41,763 nt of DNA from a virus. The notes below the pieces were generated by a model. The model did not search any database and was not told where the DNA came from. It worked only from the letters and a program-made list of their open reading frames with translations. The position numbers were made by a program, and so were the translations under genes. The stretch lies in the IMG/VR virus record IMGVR_UViG_3300005563_000055, positions 1 to 41,763 of that record; one strand, given 5' to 3'. Positions 1 through 41,763 of this stretch are shown piece after piece. Each line of letters begins with the position of its first letter. Position 1 is the stretch's first letter.

Positions 1-150
1 GTACCTCCGTGGGTGGCCTACCCTTCAAAAGTTCATGCAAGCTCGATACTTGGTGCTTATCTTTTGTCAAACGGTGTCGATTCAACTCATCCGGCATTAA
101 AAATTCACAGAGCCATTAAAACTTTGTTTGCTAAAATTGGTCTGCCGTGA
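1..150 (+). CDS. C-terminal end of an unidentified protein (partial)
   Basis: An open frame runs from the first base to a TGA at 148-150 and gives 49 residues ending in HRAIKTLFAKIGLP. The composition is protein-like, with hydrophobic and basic residues in helical spacing. The start lies outside the window, so neither length nor family can be judged. It converges with the leftward block. If the sequence is a circular or permuted genome it would lie just downstream of the phosphoesterase at the right edge, but that gene is in a different frame, so a direct join would not be in phase. I do not recognise the product. Confidence 0.4.
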   Translation, partial: VPPWVAYPSKVHASSILGAYLLSNGVDSTHPALKIHRAIKTLFAKIGLP

Positions 151-307
151 CGGTGAACCCGTAGGCGCGGCAGGTGTTCTGGTTGAAATCATGGCGCATA
201 TGTTTTTGCGTGTCTCTGTATCCCAATCTCTCCACGCAAACTAGACGGACTTCATTAAGGGCATGTCCGGCCCAAACAATCAACCAAGACAACAAAAACC
301 ATATCAA
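131..307 (-). CDS. Small protein with N-terminal membrane segment, TTG start
   Basis: A 58-residue frame on the minus strand starts at a TTG and ends with TAG. Residues 2-14 are strongly hydrophobic and Trp-rich (IWFLLSWLIVWAG), then a soluble basic tail with two Cys follows. The layout fits a single-pass membrane or signal-anchored peptide. It lies 31 bases downstream of the preceding leftward gene and continues that block. No ATG or clear ribosome site is present, and its last 20 bases overlap the plus-strand partial gene. Coding is suggested only by amino-acid texture. Confidence 0.35.
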   Translation of the reverse strand: MIWFLLSWLIVWAGHALNEVRLVCVERLGYRDTQKHMRHDFNQNTCRAYGFTVTADQF

Positions 308-338
308 TTCTCATTTAAAATTGCAAGGGGAATTTTAG

Positions 339-650
339 TCAAACTGGTTGTTCAAGTTCGTATTCGTAAACTTGGAATGGTGTTTTTCCCTTTCCAATTC
401 GCCAGACCTTGCCTTTGTCGCCTCTGAAATAGAAGTATTCGCGTTCAGCCCATTCCCGATAAGCGTAACCAATCTTCACGCGGCTTGGTTTGAATTTATG
501 CTTTGGATTCCGCGCAAGCACCAACTCACGCAGAATCTTCGGCCAGTCGGTGCTGAAACAAACGGCGATTGATAACAGCATTCCGTCTTGGCTGGTCCAG
601 AACTCCATGCCATTCACAAACTCTTTTTTGAATCGTTTTTCCAGTGTCAT
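339..650 (-). CDS. Hypothetical protein, aromatic-rich, 103 aa
   Basis: The protein is 103 residues, basic, and rich in Tyr, Trp and Phe, with a central run of charged and aromatic residues (REWAEREYFYFRGDKGKVW). No membrane segment or known motif is visible. Its ATG overlaps the TGA of the upstream gene by four bases (ATGA), the arrangement repeated along this operon, which supports the start and suggests translational coupling. It is near the distal end of the leftward transcript. The function is not recognised. Confidence 0.65.
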   Translation of the reverse strand: MTLEKRFKKEFVNGMEFWTSQDGMLLSIAVCFSTDWPKILRELVLARNPKHKFKPSRVKIGYAYREWAEREYFYFRGDKGKVWRIGKGKTPFQVYEYELEQPV

Positions 651-859
651 ATTTTCTTACGTGTTGTCAGGGGATAGTCGCCTTTGATTATTGAGTTTGT
701 TGTTTCTGGAAGATGTTCTGTAAAATACGAATTTGTCCCTTTAAAAACCAGATATTCATTCGTATGAGCCACGCCATTTGAATAAGTGATGATTGGAAAG
801 TTTGTATCAGCCAATGCACACAAACAAACCAAGCATCCGATTAGAATTAGGGGTTTCAT
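647..859 (-). CDS. Small exported protein with signal peptide
   Basis: A 70-residue protein begins with a short basic start, then a hydrophobic stretch (residues 3-17) ending in a plausible signal-peptidase site after CALA. The LIGC at residues 6-9 resembles a lipobox but sits too early to be convincing. The mature part is short, polar and Thr/Asn-rich. Export to the periplasm or cell surface is the only inference offered; it could be a superinfection or envelope-modifying peptide. Both ends overlap their neighbours by ATGA junctions. Confidence 0.6.
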   Translation of the reverse strand: MKPLILIGCLVCLCALADTNFPIITYSNGVAHTNEYLVFKGTNSYFTEHLPETTNSIIKGDYPLTTRKKI

Positions 860-1017
860 TTAGACAGCCTTTCAATTTGGGCAAGGTGCCAAGCCTCGCG
901 GCTAACATTCCAAGCGCGGATTTTAAATGTTCCGTAGCCCTGTTCGCATTTATGCGCGGCCATTGCATTATGGTATCCAGCCCTTCGGCGATGCCACCAG
1001 ATAAACAACGCTTTCAT
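856..1017 (-). CDS. Hypothetical 53-aa protein
   Basis: This small frame starts MKALFIWWHRRAG and ends with a TGA that overlaps the next ATG by four bases. Its own ATG overlaps the upstream stop in the same way, so it sits in an unbroken chain of tightly coupled tiny genes. It has several His and a Cys (HNAMAAHKCEQG) that could bind metal, and a basic C-terminus. No family is recognised. The double ATGA junction is the main support for coding. Confidence 0.5.
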   Translation of the reverse strand: MKALFIWWHRRRAGYHNAMAAHKCEQGYGTFKIRAWNVSREAWHLAQIERLSK

Positions 1018-1181
1018 CTCGCACCCCTTTCCTTAGACCTGATTTGGTCATTTTGTTTTCTAGCATGTTTCACAAGTCTTGTGTGTTCTAATTTTGATAT
1101 ACCGCAACGCATACAAGTCCCGATAGCGAAAGCGTGGTTGCCTCCGTTGAGACACTTGGTTGATAATAGTTCTGGTTTCAT
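1014..1181 (-). CDS. Small zinc-ribbon-like protein, 55 aa
   Basis: The 55-residue product has Cys10, His16 and a CMRCG pair, giving a C..H..CxxC set typical of very small phage zinc ribbons. The C-terminal third is strongly basic (ARKQNDQIRSKERGAR) and could contact nucleic acid. The start has a purine-rich GAGGAG-type ribosome site a few bases upstream, one of the clearer ones in this block. It overlaps the neighbouring genes at both ends by ATGA junctions. Metal binding is inferred from spacing only. Confidence 0.5.
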   Translation of the reverse strand: MKPELLSTKCLNGGNHAFAIGTCMRCGISKLEHTRLVKHARKQNDQIRSKERGAR

Positions 1182-1330
1182 GGTTGTTTTTCTCCTCTAA
1201 AAATCAGGTATATAACAAGTAAGCATAGTGGATAGGCCATAGATAGCAGCATCCCATGGAATAGTTTTCCCTCCTCGAAATGCCACCGAATCATGTCGTT
1301 TGTTTCTCGTATGTATTTCATAACTTCCAT
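1178..1330 (-). CDS. Small single-pass membrane protein, 50 aa
   Basis: Starting at the ATG 13 bases after the previous stop, the product is 50 residues. A polar N-terminal half (about 27 residues) is followed by one membrane segment (GMLLSMAYPLCLLVIYLIF) and a short basic tail RGEKQP, suggesting an anchor with the tail in the cytoplasm. A longer in-frame version exists but would overlap the upstream gene by over 130 bases, so the short form is preferred. Holin, host-takeover or immunity roles are possible, but nothing decides between them. Confidence 0.5.
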   Translation of the reverse strand: MEVMKYIRETNDMIRWHFEEGKLFHGMLLSMAYPLCLLVIYLIFRGEKQP

Positions 1331-1343
1331 TTGCTTTGGTCTT

Positions 1344-1769
1344 TTAGGCGCGTTGAGGAATAAAACGATGAAGTGCGGTTGGCCCAAAATCTTCTGGCCT
1401 AAGCTCGCGCTGATAAGCCCACCATTCGCGGCAGGCGTCTTTGAAGTTAAAAACAGAATATGGCAGATTGTGTTCAACCAATCTCAGGCTTGAAAGCATG
1501 CATGCGGGGCATCCATCGTGATAATTCTTTAAAGATGAAATGGTGAACATCTTGCCCTCATTAACATTTTCGTGAGGATTATATTTCAACAGAATCTTTC
1601 TTGCGCCAGAAATGGGCTTTGGGGAAGTGCCGTTAATTTCGCACATTTTGCATTTTCTTTTTGGATTTGCAGTGCAGTGCTCTTCGTGCTTAATCATTAA
1701 GGATTTAAAAAACCTTCTTTTGCCGCAATGGTCACAATAATGAACGGTTACAGTTTTAGATTTCATCAT
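1344..1769 (-). CDS. Cys/His-rich zinc-finger-like protein
   Basis: About 141 residues. Near the N-terminus Cys12, Cys15, His28 and His31/Cys32 resemble a C2H2-type finger, followed by a second pair CKMC and a later CPAC. The C-terminal half has aromatic and acidic patches. Two ATGs in a row are possible starts. The first overlaps the upstream TGA by one base (TGATG); the second has better spacing to an AAGGA. A DNA-binding or protein-bridging role is inferred from the metal-site pattern; no family name is given. Confidence 0.65.
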   Translation of the reverse strand: MMKSKTVTVHYCDHCGKRRFFKSLMIKHEEHCTANPKRKCKMCEINGTSPKPISGARKILLKYNPHENVNEGKMFTISSLKNYHDGCPACMLSSLRLVEHNLPYSVFNFKDACREWWAYQRELRPEDFGPTALHRFIPQRA

Positions 1770-1954
1770 CAATCCTTTTTGTTCAGTTGTTTTAGTTTTT
1801 GTCTGTAGATTCTGTTATAGGCCGCGCTTCCAAGCTGTTTAAAGCTGATACCCGTCCATCTAGGCTGAATCAATGCCGGAGGCGACTTCAAAGCGCGATA
1901 TTGGCGAAAGTATTCGCGTTCCCCCAGTTGCTTGATGGATAGGCCGGTTTTCAT
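1769..1954 (-). CDS. Small protein made of two related ~20-residue repeats
   Basis: The 61-residue product contains two similar units, GLSIKQLGEREYFRQYRALK and GISFKQLGSAAYNRIYRQKL, separated by about ten residues. The shared pattern is G-[LI]-S-x-KQLG-x3-Y-x-R-x-YR. The repeat resembles short basic helices and could bind nucleic acid or a partner twice, but I know of no named family. The gene overlaps the upstream stop by ATGA and the downstream start by TGATG, placing it firmly in the operon. Confidence 0.6.
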   Translation of the reverse strand: MKTGLSIKQLGEREYFRQYRALKSPPALIQPRWTGISFKQLGSAAYNRIYRQKLKQLNKKD

Positions 1955-2358
1955 TGTAATTGTTTCAGGTTACGTATCGAATCAGCTAAAAATTCAGCCG
2001 ATACTTTTACTGGTGGTTTTATTGGCTGTTCATCTGCTCTACGGGCTTCAAATAATGCCTGCTCTTTAGGCGTCCTAGTCTTGTTCTTCATGCGCGTTTG
2101 CGCTTCTGTGGCTAGGGACAATAAATCGTTAAAACGCGGCAAATCATCCAATAACTTAGACAGCCTCAATGAATGTTTGTAATCATTCTTTCCGTTTTCG
2201 CGTTGGATGTATCTAACCACCAACTCCATATCAGCCTCGCTAAATGATTTCAAAAACTCCCACGCTTGACGCTCGTAAAGATTCGGCCTTGCCTGACCAT
2301 TGGTTAGCGAGTTGAATTTATTAACAAGGGATTCGATTGATTGCGAGACGGGCATCAT
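1951..2358 (-). CDS. Hypothetical helical protein, 135 aa
   Basis: A 135-residue, mostly helical, charged protein without Cys. Residues 30-75 look like a compact helical bundle (ERQAWEFLKSF, then ADMELVVRYIQRENG), and a basic linker leads to a C-terminal amphipathic helix. In similar phage operons, helical proteins of this size can be replication or loader accessories, but no motif allows that here. Two adjacent ATGs are present; the first gives an ATGA overlap with the upstream gene. Confidence 0.6.
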   Translation of the reverse strand: MMPVSQSIESLVNKFNSLTNGQARPNLYERQAWEFLKSFSEADMELVVRYIQRENGKNDYKHSLRLSKLLDDLPRFNDLLSLATEAQTRMKNKTRTPKEQALFEARRADEQPIKPPVKVSAEFLADSIRNLKQLQ

Positions 2359-2549
2359 AGCTTTTGAATGATTTGTGTGGTTACGGGCAAGACAATCCGA
2401 TAATCTGACACCTCGCCGAACTGGAAAGCGTCAACTTCGGTTATCACACTAACTTTCTTTTCGTTTTTGTCCATATAGATTAGCTGTCCGTTGTTTCGCT
2501 TTGATGCGCTTAAGGCATTGTCTAAGATTGCTATTTCATCAGGCGTCAC
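2355..2549 (-). CDS. Hypothetical 64-aa protein, GTG start
   Basis: The product is a small mixed alpha/beta protein (64 residues) ending in a beta-rich half (VSDYRIVLPVTTQIIQKL). It begins at GTG, with an AGGGA-type ribosome site about eight bases upstream inside the end of the preceding gene, which it overlaps by 11 bases. No domain is recognised. Position directly after the PAPS-reductase-family gene suggests it belongs to the same transcriptional unit. Confidence 0.55.
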   Translation of the reverse strand: MTPDEIAILDNALSASKRNNGQLIYMDKNEKKVSVITEVDAFQFGEVSDYRIVLPVTTQIIQKL

Positions 2550-3741
2550 AAGTCTTTCCCTTTTTCATTGCTACATATTTGGAATAAGCCTCGCTCTTTG
2601 GTTGCGTTAATCCAAGCCCTTTGCACCAGTGGTCATTTCGTAGAATAACCTTACATAAACGCCTCCAAGACGGTGCCCAGTGCTTGTTTTCCAGAACCAG
2701 CGGGGCCTCATCGGGGATGCCATTAACATACCCGCGCCCCTTCCAGCCCGAAATGAATGTTGAAAACTTCTTAACAAAATGGTCTCTGGTTTTTGGGGGC
2801 AGTGTGTTCAAAAGCAAGTTGCAAAAGCTTTTCCAAGTGTGTCCGGCTGGTTTTGAAATTTTATTGTAGCCGTTTATGTTGCCGTTTTCTTCAATGTATA
2901 ATGCCCCGCTATTCGCGCCAGAAACCCGCTTAACGAGCTTGAACCATGTTTGAGGCTCTAGGATATGGTAAAGCCACAATCCGCGCCGCTGGTCATCGCC
3001 ATAGGGCTGGCAAAGCCTCATTTGACTAATACTTAATCCTGCCAAATGCATCTTGTCGTAAATCTGGTTATGCGGCTTTCCGGTCTTGCCGTGGTATCGC
3101 CAAACATCTTCGGTTTTCCAATCGTAAATCGGATAGATGTTATATAATCCATCCTCAACTTTGGTTGTGAACAGTTTTCCGCCGTGACATTCTTTCTTTT
3201 TGCTGGCAACTGTGCGGAAACGGTTCAGGCTTTCATCGGCTCGAATACCCACAAATCCGCAAGCTGGTTCTCCTTTTCCATACCACAGCCCAAACAATAC
3301 CATAAATTCCTCAAACTCCATGCGCGGTTGAAAGAAGTCGAAAAAATTAACATCGGATATGACACCCTCGCGCTTTGGCATTTCCCGCACCCATTCAGTG
3401 TCCGGCTCCCAACAGCACCAACGCGGGTTAAATGCGCTCACAGCGTTGCGCAGCAGCATTGGCAAGCAGACCCAATGCAATTCAATATTGTCTTTGTAAA
3501 GTTCTGCCATATGTTCGGCGTGCTCAATTGTCTGTGCGTATTGCGCTTCTAGGTCTATCAGCAAAACCCCTACCTTGCGATTGCGTTTGATTGCCTCGTC
3601 CATTACCAAATGAAACATCACGCTTGAATCTTTGCCACCAGAAAAGCTGACATAAATGCGTTTAAAATTATCAAAAGCATATCTCACGCGCTCCTGTGCG
3701 GCTGTCAAAACGTCCTTGTCTCTATATCGTTTGATTCCCAT
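2539..3741 (-). CDS. PAPS-reductase-family protein, IbrA-like (DUF3440 type)
   Basis: The 400-residue product carries an N-type ATP pyrophosphatase P-loop, SGGKDSS, at residues 34-40, followed by HLVMDEA and a Cys/Trp-rich segment (RWCCWEPDTEW). This is the architecture of the IbrA/DUF3440 branch of the phosphoadenosine-phosphosulfate reductase superfamily, and the length is typical. IbrA is known with IbrB as a co-activator of immunoglobulin-binding (eib) genes in E. coli, but its chemistry is unknown. The neighbouring ParB-N gene at 4165-4932 is the IbrB-like partner. In a phage early operon a role in nucleotide or DNA modification, or in gene control, is plausible but is inference. Confidence 0.85.
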   Translation of the reverse strand: MGIKRYRDKDVLTAAQERVRYAFDNFKRIYVSFSGGKDSSVMFHLVMDEAIKRNRKVGVLLIDLEAQYAQTIEHAEHMAELYKDNIELHWVCLPMLLRNAVSAFNPRWCCWEPDTEWVREMPKREGVISDVNFFDFFQPRMEFEEFMVLFGLWYGKGEPACGFVGIRADESLNRFRTVASKKKECHGGKLFTTKVEDGLYNIYPIYDWKTEDVWRYHGKTGKPHNQIYDKMHLAGLSISQMRLCQPYGDDQRRGLWLYHILEPQTWFKLVKRVSGANSGALYIEENGNINGYNKISKPAGHTWKSFCNLLLNTLPPKTRDHFVKKFSTFISGWKGRGYVNGIPDEAPLVLENKHWAPSWRRLCKVILRNDHWCKGLGLTQPKSEAYSKYVAMKKGKTCDA

Positions 3742-3742
3742 A

Positions 3743-4165
3743 TCAATAAAGGTTTGCTTCGGTTTTAGATTGCGCCTGTTCGTAGGTTAATTGCGTCTCG
3801 CCTTTGGATTTTAACCACTGATTCAACGCCCAAAGCGCGGTTAAGTCTGCTTCTTTTTGCTTCTCTAATGTCAGCAAATGAAATCCCCCACGATAAGCTG
3901 ATGGCAATTTAAGCGCATAGCAGGCCGACGCTTGCCCTAGCCATGCAATCCGGTTCATGTTTTCGTTGCTTAGATAATGTTCACATGAATTTTTCCAATA
4001 GGAAATGACGCCAGCCAAAGCCTCTTTAAATCGCCCCGTGTCTGCCAAGAAATCCGCATATTGCTTCTCTAGTTCCTCTTTTGGCAAATCAGAATCAGCT
4101 TTGTCGTTGTAGAAACCAGCCGGATAACATTCCCATTTTTCCCAAGTATGGTAAATACGCTTCAT
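3743..4165 (-). CDS. Hypothetical protein between IbrA- and IbrB-like genes
   Basis: A 140-residue, Trp- and Tyr-rich protein starting MKRIYHTWEKWECYPAGF. It looks helical, with no metal or nucleotide motif. It overlaps the stop of the IbrB-like gene by one base (TAATG) and ends one base before the IbrA-like start, so the three are a tight cassette. Similar short inserts beginning with a Trp/Tyr-rich TWEKWECYPAGF-like segment seem familiar from phage IbrAB-type loci, but I cannot name a family. A structural or accessory role in that cassette is inferred from position. Confidence 0.65.
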   Translation of the reverse strand: MKRIYHTWEKWECYPAGFYNDKADSDLPKEELEKQYADFLADTGRFKEALAGVISYWKNSCEHYLSNENMNRIAWLGQASACYALKLPSAYRGGFHLLTLEKQKEADLTALWALNQWLKSKGETQLTYEQAQSKTEANLY

Positions 4166-4932
4166 TAGTCCTCCAATTTAACCTCATCGGTTTCAATGAA
4201 ATCTTCAACATCCCACGACTTGCTAAAGTCAGCATCTTTGAACATTTCAGCTAGCCCAGTTATTTGGCATAAGCGCAAAACCTCATCGCTATCCATGCCA
4301 AGATTTTTTGCAATTTTTTCGTCTGACCAGTTGCGCCGCTTAAGCTCAATCACAATATCGGACATGGCATCAACCTTGTGTTTGCCTCTGGCGCGATTAT
4401 GGCGAATTGTAGAGGCTATTCTGTCTCCCTTATCAGTGCGGGTCTCGTTTATCTCGACAACTGGCAAGTAGCCATGAATGCGGGTCGCCACTTCGGGGCA
4501 TTCTTTGCCGACTCGATTTCGGTGGAAACCGTCTACAACTTCGTGGTGATTATTTTCTTTGAACGTCACGATTGGTTGAGTGTAGCCATCCTCAAGGATA
4601 GAAACTTTAAGAAGCTCCATCTCAGGTGGTGCTACTGCGTTTGGATTATAATCGTTACTTTTTACACCTTGCGCTGGATACCATAGAACGCAATCCACTG
4701 GCTCCGCATGAAAAGGTGAAATCTTGTGAAGGTCGCGCTTAATCTCATTAATGGCTTCAATCTTTTCAGCAAGTGGTAACTTAGAGATTCTTTCAGTCAG
4801 TATTGCTAAATCAACATTCATATTCGTTGCACAAGGAGAAATTCCAGCCTGTGTGTGCAACGGCTTTTGCAAGCTGATTCCGATTGAGTGCGGATTCACA
4901 GGCTGGAATAAGTTTATTTGTTCGTTGCACAT
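4165..4932 (-). CDS. ParB N-terminal-domain protein, IbrB-like
   Basis: 255 residues. The central ParB/Srx-type domain is clear: SILEDGYTQPIVTF, then EVVDGFHRNRVGK, where DGFHR (134-138) is the equivalent of the ParB GERR-type box. A C-terminal helix-turn-helix-like segment around residues 198-228 (WSDEKIAKNLGMDSDEVLRL) follows. IbrB proteins have this layout and work with IbrA. ParB-N domains bind or hydrolyse nucleotides (CTP in chromosomal ParB), so a nucleotide-dependent DNA-binding role is reasonable. Start choice is uncertain; a second ATG at codon 38 is possible. Sixteen bases separate it from the clamp gene. Confidence 0.85.
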   Translation of the reverse strand: MCNEQINLFQPVNPHSIGISLQKPLHTQAGISPCATNMNVDLAILTERISKLPLAEKIEAINEIKRDLHKISPFHAEPVDCVLWYPAQGVKSNDYNPNAVAPPEMELLKVSILEDGYTQPIVTFKENNHHEVVDGFHRNRVGKECPEVATRIHGYLPVVEINETRTDKGDRIASTIRHNRARGKHKVDAMSDIVIELKRRNWSDEKIAKNLGMDSDEVLRLCQITGLAEMFKDADFSKSWDVEDFIETDEVKLED

Positions 4933-4948
4933 AGGAACACTATCAAAA

Positions 4949-6010
4949 CTAACTTTTCACTTCAACTGTTTTCGCAATCATCTTAGCCGAACAAACCAGC
5001 AAATTGCCTGATTCAATGAACAGAGCATTATCAGAGTAAGAGAATTTTGCCTTTTCCTCTTTAATGGCCTTTAGACAGCGGGACAGGTTTTGACAATGAA
5101 TGCCTAGTTTCAAATCTTTAAACTTGCCCTCAAACTCGTTTTCAATCTGTGTTTCGGCAGAAGTGAAGCCAAGCCACAAACCAGTTTTAGAGAATACCAT
5201 TTGGGCATTGGCTGATATGTCTCCATTGGCAACTGCCAGACATGCCTCTAATGTCTCTATGATTGGTTTTAAGGCAGTTTCACCAATGGGATGGCGTTCC
5301 GTCCCCAAGAAGCCTGCCGTGTTTGGATACGGGCAATCTAGGAGCTTGCAGATATATTCACCATCAGCATGGGCAACCTTGGCAGTCCGCTCGCTTAGAT
5401 GAAATTCAGCATCTTTCCGCTCAAGATGAATAGAAATATCACAAGCCATTGAAATGGGTATAGCACACTCGAAATCAGGGCCGATGATGGCTTCGCAATA
5501 GGCACCAGCACAACGCCCATTTGTGCCCTCAACATAAAGCTCTTTCGCTTTGGACATAAAATGTATGGCCGCTCGCGTGATATTCTCATGCTTGGCATCA
5601 GGAGCGAATTTAACCGCATTGATAGCCGTTGCCAGACTGGAAACATTCACGCCTTGAACACTATATTTGGCATCAGGAAACTTAGGAAACTCCTCCGCAC
5701 TCATAGTAGCCAATTTCATCACCGATTTGCCGTGTTTTATGATGATATGGTTTCCGTCTTTGGTGATGGTCACATATTCACCGCCAATAGCAGATTCAAA
5801 GTGTTTAAAATTGACACAAATTGGCTCAAGTTTTTCGTCTGATTCAACCCGTTCAACTTGCCATGAATCCAAGTCGCTTGCGGTGATTGAAAGATTAGCT
5901 CCATCGCTTTCAAGTTTGATGCAATGAAGGATTGGCATTGTTGTCCTGCCCGAACTGATTCCGCGCAGACGGGTTAATGCTTCTTTTAGGGGTTTAGTTG
6001 TGATTTTCAT
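4949..6010 (-). CDS. dnaN: DNA polymerase III beta sliding-clamp homologue
   Basis: 353 residues, close to the usual beta-clamp length (about 365-380). The N-terminal signature is typical: MPILHCIKLESDGANLSITA followed by SDLDSWQVER, and later repeats of the three-domain fold include FSKTGLWLGFTSAETQIENEF. The clamp encircles DNA and tethers polymerases and other clamp-binding proteins. No phage DNA polymerase or clamp loader is seen in the window, so it may recruit host polymerase III or compete with the host clamp. Its ATG overlaps the upstream stop by one base (TAATG). Confidence 0.88.
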   Translation of the reverse strand: MKITTKPLKEALTRLRGISSGRTTMPILHCIKLESDGANLSITASDLDSWQVERVESDEKLEPICVNFKHFESAIGGEYVTITKDGNHIIIKHGKSVMKLATMSAEEFPKFPDAKYSVQGVNVSSLATAINAVKFAPDAKHENITRAAIHFMSKAKELYVEGTNGRCAGAYCEAIIGPDFECAIPISMACDISIHLERKDAEFHLSERTAKVAHADGEYICKLLDCPYPNTAGFLGTERHPIGETALKPIIETLEACLAVANGDISANAQMVFSKTGLWLGFTSAETQIENEFEGKFKDLKLGIHCQNLSRCLKAIKEEKAKFSYSDNALFIESGNLLVCSAKMIAKTVEVKS

Positions 6011-6438
6011 TATTCAACAGATGGTGGATTAAGCTGATATTCCGTGTGTCTGGTTTTACCATTAGATACGTCTTTGACCTTTACAATGTTGTGACCTTGA
6101 GCGCGGAGCCTGCTAATCTCACGCGAGAATGAGGCGCACCAGCCATTTGGCTTGCCGCTGCCGATGCGAGACAGTTCAGGCATGGCAACTGGAACAAGCG
6201 AGGCTTGCAATGCGGCTAATATTCGCTTCGCCTTGGCAGAACTTTCTGAATGTTTTGATTTTGTCTTTGGGGGGCATTCTTTGCGGGCATAAGTTGTCGT
6301 CACTTTATCTCCATCCATTTCGGTTGCGATTGGATAGATAACAAGTCTTTCGCCGCCAAGATTAAGTATTCGGGTTATCTTGTACGGCTTAACACGACTA
6401 TGCGCCGCCCTTAGAGATGCGTCATTGTGTGGATTCAT
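6010..6438 (-). CDS. Winged-helix-like protein, 142 aa
   Basis: The C-terminal 45 residues have the pattern of a compact winged helix found in many phage proteins: NGWCASFSREISRLRAQGH, then a beta wing with NGKTRHTEYQL. The N-terminal half is basic and beta-rich. A good GGAGA ribosome site lies eight to nine bases before the ATG. It directly precedes the clamp gene with a one-base overlap. DNA binding, for example as a replication initiator accessory or regulator, is inferred from the fold pattern only. Confidence 0.65.
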   Translation of the reverse strand: MNPHNDASLRAAHSRVKPYKITRILNLGGERLVIYPIATEMDGDKVTTTYARKECPPKTKSKHSESSAKAKRILAALQASLVPVAMPELSRIGSGKPNGWCASFSREISRLRAQGHNIVKVKDVSNGKTRHTEYQLNPPSVE

Positions 6439-6474
6439 ATAAAATTCTCCGTCTGGTTATTTTTCATGGGGTGG

Positions 6475-6726
6475 TTAGTCTAAAATGTCAACTGGTGAAT
6501 AGCTGTAGCGAACGCCGCTATAATCGCATTGCATTCCCTTGTCGTGTTCGTTTGCTCCGTCCGGCAAAGAATAGTGGCCATGTTCGGCTAATAATTCATT
6601 TGCCCTAAGCGTGGCGTGTTGCACATGGGCTTGCGCGGCCATTTCAGAATAATAAGCCGCAACATTCCATTCACGATGGTCTGAATACTCGCCAGTTGAA
6701 CCTTGGATTACATAAATGATTTTCAT
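6475..6726 (-). CDS. Small conserved phage-type protein with GEYSD motif
   Basis: 83 residues beginning MKIIYVIQGSTGEYSDHREW, then NVAAYYSEMAAQAHV. The pattern of a short beta strand, GEYSD, a Trp, a second strand AAY and an E..A..H helix recurs in small uncharacterised phage proteins that often sit in early operons. The fold is probably a small alpha/beta unit. The function is not known. An AAGGA about eight bases before the ATG supports the start. It follows the VRR-NUC gene by three bases. Confidence 0.65.
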   Translation of the reverse strand: MKIIYVIQGSTGEYSDHREWNVAAYYSEMAAQAHVQHATLRANELLAEHGHYSLPDGANEHDKGMQCDYSGVRYSYSPVDILD

Positions 6727-6729
6727 ACT

Positions 6730-7134
6730 CTATTTCCTTGTTTCAGGGGTTATGGTTTCGTTGTTAATAAACTGCAAAAATTGAGACATTGAAAAAATAG
6801 TTTCATACTTATGCCCTAATGCTAACAGAACATGCCGCATAATAGTTTGTTCGGGTGACAGCTTGCCGCCTTTGCGCTTGATTTCACAAAACAATGTCAC
6901 TCCATTCGGCGCACATATCACAAAATCAGGACAGCCAATGTTATTAGTTGCGCGTTTATCAGTCCTGCTATGAATGTAATAATATCTGCGCCGTTTTAGC
7001 TCTGCTTCAATCTGTGAATGAAGCTCGCTCTCTTTGCCAATCCACGGCGATTCCGGCTTATCCTCTTTCATCCTCGCGTTAAAAACCTTGGCGTTATGCT
7101 GGTTGACTTCGGATAATGTTAAACGATTCCCCAT
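6730..7134 (-). CDS. VRR-NUC domain nuclease
   Basis: 134 residues. A PD-(D/E)xK core is visible: an N-terminal helix with Glu (ESELHSQIEAELKRR), CPDF with Asp70, and CEIKRKGGKLSPEQ with Glu84 and Lys86, followed by a helix and a final strand. The KxGxLSPxQ ending of the core is the VRR-NUC signature. These nucleases resolve or trim branched DNA. In phages they usually accompany recombinases, which matches RecT in the same operon. Length is standard for a stand-alone VRR-NUC protein. Confidence 0.85.
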   Translation of the reverse strand: MGNRLTLSEVNQHNAKVFNARMKEDKPESPWIGKESELHSQIEAELKRRRYYYIHSRTDKRATNNIGCPDFVICAPNGVTLFCEIKRKGGKLSPEQTIMRHVLLALGHKYETIFSMSQFLQFINNETITPETRK

Positions 7135-7160
7135 ACTTTTATTTTAATGTTTGCGGGTGG

Positions 7161-7586
7161 TTAATTGAGCTGCTTCTGTGTTCCCTTGTCTGGATTTATG
7201 GCGTAAAATGGCTGTCCCCATTCACGATTATATTGGTCAATTCTCATTAACCGATTCCAAGCCACAGACAGACAATCGGGGCCAGCATCGTCCAATAGGC
7301 GGGCGACATAAGAGACATGTGCCCTCCCCTTTCGTGTTTCTTCAATCCATTCGTGCTTTATTTCAACTTCAATGAGCGTTAGCAATGCTAGCTTATAGCG
7401 TTCAACTGCCGCTTGGCTCTGTTGAATGTAGCCGGAACCATTTGCAAAATCGCATCCATCTGGGACAGCCGCAAGATTGCGAGCTATGCGGGCCAATGAG
7501 CCAACTAAATTATCTCTTTCAACGCATTGCTTCTCGCTATCAAACAAGCATCCGTCAAAGGCTTGATATTTGGTCAAAATCTTCAT
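7161..7586 (-). CDS. Hypothetical protein with KYQAFDGCLFDSE N-terminus
   Basis: 141 residues starting MKILTKYQAFDGCLFDSEKQ. This opening (a short strand, AFDG, a Phe and an acidic-Cys stretch) recurs at the start of otherwise different small phage proteins of unknown role. The rest is helical with a basic middle. A strong AAGGA lies six to seven bases before the ATG. It lies between the SSB-like gene and the nuclease gene, so a role in early DNA metabolism is likely from context only. Confidence 0.65.
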   Translation of the reverse strand: MKILTKYQAFDGCLFDSEKQCVERDNLVGSLARIARNLAAVPDGCDFANGSGYIQQSQAAVERYKLALLTLIEVEIKHEWIEETRKGRAHVSYVARLLDDAGPDCLSVAWNRLMRIDQYNREWGQPFYAINPDKGTQKQLN

Positions 7587-7618
7587 AATTCATCCTTCTG
7601 TTTTTGGTTATTGTTTGA

Positions 7619-7996
7619 TTAGTGTTGGTAAGCCAGTGTCGCTTCTGGCAGGTTAAAAGGAACGTCGTCTGACTCTGGTGGCCCGTCATTCTCCGGCGGC
7701 AACGCATGTTTCGCGCTGCCCCCACCAGCCTGTTTTTGATGTGGCTCTTTCTTTGGCGCGTTCGGGTCGGGTTTCCAATCGTTCAATACGCATGAGTGGG
7801 TATTCCCATATTCATCAGTCTGACGGCGTGGAACAATATCCATGTTGAAATAGCCAGCCGCATTAGTATTTTCTTTGACAAAGTTAATCAGAACATCGGC
7901 ATTGAAGCCGAGTTTGATAATCGTGCCAAATTGCATATCAACTGCCTTAGCCTTACTTTTTGGCACATATGTCCGCTGTTTGCGTTCTTCACTCAT
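7619..7996 (-). CDS. Candidate single-stranded-DNA-binding-like accessory protein
   Basis: 125 residues. The first 75 form a probable small beta-rich domain (FGTIIKLGFNADVLINFVKE, then AGYFNMDIVPRR and THSCVLNDWKPD). A Pro/Gly/Ala linker follows, with an acidic segment SDDVPFNL near the end. The DDVPF box resembles the SSB tail DDDIPF that docks host repair proteins, though here it is followed by about ten residues rather than being terminal. Similar small proteins in phage recombination operons are often annotated as SSB-like. The assignment is inferred. It overlaps the upstream gene by ATGA. Confidence 0.55.
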   Translation of the reverse strand: MSEERKQRTYVPKSKAKAVDMQFGTIIKLGFNADVLINFVKENTNAAGYFNMDIVPRRQTDEYGNTHSCVLNDWKPDPNAPKKEPHQKQAGGGSAKHALPPENDGPPESDDVPFNLPEATLAYQH

Positions 7997-8337
7997 AAAT
8001 TTATTGTAGAAAAAAAGTCAATCCGTTTTTGGTTATTTGTTTTAAGCCAACAAACTTGCTTGTCGTCGCGCTCTTGGCTTGTGCTAGAGCAATCGTTTAT
8101 TTTAGACGACTGGAAATATATTCTCAAAAACGACTTTACACCAGAAAGGTCAAAATCAACCTGTCCTTTCTTATGATGTGGATAAATGATAACGTCCAAA
8201 TCCTTTGTGCTTGTGCCTCGATAAAGCACCGAGCCAGTTAGGGCACAATGAAACCCCTGCATTGCAAGCTCCGGCTCAAGCGCGGAAAGCATTACAATCG
8301 CTTCCGCCTGTGTCCACATTGATTTTTCATTCTCCAT
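7993..8337 (-). CDS. Minimal nucleotidyltransferase-fold protein
   Basis: With the start at 8337 the protein is 114 residues. The motif ALTGSVLYRGTSTKDLDVII is the hG[GS]x(9-13)Dh[DE]h pattern of the DNA polymerase-beta-type nucleotidyltransferase superfamily, with GS and DLD in place. No third catalytic Asp is obvious, as in many minimal NTases. A longer start at 8394 exists but overlaps the upstream gene more. The gene lies between RecT-linked and SSB-like genes. Small phage NTases of this type are uncharacterised; nucleotide transfer to a protein or RNA is possible. It overlaps the next start by ATGA. Confidence 0.7.
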   Translation of the reverse strand: MENEKSMWTQAEAIVMLSALEPELAMQGFHCALTGSVLYRGTSTKDLDVIIYPHHKKGQVDFDLSGVKSFLRIYFQSSKINDCSSTSQERDDKQVCWLKTNNQKRIDFFSTINL

Positions 8338-8770
8338 ATAATTTTGTTCTATTTCCATGTTCTCTGCGATGCGGCAAAACTTCGCTACATCCAATTGGTT
8401 TCAATCCAAGTATTTCATCGGATGTCGGCTCGCGTTTAACTCGCTTCGGCTCCATGCTTTCCAGCCACGATTCGACTTGGCCCAGTTCTTTAAAATAAGT
8501 TGCTCTGGCTTGTTCTTTTGTTTCACGCGATGAACCATTAAACCGCATTGCCGCCGCCGCACTTGAAGGATGAACTCTGCGCGGTCTTTGAAACTTGCCA
8601 AAGTATTCCGCTTCAAGCTGACGCCTTAATTCAAGATTAGTCCTTTGCGTCTCTGTCAATTCCGGCAATTCTTCTCTTAGTTCATCGCTCGCATATTTGT
8701 GCGGGATGTTGTTTATCGTGCCGTCTGCGTGGTAGAAAAGACGCGGGCCCGTTGTTGGCGATAGATACAC
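8327..8770 (-). CDS. Hypothetical basic protein next to RecT
   Basis: 147 residues, charged and basic, starting at GTG two bases after the recT stop. An acidic N-terminal helix (SDELREELPELTETQRTNLE) is followed by basic, Arg-rich segments and a C-terminal helix with acidic and basic residues. No known domain is recognised. Its position directly downstream of recT is often held by phage exonucleases or recombination helpers, but no nuclease motif is visible here, so the role is left open. Confidence 0.6.
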   Translation of the reverse strand: MYLSPTTGPRLFYHADGTINNIPHKYASDELREELPELTETQRTNLELRRQLEAEYFGKFQRPRRVHPSSAAAAMRFNGSSRETKEQARATYFKELGQVESWLESMEPKRVKREPTSDEILGLKPIGCSEVLPHRREHGNRTKLYGE

Positions 8771-8772
8771 GG

Positions 8773-9774
8773 CTAAGCCTTGGTTGCCTTGTATGTCTTG
8801 ATGATTTTAGTCATCTTCGCGGGCTGAATCAAAACCTCGACAACTGCAATCGGGATTTCATCAATTCCAGCCATGCTATCTGCGTTCTGGCAGATGTTAT
8901 TAGCCGTGCAAAATGCCGTCAATTGGTCAAAAGTGATGCCGTTCTCGTCCATCATACGCGCAAGGAACTGCTTTGCCGTCTCTGGCTGGCTCTCTGCGGG
9001 CTTTTCTTGAGCGGCTTGAGGCAAAGACGCGGCTGGCGATTCGTCTTGCACTGGCGGAAGGCTGGCGACTTCGGGTGTATCTAGCTCAACTTCGACAGTA
9101 GCCGCTGACTTCAATGCGCCAGTGTCCAACGCCTCTTTAAACTTGGCATCTAGCGGCCAACGCTTTGAGGCTCGACGCACCACTGTTTTTTTTGCCATCT
9201 CATTGTAGTCAGTTACCCAAGGGCCGGACGATGATGCCCGCGAGCGGTTTTTGATGCTGTCAATTTCTGCCTTAGTCATAATTTCACCCTCGAATTGCCC
9301 TTTGTCATTAGTCCAAGTGCAATATGCCGCGAACATGGCTCCGCGCTCAGGATTGTGGAAATCAAGCTCATGTTCAAAATCCAGACCGGATGAATTACGT
9401 TTCCATTTAAACTTGTCGTTCATGCAAGCAATGTCATAAATGATGTTCTTTAATCCGTTGTCCGATGCGCGGGCAATATAGCCCTTGTAGTCAATGATTG
9501 CTTGGCAGATATTCCCATAAGGAATCAAATGCGCATTTCGACCATCGGGAAGCAATCCGAATTGCGACAGAAGCATCACCGATTGTAGCAATGATTCAAT
9601 CTTACAATCTGCCAGCTTTGGCGTCTTTAGAATCGCAGTGCATACCACTCGCGCCATTACATCGGCTGTCAAGTGTTTAGGCAAAACCATTGCGATTTGT
9701 TTCTTTACAGCATCCGATTGCATATAGCTGCGAATGGATGGCGGTTTAACTTCGGGCTTTTGTAGTTCATTCAT
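8773..9774 (-). CDS. recT: RecT-family single-strand annealing protein
   Basis: 333 residues, a little longer than typical RecT (about 270-330). The hallmark core is present: LLSQFGLLPDGRNAHLIPYG, then AIIDYKGYIARASDNG, and later the DYNEMAKKTVVRRASKRWP ending. RecT promotes annealing of complementary single strands and works with a 5'-3' exonuclease. No lambda-exo/RecE-type partner is recognised here; the VRR-NUC gene at 6730-7134 may fill part of that role. The C-terminal third is Ala/Pro/Glu-rich and likely a flexible linker plus small helical tail. An A/T-rich leader lacks a clear ribosome site. Confidence 0.9.
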   Translation of the reverse strand: MNELQKPEVKPPSIRSYMQSDAVKKQIAMVLPKHLTADVMARVVCTAILKTPKLADCKIESLLQSVMLLSQFGLLPDGRNAHLIPYGNICQAIIDYKGYIARASDNGLKNIIYDIACMNDKFKWKRNSSGLDFEHELDFHNPERGAMFAAYCTWTNDKGQFEGEIMTKAEIDSIKNRSRASSSGPWVTDYNEMAKKTVVRRASKRWPLDAKFKEALDTGALKSAATVEVELDTPEVASLPPVQDESPAASLPQAAQEKPAESQPETAKQFLARMMDENGITFDQLTAFCTANNICQNADSMAGIDEIPIAVVEVLIQPAKMTKIIKTYKATKA

Positions 9775-9798
9775 AAAATCTCTTAAATCAGGCGGGGG

Positions 9799-10047
9799 TT
9801 AATCATTGAATGCCGCAGACAGTTTCCCTACGTCCGCTTTGGCACCGCATTCCTCTAAAAAATCAGCGGGCGGAATGCAGTAAGACCCGCTAGGTTTGCA
9901 CCCAAAGTTATAGGCTGCTCTTGCAATTTTTGCATGATTAAACATGCTCGCCCAAAAATCCAGTTCTTCCTGACTTTCACAAGTCACTTGAAATGTGACC
10001 GGCTTGAATGTTTTCGGCTCTTCTTTGGTTACTAATTCAGCTTTCAT
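9799..10047 (-). CDS. Hypothetical 82-aa protein
   Basis: An alpha/beta protein with two Cys in the second half (CKPSGSYC) and one in LEECGAK. The opening MKAELVTKEEPKTFKPVTF leads into a strand-helix unit (TCESQEELDFWASMFNHA) that resembles the small beta-alpha-beta phage proteins placed next to recombinases. No named family is recognised. An AGAGAA element lies about ten bases before the ATG. It lies 24 bases upstream of recT in transcription order. Confidence 0.55.
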   Translation of the reverse strand: MKAELVTKEEPKTFKPVTFQVTCESQEELDFWASMFNHAKIARAAYNFGCKPSGSYCIPPADFLEECGAKADVGKLSAAFND

Positions 10048-10077
10048 AAATTTATTCTCTTGTGTTCAGGTTGGGGG

Positions 10078-10374
10078 TTATGGTTTAAGTGCGACGATTG
10101 CGCCAGAATTCAACCTACCATATTGAGGCTTGCCGTTAGGGTGTTTCAAATCAAGAACGCTTTTGCGTGTTCCAGCCCCGTTTAGAATTGAATGTGGCTT
10201 GTAATCAATCATGGATTGTCGAGCCATTGCAAAGAATCGCTTGTTGCTCAACTTGTGCGCCAGCTTGTCCATGCGCGATTGGTGCCGCTGCTTATATGTC
10301 CCGATGCCGTTATGTTGTCCAGTCATTGCCCATTTGCGGGCTGATTTGCGTTTGGATGGATTTATATTTTTCAT
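10078..10374 (-). CDS. Very basic hypothetical protein, 98 aa
   Basis: A 98-residue, strongly basic protein with many Lys, Arg and His (for example KQRHQSRMDKLAHKL), no Cys and no acidic tail. The composition suggests nucleic-acid binding, but no fold is recognised. The ATG overlaps the upstream stop by one base (TAATG), supporting co-translation with the zinc-ribbon-like gene at 10374-10646. Similar basic phage proteins can act as nucleoid or RNA binders; this is inference. Confidence 0.55.
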   Translation of the reverse strand: MKNINPSKRKSARKWAMTGQHNGIGTYKQRHQSRMDKLAHKLSNKRFFAMARQSMIDYKPHSILNGAGTRKSVLDLKHPNGKPQYGRLNSGAIVALKP

Positions 10375-10646
10375 TAGATTGTGGTTAATTGTGTCTGTTT
10401 TCCAGCTTCTTCCAACATTCTTTTATTGCAGGCTTCACAGATACCGTGCGATACGGTGAATCCAGCATCGGTGAGGCGTTGTGTCGCGTGTTTGGTTGAA
10501 TCATGCCATGCACAGACGTGGATTGTTTCGGCAACGGCTACGGGCCAAATAAATCTGCCACAAGTATCGCCATATGCTTCAACTATATTATCAGTTCCGC
10601 CAACAATCCAAGCCTGATTGCCGTTATGTTCAATGGGGTATTTCAC
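10374..10646 (-). CDS. Cys/His-rich small protein, GTG start
   Basis: 90 residues. The second half has HVCAWHDSTKHATQRL followed by SHGICEACNKRM, giving a C..H..H..CxxC set likely to bind zinc. The SHGIC-x2-C ending is a recurring zinc-ribbon tail in small phage and bacterial proteins. A perfect AAGGAG lies five bases before the GTG start, and the GTG overlaps the upstream TGA. The role is unknown; DNA or protein contact through the metal site is inferred. Confidence 0.6.
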   Translation of the reverse strand: MKYPIEHNGNQAWIVGGTDNIVEAYGDTCGRFIWPVAVAETIHVCAWHDSTKHATQRLTDAGFTVSHGICEACNKRMLEEAGKQTQLTTI

Positions 10647-10825
10647 ACAATCTCCTTCTGTTGTTCTTTCAAATGCTGGATACGGTCAAGCTCTTTGATG
10701 CGAAAGCAATTAGCCAAATCAAGGCAGATTACGCTGGCTCTATCCCAATCCTTTAACTGCCTCGCTGATTCAAGCAATGACAGGTTTAGATTGATTTCAA
10801 AGTCTAGTTGTGATGGTTCTTTCAT
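10643..10825 (-). CDS. Hypothetical helical protein, 60 aa
   Basis: Sixty residues from the ATG just after the upstream stop. It is almost entirely helical and charged (LLESARQLKDWDRASVICL, then IKELDRIQHLKEQQKE), consistent with a short coiled coil or helical hairpin. A longer in-frame form exists but would start inside the preceding gene and is less likely. It ends in a 4-base overlap with the GTG of the zinc-ribbon-like gene. The function is not recognised. Confidence 0.55.
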   Translation of the reverse strand: MKEPSQLDFEINLNLSLLESARQLKDWDRASVICLDLANCFRIKELDRIQHLKEQQKEIV

Positions 10826-10830
10826 ATATT

Positions 10831-11592
10831 TTATTTCACAAGATGCAACCATTCTGCTCCGGGAGATTTCAATTCAATCAAAGCTTGACAACCAATATCA
10901 GCCGCTTTTAGCAGGAAAAAATCCTTTCCAAAATGATTTTTAAAGTCTGCGTATGCGTCTGCGTATGCGTCTGCGGATGCGTCTGCGTATGCGTATGCGT
11001 CTGCGTCTGCGTATGCGTATGCGTCTGCGTCTGCGTATGCGGATGCGTATGCGTATGCGTATGCGTATGCGTATGCGTATGCGTATGCGTATGCGTATGC
11101 GGATGCGTATGCGGATGCGTATGCGTATGCGTATGCGGATGCGGATTTTGCCGCTTCGCGGCAGGCTTTGAATCCCCTCGCGTTTTCGCATTCTTTCGCG
11201 TGGGCCTCAAATTTGGCAGGCTCTTTGCAATCTTTTCGTTGTGCCAAATATCGAAACAATGGCGGCAATATTTGGTTCACACCCTTTTGGCAAAGCAATT
11301 CAGAAAACTCTTTTTGGTTTATTTGGTCACTGCCAAGTTGTGCAATCGCGATGCGCTTCAAGCCTTCGCCGCGAGCCTTATCGCTAGACCAATTTTGGTC
11401 ATTAAGCGCGATTTTGAATGAGCGAACAGCTTGACCAACACACTTCGGGTCATCGCCGTGCGGAAGTCCAAGCGCATAACATACGCATGCCTCAACGCAC
11501 ATTTGACCGGCTTCCGGCCTGCCAACTCCCTTAACAAGTCCATGTCCAGTCAGCTCAACAATCTTTTCAACCAATGTTTTTGTTATTTTCAT
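10831..11592 (-). CDS. Ala-[Tyr/Ser/Asp] repeat protein with conserved N-terminal domain
   Basis: 253 residues in three parts. Residues 1-145 look like a real globular domain (EACVCYALGLPHGDDPKCVG, then AVRSFKIALNDQNWSSDKAR) of a type I associate with phage hypothetical proteins. Residues about 148-215 are an almost perfect alternation of Ala with Tyr, Ser or Asp. The last 35 residues are again ordinary (GKDFFLLKAADIGCQALIEL). The low-complexity part comes from a hexanucleotide array, so gain or loss of units always keeps the frame. This makes it a candidate length-variable linker or surface tract. Function is unknown. Confidence 0.7.
   Translation of the reverse strand: MKITKTLVEKIVELTGHGLVKGVGRPEAGQMCVEACVCYALGLPHGDDPKCVGQAVRSFKIALNDQNWSSDKARGEGLKRIAIAQLGSDQINQKEFSELLCQKGVNQILPPLFRYLAQRKDCKEPAKFEAHAKECENARGFKACREAAKSASAYAYAYASAYASAYAYAYAYAYAYAYAYAYASAYADADAYAYADADAYAYADASADAYADAYADFKNHFGKDFFLLKAADIGCQALIELKSPGAEWLHLVK
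10944..11145. repeat. Coding hexanucleotide array, about 33 units
   Basis: About 33 consecutive six-base units, mainly gcgtat with variants gcgtct and gcggat (plus-strand sense), occupy roughly 200 bases inside the gene at 10831-11592. Every unit is two codons of the minus-strand gene, giving Ala-Tyr, Ala-Asp or Ala-Ser. The variants are interspersed rather than in blocks, apart from one pure gcgtat run near 11047-11099. All six frames are open through the array, which creates several spurious long frames of VC, MR, RI and TH dipeptides. Confidence 0.9.
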
Positions 11593-11610
11593 GTTATTAT
11601 TTCTTCTTGG

Positions 11611-11829
11611 TTATGCGGCGGAATGTTTTGATTTGATGGCGCGAATCTTTTCAATGTCGCTAGTTATTCCTTCTCTGCCTATAAATTTATACTTATCGCG
11701 GCAGGATTTACAAATGTTGGCTGGCTCATATCCTGCCCCACCGGCTGAATAACAAACAATATATGCAAGCCGATTATGCTTTGTTGGAACCACTTCGCAA
11801 AGCTGACAGATTTTAGTTTTCATACTCAT
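11611..11829 (-). CDS. Small zinc-finger-like protein (two CxxC)
   Basis: 72 residues with CQLC near residue 8 and CKSC near residue 39, separated by about 28 residues, the spacing of a small treble-clef or zinc-ribbon fold. The C-terminus is a basic helix (SDIEKIRAIKSKHSAA). Two ATGs (codons 1 and 3) are possible starts, neither with a strong ribosome site. It lies 18 bases upstream of the repeat-protein gene in transcription order. Likely a metal-binding small protein; the partner is unknown. Confidence 0.6.
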   Translation of the reverse strand: MSMKTKICQLCEVVPTKHNRLAYIVCYSAGGAGYEPANICKSCRDKYKFIGREGITSDIEKIRAIKSKHSAA

Positions 11830-11892
11830 TCAAATAGTTGTATTAAATTGTTCTGCCGCTTTAGTTACTTTGGCGGCAGGCCGGATAACTCA

Positions 11893-12135
11893 TTAGGAAA
11901 CCGGCAAAGTGACGCACGGGGCGAAGTGCATATCGTTAATTCCGTCTTCAATAGGCATCCCCTCGTTGATTTGGTCTTGGTAAACAACTCTGACCGCATC
12001 ACAGATTGTGGCACAGTCAGCCACGTTAAGAACTTCGCCACGCAATTTACCGCAATCGCGGCAACTAGCGGCATGAACCACAAATGTTCCCTTGGATTGG
12101 TCGCGCAGATTTGGGCCGTAGATATTTAGTTTCAT
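11893..12135 (-). CDS. Cys-rich hypothetical protein, 80 aa
   Basis: 80 residues with CRDCGK at 25-30, further Cys at ADCATIC, and a final HFAPC. The Cys/His spacing suggests one metal site. The N-terminus starts MKLNIYGPNLRDQSKGTFVV, a beta-rich opening. No ribosome site is visible; the leader is A/T-only for about 20 bases. Upstream lies a 121-base gap sharing words with the main control region (see the repeat entry). No family is recognised. Confidence 0.55.
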   Translation of the reverse strand: MKLNIYGPNLRDQSKGTFVVHAASCRDCGKLRGEVLNVADCATICDAVRVVYQDQINEGMPIEDGINDMHFAPCVTLPVS

Positions 12136-12256
12136 AATGAGTTTTTATTTTATTGTTTCGTTTGTCGGCTGTTCCGAACTGCAATCAAGCTAGCAGCTGT
12201 GGTTCTTACTTGCAAGCATTATTTCAAAGTTTATTCATTTATTTTTAGACCATATA

Positions 12257-12424
12257 TTATATGGCTTTGGATTTGGCGAACCGCTTTGAGCCTTTGGCCC
12301 AACTCGCCTTCGCTGCAATGGATGCGATTTGAGACAGCCGCTTTGCAGACAGCTTCTTTGCGCGGGCATCACCGCCCATACTGGCTAGCTCTTGAATTGT
12401 TTCTGGTTTTCCGTCTTTGGTCAT
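12257..12424 (-). CDS. Small GGxARAKKLS-type basic protein, first leftward gene
   Basis: A 55-residue protein starting MTKDGKPETIQELASMGGDA. It continues with ARAKKLSAKRLSQIASIAAK and ends in Trp-containing basic repeats. The G-G-x-A-R-A-K-x-L-S-x-x-R-x-x-I-A-x-x-A-A-x-A-x-W pattern is a common short motif in bacterial and phage small proteins. It is probably two short basic helices; DNA binding is plausible but unproven. It is the first gene of the leftward block, just left of the control region, and was too short for a 60-residue cut-off. No Shine-Dalgarno is seen. Confidence 0.65.
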   Translation of the reverse strand: MTKDGKPETIQELASMGGDARAKKLSAKRLSQIASIAAKASWAKGSKRFAKSKAI

Positions 12425-12458
12425 AAATGTTTGCTGAAAGCATCCCTCAATCTAAGTC

Positions 12459-12470
12459 TGCAAGCAAGCA
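12459..12470. repeat. 12-mer direct repeat, copy 1 (copy 2 at 12759-12770)
   Basis: The sequence tgcaagcaagca occurs here and again, identical and in the same orientation, at 12759-12770, exactly 300 bases away. The two copies bracket the likely divergent promoters. A shorter related word, ttgcaagca, lies in the gap near 12210 upstream of the next leftward gene. Paired sites like this often bind a regulator; no binding protein can be named. Confidence 0.6.
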
Positions 12471-12552
12471 AAGTTTAAGGCATTATTTTAACCCAATTTG
12501 AGATTTGGGCATTCATAATGCTTACAAGAATGCTTTGATATGGCGCATTTTG

Positions 12553-12581
12553 ATTATTTTTAAAACAACTTAAAACCCCAA
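12553..12581 (-). promoter_or_regulatory. Candidate leftward sigma70-like promoter
   Basis: On the minus strand TTGGGG (plus 12576-12581) and AATAAT (12553-12558) are separated by exactly 17 bases, giving 4/6 and 5/6 matches to the sigma70 consensus. It would start the leftward transcript about 130 bases before the first ATG. The region is A/T-rich, so a chance match is quite possible. Confidence 0.25.
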
Positions 12582-12792
12582 TGAATATCGTTAACTTAAA
12601 ATCTTCCGCTATGGTCACATTGCCGGAAAATAATCATGGCCGAATTTATCGTTAATTATTTTCCATTATCTGGACAGCGTGAAAATGACGCAAAGATTTT
12701 TATATTGATTGGCACGGCGATTGCCTTAAGCGCATTGAAGATTTATTCATTTTGTTGTTGCAAGCAAGCAGGCGAAATGGTTGAATGTGGTC

Positions 12793-13029
12793 ATGAAAAC
12801 GAACGAAAAATGGACGGTGATAGCCGATGGGGAAATCATTGGCAAACAATATCCACGGCCCTTCGTGGTTAATTCAGCCAAACAATGCGTTTTGTTTGAT
12901 GGTGACTCTTTCACCGCTGCAAAGCTTGCTTTTGATACCGCGTGTTCTTATTTCGCGGACGTTTGCCTTTTCAAAGGAACTGGTTCTGTTGGCCTTGGAA
13001 AGCTCATTTGCCGCCATCAAGAATCCTAA
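12793..13029 (+). CDS. Hypothetical 78-aa protein, first rightward gene
   Basis: The ATG at 12793 gives 78 residues starting MKTNEKWTVIADGEIIGKQY. The protein looks alpha/beta, with four Cys that are not arranged as CxxC. An upstream in-frame TTG would add four residues. No ribosome site is obvious. It is the first convincing gene of the rightward block, directly after the divergent control region. No family is recognised; it may be an early rightward regulator or host-takeover protein, which is inference from place only. Confidence 0.5.
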   Translation: MKTNEKWTVIADGEIIGKQYPRPFVVNSAKQCVLFDGDSFTAAKLAFDTACSYFADVCLFKGTGSVGLGKLICRHQES

Positions 13030-13087
13030 CCCCCACCCCCAACCACGAACTCATGACCGGAAAACAACTCTTTGAGAAAGGAATAAA

Positions 13088-13255
13088 ATGATACACAATC
13101 CAAACCTAGCATGGGCACTTGCTTGCATGTACTGTTGCATTCTTGGAGCAGCCACCAAGGATGTTGATTTTGACTTTGATTTACTTGCATTCTTGGTTAT
13201 TATCGCTTTTGCTGGAGTAGTAATCTATTGTGCAGTATCGTATTTAATTCTATGA
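13088..13255 (+). CDS. Small two-pass membrane protein, 55 aa
   Basis: A 55-residue protein with two hydrophobic segments: residues about 7-20 (AWALACMYCCILGAA) and 30-55 (LLAFLVIIAFAGVVIYCAVS). A short acidic loop (TKDVDFDFD) joins them. A good AAAGGA lies about five bases before the ATG. It overlaps the next start by ATGA. Short two-segment membrane proteins in phages include holins, superinfection proteins and host-signalling proteins; its place far from the late lysis end makes a holin less likely. Confidence 0.55.
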   Translation: MIHNPNLAWALACMYCCILGAATKDVDFDFDLLAFLVIIAFAGVVIYCAVSYLIL

Positions 13256-13452
13256 GTGCACCCACCCAACAGCCCACAGCAAAGCCTGAGTATGGTGGCC
13301 GAGTGTTGATTGACAAAGAGTGCTATTTGGAAATTCAACGCGATGCCATTGAGAATCATTGTCGTAATTGCTTTGCGGAGGGCAAGATAACATCAATCAA
13401 TAAGGGCGACACAAGCTGTGAAGTTTGTGGAGCATCTGACATAGAGGACTAA
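13252..13452 (+). CDS. Small zinc-ribbon protein, 66 aa
   Basis: 66 residues, with CRNC at about 43-46 and CEVCG near residue 59, a standard zinc-ribbon pair with a short spacer. The first 25 residues are Pro/Gln/Thr-rich and probably disordered. The start is set by an ATGA overlap with the membrane-protein gene; a longer frame upstream is not needed. The GAGG near its end serves as the ribosome site for the following HNH gene. Its function is unknown. Confidence 0.6.
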   Translation: MSAPTQQPTAKPEYGGRVLIDKECYLEIQRDAIENHCRNCFAEGKITSINKGDTSCEVCGASDIED

Positions 13453-13453
13453 C

Positions 13454-13963
13454 ATGCCCCAAGAAAACAAATTTGAACAACGATTCTGGCCTAAAGTAAA
13501 CAAAGAGGGTTCAGTACCTTCTCATATGCCTCATCTGGGCAAGTGTTGGGAGTGGATAGGTGGAACTATACCAAACGGTAGTGGAAGATATGGAGCTTTT
13601 GAATCACCAGTTGGTGTTCTAGCTCACAGATATTCATGGACTTTACACAAAGGACAAATACCTGACGGTCTTAAGGTGTTGCATCATTGTGATAACAAAC
13701 TATGTGTCAATCCTTCTCATCTATTCATTGGAACGGCCAAAGACAATGCACGGGATTTAATTTCCAAAGGGCTAAAAGTAACACCTAAAGGTGAGGATGT
13801 CGTTGGTTCAAAATTAACAAAAGAACAAGTGCTTGAGATTTACAACTACCCAAGTGTTTATGGTGGTATAAATTTACTCTCACACAAGCATGGAGTCTCA
13901 AGAAGTACTATTAAAAATATACGCTCCGGCAAAGCTTGGGCACATGCAACACAAACATTATGA
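13454..13963 (+). CDS. HNH endonuclease (HNH_3 type), copy 1
   Basis: 169 residues. The core LKVLHHCDNKLCVNPSHLFI is the HNH_3 motif of free-standing homing-type endonucleases: catalytic His77/His78, structural Cys and Asn87-x-His. The flanking AHRYSWTLHKGQIPDGL also fits. The C-terminal part (KHGVSRSTIKNIRSGK) is a short helix-turn-helix of the NUMOD kind that gives DNA contact. Such genes spread by cleaving intronless or gene-free alleles of related phages. It overlaps the Lar-like gene by ATGA. A second, related HNH lies at 14534-15094. Confidence 0.88.
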   Translation: MPQENKFEQRFWPKVNKEGSVPSHMPHLGKCWEWIGGTIPNGSGRYGAFESPVGVLAHRYSWTLHKGQIPDGLKVLHHCDNKLCVNPSHLFIGTAKDNARDLISKGLKVTPKGEDVVGSKLTKEQVLEIYNYPSVYGGINLLSHKHGVSRSTIKNIRSGKAWAHATQTL

Positions 13964-14532
13964 AAGAACAACCCTTGATGCCGTGTCCGTTTTGCAAAGG
14001 CAAGCCAGAACGAGACTTGTTACAGCCTTACAGGAACATGTCCACTGGACAGCTCGGCCATTCAGTAGCTATTTACTGCACTTCCTGTAATGCGAATATG
14101 TCTCTTTGCAGAGAAGATTATTCAGAATTAAACGGGGATGAGTTATTTGAAATGTTGGTGAACGAGTGGAACACTCGCACCACTCCTCCTGCCTCACCAG
14201 TTAAAAATGATGGTATAGCATTTTGTACAACACCGCCGGAAGGCTCAAGCGATTGGTGTAAACCATTGCCTGTTGATAAAGTAAATCCTGCTTCATTAGA
14301 AGAACTGTATCCATGTGACAAATGCGGAAAACTTAGAACTAAAGCCGAAGGTGGAACCGTTTTTACAGTCTGTGATACTTGTTGGAATGAAAAGATTGAC
14401 AAGCCTCCCACCTCACTCGACTGGATTAAGGAGGCGAGTGAGGAGGTTTTTAACTTGGTAACAACTGGAAAATTCAATTTAGACGCCAGAACACAAATCC
14501 AACAAATCCTCACCAAACATGCGCCTAAATAA
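13960..14532 (+). CDS. Lar-like zinc protein with second zinc ribbon
   Basis: 190 residues from the ATGA junction. The first 70 residues fit the Lar/restriction-alleviation pattern: PCPFCKGKPE, then AIYCTSCNANMS and a final VNEWNTRT. Lar of the Rac prophage relieves type I restriction. A Pro/Ser linker leads to a second metal site (PCDKCGKL, then CDTCWNE) and a helical tail. The two-ribbon arrangement is longer than Lar alone (about 65-100 aa). It sits between two HNH genes. Restriction alleviation is an inference from the Cys pattern only. Confidence 0.65.
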   Translation: MKEQPLMPCPFCKGKPERDLLQPYRNMSTGQLGHSVAIYCTSCNANMSLCREDYSELNGDELFEMLVNEWNTRTTPPASPVKNDGIAFCTTPPEGSSDWCKPLPVDKVNPASLEELYPCDKCGKLRTKAEGGTVFTVCDTCWNEKIDKPPTSLDWIKEASEEVFNLVTTGKFNLDARTQIQQILTKHAPK

Positions 14533-14533
14533 T

Positions 14534-15094
14534 ATGGAAATAAGCGAAAAAGCAAAGTCGAGGTTTTGGAAAAAGGTTGTAAAAACACCGAACATTGGAA
14601 ATCCAGAATGCTGGAACTGGACTGGCGCATCCGCTGGACTTCATGGTGGCTTGTGGTTTAATGGTAAAATAATCAGGGCGCACCGCTTCTCCTATATGCT
14701 TCACAAGGGAGAAATAAAAGACGGTCTTGTTATCATGCACACTTGCGATAACTATAAATGTGTAAACCCCTACCATTTGATTGCAGGAACTCAAAGAGAA
14801 AACATGATGGATTGCCTTGCCAAAGGAAGACATCATTGTCAGAAGAAAAACACTAATTTTGTTCGGGGCGAAGGCGTCAAACAATCGAAGCTCACAGAAT
14901 CAAAGGTTGTTCTGATAAGGATGCTGTTAAATGAAGGATGTTTGATTCGGAGAATCGCCCATTTGTTTTTCGTTGATGAAGCAACCATAAGGCGCATACG
15001 CGATGGTGAATCATGGAATCATGTAGTAGAAACAGCCGCTATGAAAAGGACGAAACGAGTCACCCAATCCTGTCTATGTCCGGCAAATATTTAA
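14534..15094 (+). CDS. HNH endonuclease (HNH_3 type), copy 2
   Basis: 186 residues from the ATG two bases after the preceding stop. The core LVIMHTCDNYKCVNPYHLIA with GTQRENMMD is the same HNH_3 motif as in copy 1 at 13454-13963. The N-terminal AHRFSYMLHKGEIKDGL and the C-terminal VDEATIRRIRDGESW helix-turn-helix also match. Identity between copies is moderate by eye, so they are diverged paralogues or separate arrivals rather than a recent duplication. The last 15 residues are basic and Cys-containing. Confidence 0.87.
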   Translation: MEISEKAKSRFWKKVVKTPNIGNPECWNWTGASAGLHGGLWFNGKIIRAHRFSYMLHKGEIKDGLVIMHTCDNYKCVNPYHLIAGTQRENMMDCLAKGRHHCQKKNTNFVRGEGVKQSKLTESKVVLIRMLLNEGCLIRRIAHLFFVDEATIRRIRDGESWNHVVETAAMKRTKRVTQSCLCPANI

Positions 15095-15130
15095 CAACCA
15101 AATGAAACGCAATAGTGAGGATGAGATGAT

Positions 15131-15523
15131 ATGAATACTATCAATGTATATTTCGATGGTGGCACAAGCCGGATTGATGGCTATGGTTCTTTTGAAGTAG
15201 AATTCAATGGATTCAATAAGAAAGAGAACCGAATCCCATTCAAAGCCACTGAATTTAAGCGCAAGATAACAAGCACGGTTGCTGAATACTTGGCCCTACT
15301 GTCCGCGCTTTACTGGCTTCGCACAGTCAAGAACAAGCCTGATTATCACGTCCATATTCATGGTGATTGCAAAGCCGTCATCTATTCAGTCCAAGGTAAA
15401 CAGAATCATAAGCAGCTTTATCTAAAAGCTCTCCAAGAACGAACCAAGCAGCTTCTATTCGGATTCAAGTGGCAATGCGAATATCAACCGCGAAAGAAGA
15501 TTGTCAGCCGATTTGGACATTAA
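15131..15523 (+). CDS. RNase H-fold protein
   Basis: 130 residues. The opening INVYFDGGTSRIDGYGSFEV with Asp9, TVAEYLALLSALYWLRT with Glu52, and HIHGDCKAVIYSVQGK with Asp79 match three of the four catalytic acids of the RNase H family. The fourth position near the C-terminus appears to be His or Arg (IVSRFGH) rather than Asp. It could degrade RNA in hybrids, for instance replication primers, or be an inactive relative. A GAGG-rich leader precedes the ATG. It follows the HNH gene and precedes a long non-coding stretch. Confidence 0.75.
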   Translation: MNTINVYFDGGTSRIDGYGSFEVEFNGFNKKENRIPFKATEFKRKITSTVAEYLALLSALYWLRTVKNKPDYHVHIHGDCKAVIYSVQGKQNHKQLYLKALQERTKQLLFGFKWQCEYQPRKKIVSRFGH

Positions 15524-15655
15524 CCACAACGCCCCGCAATCGCTCTAGGATTCGCTATAACGCATCTTGATTCGATTCCGGCACATTCCCCCGCACAGAA
15601 CTACAAACCATTTGTATAACCGTTTCTAACAGCTTCTAGGTGATTTGAGGTAGAT

Positions 15656-15778
15656 ATGGATAGAAATGAGGATTTGTTGGGCTTTAATGATAAAGGAATG
15701 GTTGGCTTGCTCAAATCATCTATTACTTGCGTATCCAAATTCTATACACACAAGAACCACACAATTAGTTGTATGTAA
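15656..15778 (+). CDS. Possible 40-aa ORF with good ribosome site
   Basis: The frame starts MDRNEDLLGFNDKGMVGLLK and ends at TAA. A GAGG lies five bases before the ATG, better than most starts in this genome. The product is short, with a hydrophobic middle and a Cys/His-containing end. No family is recognised. It could be a leader peptide for whatever is transcribed through the following region. Confidence 0.3.
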   Translation: MDRNEDLLGFNDKGMVGLLKSSITCVSKFYTHKNHTISCM

Positions 15779-15783
15779 ATGGA

Positions 15784-15814
15784 TTGGACACACAACATAT
15801 AGCGTGTGTATAAA
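15784..15814 (+). promoter_or_regulatory. Weak rightward promoter candidate
   Basis: TTGGAC at 15784-15789 and TATAAA at 15809-15814 are separated by 19 bases, which is longer than optimal. An ACACA/TGTGT inverted repeat lies between them and could be an operator. Two further TATAAT boxes downstream lack a matching -35. Only the A/T-rich context and gene-free position support it. Confidence 0.2.
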
Positions 15815-15969
15815 ATGGACACCTTCTAAAAACTATAATTAGGACAAGTAATGAATCGACTTAAGAGGTAAATCCATGCAATCAATTTAACCGTTTCGTC
15901 TTGTTATTGCTTTATAATGAATATGTTACAACTGTCTAGATTTGAACACGTTGAGATTGATTCTTGAGA

Positions 15970-16179
15970 CTAAAACGAGTAGTGAATATTGCCGTCTGAA
16001 TATGTGAAGCCGAGGATTGATTTATGTCTTGGTTCATCCTGTCCATAAAGTCCCATTCGTCTGTTTCTTGGAGTTGGCCTGCTTCTCTTGAATTCTCTTT
16101 CAATCTGCTTTGTTTGATTGGCTACAAAATCATTACCTGATACCCAATGGATTTCATTAACTGCAATTGAATTCATCAT
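15970..16179 (-). CDS. Hypothetical protein of minus-strand pair, 69 aa
   Basis: 69 residues, basic in the middle (EREFKRSRPTPRNRRMG) and aromatic at the end. Its ATG overlaps the TGA of the upstream gene (16176-16361) by four bases, the same coupling style as the main leftward block, which is the chief reason to believe it. It is isolated on the minus strand inside the rightward block. The product is not recognised; a nucleic-acid-binding role is possible from charge alone. Confidence 0.45.
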   Translation of the reverse strand: MMNSIAVNEIHWVSGNDFVANQTKQIEREFKRSRPTPRNRRMGLYGQDEPRHKSILGFTYSDGNIHYSF

Positions 16180-16361
16180 AAGTGATTTAACTGAATGTCT
16201 TTAAGAACTTGTTTTGTTATCCGCATGACGCTTTCATATCCCATTTGCTTAATGGAATTGAGATAATCTTTTATCAGTCTGCCTTGTTTTGTTAGAGCCG
16301 CATTACCTCGAATCACGAGGATAGCTGACAAGCCTTTAAGAGTGCGGCGGATAGCACTCAA
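16176..16361 (-). CDS. Hypothetical basic protein of minus-strand pair, TTG start
   Basis: 61 residues from a TTG (MSAIRRTLKGLSAILVIRGN), helical and basic, ending VMRITKQVLKDIQLNHL. No Shine-Dalgarno is seen and an ATG-TAA lies just upstream, so the start is unsure. It forms an ATGA junction with the next gene. The two genes make a separate minus-strand island whose promoter would have to lie in the structured region to the right. It could be spurious if that region is entirely non-coding RNA. Confidence 0.35.
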   Translation of the reverse strand: MSAIRRTLKGLSAILVIRGNAALTKQGRLIKDYLNSIKQMGYESVMRITKQVLKDIQLNHL

Positions 16362-16375
16362 TTACATAGCTTGCC

Positions 16376-16900
16376 CATAGACCGCTTGCCGATAGTTCCT
16401 ACCGACTTCCCAGTACCGAAAACGAGCGAAATTGTACTGGCTAAACATCCCGATAAAGGATGGCGAATGTTTCATGCGGTCATCGCCTGACCATCATTTC
16501 TTAAAGATGCCAGTCCTTATTGGGGAACGCCAGCAATCGAAAAGGCCGATGCCCCGAAGGACACCGGCCTAATCTGAATGCAGCTCACCGCCTGAAAAGA
16601 CGGATTGCCAATCGCTAAATTGAATATACTGAACTGCATTTCGGCTACATCATCGCACACCCTCAAACAAATTTGCAACTTTCCCATCAATTGTTATTGA
16701 CGATGATTCTGTTTCAATATATGCTCTCGTTGCTTAATTAACGCGGGACAGGCTTAGGCTTGGTGATGCTGAGGCAACTTTACCCGCAAATTTCCAGCAA
16801 AGCAGTCCGACCTTTAAACATCGACGCTGCGCGGTGAAGCCTGAATGTGTGTGACGCCTTTCGGATTGTAGCTGGTGTGTATGGCATAGGTAGGCTAATT
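16376..16900 (+). ncRNA. Candidate structured non-coding RNA, about 0.5 kb
   Basis: No convincing gene is found in 16362-16925, but inverted repeats are dense. The best is a two-part stem, 16794-16798 with 16871-16875 and 16802-16810 with 16861-16869 (14 pairs, two G-U), whose wobble pairs favour the plus strand. Others are CCAGTAC/GTACTGG (16410-16416/16434-16440), CATCC/GGATG, GGTCA/TGACC with its TCGCC loop complementary to GGCGA upstream, AATGCAG/CTGCATT, GCGGG/CCCGC, and long-range CCTACC/GGTAGG (16398-16403/16889-16894) that could close the whole domain. The boundaries are guesses. No Rfam family is recognised from memory. Confidence 0.35.
16540..16570 (-). terminator. UUCG hairpin, candidate minus-strand terminator
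   Basis: On the minus strand AGGCCGGTGTCC and GGGCATCGGCCT form a 12-bp stem with two G-U pairs around a TTCG loop closed by C-G, followed by four T (TTTTCG). The two wobble pairs become A-C mismatches on the plus strand, so the minus strand is the likely functional one. It would stop leftward transcripts entering from the late region, or be an arm of an antisense RNA. Confidence 0.4.
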
Positions 16901-16925
16901 CAGGCAACGCAGCAAACTTTAAACC

Positions 16926-17135
16926 ATGAACCAGACTGAACCAACAGGATTAAGGGGGCCGTGCCTTAAATGTTACCAGACATGGTATGGCGAACTATCT
17001 TGGAATATCTGCCATCAGTGCCGCCCAAAGATTGCGCCGAAGCCTGAATATCTGGGTGTGTGGCATCGTATCGGCAAATTCTCTGAAATCGTCCGCACGT
17101 CCAGCAATGCGGTGTTTCGGTTTCCTTTGTTTTGA
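16926..17135 (+). CDS. Small zinc-ribbon protein before the packaging genes
   Basis: 69 residues with CLKC at about 13-16 and CHQC at 29-32, a compact zinc ribbon, followed by a beta-rich tail. It starts at the first ATG after the structured region, with no Shine-Dalgarno. It leads a run of small genes toward the terminase. Its role is unknown; the metal site is inferred from Cys spacing. Confidence 0.5.
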   Translation: MNQTEPTGLRGPCLKCYQTWYGELSWNICHQCRPKIAPKPEYLGVWHRIGKFSEIVRTSSNAVFRFPLF

Positions 17136-17139
17136 ATTT

Positions 17140-17223
17140 ATGAAAGAACCCGAAATTACTTTTCTGGCAGCGTGTTTGTTTTCAATCGCCGCGCTTCTAA
17201 TAATGATGTATCAATCAAAATGA
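17140..17223 (+). CDS. Tiny single-pass membrane peptide, 27 aa
   Basis: A 27-residue frame, MKEPEITFLAACLFSIAALL followed by IMMYQSK. It is a near-minimal membrane segment with a basic end. Its TGA overlaps the next ATG by four bases (ATGA), which supports translation. Very short membrane peptides in phages are known as small holin-like or regulatory peptides; none can be assigned here. Confidence 0.4.
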   Translation: MKEPEITFLAACLFSIAALLIMMYQSK

Positions 17224-17468
17224 CAAATGACACCTCAAAATCAAACTGGTTTAACTGGACGAAAGAGGAACAGGAGCGTTACAACACACTTAAAAGTTTG
17301 GTTCAAACCAAGCACGAGCTTTCGCCCGAAGATTGGGATTGGTTCGCTGTTCGGCAAAGGACATTGCGCTTCTACGGTGGTGCCAAGAATTCCATTTCGG
17401 CCCGCAGATTTGCAATAAAAGCCGGGAAAGATGGAGTTGTAAAAGGATATTCAACCAAGCCAAGATAA
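17220..17468 (+). CDS. Hypothetical 82-aa protein upstream of small terminase
   Basis: 82 residues starting MTNDTSKSNWFNWTKEEQER. The first half is Trp- and Glu-rich and helical; the second half is basic (SARRFAIKAGKDGVVKGYST). The start is set by an ATGA overlap; the stop overlaps the next ATG by one base (TAATG). Tight coupling to the small terminase gene suggests a packaging or late-regulation role, without direct evidence. Confidence 0.55.
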   Translation: MTNDTSKSNWFNWTKEEQERYNTLKSLVQTKHELSPEDWDWFAVRQRTLRFYGGAKNSISARRFAIKAGKDGVVKGYSTKPR

Positions 17469-17902
17469 TGCCTAAAACTCACGACGAGCCTCAAATCAGC
17501 GCAACCATGACGCGATGGGCAGTTAACCTAGGAATGCACAGGGATGCGCTTAAACGGCGTCTGGTTGAAGCGGGGATACCGTTTGGGGATGCCACAGAGT
17601 TAACGGCGGCAGACGTGTTTAAGGCCTGTTACGGCGACAAGGAGCGCAGCATTACGCGACTAAACTTGGCAAAGGCTGAGGAACAGGAGCGGGAAAACAA
17701 GGTTGCCGAAGGGCAGTTGCTTGAATTGCCACAGATTGAAAAGAAGCTATGGGTGGATTTACTTTCTCCATTGCGGCTTCTCATAGAGCAAATGCCGGAA
17801 TCTTTGGCGGGCATGTGCAACCCTGAATCGCCCGAAGTGGCAAAGAATGTTTTAAGGACGTGGACGGAATCAACCAAGTTACAGCTTAAAGAGCCAAAGT
17901 GA
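17468..17902 (+). CDS. Terminase small subunit, Nu1-like
   Basis: 144 residues from the TAATG junction. The N-terminus has a winged-helix pattern (TMTRWAVNLGMHRDALKRRL, then VEAGIPFGDATELTAADVFK) typical of Nu1-type small terminases. A charged helical linker (RLNLAKAEEQERENK) and a C-terminal oligomerisation helix follow. Small terminase binds the packaging site and recruits the large subunit, encoded just downstream at 18194-20152 after one small gene. Length is normal. The assignment rests on the winged-helix pattern plus position. Confidence 0.75.
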   Translation: MPKTHDEPQISATMTRWAVNLGMHRDALKRRLVEAGIPFGDATELTAADVFKACYGDKERSITRLNLAKAEEQERENKVAEGQLLELPQIEKKLWVDLLSPLRLLIEQMPESLAGMCNPESPEVAKNVLRTWTESTKLQLKEPK

Positions 17903-17930
17903 CCGAAACCGCACAAACCCGCTTCAATTT

Positions 17931-18224
17931 ATGACAAACGTAAAAAAACACCTAAGTCTTTTGGGTTTAAAAGTAAAAGACAAAGTGACTGGTTATACTG
18001 GCGTTGTTGCATCCATTGGGTTTGACCTATATGGATGCGTTCAAGCCATTGTTAATCCCGGCATGGATAAAGACGGAAAGCTTCAAGATTCGCAATGGTT
18101 TGACGTGAACCGTCTGGAAATCACAGACAAAACACCTGTAATGAAATTGCCAAACTTTGAATATGGTGCACAGGCGGAAGGCGACCAAGGCCCATGCGAA
18201 AAGCCGAGAATGAACAAGGTGTGA
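17931..18224 (+). CDS. Conserved small phage protein between terminase subunits
   Basis: 97 residues. The core LGLKVKDKVTGYTGVVASIG with FDLYGCVQAIV and WFDVNRLEI recurs in small phage proteins of unknown role, often as a stand-alone gene. It is beta-rich, resembling an SH3-like barrel. The C-terminal end overlaps the terminase start by about 30 bases. Function is unknown; placement inside the packaging cluster is the only hint. Confidence 0.65.
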   Translation: MTNVKKHLSLLGLKVKDKVTGYTGVVASIGFDLYGCVQAIVNPGMDKDGKLQDSQWFDVNRLEITDKTPVMKLPNFEYGAQAEGDQGPCEKPRMNKV

Positions 18225-20152
18225 CTGACTCTGCCCAAATAAGACTCCAAGACGCCGCGTTTGTCCGCACGTTGATAGACCGTTTCTGTGCGCCCAAGCC
18301 AGTTCAATTCGCTTCTGTTTGGGCAGAGGCTAATTTTGTACTGAATGAACCGAAGATTAAGGGGCCGTTCACGCTTGTCGGCAGAGAATACTTGCGCGAG
18401 CCGGTTGACGCATGGGGGCCGTTGCCACCTAACCTTAAAGGTGGTACGGACTTTGTTTGTGTGTTCTCCACAGGTGCCGGTAAAACCGTCGGGAACATGG
18501 CTGGCATTTGTTACCGTCTCGCTAACGAATCAACCAGAGCATTGATTGTTAAGCCTACAGGTGGCACAGGGCCAGCGGGAGCAAAGTCTTTTGCCAAGAC
18601 CCGCCTGCAAAAAGCCATACGCGCCACGCCTTGCCTGCGCGATTTAATCCCCAAAGGCTCACAACGCCATGACTTCTCTAGCGGGCAGATGCAGATTAAC
18701 GGCAGCATCATAGACGTGACCGGCTCCAATTCCGCCAGCCAGCTTGCCGAGAATCGTTGCGATATTGTTTGGCAGGATGAGATTGACAAGTATCCTGCTC
18801 AAACAGAAACCAGCAAAGAGGCTAATCCAGTCACATTGGCTGATGAACGAACAAAGTCTGTACCAGAGGCTAGGCGATACAAGCAGTCCACACCCACATT
18901 ACCAGAGACGGGCATATGGGAAGAATTTAAAAAGACTGACCAACGCCGTTACTTTGTTCCCTGTCCACATTGTAAGAAGCATGTTGTCCTCGCATGGTCC
19001 AAACGCTTCACAGTGTTTGAGCATAAAGGCTACGAGGCATTCATAAAATGGGATGATTCAGCGCGGAATGATGACGGTACATGGAATCTCGACAAGGTTG
19101 TAAAAACCGCGCACATGGTTTGCCCGCACTGTGCCGGAAAGATTCTCAATAGTCATAAGCATTGGATGAACAAGAATGGTGAATGGCGGGCAACGGCCAA
19201 AGGTGTTCCCGGCTATGTCGGCTGGCATCTTCCCTCCATGTATGCGACAAGCCGCGATTGCGATTTCGGCGCAATGGCTAAAAAGTTTCTCACAGCTAAA
19301 AAATCTATTGATGGCGTCAAAGGTTTTATCAATTCAGATTTGGCAGAGCCGGATTGCAATCAGAGTGTGAGCATAGACCGCGTAGGACAGGCGGGAAAAC
19401 ATATTGAAGTCACTGGGGAATGGTTAAAGATTCTTTCAGGTGACCATCAGCAAATTGCACCATATTTTTGGATTTTGGTTCGCGCCTGGAATGGCAAAGA
19501 CGCCGCGCATGGGATTGAATACAGGCCGGTAAACCAATGGCACGAAATTGATGAGCTTCAAGAAAAGCACCGCATTATCCCACAGGCAGTAATTATTGAC
19601 TCACGATATAACCGGAGCGAGGTTTTGCAGAATTGTGCAAACATGGAAATGCCGTCAAGAGGATTGCTAGACCCGCCAATACAAGATGCGCTGCCAATGT
19701 GGAACGGGTGGAATCCGGCAATGGCTTTTGGCAACCACCGAGAGTTCAGGGTGCAGGATGATTCTGGAAGCGTTCGCTATCAGCCTTATCGCTGGCAGGG
19801 CGGACATGACCCATACATAGGAACCGAACTAGCCAAGCGCGTCCAGATACAAATCTTGGAGTTCAAGTCAGATTTGCTAGAAGATAAAATGGATAATGTG
19901 ATGAAGGGTAAAACCTTTTTTAATTGGACTATTTCACCCGAACTTGATGTAGAAGAATATCACCGGCATTTAGCTGGCAAAATCCGCAAGTCCAAAAAGA
20001 ATAACCCAAGGGACTATTCATGGGTGCAAAGGCGTTCTGATTGGCCTGACCATTTGCGCTCCTGCGAACTTTTGGGGTTTGCGCTTGCGCTATCCCTTGG
20101 ACTAATTTCTTACGATTCAATTAAGAGTCGTGATGAAGAACAAAAAACATGA
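18194..20152 (+). CDS. Terminase large subunit, GpA family
   Basis: 652 residues, usual for GpA. An adenine-binding/Walker A-like loop FSTGAGKTVG lies at 91-100 and Walker B IVWQDEID at 191-198. A coupling motif STPTLPETG follows. Two zinc-knuckle pairs (PCPHCKKH and VCPHCAGK) are typical of the GpA branch. The nuclease part begins around VIIDSRYNRSEV. It cuts concatemers and pumps DNA into the prohead. An alternative GTG start at 18221 would make a GTGA overlap with the previous gene and shorten the protein by nine residues. The end overlaps the next gene by ATGA. Confidence 0.93.
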   Translation: MRKAENEQGVTDSAQIRLQDAAFVRTLIDRFCAPKPVQFASVWAEANFVLNEPKIKGPFTLVGREYLREPVDAWGPLPPNLKGGTDFVCVFSTGAGKTVGNMAGICYRLANESTRALIVKPTGGTGPAGAKSFAKTRLQKAIRATPCLRDLIPKGSQRHDFSSGQMQINGSIIDVTGSNSASQLAENRCDIVWQDEIDKYPAQTETSKEANPVTLADERTKSVPEARRYKQSTPTLPETGIWEEFKKTDQRRYFVPCPHCKKHVVLAWSKRFTVFEHKGYEAFIKWDDSARNDDGTWNLDKVVKTAHMVCPHCAGKILNSHKHWMNKNGEWRATAKGVPGYVGWHLPSMYATSRDCDFGAMAKKFLTAKKSIDGVKGFINSDLAEPDCNQSVSIDRVGQAGKHIEVTGEWLKILSGDHQQIAPYFWILVRAWNGKDAAHGIEYRPVNQWHEIDELQEKHRIIPQAVIIDSRYNRSEVLQNCANMEMPSRGLLDPPIQDALPMWNGWNPAMAFGNHREFRVQDDSGSVRYQPYRWQGGHDPYIGTELAKRVQIQILEFKSDLLEDKMDNVMKGKTFFNWTISPELDVEEYHRHLAGKIRKSKKNNPRDYSWVQRRSDWPDHLRSCELLGFALALSLGLISYDSIKSRDEEQKT

Positions 20153-20517
20153 AAACAAAACCAGACACAATCCATTCGTTGCGGAAGAGTAATGCTCTAC
20201 TAATGCGTAGCTTCGATGTTCTAAACGATAGCTGCAACCGCCTGCATAAAAGCTCTGAAAAATATAAGAAAGAGGCGGAAAAGTGGGAGGGATGTTATGA
20301 TATGTTGCATAAATCCAGAACTGCCACAAAGGAAATGTTTGAAATAAAAGAAAGCGTTATCGAAATAAAGATGAAAGAGATTGAGACATTAAAAAAGATG
20401 TTCGCCGATGTGTCCAAGGCCAACACCGATAAATTTTCCGCACTTGAAAACAGGATTGAATCTCTTAAAAAAGACAACACTGGATTGCGACAATTTATCA
20501 AAGGCTTTGTACTTTAA
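20149..20517 (+). CDS. Coiled-coil hypothetical protein, 122 aa
   Basis: 122 residues, almost wholly helical with heptad-like spacing (SVIEIKMKEIETLKKMFADV, then LENRIESLKKDNTGLRQF). It is expected to form a long coiled coil. The ATG overlaps the terminase stop by ATGA. Coiled-coil proteins after terminase genes are variable accessory factors in phages; the function here is unknown. Confidence 0.6.
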   Translation: MKTKPDTIHSLRKSNALLMRSFDVLNDSCNRLHKSSEKYKKEAEKWEGCYDMLHKSRTATKEMFEIKESVIEIKMKEIETLKKMFADVSKANTDKFSALENRIESLKKDNTGLRQFIKGFVL

Positions 20518-20537
20518 CCAAAACAGGAGGAAACAAA

Positions 20538-20750
20538 ATGAAAGACTCAACAGCCCGCGAAACTATAAGATACCTAATATCGAGAATAGACGGCCTGCAA
20601 GGCCGTCTTGAAATCATTGAGAAAAACAACGCCTATCGAGACAATTGTGTAGATGCACAAGAGGTCAAGATTGACCGCCTGCATGATTTTCTTGGAGTTC
20701 AAGAAATTTATTACCCCGAAAAAACCACACTTGAGAGGGTTAAGAAATGA
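20538..20750 (+). CDS. Short coiled-coil protein, 70 aa
   Basis: 70 residues with a helical heptad stretch (ETIRYLISRIDGLQGRLEII, then EKNNAYRDNCVDAQEVK). The ribosome site AGGAGG seven bases before the ATG is the best in the window and suggests strong expression. The end overlaps the next start by ATGA. It may pair with the coiled-coil protein upstream; this is inference. Confidence 0.6.
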   Translation: MKDSTARETIRYLISRIDGLQGRLEIIEKNNAYRDNCVDAQEVKIDRLHDFLGVQEIYYPEKTTLERVKK

Positions 20751-20968
20751 GAACTGACTTTGATAGATGCCCTGATTGCCACAAGATAGCCAAGACGGAC
20801 AGGCTTTCAACAGCACCCATATGGGAAATGATGGGATTGGTAAAGCACGATGACCGATGCCATTGCAAGCCAGCCACGCCAATAACCAAAGACATTAAGC
20901 GATGGAATCAATATTTACATCTAATCGTGCGGGAATGCGCCAAACTCAACCCCAAATTTTTACAATGA
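20747..20968 (+). CDS. Small zinc-ribbon-like protein, 73 aa
   Basis: 73 residues. CPDCHK at residues 8-13 and DDRCHCKP at 35-42 supply a possible zinc site, followed by a helical basic half (IKRWNQYLHLIVRECAKLN). It is joined to both neighbours by ATGA junctions. No family is recognised. Confidence 0.55.
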   Translation: MRTDFDRCPDCHKIAKTDRLSTAPIWEMMGLVKHDDRCHCKPATPITKDIKRWNQYLHLIVRECAKLNPKFLQ

Positions 20969-21213
20969 AACCAATTGAATTCGAGGGACAGACAATCGTT
21001 CTATCAAAACCGCCAAGCATGACCGATGAGGAATGCGGTTCACTGGCGATACTTCAATTAGACGGCACTTGCATATCATGCTGGAAAATGTCTTGGCGCG
21101 AACGATTCAAGGCTTTCTTCACAGGCGTTATGTGGATTGGCGTCTATTCTGGTAAAACCCAACCACCTATCTATGTTGCAATAGACCGGCCATTTAACAT
21201 CACAAAGCCATGA
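20965..21213 (+). CDS. Conserved phage protein with SGKTQPPI motif
   Basis: 82 residues from the ATGA junction. The segment CWKMSWRERFKAFFTGVMWI followed by GVYSGKTQPPIYVAID is a recurring signature of small phage proteins: a W-x2-S/T-W-R-E-R helix, a hydrophobic W turn, and G-x-TQPP. The function has not been determined as far as I know. It may associate with membranes through the hydrophobic turn. It is coupled to a helix-turn-helix-like gene downstream. Confidence 0.65.
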   Translation: MKPIEFEGQTIVLSKPPSMTDEECGSLAILQLDGTCISCWKMSWRERFKAFFTGVMWIGVYSGKTQPPIYVAIDRPFNITKP

Positions 21214-21404
21214 AACCGAGTTGCTTTATTACAGCCAAAGAACTAGCCCCAATCCTAGAAATGAAACCTCCCAAGCTGTTATTGTGCGAGGAATCATTGG
21301 GGCTTAGGCCATTGCGTGACCCAAATTTCGGAAAGCCCGTGCGCTGGTTCAGAGACAAGGCTCTGGCCTGCCTGATTGCCAAGGGGTATAATGTGGAGTT
21401 TTGA
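21210..21404 (+). CDS. Excisionase/AlpA-like small DNA-binding protein
   Basis: 64 residues. ITAKELAPILEMKPPKLLLC, then RDPNFGKPVRWFRDKALACL fits the short winged-helix pattern of MerR/excisionase-type (HTH_17) proteins: recognition helix, a turn with Gly-Lys-Pro, a strand with RW and a final helix. Such proteins act as excisionases or small regulators. No integrase is seen in the window, so a regulatory role for late genes is as likely. It overlaps the upstream gene by ATGA. Confidence 0.55.
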   Translation: MKPSCFITAKELAPILEMKPPKLLLCEESLGLRPLRDPNFGKPVRWFRDKALACLIAKGYNVEF

Positions 21405-21407
21405 GTT

Positions 21408-21710
21408 ATGAAAAATGAACCAATAGTGTGTAAAATAAATTGCCAAGAAATTTTCTATGGCAAAGAGAGAAAGCCGATGTCTCGGAAGCAGAGACTAAAG
21501 CGCAAACGCATTCAGGCTTTTTATTGGCACATGGAGAAAGCCAATCGGCTCAATCCAATTACTGGATTTGATTTTAGAACTGATGATTTAACCGGACTTG
21601 GTTTGAACATCACAACGCGGTGCGACGGCTCGCAACTCGTAGATATTTGTCCCGGTGTAGCAATAGGTGAACACCACAGGCTATCACGCCTTTTGCAGAA
21701 TCAAAGCTAA
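21408..21710 (+). CDS. Hypothetical 100-aa protein upstream of head genes
   Basis: 100 residues. The N-terminal part has two Cys (CKINCQEIFYG), then a basic helix (SRKQRLKRKRIQAFYWHM) and a polar second half with two further Cys (RCDGSQLVDIC). No fold is recognised. It is the last small gene before the head module, three bases after the previous gene. A palindrome ttaacgttaa and a small gcga/tcgc hairpin lie between it and the next gene. Confidence 0.5.
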   Translation: MKNEPIVCKINCQEIFYGKERKPMSRKQRLKRKRIQAFYWHMEKANRLNPITGFDFRTDDLTGLGLNITTRCDGSQLVDICPGVAIGEHHRLSRLLQNQS

Positions 21711-21726
21711 TCACATCTAATAACAA

Positions 21727-21775
21727 TTAACGTTAAAGTTGTAAATCGGTATCGTCACATGCGATTAATAGTCGC
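21727..21775. promoter_or_regulatory. Palindrome and small hairpin before the head genes
   Basis: A ten-base palindrome ttaacgttaa (21727-21736) and a gcga/tcgc hairpin ending just before the GTG of the next gene lie in a 65-base gap. The hairpin could shield the start codon or be chance. No -35/-10 pair is convincing. Confidence 0.2.
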
Positions 21776-22261
21776 GTGGACATATCCGCCGAGACACTAC
21801 AGGGCTTTTGCGATGATGCTTGGGATGCCGCCATTGCTGGCGCGAACACCTATCGGCCTCAGTTGCGGCTGTATGAATCTTCCCTTGCCAAGCTGTTCGC
21901 TGGCGGCTCCATCGGTTCAGTCTCAAAGAATTCAGTTTCCCAATCATATCGCGGCCCCGGTCTAGGCTCTTACACGCCAGTCCAGCTTTCTAATGCGTGG
22001 CGTCTGCTGATTAACCTATATGATGAGGTTTTGGTTTACTGCAACCATCTTTACACGCTTTCACAATCTGTCCCGCCTCCTTCGACTAATTCAATTCCGG
22101 CTTTGTTTTTAGCAAAGTTTCCTGAATTTCCTAATGACCCTGATAATGCCGTCTATTATTTCATGGGCAAGAAGTTGCAGCCCATTGATTCTTACGAGAC
22201 GGATTTGACCGACCTTAGGCTTCCTTTAACCCGTGGCGCAACTGCTCCGGTTACATGGTGA
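21776..22261 (+). CDS. Head-tail joining (gpW-position) protein candidate
   Basis: 161 residues from GTG. It lies between large terminase and portal, where lambda carries gpW. The central part (GSVSKNSVSQSYRGPGLGSY) with the following SNAWRLLINLYDEV helix recalls the short gpW fold but is embedded in a longer chain. The Pro/Ser-rich C-terminal half is unlike gpW. The role as a head-completion protein is inferred from synteny with weak sequence support. No ATG alternative exists near the N-terminus. The stop is followed at once by the portal ATG (TGATATG). Confidence 0.5.
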   Translation: MDISAETLQGFCDDAWDAAIAGANTYRPQLRLYESSLAKLFAGGSIGSVSKNSVSQSYRGPGLGSYTPVQLSNAWRLLINLYDEVLVYCNHLYTLSQSVPPPSTNSIPALFLAKFPEFPNDPDNAVYYFMGKKLQPIDSYETDLTDLRLPLTRGATAPVTW

Positions 22262-22262
22262 T

Positions 22263-23909
22263 ATGAAATTCAAACTTCATATCGTAAACGCGGCGCGAGC
22301 CTTGGCGAACACGTTTCCCAATTCCAAGTTTTGCGGGCGCGTACTAAAATCCGCATACGCATGGTATGAAAGTGGTTGGCCGGGATTTACCGATGGCAGT
22401 TCCTACGTTCCATCCATTGTCCAAGATGCCCCCTTTGACCAGAACTATGTCACCCGCCGCGAATTGTTGCGGAAGATGCGTTACTGGTCACAGAACTCCC
22501 CTTTGTGTGAGGCGATTCTTTCCGTGGGCGAGCGTTATACCGTTGGTTCATCCGGCCTACACGTCACGTTCTATCCCAATGATGATTTGAACGAGGACGC
22601 AGACAATTCATGGTATGAGCGTGCTGATTCGGTTATTCACGAATGGTTTCAAAATTGCGGCTGGAATGGCGAGACGATGCAAACCCTGCTAAAGGTTGGC
22701 TACCGCTGCCAGCGTGTTGACGGCGAAATCTTCTATCTGAAAACGCGCAAGATGCTACCGCTGCAATACAATGGGCGAATTTTGCAAGTGCCTAAGCCCG
22801 TGTTGCAAATGGTGGAAGCGCATCGCGTTGAATCGCCTTGGAATCGTTGGGAAGATGAGGGAAACCACCTAATTGACGGCGTACAGTTCAAGATTGTTTC
22901 CACCGATGGCGGCGGGCAACTGCTTGAAAAGACTGGCTACTGGACTCGTAACGGCATGGGCAGTTTCGAGCAAAACGATTCATGGTATCAGATACCCGCA
23001 TCGGATGTTTTTCACGTATTCAATCCTACGCGGGCAAATCAGTATCGCGGCATCTCTGATTTCTATGCGGTTGAGGTGAATCTCCATAAGCTTGAAGATT
23101 TGCTCAATATCGAAATGAAGGCGCAGAACAGCCAGAGCATCCGCGCCGTTGGCATTGAGACGGCAAGCGGACAGGCCGCTTCTCCATTGGACAGAAAGAT
23201 TGAATTAATCAATGCAGCCCGTGGACAGACTAATGCGCCCCCCGCCAATCTTGATGCTGCATTTAATCAGCGTTGTGAGACTTACCGTAGGGAAACCGGA
23301 GCTTATATTTACGGCTTGAAGATGGGGGAGAAAGTTCATTTTGATTCACCTACCCGCCCAGCAGAAAGCACATTGATGCTTTGGGAATATCTTACTAATT
23401 CAATCTGTGCGGGTACTCATGCACCGCGTTGCATCGTTTTTGAGAAGATTTCTGGCGCATCGGCGAAGGGACAAGGTACTGAAGTACGCGCACAACTTGA
23501 CGCCGCCGATGCGTTCTACAATGGTGATTTTCAAAAGTGGAAATGCTTTGTGCGCGAAGCCGTTATCTACTTCATGGAATGGGCGATTAAGAATGATTAT
23601 CGCGTGTCCGATGCTCCTCCTAATTGGAGGGATTGTATTCATATCCATCAGCCGCAGGCGGTTAACGTTGATGTCGGCAACCAGATGTCGGCCAATATGA
23701 TGGCCCTTGCCGCTGGCGCGATGGACTACGACATGATTTTAGGCCCGCAAGGAACATCATTTGTTCAAGTGGCAAAGCGTCTTGCCCGCCAGCAACGAAT
23801 GATTGAAAAGCTGGACTTGAAGATTTCGCTGCCAGCCCTTTTAGCGAGCCAGATTCCACTCGACGGCTCGCCTAAAGGACAGGGCCAACCACAGGAGGCT
23901 AACGCATAA
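22263..23909 (+). CDS. Portal protein, lambda family
   Basis: 548 residues, the usual size for lambda-type portals (about 500-550). The chain shows portal hallmarks: RRELLRKMRYWSQNSPLCEA, then VGERYTVGSSGLHV, a RCQRVDGEIFYLKTRK strand and VFHVFNPTRANQYRGISDFY. The final third carries the clip and crown-like helices and a Gln/Gly-rich tail. The portal is the dodecameric ring for DNA entry. The start follows the previous stop directly; the TAATG at the end overlaps the capsid gene by one base. Confidence 0.92.
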   Translation: MKFKLHIVNAARALANTFPNSKFCGRVLKSAYAWYESGWPGFTDGSSYVPSIVQDAPFDQNYVTRRELLRKMRYWSQNSPLCEAILSVGERYTVGSSGLHVTFYPNDDLNEDADNSWYERADSVIHEWFQNCGWNGETMQTLLKVGYRCQRVDGEIFYLKTRKMLPLQYNGRILQVPKPVLQMVEAHRVESPWNRWEDEGNHLIDGVQFKIVSTDGGGQLLEKTGYWTRNGMGSFEQNDSWYQIPASDVFHVFNPTRANQYRGISDFYAVEVNLHKLEDLLNIEMKAQNSQSIRAVGIETASGQAASPLDRKIELINAARGQTNAPPANLDAAFNQRCETYRRETGAYIYGLKMGEKVHFDSPTRPAESTLMLWEYLTNSICAGTHAPRCIVFEKISGASAKGQGTEVRAQLDAADAFYNGDFQKWKCFVREAVIYFMEWAIKNDYRVSDAPPNWRDCIHIHQPQAVNVDVGNQMSANMMALAAGAMDYDMILGPQGTSFVQVAKRLARQQRMIEKLDLKISLPALLASQIPLDGSPKGQGQPQEANA

Positions 23910-26461
23910 TGAATCGCGCACAAAAAATCTTGTTCCTGAATACACACGGCGTTGATGTCGCGGCCAACGTGACCAACAAATGGCTTGATACAGAAATCGC
24001 CAAGTTTGAAAACCGCGTGGTTAATTACGCTGGCGGAAAGATAAATGTTGTCTTTAACAAGGGCGATGAGACGCCGGTTGAAGTTATGATTTATCAGGAC
24101 ATAGGTGACGACCCTTTTTCTGGCATGGAAGGGTTTACCGCCAAGTCTTTTATGGATTCCCTAAAGGACATTCCAAATACGAGGGCATTGGATTTGCGTA
24201 TCAATTCCGCAGGCGGTTCAGTCTGGGAAGGTTTGGCAATTAAGACCCGATTGCAGGATTGGAAAGGTAAAAAGACGGCGAGCATTGACGGCATGGCGGC
24301 TTCCGTGGCGTCTTGGCTGGCGATGGACAAGGATATTGAACTCCGCGCCCCGCGCCACGCCCAAATGTTCATCCATGACGCATGGGGGATGTGCATGGGC
24401 AATGCGGAAGATATGCGGTCACAAGCTGGCGACTTGGATACAACTTCGCAGCAAATCGCGCAGATGTATGCCGATAAGTCAGGCAAGACAGTTGATGAAT
24501 GCCGTTCTTTGATGAAGGCCAACTCGCTTTTCACCGCCGAAGAAGCGAACAAGATGGGATTTATTGACAAGCTGACCGACGACGAGCCGGTTCAGAATTT
24601 CACCGAGAAACAGATTAACAATATGACTTCAAAGCTTGTTGCTTTGAACAAGTATAAACTTCCCGCTCAACAGGGCGGTGATAACACAAAAAACACAATG
24701 AAAAAACACCAAAAAATCGCCCTGCTTAACAAGTGGGGTATCACCGCCCCGAAAGACGCCACCGATGAAATGCTGGACAGTCTGATTGCCTTGGGCAAGC
24801 AGTTCCCACAGAACAAAGACGCCAAGAAAGTCAAAGACGATGAGGATGAGGCCATGAATGCGCCTGAACCTGCCGCTGAAAAACCCGACCCCGATTGCGA
24901 CGAGGGCGCGGGCGGCGATGATGAAAGCGAAGAGTGGAAGGCGGCTACCGCCAATCAGAAAAAGGCTACTGACCGCCTCAACAAGTTTCTGTTGAACCAG
25001 CGCAAGGTTGCGATGCAGGCCAGCTTTGACAAGCTCGTTACCGAAGGCCGTTTGGCCGCTAATGATGTCAAAAACTGGATGGAAACCGCCATTGCGATGG
25101 AGGATAACGAACAGGGCGAAAATCCTATTCTCGTTCAGTTGAACAAGCTTCCCGCCGTTGTTCCCGGCCATGCGCCGTTGAATATTGTTGTGGGTGAATC
25201 TGACAACATCACGGATTTGGACAAGAACGTCCGCAACCTGATGGAGGCGCAAGCCTATCACACCCGCAATGGACGCGGCCCTGAAAATCATTCTGAACGT
25301 GTTGAGGTTTCCCGCCGCTCAAAAGAAGTTGCGCGTCAAATCAACCGGCTCAAGAAGTATGAAGGAGGTGTTTCTGAAAACTCCATCACTGGCGCATTGC
25401 CGAAATTGACCGGCCCGCTGGTTGATGCTTGGAATCAATGGGCGAACGGCAGTCCGCGCAATGCGAACACGATGTCCAGCCAGCTTTTGCGGCAGGTCAT
25501 TCTGTCCGAGGTGATGCGTGCTTTCCGTCGCCAGTTTGCGAGCTTGGAAATCTTCGCGCATAACTTCGGCTCTGTACCGCTCGAAGGTACGGACGTTGTT
25601 AACGTGCCTTACTACCCGCTCTCGACGACTGCCAGCACGGAATTTACCTATGCTGCCGGTTACACGATTGCGGCGAACGCGCAGACGCTCTACAAGCAAG
25701 TCACCGTTGGCGGTATCGGCAACGGCGTTGCCTCCGCTGGTTCAGGCCGCAAGTATCAGCCGCTCGCGTTCACCGCTTACGAAATCCGCCGCCAGCCTTG
25801 GTTGGACATTCAGAAGTTGTCCGTGATGGCTGGCGAACAGTTGGCGATTGATGTTCGCGCTGACATTATCGGCACTCAAATCAACGCGGCGAACTTCGGA
25901 AACGCCATTTACACCGGAAACGCTGGCGGCTTTGACCACACCATCGTTGGTAATGTGCTCGCGCTTGCGGCCACGAAGGGCTTCTGGCCTATCAATGGGC
26001 GCAATGTGGTGTTGGCTCCGTCCTACTACACCAACCTGATGATTGACCCCGCTATTACGCCATTGCTGGCAATTGGCACCACGGACGTTATCCGCAAGGG
26101 TATCGTTGGCGGTCTGTACGGGTTTGAAAACATCATCGCTGACCCGCTCGTGCCGGTTGCGAATTTCATTCGCGGCGGTGATGGCACGGTTACGGCTGGT
26201 ACTGACCCGAACATGGCTGGTTTCATGGCGTGGCCTTCCGCTGTGCTCATTGCGACGGCTCCCATCATGCCGCCCCCCGGCGTGTTGAAGAAACTCGTTT
26301 CTTACGAGCAAATCACGGATGACCAGACTGGTCTGGCGTTCACCTATCAGTTCTGGGGTGATGAATCCAAGAACCGTGACAATGAAATCATTGAGTGCAG
26401 CTACGGCTCCGGCCTTGGCGAACTCGCGGCCCTTTACCGCCTTACCTCCGCTGGTGTGTAA
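23909..26461 (+). CDS. Fused ClpP-type prohead protease, scaffold and HK97-fold major capsid protein
   Basis: One frame of 850 residues. Residues about 55-235 are a ClpP-like (S14) protease: LRINSAGGSVWEGLA, then DGMAASVASW with Ser132 and MFIHDAWG with His156. The expected third residue (Asp) appears to be Asn in KANSLFTAEEA. Residues about 240-500 are charged and scaffold-like. From about 515 (LLRQVILSEVMRAFRRQFA) the HK97-fold capsid follows to the end. Maturation would be by self-cleavage. No stop or frameshift separates the parts. An in-frame ATG at 24698 (codon 264) could give a scaffold-capsid form. A duplicated 30-residue motif starts both halves. Confidence 0.85.
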   Translation: MNRAQKILFLNTHGVDVAANVTNKWLDTEIAKFENRVVNYAGGKINVVFNKGDETPVEVMIYQDIGDDPFSGMEGFTAKSFMDSLKDIPNTRALDLRINSAGGSVWEGLAIKTRLQDWKGKKTASIDGMAASVASWLAMDKDIELRAPRHAQMFIHDAWGMCMGNAEDMRSQAGDLDTTSQQIAQMYADKSGKTVDECRSLMKANSLFTAEEANKMGFIDKLTDDEPVQNFTEKQINNMTSKLVALNKYKLPAQQGGDNTKNTMKKHQKIALLNKWGITAPKDATDEMLDSLIALGKQFPQNKDAKKVKDDEDEAMNAPEPAAEKPDPDCDEGAGGDDESEEWKAATANQKKATDRLNKFLLNQRKVAMQASFDKLVTEGRLAANDVKNWMETAIAMEDNEQGENPILVQLNKLPAVVPGHAPLNIVVGESDNITDLDKNVRNLMEAQAYHTRNGRGPENHSERVEVSRRSKEVARQINRLKKYEGGVSENSITGALPKLTGPLVDAWNQWANGSPRNANTMSSQLLRQVILSEVMRAFRRQFASLEIFAHNFGSVPLEGTDVVNVPYYPLSTTASTEFTYAAGYTIAANAQTLYKQVTVGGIGNGVASAGSGRKYQPLAFTAYEIRRQPWLDIQKLSVMAGEQLAIDVRADIIGTQINAANFGNAIYTGNAGGFDHTIVGNVLALAATKGFWPINGRNVVLAPSYYTNLMIDPAITPLLAIGTTDVIRKGIVGGLYGFENIIADPLVPVANFIRGGDGTVTAGTDPNMAGFMAWPSAVLIATAPIMPPPGVLKKLVSYEQITDDQTGLAFTYQFWGDESKNRDNEIIECSYGSGLGELAALYRLTSAGV

Positions 26462-26470
26462 TGAAAACAT

Positions 26471-26505
26471 GGGGAGTGTCGCCGCTTGAAACCGGCACAC
26501 TCCCC
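26471..26505 (+). terminator. Strong hairpin directly after the capsid gene
   Basis: GGGGAGTGT (26471-26479) pairs with ACACTCCCC (26497-26505), then a bulged C and GCCG/CGGC extend it to 13 pairs around an eight-base loop. It is followed by TAAATAAAATT, not a T run, so it may be a partial terminator or an mRNA-stabilising hairpin that sets the high capsid level. A 15-codon frame from 26461 (MKTWGVSPLETGTLP) runs through it and stops at its base. Confidence 0.5.
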
Positions 26506-26516
26506 TAAATAAAATT

Positions 26517-26939
26517 ATGAGCGAAAATGTTACATTGGCAAAAAGCCGCAAGAAATTGACTATCACGGTCAACGAAGGCGATTACTTTGTCTTGGTTCAA
26601 CCTACGAAGGAATTCAATTCGCATTTGCGGGTTTACCGCGAGATTGCGGCCTCTGCTCCGGTGAATGAGGATTACGAGCGGGTTATCACGGGCAGGGTTA
26701 ACTATACCAGTTCCGCGTTGAACCTAATCACTGAGGAACAGGACGAAGCCAAGCGCAAGCTTAACACCGAAAACCTTAACCGCATTGAAGATGCTGTAAA
26801 AGACGCGCAGGAGCGTCAAGAAAAGCGTCTGGCGGATGAACAGGCTGAAAAAGAGCTTGAACACGAAACCTTGCTGGCTAAAAAGAATTCAATCATTGCC
26901 GACATTCAGGTTAATCACTCAAAAAGAAACGAAAAATAA
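26517..26939 (+). CDS. Hypothetical protein after the capsid gene (connector region)
   Basis: 140 residues. An N-terminal beta-rich half (KLTITVNEGDYFVLVQPTKE) leads to a long charged helix (EEQDEAKRKLNTENLNRIED), probably coiled coil. Position after the capsid protein corresponds to the FI/FII connector area in lambda-like phages, but the sequence does not allow an assignment. A-rich leader, no ribosome site. Confidence 0.55.
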   Translation: MSENVTLAKSRKKLTITVNEGDYFVLVQPTKEFNSHLRVYREIAASAPVNEDYERVITGRVNYTSSALNLITEEQDEAKRKLNTENLNRIEDAVKDAQERQEKRLADEQAEKELEHETLLAKKNSIIADIQVNHSKRNEK

Positions 26940-26969
26940 TTTAAACAATCAAAAATCAAACAAAATAAA

Positions 26970-27575
26970 ATGAAAAAGATTCTCTCTCTAATCGCATTGG
27001 CTGGCGCGTTCGCGCTTAATGCCAACGCGGGACTCGTAACACTGCTGGATGGACGCACCTCGTCCGTTATCAACGTCCCGCTTTACGGCGGCACGAACGG
27101 CTCTGGCATCTATACCAATACATTCCAGAACGGGCAGGTTCCCGGCGCATCTAACATCGTTTATCAGTTGGCTGGCAGCACGGGCTTGCAGCCAAACTTC
27201 GGCACCAATGGGTTTTTGCCGTCTGCCGTTGACAATCTGACCGGCTATCCAAACACGCTGTACGGCCCCCAGAACTATGTGACCATTGTTACCACCGGCA
27301 ATTTGCTGGCGACTAATGCCACATCTACGGCGGTTGTTTTCCGTTTCGCGGCAAGTGCTGATGGTGGTACTGGTAGCGCAGGCTTGTGGGTTACTAACTA
27401 TGCAGTTGTCACACTGACAATTCCTATTAACGCAACCAGTTCAACGCAGCCTTGCTCAACGAACACCGTTGCCACTGGTGGATGGAATTATCTGGCATTG
27501 CAAGCGATTGAAAATCCCGGCGTCTCTGCTTTGACCAACATTGTTGTTGAAGTTAGCGGAAAACCGGGGCTGTAA
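26970..27575 (+). CDS. Secreted-looking protein with signal peptide in the structural cluster
   Basis: 201 residues with a classical signal peptide MKKILSLIALAGAFALNANA cleaved before Gly21. The mature part is Thr/Asn/Gly-rich and beta-rich, and looks like a surface decoration or fibre-type domain. A Sec signal is unusual for a virion protein assembled in the cytoplasm. It might be exported as a soluble decoy or coat modification, or the signal may be retained for anchoring. Adjacent genes are head and connector genes. The family is not recognised. Confidence 0.65.
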   Translation: MKKILSLIALAGAFALNANAGLVTLLDGRTSSVINVPLYGGTNGSGIYTNTFQNGQVPGASNIVYQLAGSTGLQPNFGTNGFLPSAVDNLTGYPNTLYGPQNYVTIVTTGNLLATNATSTAVVFRFAASADGGTGSAGLWVTNYAVVTLTIPINATSSTQPCSTNTVATGGWNYLALQAIENPGVSALTNIVVEVSGKPGL

Positions 27576-27579
27576 AATT

Positions 27580-27921
27580 ATGGGAGCACTCTCTGACACC
27601 ATGTTAGGGGTCAGTCTGATGCCCCTGATTAGTGCGGTTCACGGCGAACGCATATTGGTTCTGACGGGTCTGGACGCCGGTAAGTATTTTACCGGCGTCC
27701 GCGAGATAGAACAGGATTTAAACTTGCGGGAGGGTGATAATAACGACCCTCGAGCGAAAGTAATGTTGAGGTTTGATGTTAAATATCCATATCCAAGGCT
27801 GTCTAAAACAGACCGGATAAAAACCGACGACGGTAAAACATGGAATGCGCTGATACAAAAACAGGCAAACTTTTTAACGGAAGATTTTGAATTGGTGGAG
27901 ATAATTTCCAAAGACAAATGA
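27580..27921 (+). CDS. Candidate head-tail adaptor (lambda FII-like by position)
   Basis: 113 residues from the ATG four bases after the previous stop. It is a small beta-rich protein with DRIKTDDGKTWNALIQKQA, which resembles the dG-x-W segment of head-closure proteins, and an acidic C-terminal strand (EDFELVEIISKD). Position between capsid and tail genes fits a connector. The assignment is by synteny with a weak local pattern. It overlaps the next start by ATGA. Confidence 0.45.
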   Translation: MGALSDTMLGVSLMPLISAVHGERILVLTGLDAGKYFTGVREIEQDLNLREGDNNDPRAKVMLRFDVKYPYPRLSKTDRIKTDDGKTWNALIQKQANFLTEDFELVEIISKDK

Positions 27922-28781
27922 TAACTTGCAATCCAGAAATGGACGTTCTTATTGAGAAGCAATCTAACTTGGTTGGAGCATTGCTTGGAAAAGGTGCGTC
28001 CAGTGGCGATTTGCAGAATCTTTTGCGGGTTGAGACTGGGCAGATGGCGGCGGATACGTCTAGGAACATGCCCCCAAGCGCATTGGGCAAGGCAGATAAG
28101 CAGATGCGTAAACAGGTTAAATCCGTGTTGACAACTTCGCCAGACCATTCAATTTTTGTGCGAGAAAATCAGCACAACTCAAGTTATCCAGATTTTACTT
28201 GGTTGACGGCTGGCCCTAAGTTCCTGATTGGGATTAAGGACGAGGATAATCAGCTTCATGCAACTCAGGCAGATGCCATTGAATCATACCGCGCAGGTGT
28301 TGGCAATCGCGGTATGGGAAACAGTGGAAAATCCCGCATTAATCTTGGTGAACGCGGAAAGCAAAGGATTTATCAGGTTAATCGTATTTTGGTTTCAAAA
28401 TCAGCCATGAAGGGTGTCATGGAATCAATCAAATCCAAGTTTGGGCAGTTGAAAGCATCCTTCGCCCGCACAACGAATGAGTTGCTTGGCACAAATAGCT
28501 TTCCGGCATGGGTTACAAAGCAAATACCGAATGTTGTTTCCAATGGGAAAAGCGTTTTTACAGATGCGTCTCGTTCTAGCGAAACGGAAGGATTTATCGT
28601 GTTCGGTTCACGCGCTTCCGGTGTTGTCAACAACCCAGCTGTAAATGGAAAAATCAATTCCAGCATTGCTCGGCGTGTTTATATCACCAAGGAAAAGCTG
28701 GCGAAGATTCTTAAGGGTTATTCCTACGATTGGAATAATGGCCGTGTGTTCAAATCAAATGATGACGTAATTAACAACTAA
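27918..28781 (+). CDS. Connector/minor tail candidate, 287 aa
   Basis: 287 residues. The N-terminal half has an acidic-basic helical stretch (LLRVETGQMAADTSRNMPPS) like the lambda Z or HK97 gp10 group that joins head and tail; the remainder is mixed, with basic patches. This position between adaptor and tail terminator suits such a protein. No motif proves it. The ATGA junction fixes the start. Confidence 0.45.
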   Translation: MITCNPEMDVLIEKQSNLVGALLGKGASSGDLQNLLRVETGQMAADTSRNMPPSALGKADKQMRKQVKSVLTTSPDHSIFVRENQHNSSYPDFTWLTAGPKFLIGIKDEDNQLHATQADAIESYRAGVGNRGMGNSGKSRINLGERGKQRIYQVNRILVSKSAMKGVMESIKSKFGQLKASFARTTNELLGTNSFPAWVTKQIPNVVSNGKSVFTDASRSSETEGFIVFGSRASGVVNNPAVNGKINSSIARRVYITKEKLAKILKGYSYDWNNGRVFKSNDDVINN

Positions 28782-29381
28782 ATGATTCAAGATTTCATTC
28801 CGATTTATGATTTTAGCCTGATTGAAAAGGCTATTCAGGCTTTCTTTTGTCAGGATTCAACAGGAATGTTCGCAAAGCCAGCCGATGACACGGACATAAC
28901 CCGTGAGCAGTGGCAACCGCCAGCGGGTATGATTGCTTTTTACACGGCTTTTCAGTCTTTGACCTTCACCCAATGCCGCCCTCGTGTTTATATCTCGCAA
29001 TTTGACATTCAGGAGATGAAGCAATGGATTTTAGACGCGAATAACACGGCTAGAAACAAGGCGTGGGCTGGTAAAATCAGATTAGGAATAATCACCTTGC
29101 CTGATTACACTTTGCATACACAGTTGCGGGCATTGGTTAATGCAATCATCCCCACCTTACAACCTACGCCAGCCGTAGCCCCCGGCCCCAATTATGGCGA
29201 TGTCATTGGCATAACTGGATTAAACGCGCTGCTCCAATATCACGAATTGGGCAGGATTGAAGTCGAAAGCCAGAACACACAGGTTTCGGCTATTGACGAT
29301 ATCTATTTTTCACCCCTCACAGTCAACTTAACATTTTCCGTCCGTGCAAATGCGTGGCCGGGAGGAACATTAACCACTTAA
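28782..29381 (+). CDS. Candidate tail terminator-type protein, 199 aa
   Basis: 199 residues starting directly at the base after the previous TAA. N-terminal MIQDFIPIYDFSLIEKAIQA leads into alpha/beta segments; the C-terminal half has SQNTQVSAIDDIYFSPLTVN. Size and place fit a tail-terminator (gpU-like) or tail-completion protein. The sequence alone does not show it. The next gene starts five bases after the stop. Confidence 0.4.
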   Translation: MIQDFIPIYDFSLIEKAIQAFFCQDSTGMFAKPADDTDITREQWQPPAGMIAFYTAFQSLTFTQCRPRVYISQFDIQEMKQWILDANNTARNKAWAGKIRLGIITLPDYTLHTQLRALVNAIIPTLQPTPAVAPGPNYGDVIGITGLNALLQYHELGRIEVESQNTQVSAIDDIYFSPLTVNLTFSVRANAWPGGTLTT

Positions 29382-29386
29382 ACATT

Positions 29387-29917
29387 ATGTTTGTAACACC
29401 CGCAGTCCTTTACAATTCGGCTGGTTTGCCTCTTGGCTCCCGCGCCGTTGTCAACTTCTATCGTCCAACTTATGCAGCCGATACAACGGGCATTTATCCG
29501 CCCTTGTACACCGCTCCAAATGTCGCCGATGTTATTAGTTTTGGAAATGTCGGAAACGGAACACTTTTAGGCAGCTATATCATCGAAGACTTGAGTCTTG
29601 AACTTGCTGGGGCACCAATGGGGCGCACGGGCATCTTCTCGGAAGATTCTGGCGACCCGTCGTTGGTTCGCAAAGACCCGAAGCTGTCCCTTACGGCGCA
29701 GATGGCTGGCGCAGGCACTCCTACGCTTTGCCCCGGTGACTACTGCCAAATCAGTGTCGGCATGACGGCAGCATCAACCACGGCGGCACCCGCTCAAGTT
29801 CCAGCTTCGCGCTGGTTCATTGATTCTGATTCTGTTCAAGGCAGTCAGGTTAACAAGTTTGGCTTGAAGCTCTCGCTTGACCGCGTGAACAGTGACCCGA
29901 CACTTTCGCAGTTCTAA
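29387..29917 (+). CDS. Candidate major tail tube protein
   Basis: 176 residues with a beta-rich pattern (TPAVLYNSAGLPLGSRAVVN, and a C-terminal SQVNKFGLKLSLDRV). It follows the connector genes and precedes a helical protein and the tape measure, exactly where siphophages put the tail tube. Ala/Gly/Thr-rich loops are typical of tube subunits. There is no diagnostic motif. The ATG at 29387 replaces a longer in-frame start that would overlap the upstream gene. Confidence 0.5.
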   Translation: MFVTPAVLYNSAGLPLGSRAVVNFYRPTYAADTTGIYPPLYTAPNVADVISFGNVGNGTLLGSYIIEDLSLELAGAPMGRTGIFSEDSGDPSLVRKDPKLSLTAQMAGAGTPTLCPGDYCQISVGMTAASTTAAPAQVPASRWFIDSDSVQGSQVNKFGLKLSLDRVNSDPTLSQF

Positions 29918-29922
29918 ACAAC

Positions 29923-30750
29923 ATGGAAACAGGAGCGCGAGCATTTAGCGTCTCTGATTATCCGGCATATATCGAAGCGGTTGCGCGTGAAAATTTCATA
30001 CGCGGTTCGGCTTGCCTTGGATTTAACGAGAACATTCTAGGATATGAGGTAAAGCCCTTGACGGCTTACCACATACGATGGCTTGCGCTCGTTAAAAGCC
30101 CGTTCCTTGTCGGTGCACCATTGGATGCACTATGTGAGAAACCGGGTATCCTTAATGACATATTAAATTTTCTTTGGATTGTTTCGCCGATGTTCAAGCC
30201 GGGGAGTTTAACCAGTAAAAGTAACTGGCGTTTTCGTGACACACAAAGGGACAAGTTCAACAAGGCATTTTCCGGCATAATGTCGCGTAAGGTTGATGAA
30301 GTTTGCCAAGCAATACTAGATTACATCGAAGGCACATACATAGACGCGGACGATTCAGGAACTGGGGGCGACGACAAGAGCTATTTTGCCTTTGAAGTCG
30401 GCATAGCGCATGAATTAAACCATCACTACGGCTTACCGATTAACTTTTGGGAAAATCACAAGGAAAACTGGCTTCAAAGATTGCTTGGATTGAATAGAAA
30501 TCTTCCAAGCCCTATTCATGTCCCGTTGAAAATCATTTTTCAGCTAAGGAAATTTCGCGCCAAATGGGAAGACCCGAAAGCCATTGTCACAAACCGGAGC
30601 GAGCATCATTTACGCGATGCCCTGACTGAAATAAACCGCGAACAGCGAAAGCAGATGCGATATGAGGAATATGTAAAAGAACTAAACCAAGAAAAGCCTC
30701 CATTGTGCTCCGACTCGCTTAATTGCGACGTGGATTATTCCTCCAACTGA
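29923..30750 (+). CDS. Tail assembly chaperone candidate (before tape measure)
   Basis: 275 residues, helical and charged. It includes HELNHHYGLPINFWENHKEN and a basic C-terminal helix (NREQRKQMRYEEYVKELNQE). Many phages place a chaperone that binds the tape measure here; some are expressed as a frameshift pair. No slippery site or second frame was found, so only position supports the call. It ends two bases before the tape-measure gene. Confidence 0.45.
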   Translation: METGARAFSVSDYPAYIEAVARENFIRGSACLGFNENILGYEVKPLTAYHIRWLALVKSPFLVGAPLDALCEKPGILNDILNFLWIVSPMFKPGSLTSKSNWRFRDTQRDKFNKAFSGIMSRKVDEVCQAILDYIEGTYIDADDSGTGGDDKSYFAFEVGIAHELNHHYGLPINFWENHKENWLQRLLGLNRNLPSPIHVPLKIIFQLRKFRAKWEDPKAIVTNRSEHHLRDALTEINREQRKQMRYEEYVKELNQEKPPLCSDSLNCDVDYSSN

Positions 30751-30752
30751 TT

Positions 30753-32285
30753 ATGGCAACTGAAACCGAAGAATTTTTGATGCGGATGGGGTTTAATGCC
30801 GATGCTGTCACCCGTGGCACAACGGATATGCTGGCACGTCAACGTCGCGCTTCTCAGGAATATGTTGGTTTCTGGCAAGCCGCAATGAAAGAACGTGAAA
30901 TTTCAGAAGTGCGTTCAGCGGAAAGAATTGCTGCGGAACGCATGGCGATTGAAAAGGCTTCGGCAGCTAAATCATGGGCTTTGTATGAAGCCAATGTAGC
31001 AAATAAAAAGGCTTTGGACGAGGCTTGGATGGCAGAACGTGCGGCACAAATATCCATTGGCGGCGGCAGTGTTCCAGATTCTTTTAAGAAAAAAGCTGAA
31101 CATGGAGCAGAAGATGTTGCGCTAGGAGCCGCCGGCGGAGGTGCTGGCAGGGTTGCGGTTGATTCAGTTGCCCGCCGCGAAATGATTGTGATGACCCGTG
31201 AATTATTCAGCGGTAACTACAAAAGATTTTTTTCAAGCTTTTCTATTTTTCTGCAACACATGGGAAGCGCTGTTTCAATAATTGCAAGACTCGGAGGAAT
31301 TTTGGCGGCTGTTATTGGCGCAAGCGAGATTGCTGGATATTCAATCAAAGCCCGTCGCGCTGCCGAAGAATCAAGCAGGTCTAATAGGGCTTTGACGATT
31401 CAGGGAACGAATATCGGTTCGCGTGTTGAAGATGTCATTTACGACATGCTTAAAAATGGTAAGATAACCAAGGCGCAGGCAGATGCCATGCTTGGCGATG
31501 TACATTCAAATGAGGGAATCCGTCGTGTACAGCGTCAACTTTTGGACATAAACGACAAATCAGCAACTAAAAACGCGGAAGAATCAGCGCAGAAATCAAC
31601 CTATCAAAAGCGCATTGAAGATTCTCAAAAGGAATTGGACAACATAACCGCAAAAGAATATACCGCAGCCGAATACGCAAAAGACGAACAGGCGCGGCTC
31701 AAGCAGAACGAATACTTAAAAGAACGTATCGCCAAGCTGGATAAAGATTCGGTTGAATCGGCGCATCTTCAATCCATCGTGGCCGAAAACAATCTACAGA
31801 TTGAAAAGGACAAGGTAAAAGTCAGGCAGGAAATTGAAAAGTTGCAGGGGAAAGAAGAAAATATCCGCGCCAAGATGGATGCGAACAAAAAGAAGCTGTC
31901 TGAATCGGCGGCTGAATATCCCGCATTGTCTGATTTGGCTGGACGCGATTGGACAAAGGCATTTGCAGCACAATATGGCAAGGGCGGTCAATTTGATTTG
32001 GGTCTTGGGAACGGCCCATTGGCAGAACTAGCCCGCGAAGCCACTCGCGCAAAATATCAACAGATTTGGGACAGGACTTATGGAAATACGGCAATGGCCG
32101 AACAAGACAGGGTGCGCCAGATGAACGCGCTTTCAAAACTGTCGCAATATGGTGCGGCATCGCCAGAACAGAACATGCAACTTGTGGCCGAACAGACGCG
32201 GAGCATGGCGAATGATTTGCAATCCCTAATTAAGCAAGAGGCTGAACTGGCGGTTAATCTAAAGGGTGTGGAGGACAAGCCATGA
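30753..32285 (+). CDS. Candidate tape measure protein, short (510 aa)
   Basis: 510 residues from the ATG two bases after the previous stop. Long helical, coiled-coil regions (IEDSQKELDNITAKEYTAAE, then EKLQGKEENIRAKMDANKKK) surround one hydrophobic segment near residues 170-205 (SAVSIIARLGGILAAVIGAS). This is the usual tape-measure layout. At about 0.15 nm per residue it would set a tail of roughly 75 nm. The reading is by composition and position. It overlaps the next gene by ATGA. Confidence 0.65.
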   Translation: MATETEEFLMRMGFNADAVTRGTTDMLARQRRASQEYVGFWQAAMKEREISEVRSAERIAAERMAIEKASAAKSWALYEANVANKKALDEAWMAERAAQISIGGGSVPDSFKKKAEHGAEDVALGAAGGGAGRVAVDSVARREMIVMTRELFSGNYKRFFSSFSIFLQHMGSAVSIIARLGGILAAVIGASEIAGYSIKARRAAEESSRSNRALTIQGTNIGSRVEDVIYDMLKNGKITKAQADAMLGDVHSNEGIRRVQRQLLDINDKSATKNAEESAQKSTYQKRIEDSQKELDNITAKEYTAAEYAKDEQARLKQNEYLKERIAKLDKDSVESAHLQSIVAENNLQIEKDKVKVRQEIEKLQGKEENIRAKMDANKKKLSESAAEYPALSDLAGRDWTKAFAAQYGKGGQFDLGLGNGPLAELAREATRAKYQQIWDRTYGNTAMAEQDRVRQMNALSKLSQYGAASPEQNMQLVAEQTRSMANDLQSLIKQEAELAVNLKGVEDKP

Positions 32286-33187
32286 GCCAGCCCGTTACAC
32301 CAGCGGTCTTGTATCGCGCCGTTATCGGAACTGATTGCAAGCCATCCGGCCCAATCCGCAAGAAATTCCCGTTGCCGGAGCAAAGCCCTATCCAGCTTTC
32401 GGCTTATGCTTTCGAGCAGGATTTTGAGATGCTGATAAATGGGAATAATTTCCCGCCAGCAGCCAAGAATACGCCCTCTAGCGCATCTATAGCTGGCAAC
32501 CTCATATTCAATGGTCTGGGTGATGATAACGCAATCTTGACGGCATACACAGAGCCTACGCCTACACAGGCGGGCAAAGGCAAGTTCACGGCTACATTTA
32601 ACATCGTTCCATCCACTTGGTTTGATTCGGGAACGATTGAATACACGTTCCCCGGATTCCCCGGACTAATTGGCCAAACAGGTAGCCGCGACATTAGGCC
32701 AAAGGCCGTCAACACCAGAATAAAATACGAATACTTTGTAGTTGACCCGACTGGAATACTTAACGGTGGTATCGCTCTGGCTCCCGGCACCGGCCCAACT
32801 CCATCCACAATTCAAGATTCTGGCGGGAATCAGGTTCAAATAGTTTATGCCCGTGAATTTATTCCTGTGGTCAATAAATCTGTGTTCTGTGTCGCCCTTG
32901 GCGGCGTTCCTGATTACACGAATATCACCCAAAGCATAGTTCCGTTTGGCGGAAAAGTTGTCGGTTCACAAACCTATTATGAGACGCTTCCAAGTTACGA
33001 GCTATATCAATTATGGATTTCCAATGCGGCAGCTAACAATTGGTCATCAACGGTATGGGGCGGTGCACCTGAAGCTGCAACAAATCCACCTACAACTACG
33101 GGACAATTGGTGGCTTTAGACAGTGCTCCCAGTGTCTATGCCGGTCAGATTGTTTGCCGTGAAACAACTTACATTTTGGCCCAATGA
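32282..33187 (+). CDS. Minor tail protein candidate, 301 aa
   Basis: 301 residues, Thr/Ser/Pro-rich and beta-rich, with no signal peptide. It follows the tape measure, where distal tail or minor tail proteins lie. It does not resemble a known distal-tail family in a way I can name. The C-terminus (TTYILAQ) overlaps the next ATG by four bases. Tail association is inferred from position. Confidence 0.5.
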   Translation: MSQPVTPAVLYRAVIGTDCKPSGPIRKKFPLPEQSPIQLSAYAFEQDFEMLINGNNFPPAAKNTPSSASIAGNLIFNGLGDDNAILTAYTEPTPTQAGKGKFTATFNIVPSTWFDSGTIEYTFPGFPGLIGQTGSRDIRPKAVNTRIKYEYFVVDPTGILNGGIALAPGTGPTPSTIQDSGGNQVQIVYAREFIPVVNKSVFCVALGGVPDYTNITQSIVPFGGKVVGSQTYYETLPSYELYQLWISNAAANNWSSTVWGGAPEAATNPPTTTGQLVALDSAPSVYAGQIVCRETTYILAQ

Positions 33188-34323
33188 GCAAACCAAAAAC
33201 AGGAAATTTCGCTGGCATAAAGCTGGAAAATACCGATAAGAACGGTGCCAGAATCTTGCTGCCATCGGTTCAAAACGGTTTGATTGATACAGCCAACGCT
33301 TTCCGAAGGCTCAAGGTAATCGTGCCCATGACAGACGGCGTTAATACCTACCAAGGAAGGTTTGGTGAGGTTGTTTTAACGCCGGATGAAAGCACCATAA
33401 CACTTCCGCCGATGGTTTTGCCAGAAGCGTTTGCAAACATTGTTTCACCATCGGCTACAAATACTCCAAAGCAATTTGGATTTTACAATACAACAAACGC
33501 GAGCGGAGCATTGGATGGACTTGGAAATGCGGCAGCGAACTGGCTAGTTTTTCAAATGCGCGACGGCATATTCGGAGGCAGGAGTTTTTTTAATTCCGTT
33601 TCTGCAATAAATAATCTTTTTGATGATGGTTCAGCAAACGAAGGCGGAAACTTTGATATTCGGATGGGTATTCAAAACGATAATTCACTTTTTGATGAAT
33701 CTTCAACACCTGTTCCGATATCGGCATCTTACACACTTCTTAACAGCACGGCAGACACAATTTTATTTGACACAAACTTAAATTCATATCCTTTTGCGGG
33801 TCAGATTATACTAAATAACTCAGTCACCAATTCTGGTTTTGTTTATGCCTCTTTCTGGCTCGAAATAGTAGACTCTGTCGCAGATGGATATTATGCAAAG
33901 CTGGTTGGCAGAATGTGGGATTCTGGAAGTGTTGGCGGCAGGCAAAATAAGCCGTTTCCAAACAATGGGAAGAACATAATTCCTTTGTGCATAATTTCGG
34001 CCTCTGCGGGTTCGCTTTTTATTGAGCAAATCCAGATTGGGAACGTGGTTAATAAATACCCGTCCAATATTGGAACTGATTCTATCGGAGGACAAATGAC
34101 ATTCAGGGGAGACTATGTTTTAGACAATCTTGCAGGACAATACTTTTATCCCGGAGATTTTATCACCGATGGTCAGTTGCAGGTTAATACGGTTTCGCCA
34201 GCCGGAAATATGTTTTTGCCTTTGATTTTTATCCGAAAAACATACGGACAACAGCCAAATATACCACCCCAGCCGGGGGCGGATTGGCGGTGGATACAGG
34301 GAACACAGGTGCAGGCACCATAA
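33184..34323 (+). CDS. Minor tail/baseplate candidate, 379 aa
   Basis: 379 residues, beta-rich, with Asn/Gly-rich loops (ANWLVFQMRDGIFGGRSFFN, and a C-terminal GADWRWIQGTQVQAP). It lies between the tape-measure region and the giant spike, as do baseplate hub or receptor-interface proteins. No catalytic motif is visible. The assignment is by place only. Confidence 0.5.
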   Translation: MSKPKTGNFAGIKLENTDKNGARILLPSVQNGLIDTANAFRRLKVIVPMTDGVNTYQGRFGEVVLTPDESTITLPPMVLPEAFANIVSPSATNTPKQFGFYNTTNASGALDGLGNAAANWLVFQMRDGIFGGRSFFNSVSAINNLFDDGSANEGGNFDIRMGIQNDNSLFDESSTPVPISASYTLLNSTADTILFDTNLNSYPFAGQIILNNSVTNSGFVYASFWLEIVDSVADGYYAKLVGRMWDSGSVGGRQNKPFPNNGKNIIPLCIISASAGSLFIEQIQIGNVVNKYPSNIGTDSIGGQMTFRGDYVLDNLAGQYFYPGDFITDGQLQVNTVSPAGNMFLPLIFIRKTYGQQPNIPPQPGADWRWIQGTQVQAP

Positions 34324-34339
34324 TTCTAATTGACAAAAC

Positions 34340-37300
34340 ATGAAAAACCACATACAACTTTCTGTAGTGAAAAGGCTTATTTTATCGTTAACCCTACTGT
34401 GTTTTGTCTTTCAGGCACACGCTGCCACGATAACATTTGCCCTGACAAACTCGCTTGGACAGCCTGACACAAATGTTATTCGGGGTTTCCCGCTTGTCGC
34501 CTATCCAAACGCAGACGGCTCGTGGACTACGGCTGGATTGCCGTTCAGAATCACACCCACAAACGGCATTGCCTCAATCAATCTTGCGGCTGGCAATTAT
34601 CTTCTAACTAATTCAACTCTGGTTTCCCCATCGTATGTTAACCCATCTGGATTCGGAACGCAGCAGGGCGTGATTATAGCTGTTCCCGCCGCTAATGGAA
34701 CCTACCCGTTTGGATTGCTGGCAATCAGCGGATATAATACCTACAACTACAACGGTTCAACTGCCTTTGGAAACACCAACACGTCAACAGTTGGTCAGGG
34801 CACAAACGTAGTAATTCAGACGAATTCAAATTCGTACACTGTTCAGGTGCCAAACCAATCATTTTTAACCAACGGATTACCATCTAAACTAGACGTGACA
34901 AATATTGTCAACGCCATCACTACAAACAATCCGGCTGGTTATATTTCATCGGCGGCAACAAACTTGATTTGGGCCGTGTTGCCTCAAACCAATGGATTTG
35001 GCAACATTGTAGCCTCAAACGCATCCAGTTTTGTCACTCCCGTTTCTTTGATTGATGCGACAAATAAAGCTTATTTGGCTTGGCTTACGGCATTACAGGC
35101 AACCAATACCGCCCTTAAAAGCCAGCTTCAATTAGGAAGCACCATACTGACAAATATTTCTAATACTGGGGCTTGGACAAATTCTCTGGTGGCAGGAGCT
35201 GGAGCCAATATTTCTACAAATCTGGGCGTCGTTACAGTATCTGTAACATTTGGTACAAACGGGCTGGCGACAACCAACTTTGTGACAAATGCCATATCAG
35301 CGGCCATAAACTCGGCAACGAACGGTTTCGTTTCTTCCAATATAACAAACGGCCTAGCCACGACAAATTATGTCGATACTGCAACAAACGGCTTTGTTCT
35401 TTCGTCCATTACCAACGGGCTGGCGACGACGAATTATGTTAACATAGCTACAAACGGGCACGTTTTGGCCTCAATCACCAACGGGTTGGCTACCACAAAC
35501 TACGTTAACACCTCAACCAATACTATTGGCGTTCAGAGCGGCTTGATGGCATTCCAGCAAACGAATGTTTGGGCAACTTTCAACTATGTAACCAACTCCA
35601 TAATAATTACCAGCAATGTTTTGTCTTCAGTTGGCGGAACGGCTTCAAATGCGATTTCTAACTTTAATGGACGCGGAACAAACACCGTGCTGACAAACGC
35701 CATTTCAATTTATGTAACCAACATGACAATCATCGGCGGCATTGGGAATGACGCAAATCCACCAAGCACTTCTTCGAGGGCTATTGTTTTGGGTGGCAGC
35801 GGAAATTCAATCGTAAATACGCCCCTCTATGTGACATTGATTGGCGGTCTGAATAACACTGTTTCTGGAAACTATTCGGCCATAATCGGGGGTGCCGCCA
35901 ATACCGCAAACGGACTTCATGGATTTATTGCCGGAGGAAATGGGAATTTGTCACAGGGAACCGATGAGGCAATAGTTGGCGGAAACAATAACTGGATTTC
36001 GGAATCTGGCACATCCTCCGGCGGCGCATCGTTCATAGGTGCTGGATTTAGCAATAGGATAACGAATTCATTTTATGGTTTTAGTGAAGGCGCAAACAAC
36101 TTTATAACCAATGCAAGTTATTCGGTGGCGATGGGAAATAATTCCGCCATATCAAATGGAAACTCTTTTGTATGGTGCGACGGCTCAGTGGGCGCATTTG
36201 GAACACTTGCTCCATTCTGGACAACGGCAACGAATCAATTTTTGATTCATGCGACTGGTGGATTTGGTTTAAATACAAACAATCCAGCGGGTTATTCAAT
36301 GAATGTTAACGGCTCAATCAATGCCACAAATATGTATGTCAATGGCGTAGCCGTTGCAACAACTTCATCGGCGGGCAGCGTTGGCGGCTTAACAAATATA
36401 ACCGTCGCCACAAACGGAACAGTTTACACAGTTTCCGTCCCCACTCAGGCGTTTTTGACCAATGGATTTACCACGATGGTTTATTCAAATCCCGCGAACA
36501 TCGCTACAGTTGCTTATGTCAATACAGTTGGCCTTGGAGCAACAAATCTTGCATATCTTGTCGGACAGAGCGCAACCAACCTTTCTTATTTGATTGGACA
36601 GGCCGGTACAAATCTGTTTAACCAATCAGGTGTAAGCCTGACCAACATATCGTCAACCATCAGCAACAACCTGTTAAACTTTGTTCAAATCACAAACGGA
36701 ACTGCTTTTTATCCTACACTAAAGAGCAATATCACCCTGAACTATTTTCCTTGGCTTTATACCACAACCAATGTTTTGGGAATCAATGGCGCGGGCGTTG
36801 TTCCCGCAAATGGGACATATCTTCAAATCGCAGTTGGCACATGGACTAATATCATCGGCAACGGCTCGGATGTCATATTCCAAAATCCGACATATTATCT
36901 GCGAACAAATCTGGTTAACCTTTATTCAACTTCAAACCTGTTCTTTAATTCAACATGGGTTAATGTCGTTGGTTCAACCGCAGTTCCTACCAACAGCGGA
37001 TTTGGATATATAGCCAATCATAATGGGCAATGGGATACAAACCTATGGGCACAGGGGCTTGTTGGAATTGTTCCGATGAGTTCTTTAGATACGACCAAAG
37101 TTGTCACCAATAATTCAAATCCGAACTTTAACAATACTGCTGTTGGAAATCTTACTGTTAACGGATTCCAAACGAACAATAGCAGTATGTATTTTATCAG
37201 CAGTATCAATGGTGGAAGATTTAATGGAGACGGCGGAGGATTGACAAATCTTACTGTAAATAATTATGTTCAGGGTTCATTGACAAATAGCGAAACCTTT

Positions 37301-38869
37301 ATCCTCTATACCAACAATTTGGCATTTGTTCCGGGATTCGGCTACACAAATTGGCCATCGAGCACTACGGCGGGTATTCAGGAAATCATGAACATGTTTC
37401 GCTTCAAGGCTAATCCTAACCCGGCGGGCGGTGTCTCCATACGACTGGCGTCAATAGGCACCTCAAATAAGCCAGCGTTCTATCCTATTACAACCTGTAT
37501 TAATGCCACCAATTATTTCACTCTGCAAGGTAACGGACTTGGTGCAACCGTAATTGAGTACAAAGGTGCCAGTATTGGCACAACGAATGACACCATTCCC
37601 GCCGCGCTGATGTTCTACACTCCACCGCTTGTTTCCAATGGAAGCAGCAATGCACTAAATTATTTTGAGATGCATGACCTTGCGTTGGTCAGTGATATTG
37701 ACTGTCCTGCCGCCATGATTGTGACCTATGCAAATGCATTCAACATTTCACGCTGTCAGTTCGGCAGCACCAATCTGCTTTACCAGACTAATTTTGTTTC
37801 TTCACCAGCCTACGTTGGCTCATCTTCAACCGCTCCACGCGGATTGATTGGCGTTTATATGCAAGGGCCCGGAAACAATCAGGACGCTTTTTACAACTGC
37901 TTCTTTCAGGATTTGGCGGATGGCATATTCGCTGATGGTGTCGATTGGGGCATTGTTCAGGATTGCCATTTTGGCTCTATTTCAATGCTTAATAGTTCAA
38001 CATTCACTAATACTTGGAATACCAATGTTCAGTTTCATGTCGGCTCAGCCATTGCCATGAGCAACCCCGGACTTGGTTGGGTTCTGAGAAATATCCATTC
38101 ACTAAATTGCAATACATTATTTTACTCGCCATCATCGCCAAATTTGGCCTGTTACGATATGGAGGTTGAATCTTGTAATTATTATTCCATGGGATGTTTA
38201 CCGATGACTTATGCAAAAATATTGCCATCTGGAACCTTGGCTGCTTGGAGCGATGTTAATACATTTTATCAAGCTACAGGTACACAAACATCAGATGTAG
38301 GCAATGGCTATCTGATTGGCATGGATGGTGATGATGACTTACAATTTACCATCCGTGATGATACAGGCCGTGACCTGTTAAAGCTCCCGAACGCATTTGA
38401 GGAAACCGAAACCGGTACTGGCGGTATTCTTGGCGGCGGTTATATGACTTGGAATAATCATGGCGTGTTTTCGTTTAATGGCGGCGGAATAACCAACCTG
38501 AACGCAAACGCATTCGCTAAATCAACGGCCAATATCCCGACAAATACCGCCGCGATTCTTGCCACATCAGCAAACAATACCAATAACTTTACAACTGGAA
38601 CGGTTTACACCGCCCCAAATCAGCGCTCAACTCTTTCTGGCTCTGTATTCCTTTCATCGGCGGTTGGCGGAAGTGCCAACATATTACTTGCATATACAAA
38701 CAATGGACAGGCAGCGTTTTTACCAATGCAAAAAGGTTCTGGGATAGCTATTCAAGATTATGAGCCATTTAGCATACCTCTTTCTCCCAATGCGACTTTC
38801 AGTTTTATTTCAACAATGGGCAGCGGCGCGAGCGGATATGTAACCAATGCAATACTTTGGAAACAATGA
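34340..38869 (+). CDS. Giant tail spike/fibre with signal peptide, tandem repeats and beta-helix-like region
   Basis: 1509 residues. Residues 1-29 are a Sec-type signal peptide (LILSLTLLCFVFQAHA). At about 306-395 three 22-residue repeats carry TNGLATTNYV. At about 467-613 a run of short GG/GN/GA turns (IVLGGSGNSI, IIGGAANTAN, VGGNNNWISE) resembles the head of YadA-type trimeric adhesins. At about 1007-1290 the pattern of short strands (MHDLALVSDIDCPA, SRCQFGSTNL, VQDCHFGSIS) looks like a right-handed beta-helix of tail spikes or lyases. No active site is identified. Receptor binding is the likely role. The signal peptide is unusual for a virion protein. Confidence 0.75.
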   Translation: MKNHIQLSVVKRLILSLTLLCFVFQAHAATITFALTNSLGQPDTNVIRGFPLVAYPNADGSWTTAGLPFRITPTNGIASINLAAGNYLLTNSTLVSPSYVNPSGFGTQQGVIIAVPAANGTYPFGLLAISGYNTYNYNGSTAFGNTNTSTVGQGTNVVIQTNSNSYTVQVPNQSFLTNGLPSKLDVTNIVNAITTNNPAGYISSAATNLIWAVLPQTNGFGNIVASNASSFVTPVSLIDATNKAYLAWLTALQATNTALKSQLQLGSTILTNISNTGAWTNSLVAGAGANISTNLGVVTVSVTFGTNGLATTNFVTNAISAAINSATNGFVSSNITNGLATTNYVDTATNGFVLSSITNGLATTNYVNIATNGHVLASITNGLATTNYVNTSTNTIGVQSGLMAFQQTNVWATFNYVTNSIIITSNVLSSVGGTASNAISNFNGRGTNTVLTNAISIYVTNMTIIGGIGNDANPPSTSSRAIVLGGSGNSIVNTPLYVTLIGGLNNTVSGNYSAIIGGAANTANGLHGFIAGGNGNLSQGTDEAIVGGNNNWISESGTSSGGASFIGAGFSNRITNSFYGFSEGANNFITNASYSVAMGNNSAISNGNSFVWCDGSVGAFGTLAPFWTTATNQFLIHATGGFGLNTNNPAGYSMNVNGSINATNMYVNGVAVATTSSAGSVGGLTNITVATNGTVYTVSVPTQAFLTNGFTTMVYSNPANIATVAYVNTVGLGATNLAYLVGQSATNLSYLIGQAGTNLFNQSGVSLTNISSTISNNLLNFVQITNGTAFYPTLKSNITLNYFPWLYTTTNVLGINGAGVVPANGTYLQIAVGTWTNIIGNGSDVIFQNPTYYLRTNLVNLYSTSNLFFNSTWVNVVGSTAVPTNSGFGYIANHNGQWDTNLWAQGLVGIVPMSSLDTTKVVTNNSNPNFNNTAVGNLTVNGFQTNNSSMYFISSINGGRFNGDGGGLTNLTVNNYVQGSLTNSETFILYTNNLAFVPGFGYTNWPSSTTAGIQEIMNMFRFKANPNPAGGVSIRLASIGTSNKPAFYPITTCINATNYFTLQGNGLGATVIEYKGASIGTTNDTIPAALMFYTPPLVSNGSSNALNYFEMHDLALVSDIDCPAAMIVTYANAFNISRCQFGSTNLLYQTNFVSSPAYVGSSSTAPRGLIGVYMQGPGNNQDAFYNCFFQDLADGIFADGVDWGIVQDCHFGSISMLNSSTFTNTWNTNVQFHVGSAIAMSNPGLGWVLRNIHSLNCNTLFYSPSSPNLACYDMEVESCNYYSMGCLPMTYAKILPSGTLAAWSDVNTFYQATGTQTSDVGNGYLIGMDGDDDLQFTIRDDTGRDLLKLPNAFEETETGTGGILGGGYMTWNNHGVFSFNGGGITNLNANAFAKSTANIPTNTAAILATSANNTNNFTTGTVYTAPNQRSTLSGSVFLSSAVGGSANILLAYTNNGQAAFLPMQKGSGIAIQDYEPFSIPLSPNATFSFISTMGSGASGYVTNAILWKQ
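35255..35520 (+). repeat. Tandem 66-base coding repeats in the spike gene
   Basis: Three copies of a 22-codon unit (TNGLATTNYVNxATNGxVLxSI) follow an extra leading half unit. The amino-acid pattern is well kept but codons differ between copies (for example ggcctagcc, gggctggcg and gggttggct for Gly-Leu-Ala), so the array is not new and appears to be under protein-level selection. It probably forms a repeated trimeric stalk element. Confidence 0.75.
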
Positions 38870-39666
38870 AGATATTTGCTTTAATTTTCGCACTGCTGTT
38901 GCTCAAGTGTTCTGGGCAGACTAATTTTCAGGACATGGCAAGCAATGGATACTACGGCGTATCGTCTAATTCAATTTATGGCACACTTGCAAATTCGGTA
39001 ACGCTTACAAGCAATCAAGTTGTTTCCATGTCTGGACGCGCCATGTCTGGCAGCAATTATATAATTTCTGTAGATACCAACAACATTATTTATCAAACCG
39101 GAAAGGCGGTAGCGGGTTCAAATTATCTGGTAACTGTGGACACCAACAACATCGTGATGCAGGCCGGGAATGCGATTTCAGGAAGCAATTATTTAACATC
39201 AGTCCCACTATCCTCTACAAATTGGGTGCCAAACGCCATCAGCAACGCGCCTACGATAGCTGTTGGAAACCTTCAGGCCACAAATTGCATAACACTGGCA
39301 ACCAACACGCCGTTACCGATAGTGACTGCCGGATTAAATTGCGCTAATGCCTTCATCATGACCAATGCTTCACGCAGCCAATATGATTTTGTGGTGCGAG
39401 AAGTATTTGCTGCGGGTCCTGTTTCTGGCGGTACGAATTTTGTTGTCAGCGGTCTATCGGGTTATGCAAATCCGGTACGGCCTATGTTTTTCAACGTAAC
39501 GCCGGGGAATATAGCCGCTGCCAATTCTGCCGGTTCAGGGAATGGCTATTCATCACCATCCGATAGTTGGACCGCAACTGGATTCACAATCAAGCAACTA
39601 AATTCAGTCACCGCAATGGCGAACACAACAAATGATATTCGCTTCCTTATTTTTGGAGGAAACTGA
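38866..39666 (+). CDS. Exported repeat protein, spike companion
   Basis: 266 residues from the ATGA junction with the spike. Residues 1-18 are hydrophobic (MKIFALIFALLLLKCSG), a signal peptide with a poor lipobox. Residues 55-115 have imperfect repeats of SVDTNNIIYQTGKAVAGSNY. A Thr/Ser-rich C-terminal part follows. It resembles the Asn-rich style of the spike and may be a second fibre or capping chaperone. The signal peptide again raises the question of export. Confidence 0.6.
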   Translation: MKIFALIFALLLLKCSGQTNFQDMASNGYYGVSSNSIYGTLANSVTLTSNQVVSMSGRAMSGSNYIISVDTNNIIYQTGKAVAGSNYLVTVDTNNIVMQAGNAISGSNYLTSVPLSSTNWVPNAISNAPTIAVGNLQATNCITLATNTPLPIVTAGLNCANAFIMTNASRSQYDFVVREVFAAGPVSGGTNFVVSGLSGYANPVRPMFFNVTPGNIAAANSAGSGNGYSSPSDSWTATGFTIKQLNSVTAMANTTNDIRFLIFGGN

Positions 39667-39668
39667 TT

Positions 39669-40004
39669 ATGAAAGAATCCCGTTTCACATTGCTTTTGTT
39701 TCTGGCTCTTGCGGTTGTGCTTTTTTATCGCGCCGCATTTGGACAGGTGCCCCCATTGCCGCCAGCCATCATAAACACAAATCATTTATTTCATGCGCCC
39801 GCTAGGGTAACCCATATAGAAATCATCACTGACCCAGATACTAACGCTTGGAATGTTTGGGACTATTCAACCAATGTTAACGGCCCTTGGCAGTTCTACA
39901 CAAACACTCCGATATGGCAATGGCGCATACCTGTCAGTTCAACAAATCAGATGATGTTTTTCAGGTGCCATAGTGTTTATGTCGGAACAAATGGAAATTT
40001 ATGA
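39669..40004 (+). CDS. Small exported protein, 111 aa
   Basis: 111 residues. A signal or anchor segment (FTLLLFLALAVVLFYRAAFG) is followed by a Pro-rich turn and a beta-rich domain with WNVWDYSTNVNGPW. That segment resembles a small beta-sandwich, reminiscent of fibronectin-type or autotransporter-passenger tips, but this is weak. It belongs to the series of exported proteins downstream of the spike, and overlaps the next gene by ATGA. Confidence 0.5.
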   Translation: MKESRFTLLLFLALAVVLFYRAAFGQVPPLPPAIINTNHLFHAPARVTHIEIITDPDTNAWNVWDYSTNVNGPWQFYTNTPIWQWRIPVSSTNQMMFFRCHSVYVGTNGNL

Positions 40005-40264
40005 CTCTTAAAAGGAAAGACGGAACATGGAGCGCGGCAAGGATAACGGCTGTTTGCGCGATTATGGCAAGTCTGGCAACGGTGGTTTCAGCCATGCCCA
40101 TTGCGATAGGCTATTGCAAAGCCGCATTGGCCCCGTGGACAAGTTTGCCGGATAAGGTTGAAGCAATCCAGCAATCGGTTTCAAAGATTGAATTGACGCT
40201 GCAAATTAAGCAGAACGTCTATACCACAAACAAGTCAATGGCTTATGAATCAATTTCTAGATAA
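40001..40264 (+). CDS. Small membrane protein, holin-partner candidate
   Basis: 87 residues with a hydrophobic segment at about 14-37 (ITAVCAIMASLATVVSAMPIAIGY) after a basic start, then a helical, partly amphipathic tail (VEAIQQSVSKIELTLQIKQN). The layout is that of a small single-pass phage membrane protein such as a holin partner. It overlaps the following gene by about 20 bases. A lysis role is inferred from its membrane segment and its place next to another membrane protein. Confidence 0.45.
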   Translation: MTLKRKDGTWSAARITAVCAIMASLATVVSAMPIAIGYCKAALAPWTSLPDKVEAIQQSVSKIELTLQIKQNVYTTNKSMAYESISR

Positions 40265-40565
40265 AACCAAGGCTCAAGTCTTGCTCTACAAAATAGCAAT
40301 CATATTTGTGATTCTATATTCGCTTGATTCAATAGCAACGGCTTTTGTTTCCGTAATGATTGACACATCATGGAGCGATTTGGACGGCACACAGAAATGT
40401 ATCCGTGTAGCCCTGATTGCAAAGGCGTGGGCATCGTCCATGTTGGCTTTCTTTACCAATGTAGGTAAGAAGCTGCAAAGTGACCAACCGTTCTTTAATG
40501 GCGATACGCAGACTTTCCGAAAAACAGACACGCAACAACAAACAACCGAAATAACAAACAAATGA
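40245..40565 (+). CDS. Two-segment membrane protein, holin candidate
   Basis: 106 residues. Two hydrophobic segments (LYKIAIIFVILYSLDSIATA near residues 14-33 and VALIAKAWASSMLAFFTNVG near 55-74) are joined by a short acidic loop, and a Gln/Thr-rich charged tail follows (TQQQTTEITNK). This is the pattern of class II holins. No endolysin is recognised nearby, so the call is tentative. It overlaps the lipoprotein gene by ATGA. Confidence 0.5.
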   Translation: MNQFLDKTKAQVLLYKIAIIFVILYSLDSIATAFVSVMIDTSWSDLDGTQKCIRVALIAKAWASSMLAFFTNVGKKLQSDQPFFNGDTQTFRKTDTQQQTTEITNK

Positions 40566-40846
40566 AAAAACTGATTCTAATCCCATTGTCCTGCCTGCTC
40601 CTGACCGGATGCTTGGCAGATAAACAAGTCTTGATGAAAACAACCGTGTTCGGCTTTAATGCCCAAACGCCAGCCGTAGCCGGTGCCGGTGCCGTGGTTG
40701 TGCAGATTGGATTGATTCGTTCTGAATACATTTCCAACCCCACAAGCAAGGGGACTAATGTTTTTGCTGCGCCGCTGACCTCGCACGTTCAGGCCAATCT
40801 TAACCCGCTGACACAATCCGCCACGGAAGATATTGGAACAAAATAA
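40562..40846 (+). CDS. Phage lipoprotein with clear lipobox
   Basis: 94 residues. The N-terminus MKKLILIPLSCLLLTGCLAD holds a textbook lipobox LLTGC with Cys17 as the lipidation site. The mature part has TVFGFNAQTPAVAGAGAVVV, then QIGLIRSEYISNP, similar in style to small lipoproteins of unknown role seen in phages and some Verrucomicrobiota. It would be anchored in the host envelope. It might be a spanin-type or superinfection-exclusion protein, but it lacks the Pro-rich look of Rz1. Confidence 0.7.
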   Translation: MKKLILIPLSCLLLTGCLADKQVLMKTTVFGFNAQTPAVAGAGAVVVQIGLIRSEYISNPTSKGTNVFAAPLTSHVQANLNPLTQSATEDIGTK

Positions 40847-40847
40847 T

Positions 40848-41255
40848 ATGGGCTTTCTAAACAAGACGCTAGACGTTCGCACGGGCGATGGTCTGGACGA
40901 TACGCTTTTGGAGGGACTTTATTACAACTCCAAAGACGGAAAGCATTATTGTGCGCCCATTGGCTCAACTACCGATGGGCTATCTGTACCGCGCTGTTGC
41001 CAGAACATCATACCGGCCACTGGTGGAGATTGGTTCAGCGGTGTGCTGCATGATTCAGCTTACCGCGGACAGCTTCAAGTGGACGATGGTGATGACCATT
41101 GGGTGCCAGCCAACCTTACGCAGGAACAGTGTGATAATCTCATCCTAGAGGCACTGGAAAGCCAAGGCGTTGGCATTGTCGAGCGGGAATTGATTTATCG
41201 CGCTCTAAGGCTGTTTGGGCATGTGGCATTTAATGAGGATAGGGGAATAAAATGA
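40848..41255 (+). CDS. DUF1353 family phage protein
   Basis: 135 residues from the ATG one base after the previous stop. The central APIGSTTDGLSVPRCC, then GVLHDSAYRGQ is the DUF1353 signature (P-x-G-x3-D-G-x-S-V-P-R followed by HD-x-A-Y). Members are common near phage lysis and tail-end genes, and their role is not established. Length is normal. The ATGA junction with the metallophosphoesterase suggests co-expression. Confidence 0.85.
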   Translation: MGFLNKTLDVRTGDGLDDTLLEGLYYNSKDGKHYCAPIGSTTDGLSVPRCCQNIIPATGGDWFSGVLHDSAYRGQLQVDDGDDHWVPANLTQEQCDNLILEALESQGVGIVERELIYRALRLFGHVAFNEDRGIK

Positions 41256-41763
41256 AATATCGGCGTTTTGTGTGTTGCTCGGATGTTCACGGGAGCCACC
41301 AAGACCCCGAATCAAACCGCGTCCTTTTCAAGTTCATAAAGGACTTTAAGCCGGACATTCGCATCTTGGCTGGAGATTTATGGGACTTTGCCCCCCTGCG
41401 AAAGAAAGCCAGCGAAGATGAAAAGCGGGAATCAATGGTTGATGATTACAGGGCTGGTATTGAATGGCTATATAAATTCCAGCCCCATCATTTTCTAAGG
41501 GGAAATCATGATGAAAGGCTGTGGGAACTGGCTGAAACAGGAAATGGAGTTTTGGCTGATTATGCCCTATCAGGCGTTTCTGAAATTCATTCAATAATCC
41601 GCAAGATGAATTGCCGGCTTTATCCTTACCATAAGCGCGATGGGGTGATGCGCCTTGGCTCTTTGAAGATATTGCACGGATTTCATGGGGGTATCAATGC
41701 GGCGCGGCAAACAGGTCTTATTTATGGGGCTTGCCTGTTCGGTCATGTCCATACGATTGACGA
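41252..41763 (+). CDS. Metallophosphoesterase (partial, cut by window end)
   Basis: The first 170 residues of a calcineurin-like phosphoesterase. Motifs are in order: CSDVHGSH (D-x-H), LAGDLWDF (GDxxD), RGNHDERL (GNHD), a late HGFHG and FGHVHTID (GHxH). Phage members act on nucleotides or nucleic-acid 3' ends, and are found in many siphophage late or accessory regions. The C-terminus lies outside the window. The substrate cannot be read from the sequence. Confidence 0.9.
   Translation, partial: MKYRRFVCCSDVHGSHQDPESNRVLFKFIKDFKPDIRILAGDLWDFAPLRKKASEDEKRESMVDDYRAGIEWLYKFQPHHFLRGNHDERLWELAETGNGVLADYALSGVSEIHSIIRKMNCRLYPYHKRDGVMRLGSLKILHGFHGGINAARQTGLIYGACLFGHVHTID

Follow-up and report, generated by a model that had tools for sequence, protein, structure and literature searches.

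OOP, sar, PreS and VpdS are regulatory small RNAs of phages (PMC12197685). The predicted RNA described here is like these in being a short non-coding phage RNA, in this case located between phage transcription units and with a predicted promoter and terminator. It differs from them in that it has no Rfam match, its host is uncultured and the evidence for it is wholly computational. It is found within positions 16376-16900 of the virus record IMGVR_UViG_3300005563_000055, the 41,763 bases of which are termed the window.

The interval adjoining the packaging genes

The interval 16362-16925 lies between minus-strand ORFs (15970-16361) and the packaging genes of the plus strand. The upstream plus-strand genes encode two HNH endonucleases, a Lar-like protein and an RNase H-like protein; those downstream encode a small-terminase-like protein followed by a GpA-type large terminase. 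All the ORFs in 15524-16925 are short, and none with a family match was found in 16362-16925, so that an earlier note was right to call the stretch gene-poor and lacking a convincing gene. Neither a tRNA nor an Rfam match at gathering score was found in 15524-16925, and a tRNA/tmRNA search returned none.

That note had proposed 16376-16900 as a candidate structured RNA, here taken as one large domain on the plus strand, and had pointed to GOLLD, ROOL and HEARO as large phage RNAs at similar sites. The site is indeed gene-poor and contains inverted repeats, but the 564-base plus strand of 16362-16925 folds with no energy excess over shuffled sequence (z = 0.06). The inverted repeats that were named (at least eight had been claimed) are present as sequence, but the number of perfect repeats is much what dinucleotide shuffles give, with 31 of at least 6 bp (gap up to 500) compared with 26.9 +/- 4.0, 6 of at least 7 bp compared with 6.8, and 1 of at least 8 bp compared with 1.7. 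The two-part stem at 16794-16875 can be written as described (CCAGC..GCTGG and CAGTCCGA..TCGGATTG), but gives z = -1.1 and was equalled or bettered by 32 of 200 shuffles; the CCTACC/GGTAGG pair likewise exists as sequence, but closure of a domain by it is unsupported. The Rfam library includes GOLLD, ROOL, HEARO, the group I intron and OLE. The whole library yielded nothing at gathering score anywhere in the window, and these five families are also absent from the weak matches in 15500-17000, which were taken to E = 5. Moreover, just ~180 bases can be aligned in the nearest relative, L002 (see below). A large plus-strand RNA was rejected on folding energy, repeat statistics and the known-family search, and we regard it as extremely improbable.

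A predicted minus-strand RNA and its structure

The evidence that the interval holds a structured RNA, as the note had suggested, is strong, but it concerns ~104 nt of the minus strand ending in a terminator, and not a plus-strand domain of ~500 nt. Strand and local scale both matter, as on the strand initially considered the interval in its entirety looks unstructured. The minus strand of 16362-16925 has z = -2.6, largely derived from 16536-16646, a segment to which the note had not drawn attention, and in a sliding fold scan the minus-strand excess falls mainly at 16431-16640. The segment 16536-16646 folds on the minus strand with -47.9 kcal/mol (z = -6.1), and none of 200 shuffles was as good. 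For 16543-16640 the values are z = -6.1 on the minus strand versus -3.2 on the plus strand. We conclude that a compact RNA of ~104 bases, complete with a terminator, is very probably encoded here on the minus strand. Its elements are as follows.

16642..16538, minus strand: predicted small RNA of ~104 nt, with 5′ end at ~16642 and 3′ end at ~16538-16540, comprising a three-way junction and a terminator
16640-16630 (AAUGCAGUUCA) with 16587-16577 (UGAGCUGCAUU), minus strand: P1, the closing helix, which encloses P2 and P3
16623-16618/16613-16608, minus strand: P2, a hairpin inside P1
16603-16598/16593-16588, minus strand: P3, a hairpin inside P1
16570-16559/16554-16543, minus strand: P4, predicted intrinsic terminator, with a 12-bp stem and a UUCG loop, followed by TTTTCG

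P4 has the longest stem among the terminator-like sites of the region in a pattern scan, and accounts for a large part of the folding energy. With the terminator removed, the junction has z = -3.8 on the minus strand versus -1.7 on the plus strand, and in folds of truncated RNAs it forms before P4 has been synthesized.

A fold scan of the whole window puts this 16431-16640 region in the top six clusters, one tandem repeat accounting for two of the six; z of about -5 or below is also attained at several further sites, repeats being among them. The strongest signal of the whole window comes from tandem TGCGTA/TGCGTC repeats at 10921-11165 (plus strand). A very stable hairpin at 26426-26530 (minus strand; GGGGAGTGT..ACACTCCCC, z about -9) sits between an ORF ending at 26461 and one starting at 26517. 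At 4909-4825 (minus strand) interlaced helices of 13 and 9 bp occur shortly before the start codon (ATG) of a ParB-like gene, where the complement of TGTGCAACG has one copy of this sequence upstream of it and one downstream.

Conservation in a related phage and the predicted promoters

When relatives were sought by their large terminase, the sole near one with upstream sequence was an environmental phage, IMGVR_UViG_3300005341_000008 (L002). It shares a non-coding island with the window, outside which the flanks cannot be aligned.

16565..16743, aligned to L002 7156-7326: conserved non-coding island (71% identity, E about 1e-18)

Every reading frame of the island is interrupted in at least one of the phages. 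This leaves no conserved protein, and a protein-coding reading of the island was rejected on its broken frames. At the corresponding place in L002 (7130-7240, minus strand) the RNA forms a like fold with P1, two hairpins and the terminator (z = -5.7); its junction without the terminator has z = -3.3 on the minus strand versus -2.4 on the plus strand. In P4 seven of the 12 base pairs are changed on both sides between the phages, one is changed on one side, four are the same and none is broken, and the terminator T-run is on the minus strand in both. For P1 there are eight common pairs, of which six are the same, with one changed on one side, one on both sides and none broken. Five of the six pairs of P3 are kept unchanged, while for P2 the pairings of the two phages differ. 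RNAalifold on a MAFFT alignment chose another partner for the 3′ strand of P1 and gave no pairs changed on both sides. Because there are just two sequences, the evidence for P1 comes from the fold of each phage taken singly and from the energy statistics, not from covariation, which is thin outside the terminator in this two-phage comparison. Fold, strand, conservation in the second phage and compensatory changes in the terminator are computed properties of the small RNA.

Two divergent promoters are predicted within the island.

16678..16649, minus strand: likely promoter of the small RNA, with TTGCAA (16678-16673), an 18-nt spacer and GATGAT (16654-16649), the latter preceded by TGC
16697..16725, plus strand: likely divergent promoter, with TTGACG, a 17-nt spacer and TATGCT (9/12 consensus matches), followed by the conserved GTTGCTTAATTAACG

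The minus-strand sequence lies in a conserved block of the alignment (GAGGGTGTGCGATGATG). In the window it has 8/12 consensus matches, below the threshold of the promoter scan, and its counterpart in L002 reads TTGAAA, 18 nt, GATGAT. The foot of P1 is ~seven bases 3′ of it in both phages, and it is likely to drive the small RNA. The plus-strand promoter, judged from its sequence, would serve the packaging genes; the L002 counterpart is TTGCAG, 17 nt, TATGCT at 7280-7308, and the block downstream of it is also kept. A plus-strand pseudoknot following this promoter (GTTGC/GCGGG/GCAAC/CCCGC) was dropped, as it is not kept in L002 and the pseudoknot scores of that leader are within the shuffled range.

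The most strictly kept blocks of the island, GAGGGTGTGCGATGATG and GTTGCTTAATTAACG, are promoter-like DNA. This favours an explanation in which there is no functional RNA and the island is kept as DNA, carrying two divergent promoters and operators, next to an ordinary terminator and incidental structure; the large share of the energy due to the terminator and the other strongly folding sites of the window point the same way. Against this, the z-scores of the junction stand in both phages when the terminator is removed, and the junction core CGATTGGC.A.CCGTCTTTT.AG is kept outside the promoter blocks. We consider conservation as DNA unlikely to be the whole explanation.

The small RNA found no family match in the whole Rfam library. 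The sub-threshold matches, mostly over the terminator, are far under their gathering scores (RydC 19.8 bits/48, ryfA 13.7/80, isrB 13.4/35 and Atu_C9 17.7/40). Searches of viral contigs, genomes of prokaryotes, phages and plasmids yielded no third member. Pattern scans of viral contigs returned L002 and otherwise matches judged to be chance; that of genome contigs gave 22 matches, approximately the chance number for 17 fixed bases, none of which scored as a member. Phage and plasmid records gave nothing or short chance matches. Among the large-terminase relatives L003-L009 and L016-L019 the island is absent where the sequence covers the site, several of these contigs beginning near the terminase genes. 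The small RNA thus appears to have a narrow reach in the collections searched. The contigs L004 and L005 start 10 bases apart, but the idea of a cos site was rejected, as nothing ties these starts to the interval.

Several further features were observed in the surroundings of the island and in the relatives. In non-coding DNA, the 41 bases of window 15869-15909 are the same as those of L002 6570-6610, and 15 bases overlapping this block (CTAAATCCATGCAAT in L002) recur at L008 23-37, just upstream of the L008 small-terminase gene; the block is a possible att, packaging or operator site. Adjacent to it L002 has ~1 kb (5525-6569) in which an HNH-like ORF is accompanied by a promoter-like leader of its own. 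In its place the window has ~175 unrelated bases (15694-15869) containing a 13-base inverted repeat (ATTCTATACACAC/GTGTGTATAAAAT), with a minus-strand fold of z about -3.7 to -5. Pseudoknot-like arrangements A, B, A′, B′ with arms of 10-13 bp occur at L002 5562-5655 (plus strand) and L015 10153-10062 (minus strand), directly 3′ of promoter-like sequence and just before the HNH start codon. The gene is an HNH endonuclease in L015 and an HNH-like ORF in L002, and the L015 5′ arm recurs at the start codon; such a leader could control mobile endonuclease genes. Interlaced helices of 10 and 12 bp also lie between promoter-like sequence and the small-terminase gene at L004 598-684 (plus strand) and the homologous L003 6120-6206. 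The large terminase of L002 (8612-11665) is a single frame of 1017 aa with an insert at the Walker A site, presumably an intein, that is missing from the window copy.

Proposed function and relation to known systems

A stand-alone, terminated RNA of ~104 nt is the simplest reading of the locus. Transcription would start at ~16642 from the promoter in the conserved island and stop at the intrinsic terminator at ~16540, releasing an RNA with a three-way junction and a terminator hairpin. The conserved CGAUUGGCnAnCCGUCUUUUnAGnCGG, which runs from the 3′ arm of P2 through P3, may be presented to an mRNA or protein partner, and the RNA might act during the shift to expression of the packaging genes from the divergent plus-strand promoter. 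Promoter, transcript ends, stand-alone status, regulatory role and partner are in each case what we infer. A crude scan of duplex energies found no convincing shared target; the energies that it gave look unrealistically low, and no reliance was placed on them. That this is a phage-encoded stand-alone small RNA, most likely regulatory, is a reading to which we give about half of our confidence.

The main rival is a leader under terminator control, because short minus-strand ORFs lie 3′ of the terminator in both phages. In the window these are possible ORFs with touching or overlapping ends.

16475-16362, minus strand: possible ORF of 37 aa
16361-16176, minus strand: possible ORF of 61 aa
16179-15970, minus strand: possible ORF of 69 aa

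In L002 an ORF of 43 aa begins just past the terminator T-run and one of 95 aa lies further down. The junction and terminator would then be the cis-acting 5′ leader of a short minus-strand operon, with a ligand, a protein or the ribosome deciding passage through the terminator. The minus strand 3′ of the terminator (16376-16542) has z = -2.2, which also speaks for a leader. On the other side, progressive truncation brought out no strong antiterminator fold that would compete with the terminator, be it in the window or in L002 (the latter has the strongest alternative, of ~4 kcal/mol), folds that depend upon a ligand or protein being outside the reach of this calculation. The sequence 3′ of the terminator is unalignable between the phages, and the 61- and 69-aa ORFs have no family match; the codon scores of the short minus-strand ORFs are neither clearly coding nor clearly non-coding. 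A leader is possible, though less probable than a stand-alone RNA. A new class of element, in which the junction and terminator, divergent from the packaging promoter, sense a signal or bind a phage protein and so control both the minus-strand operon and the packaging switch, is a distinctly improbable reading.

A site beside the terminase genes and a three-way junction that a helix of the 5′ and 3′ strands closes are also what might be expected of a packaging RNA like the pRNA of phi29, made beside these genes and taking part in DNA packaging. The Rfam library includes the phi29-type pRNA family, but this family appears neither at gathering score nor among the weak matches. No complementary loop pair is seen that could form a ring, the P2 loop (UAGC) and the P3 loop (UUUC) not being complementary. 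The large terminase is of GpA type, for which motor we know of no pRNA, and the RNA was not found in other relatives with this terminase. A role as packaging RNA is thus hardly credible.

With terminator-type riboswitch-like leaders the locus shares a junction closed by 5′ and 3′ strands, then an intrinsic terminator, then ORFs; it differs in having no apparent antiterminator, no conservation of the downstream ORFs and no family match. With phi29-type pRNA it shares a phage-encoded three-way junction, but without a family match and beside an unrelated type of terminase. As in phage small RNAs, a discrete structured non-coding RNA with an intrinsic terminator is predicted here, conserved in a relative. 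Because the general character is alike, without homology to any Rfam family, the small RNA therefore belongs to a known kind and not to a known family. If expressed, it would be a phage small RNA not described before, lying where two transcription units of an uncultured environmental phage lineage part, with a fold conserved while the terminator sequence changes, and a further case of phage RNA regulators outside the model systems.
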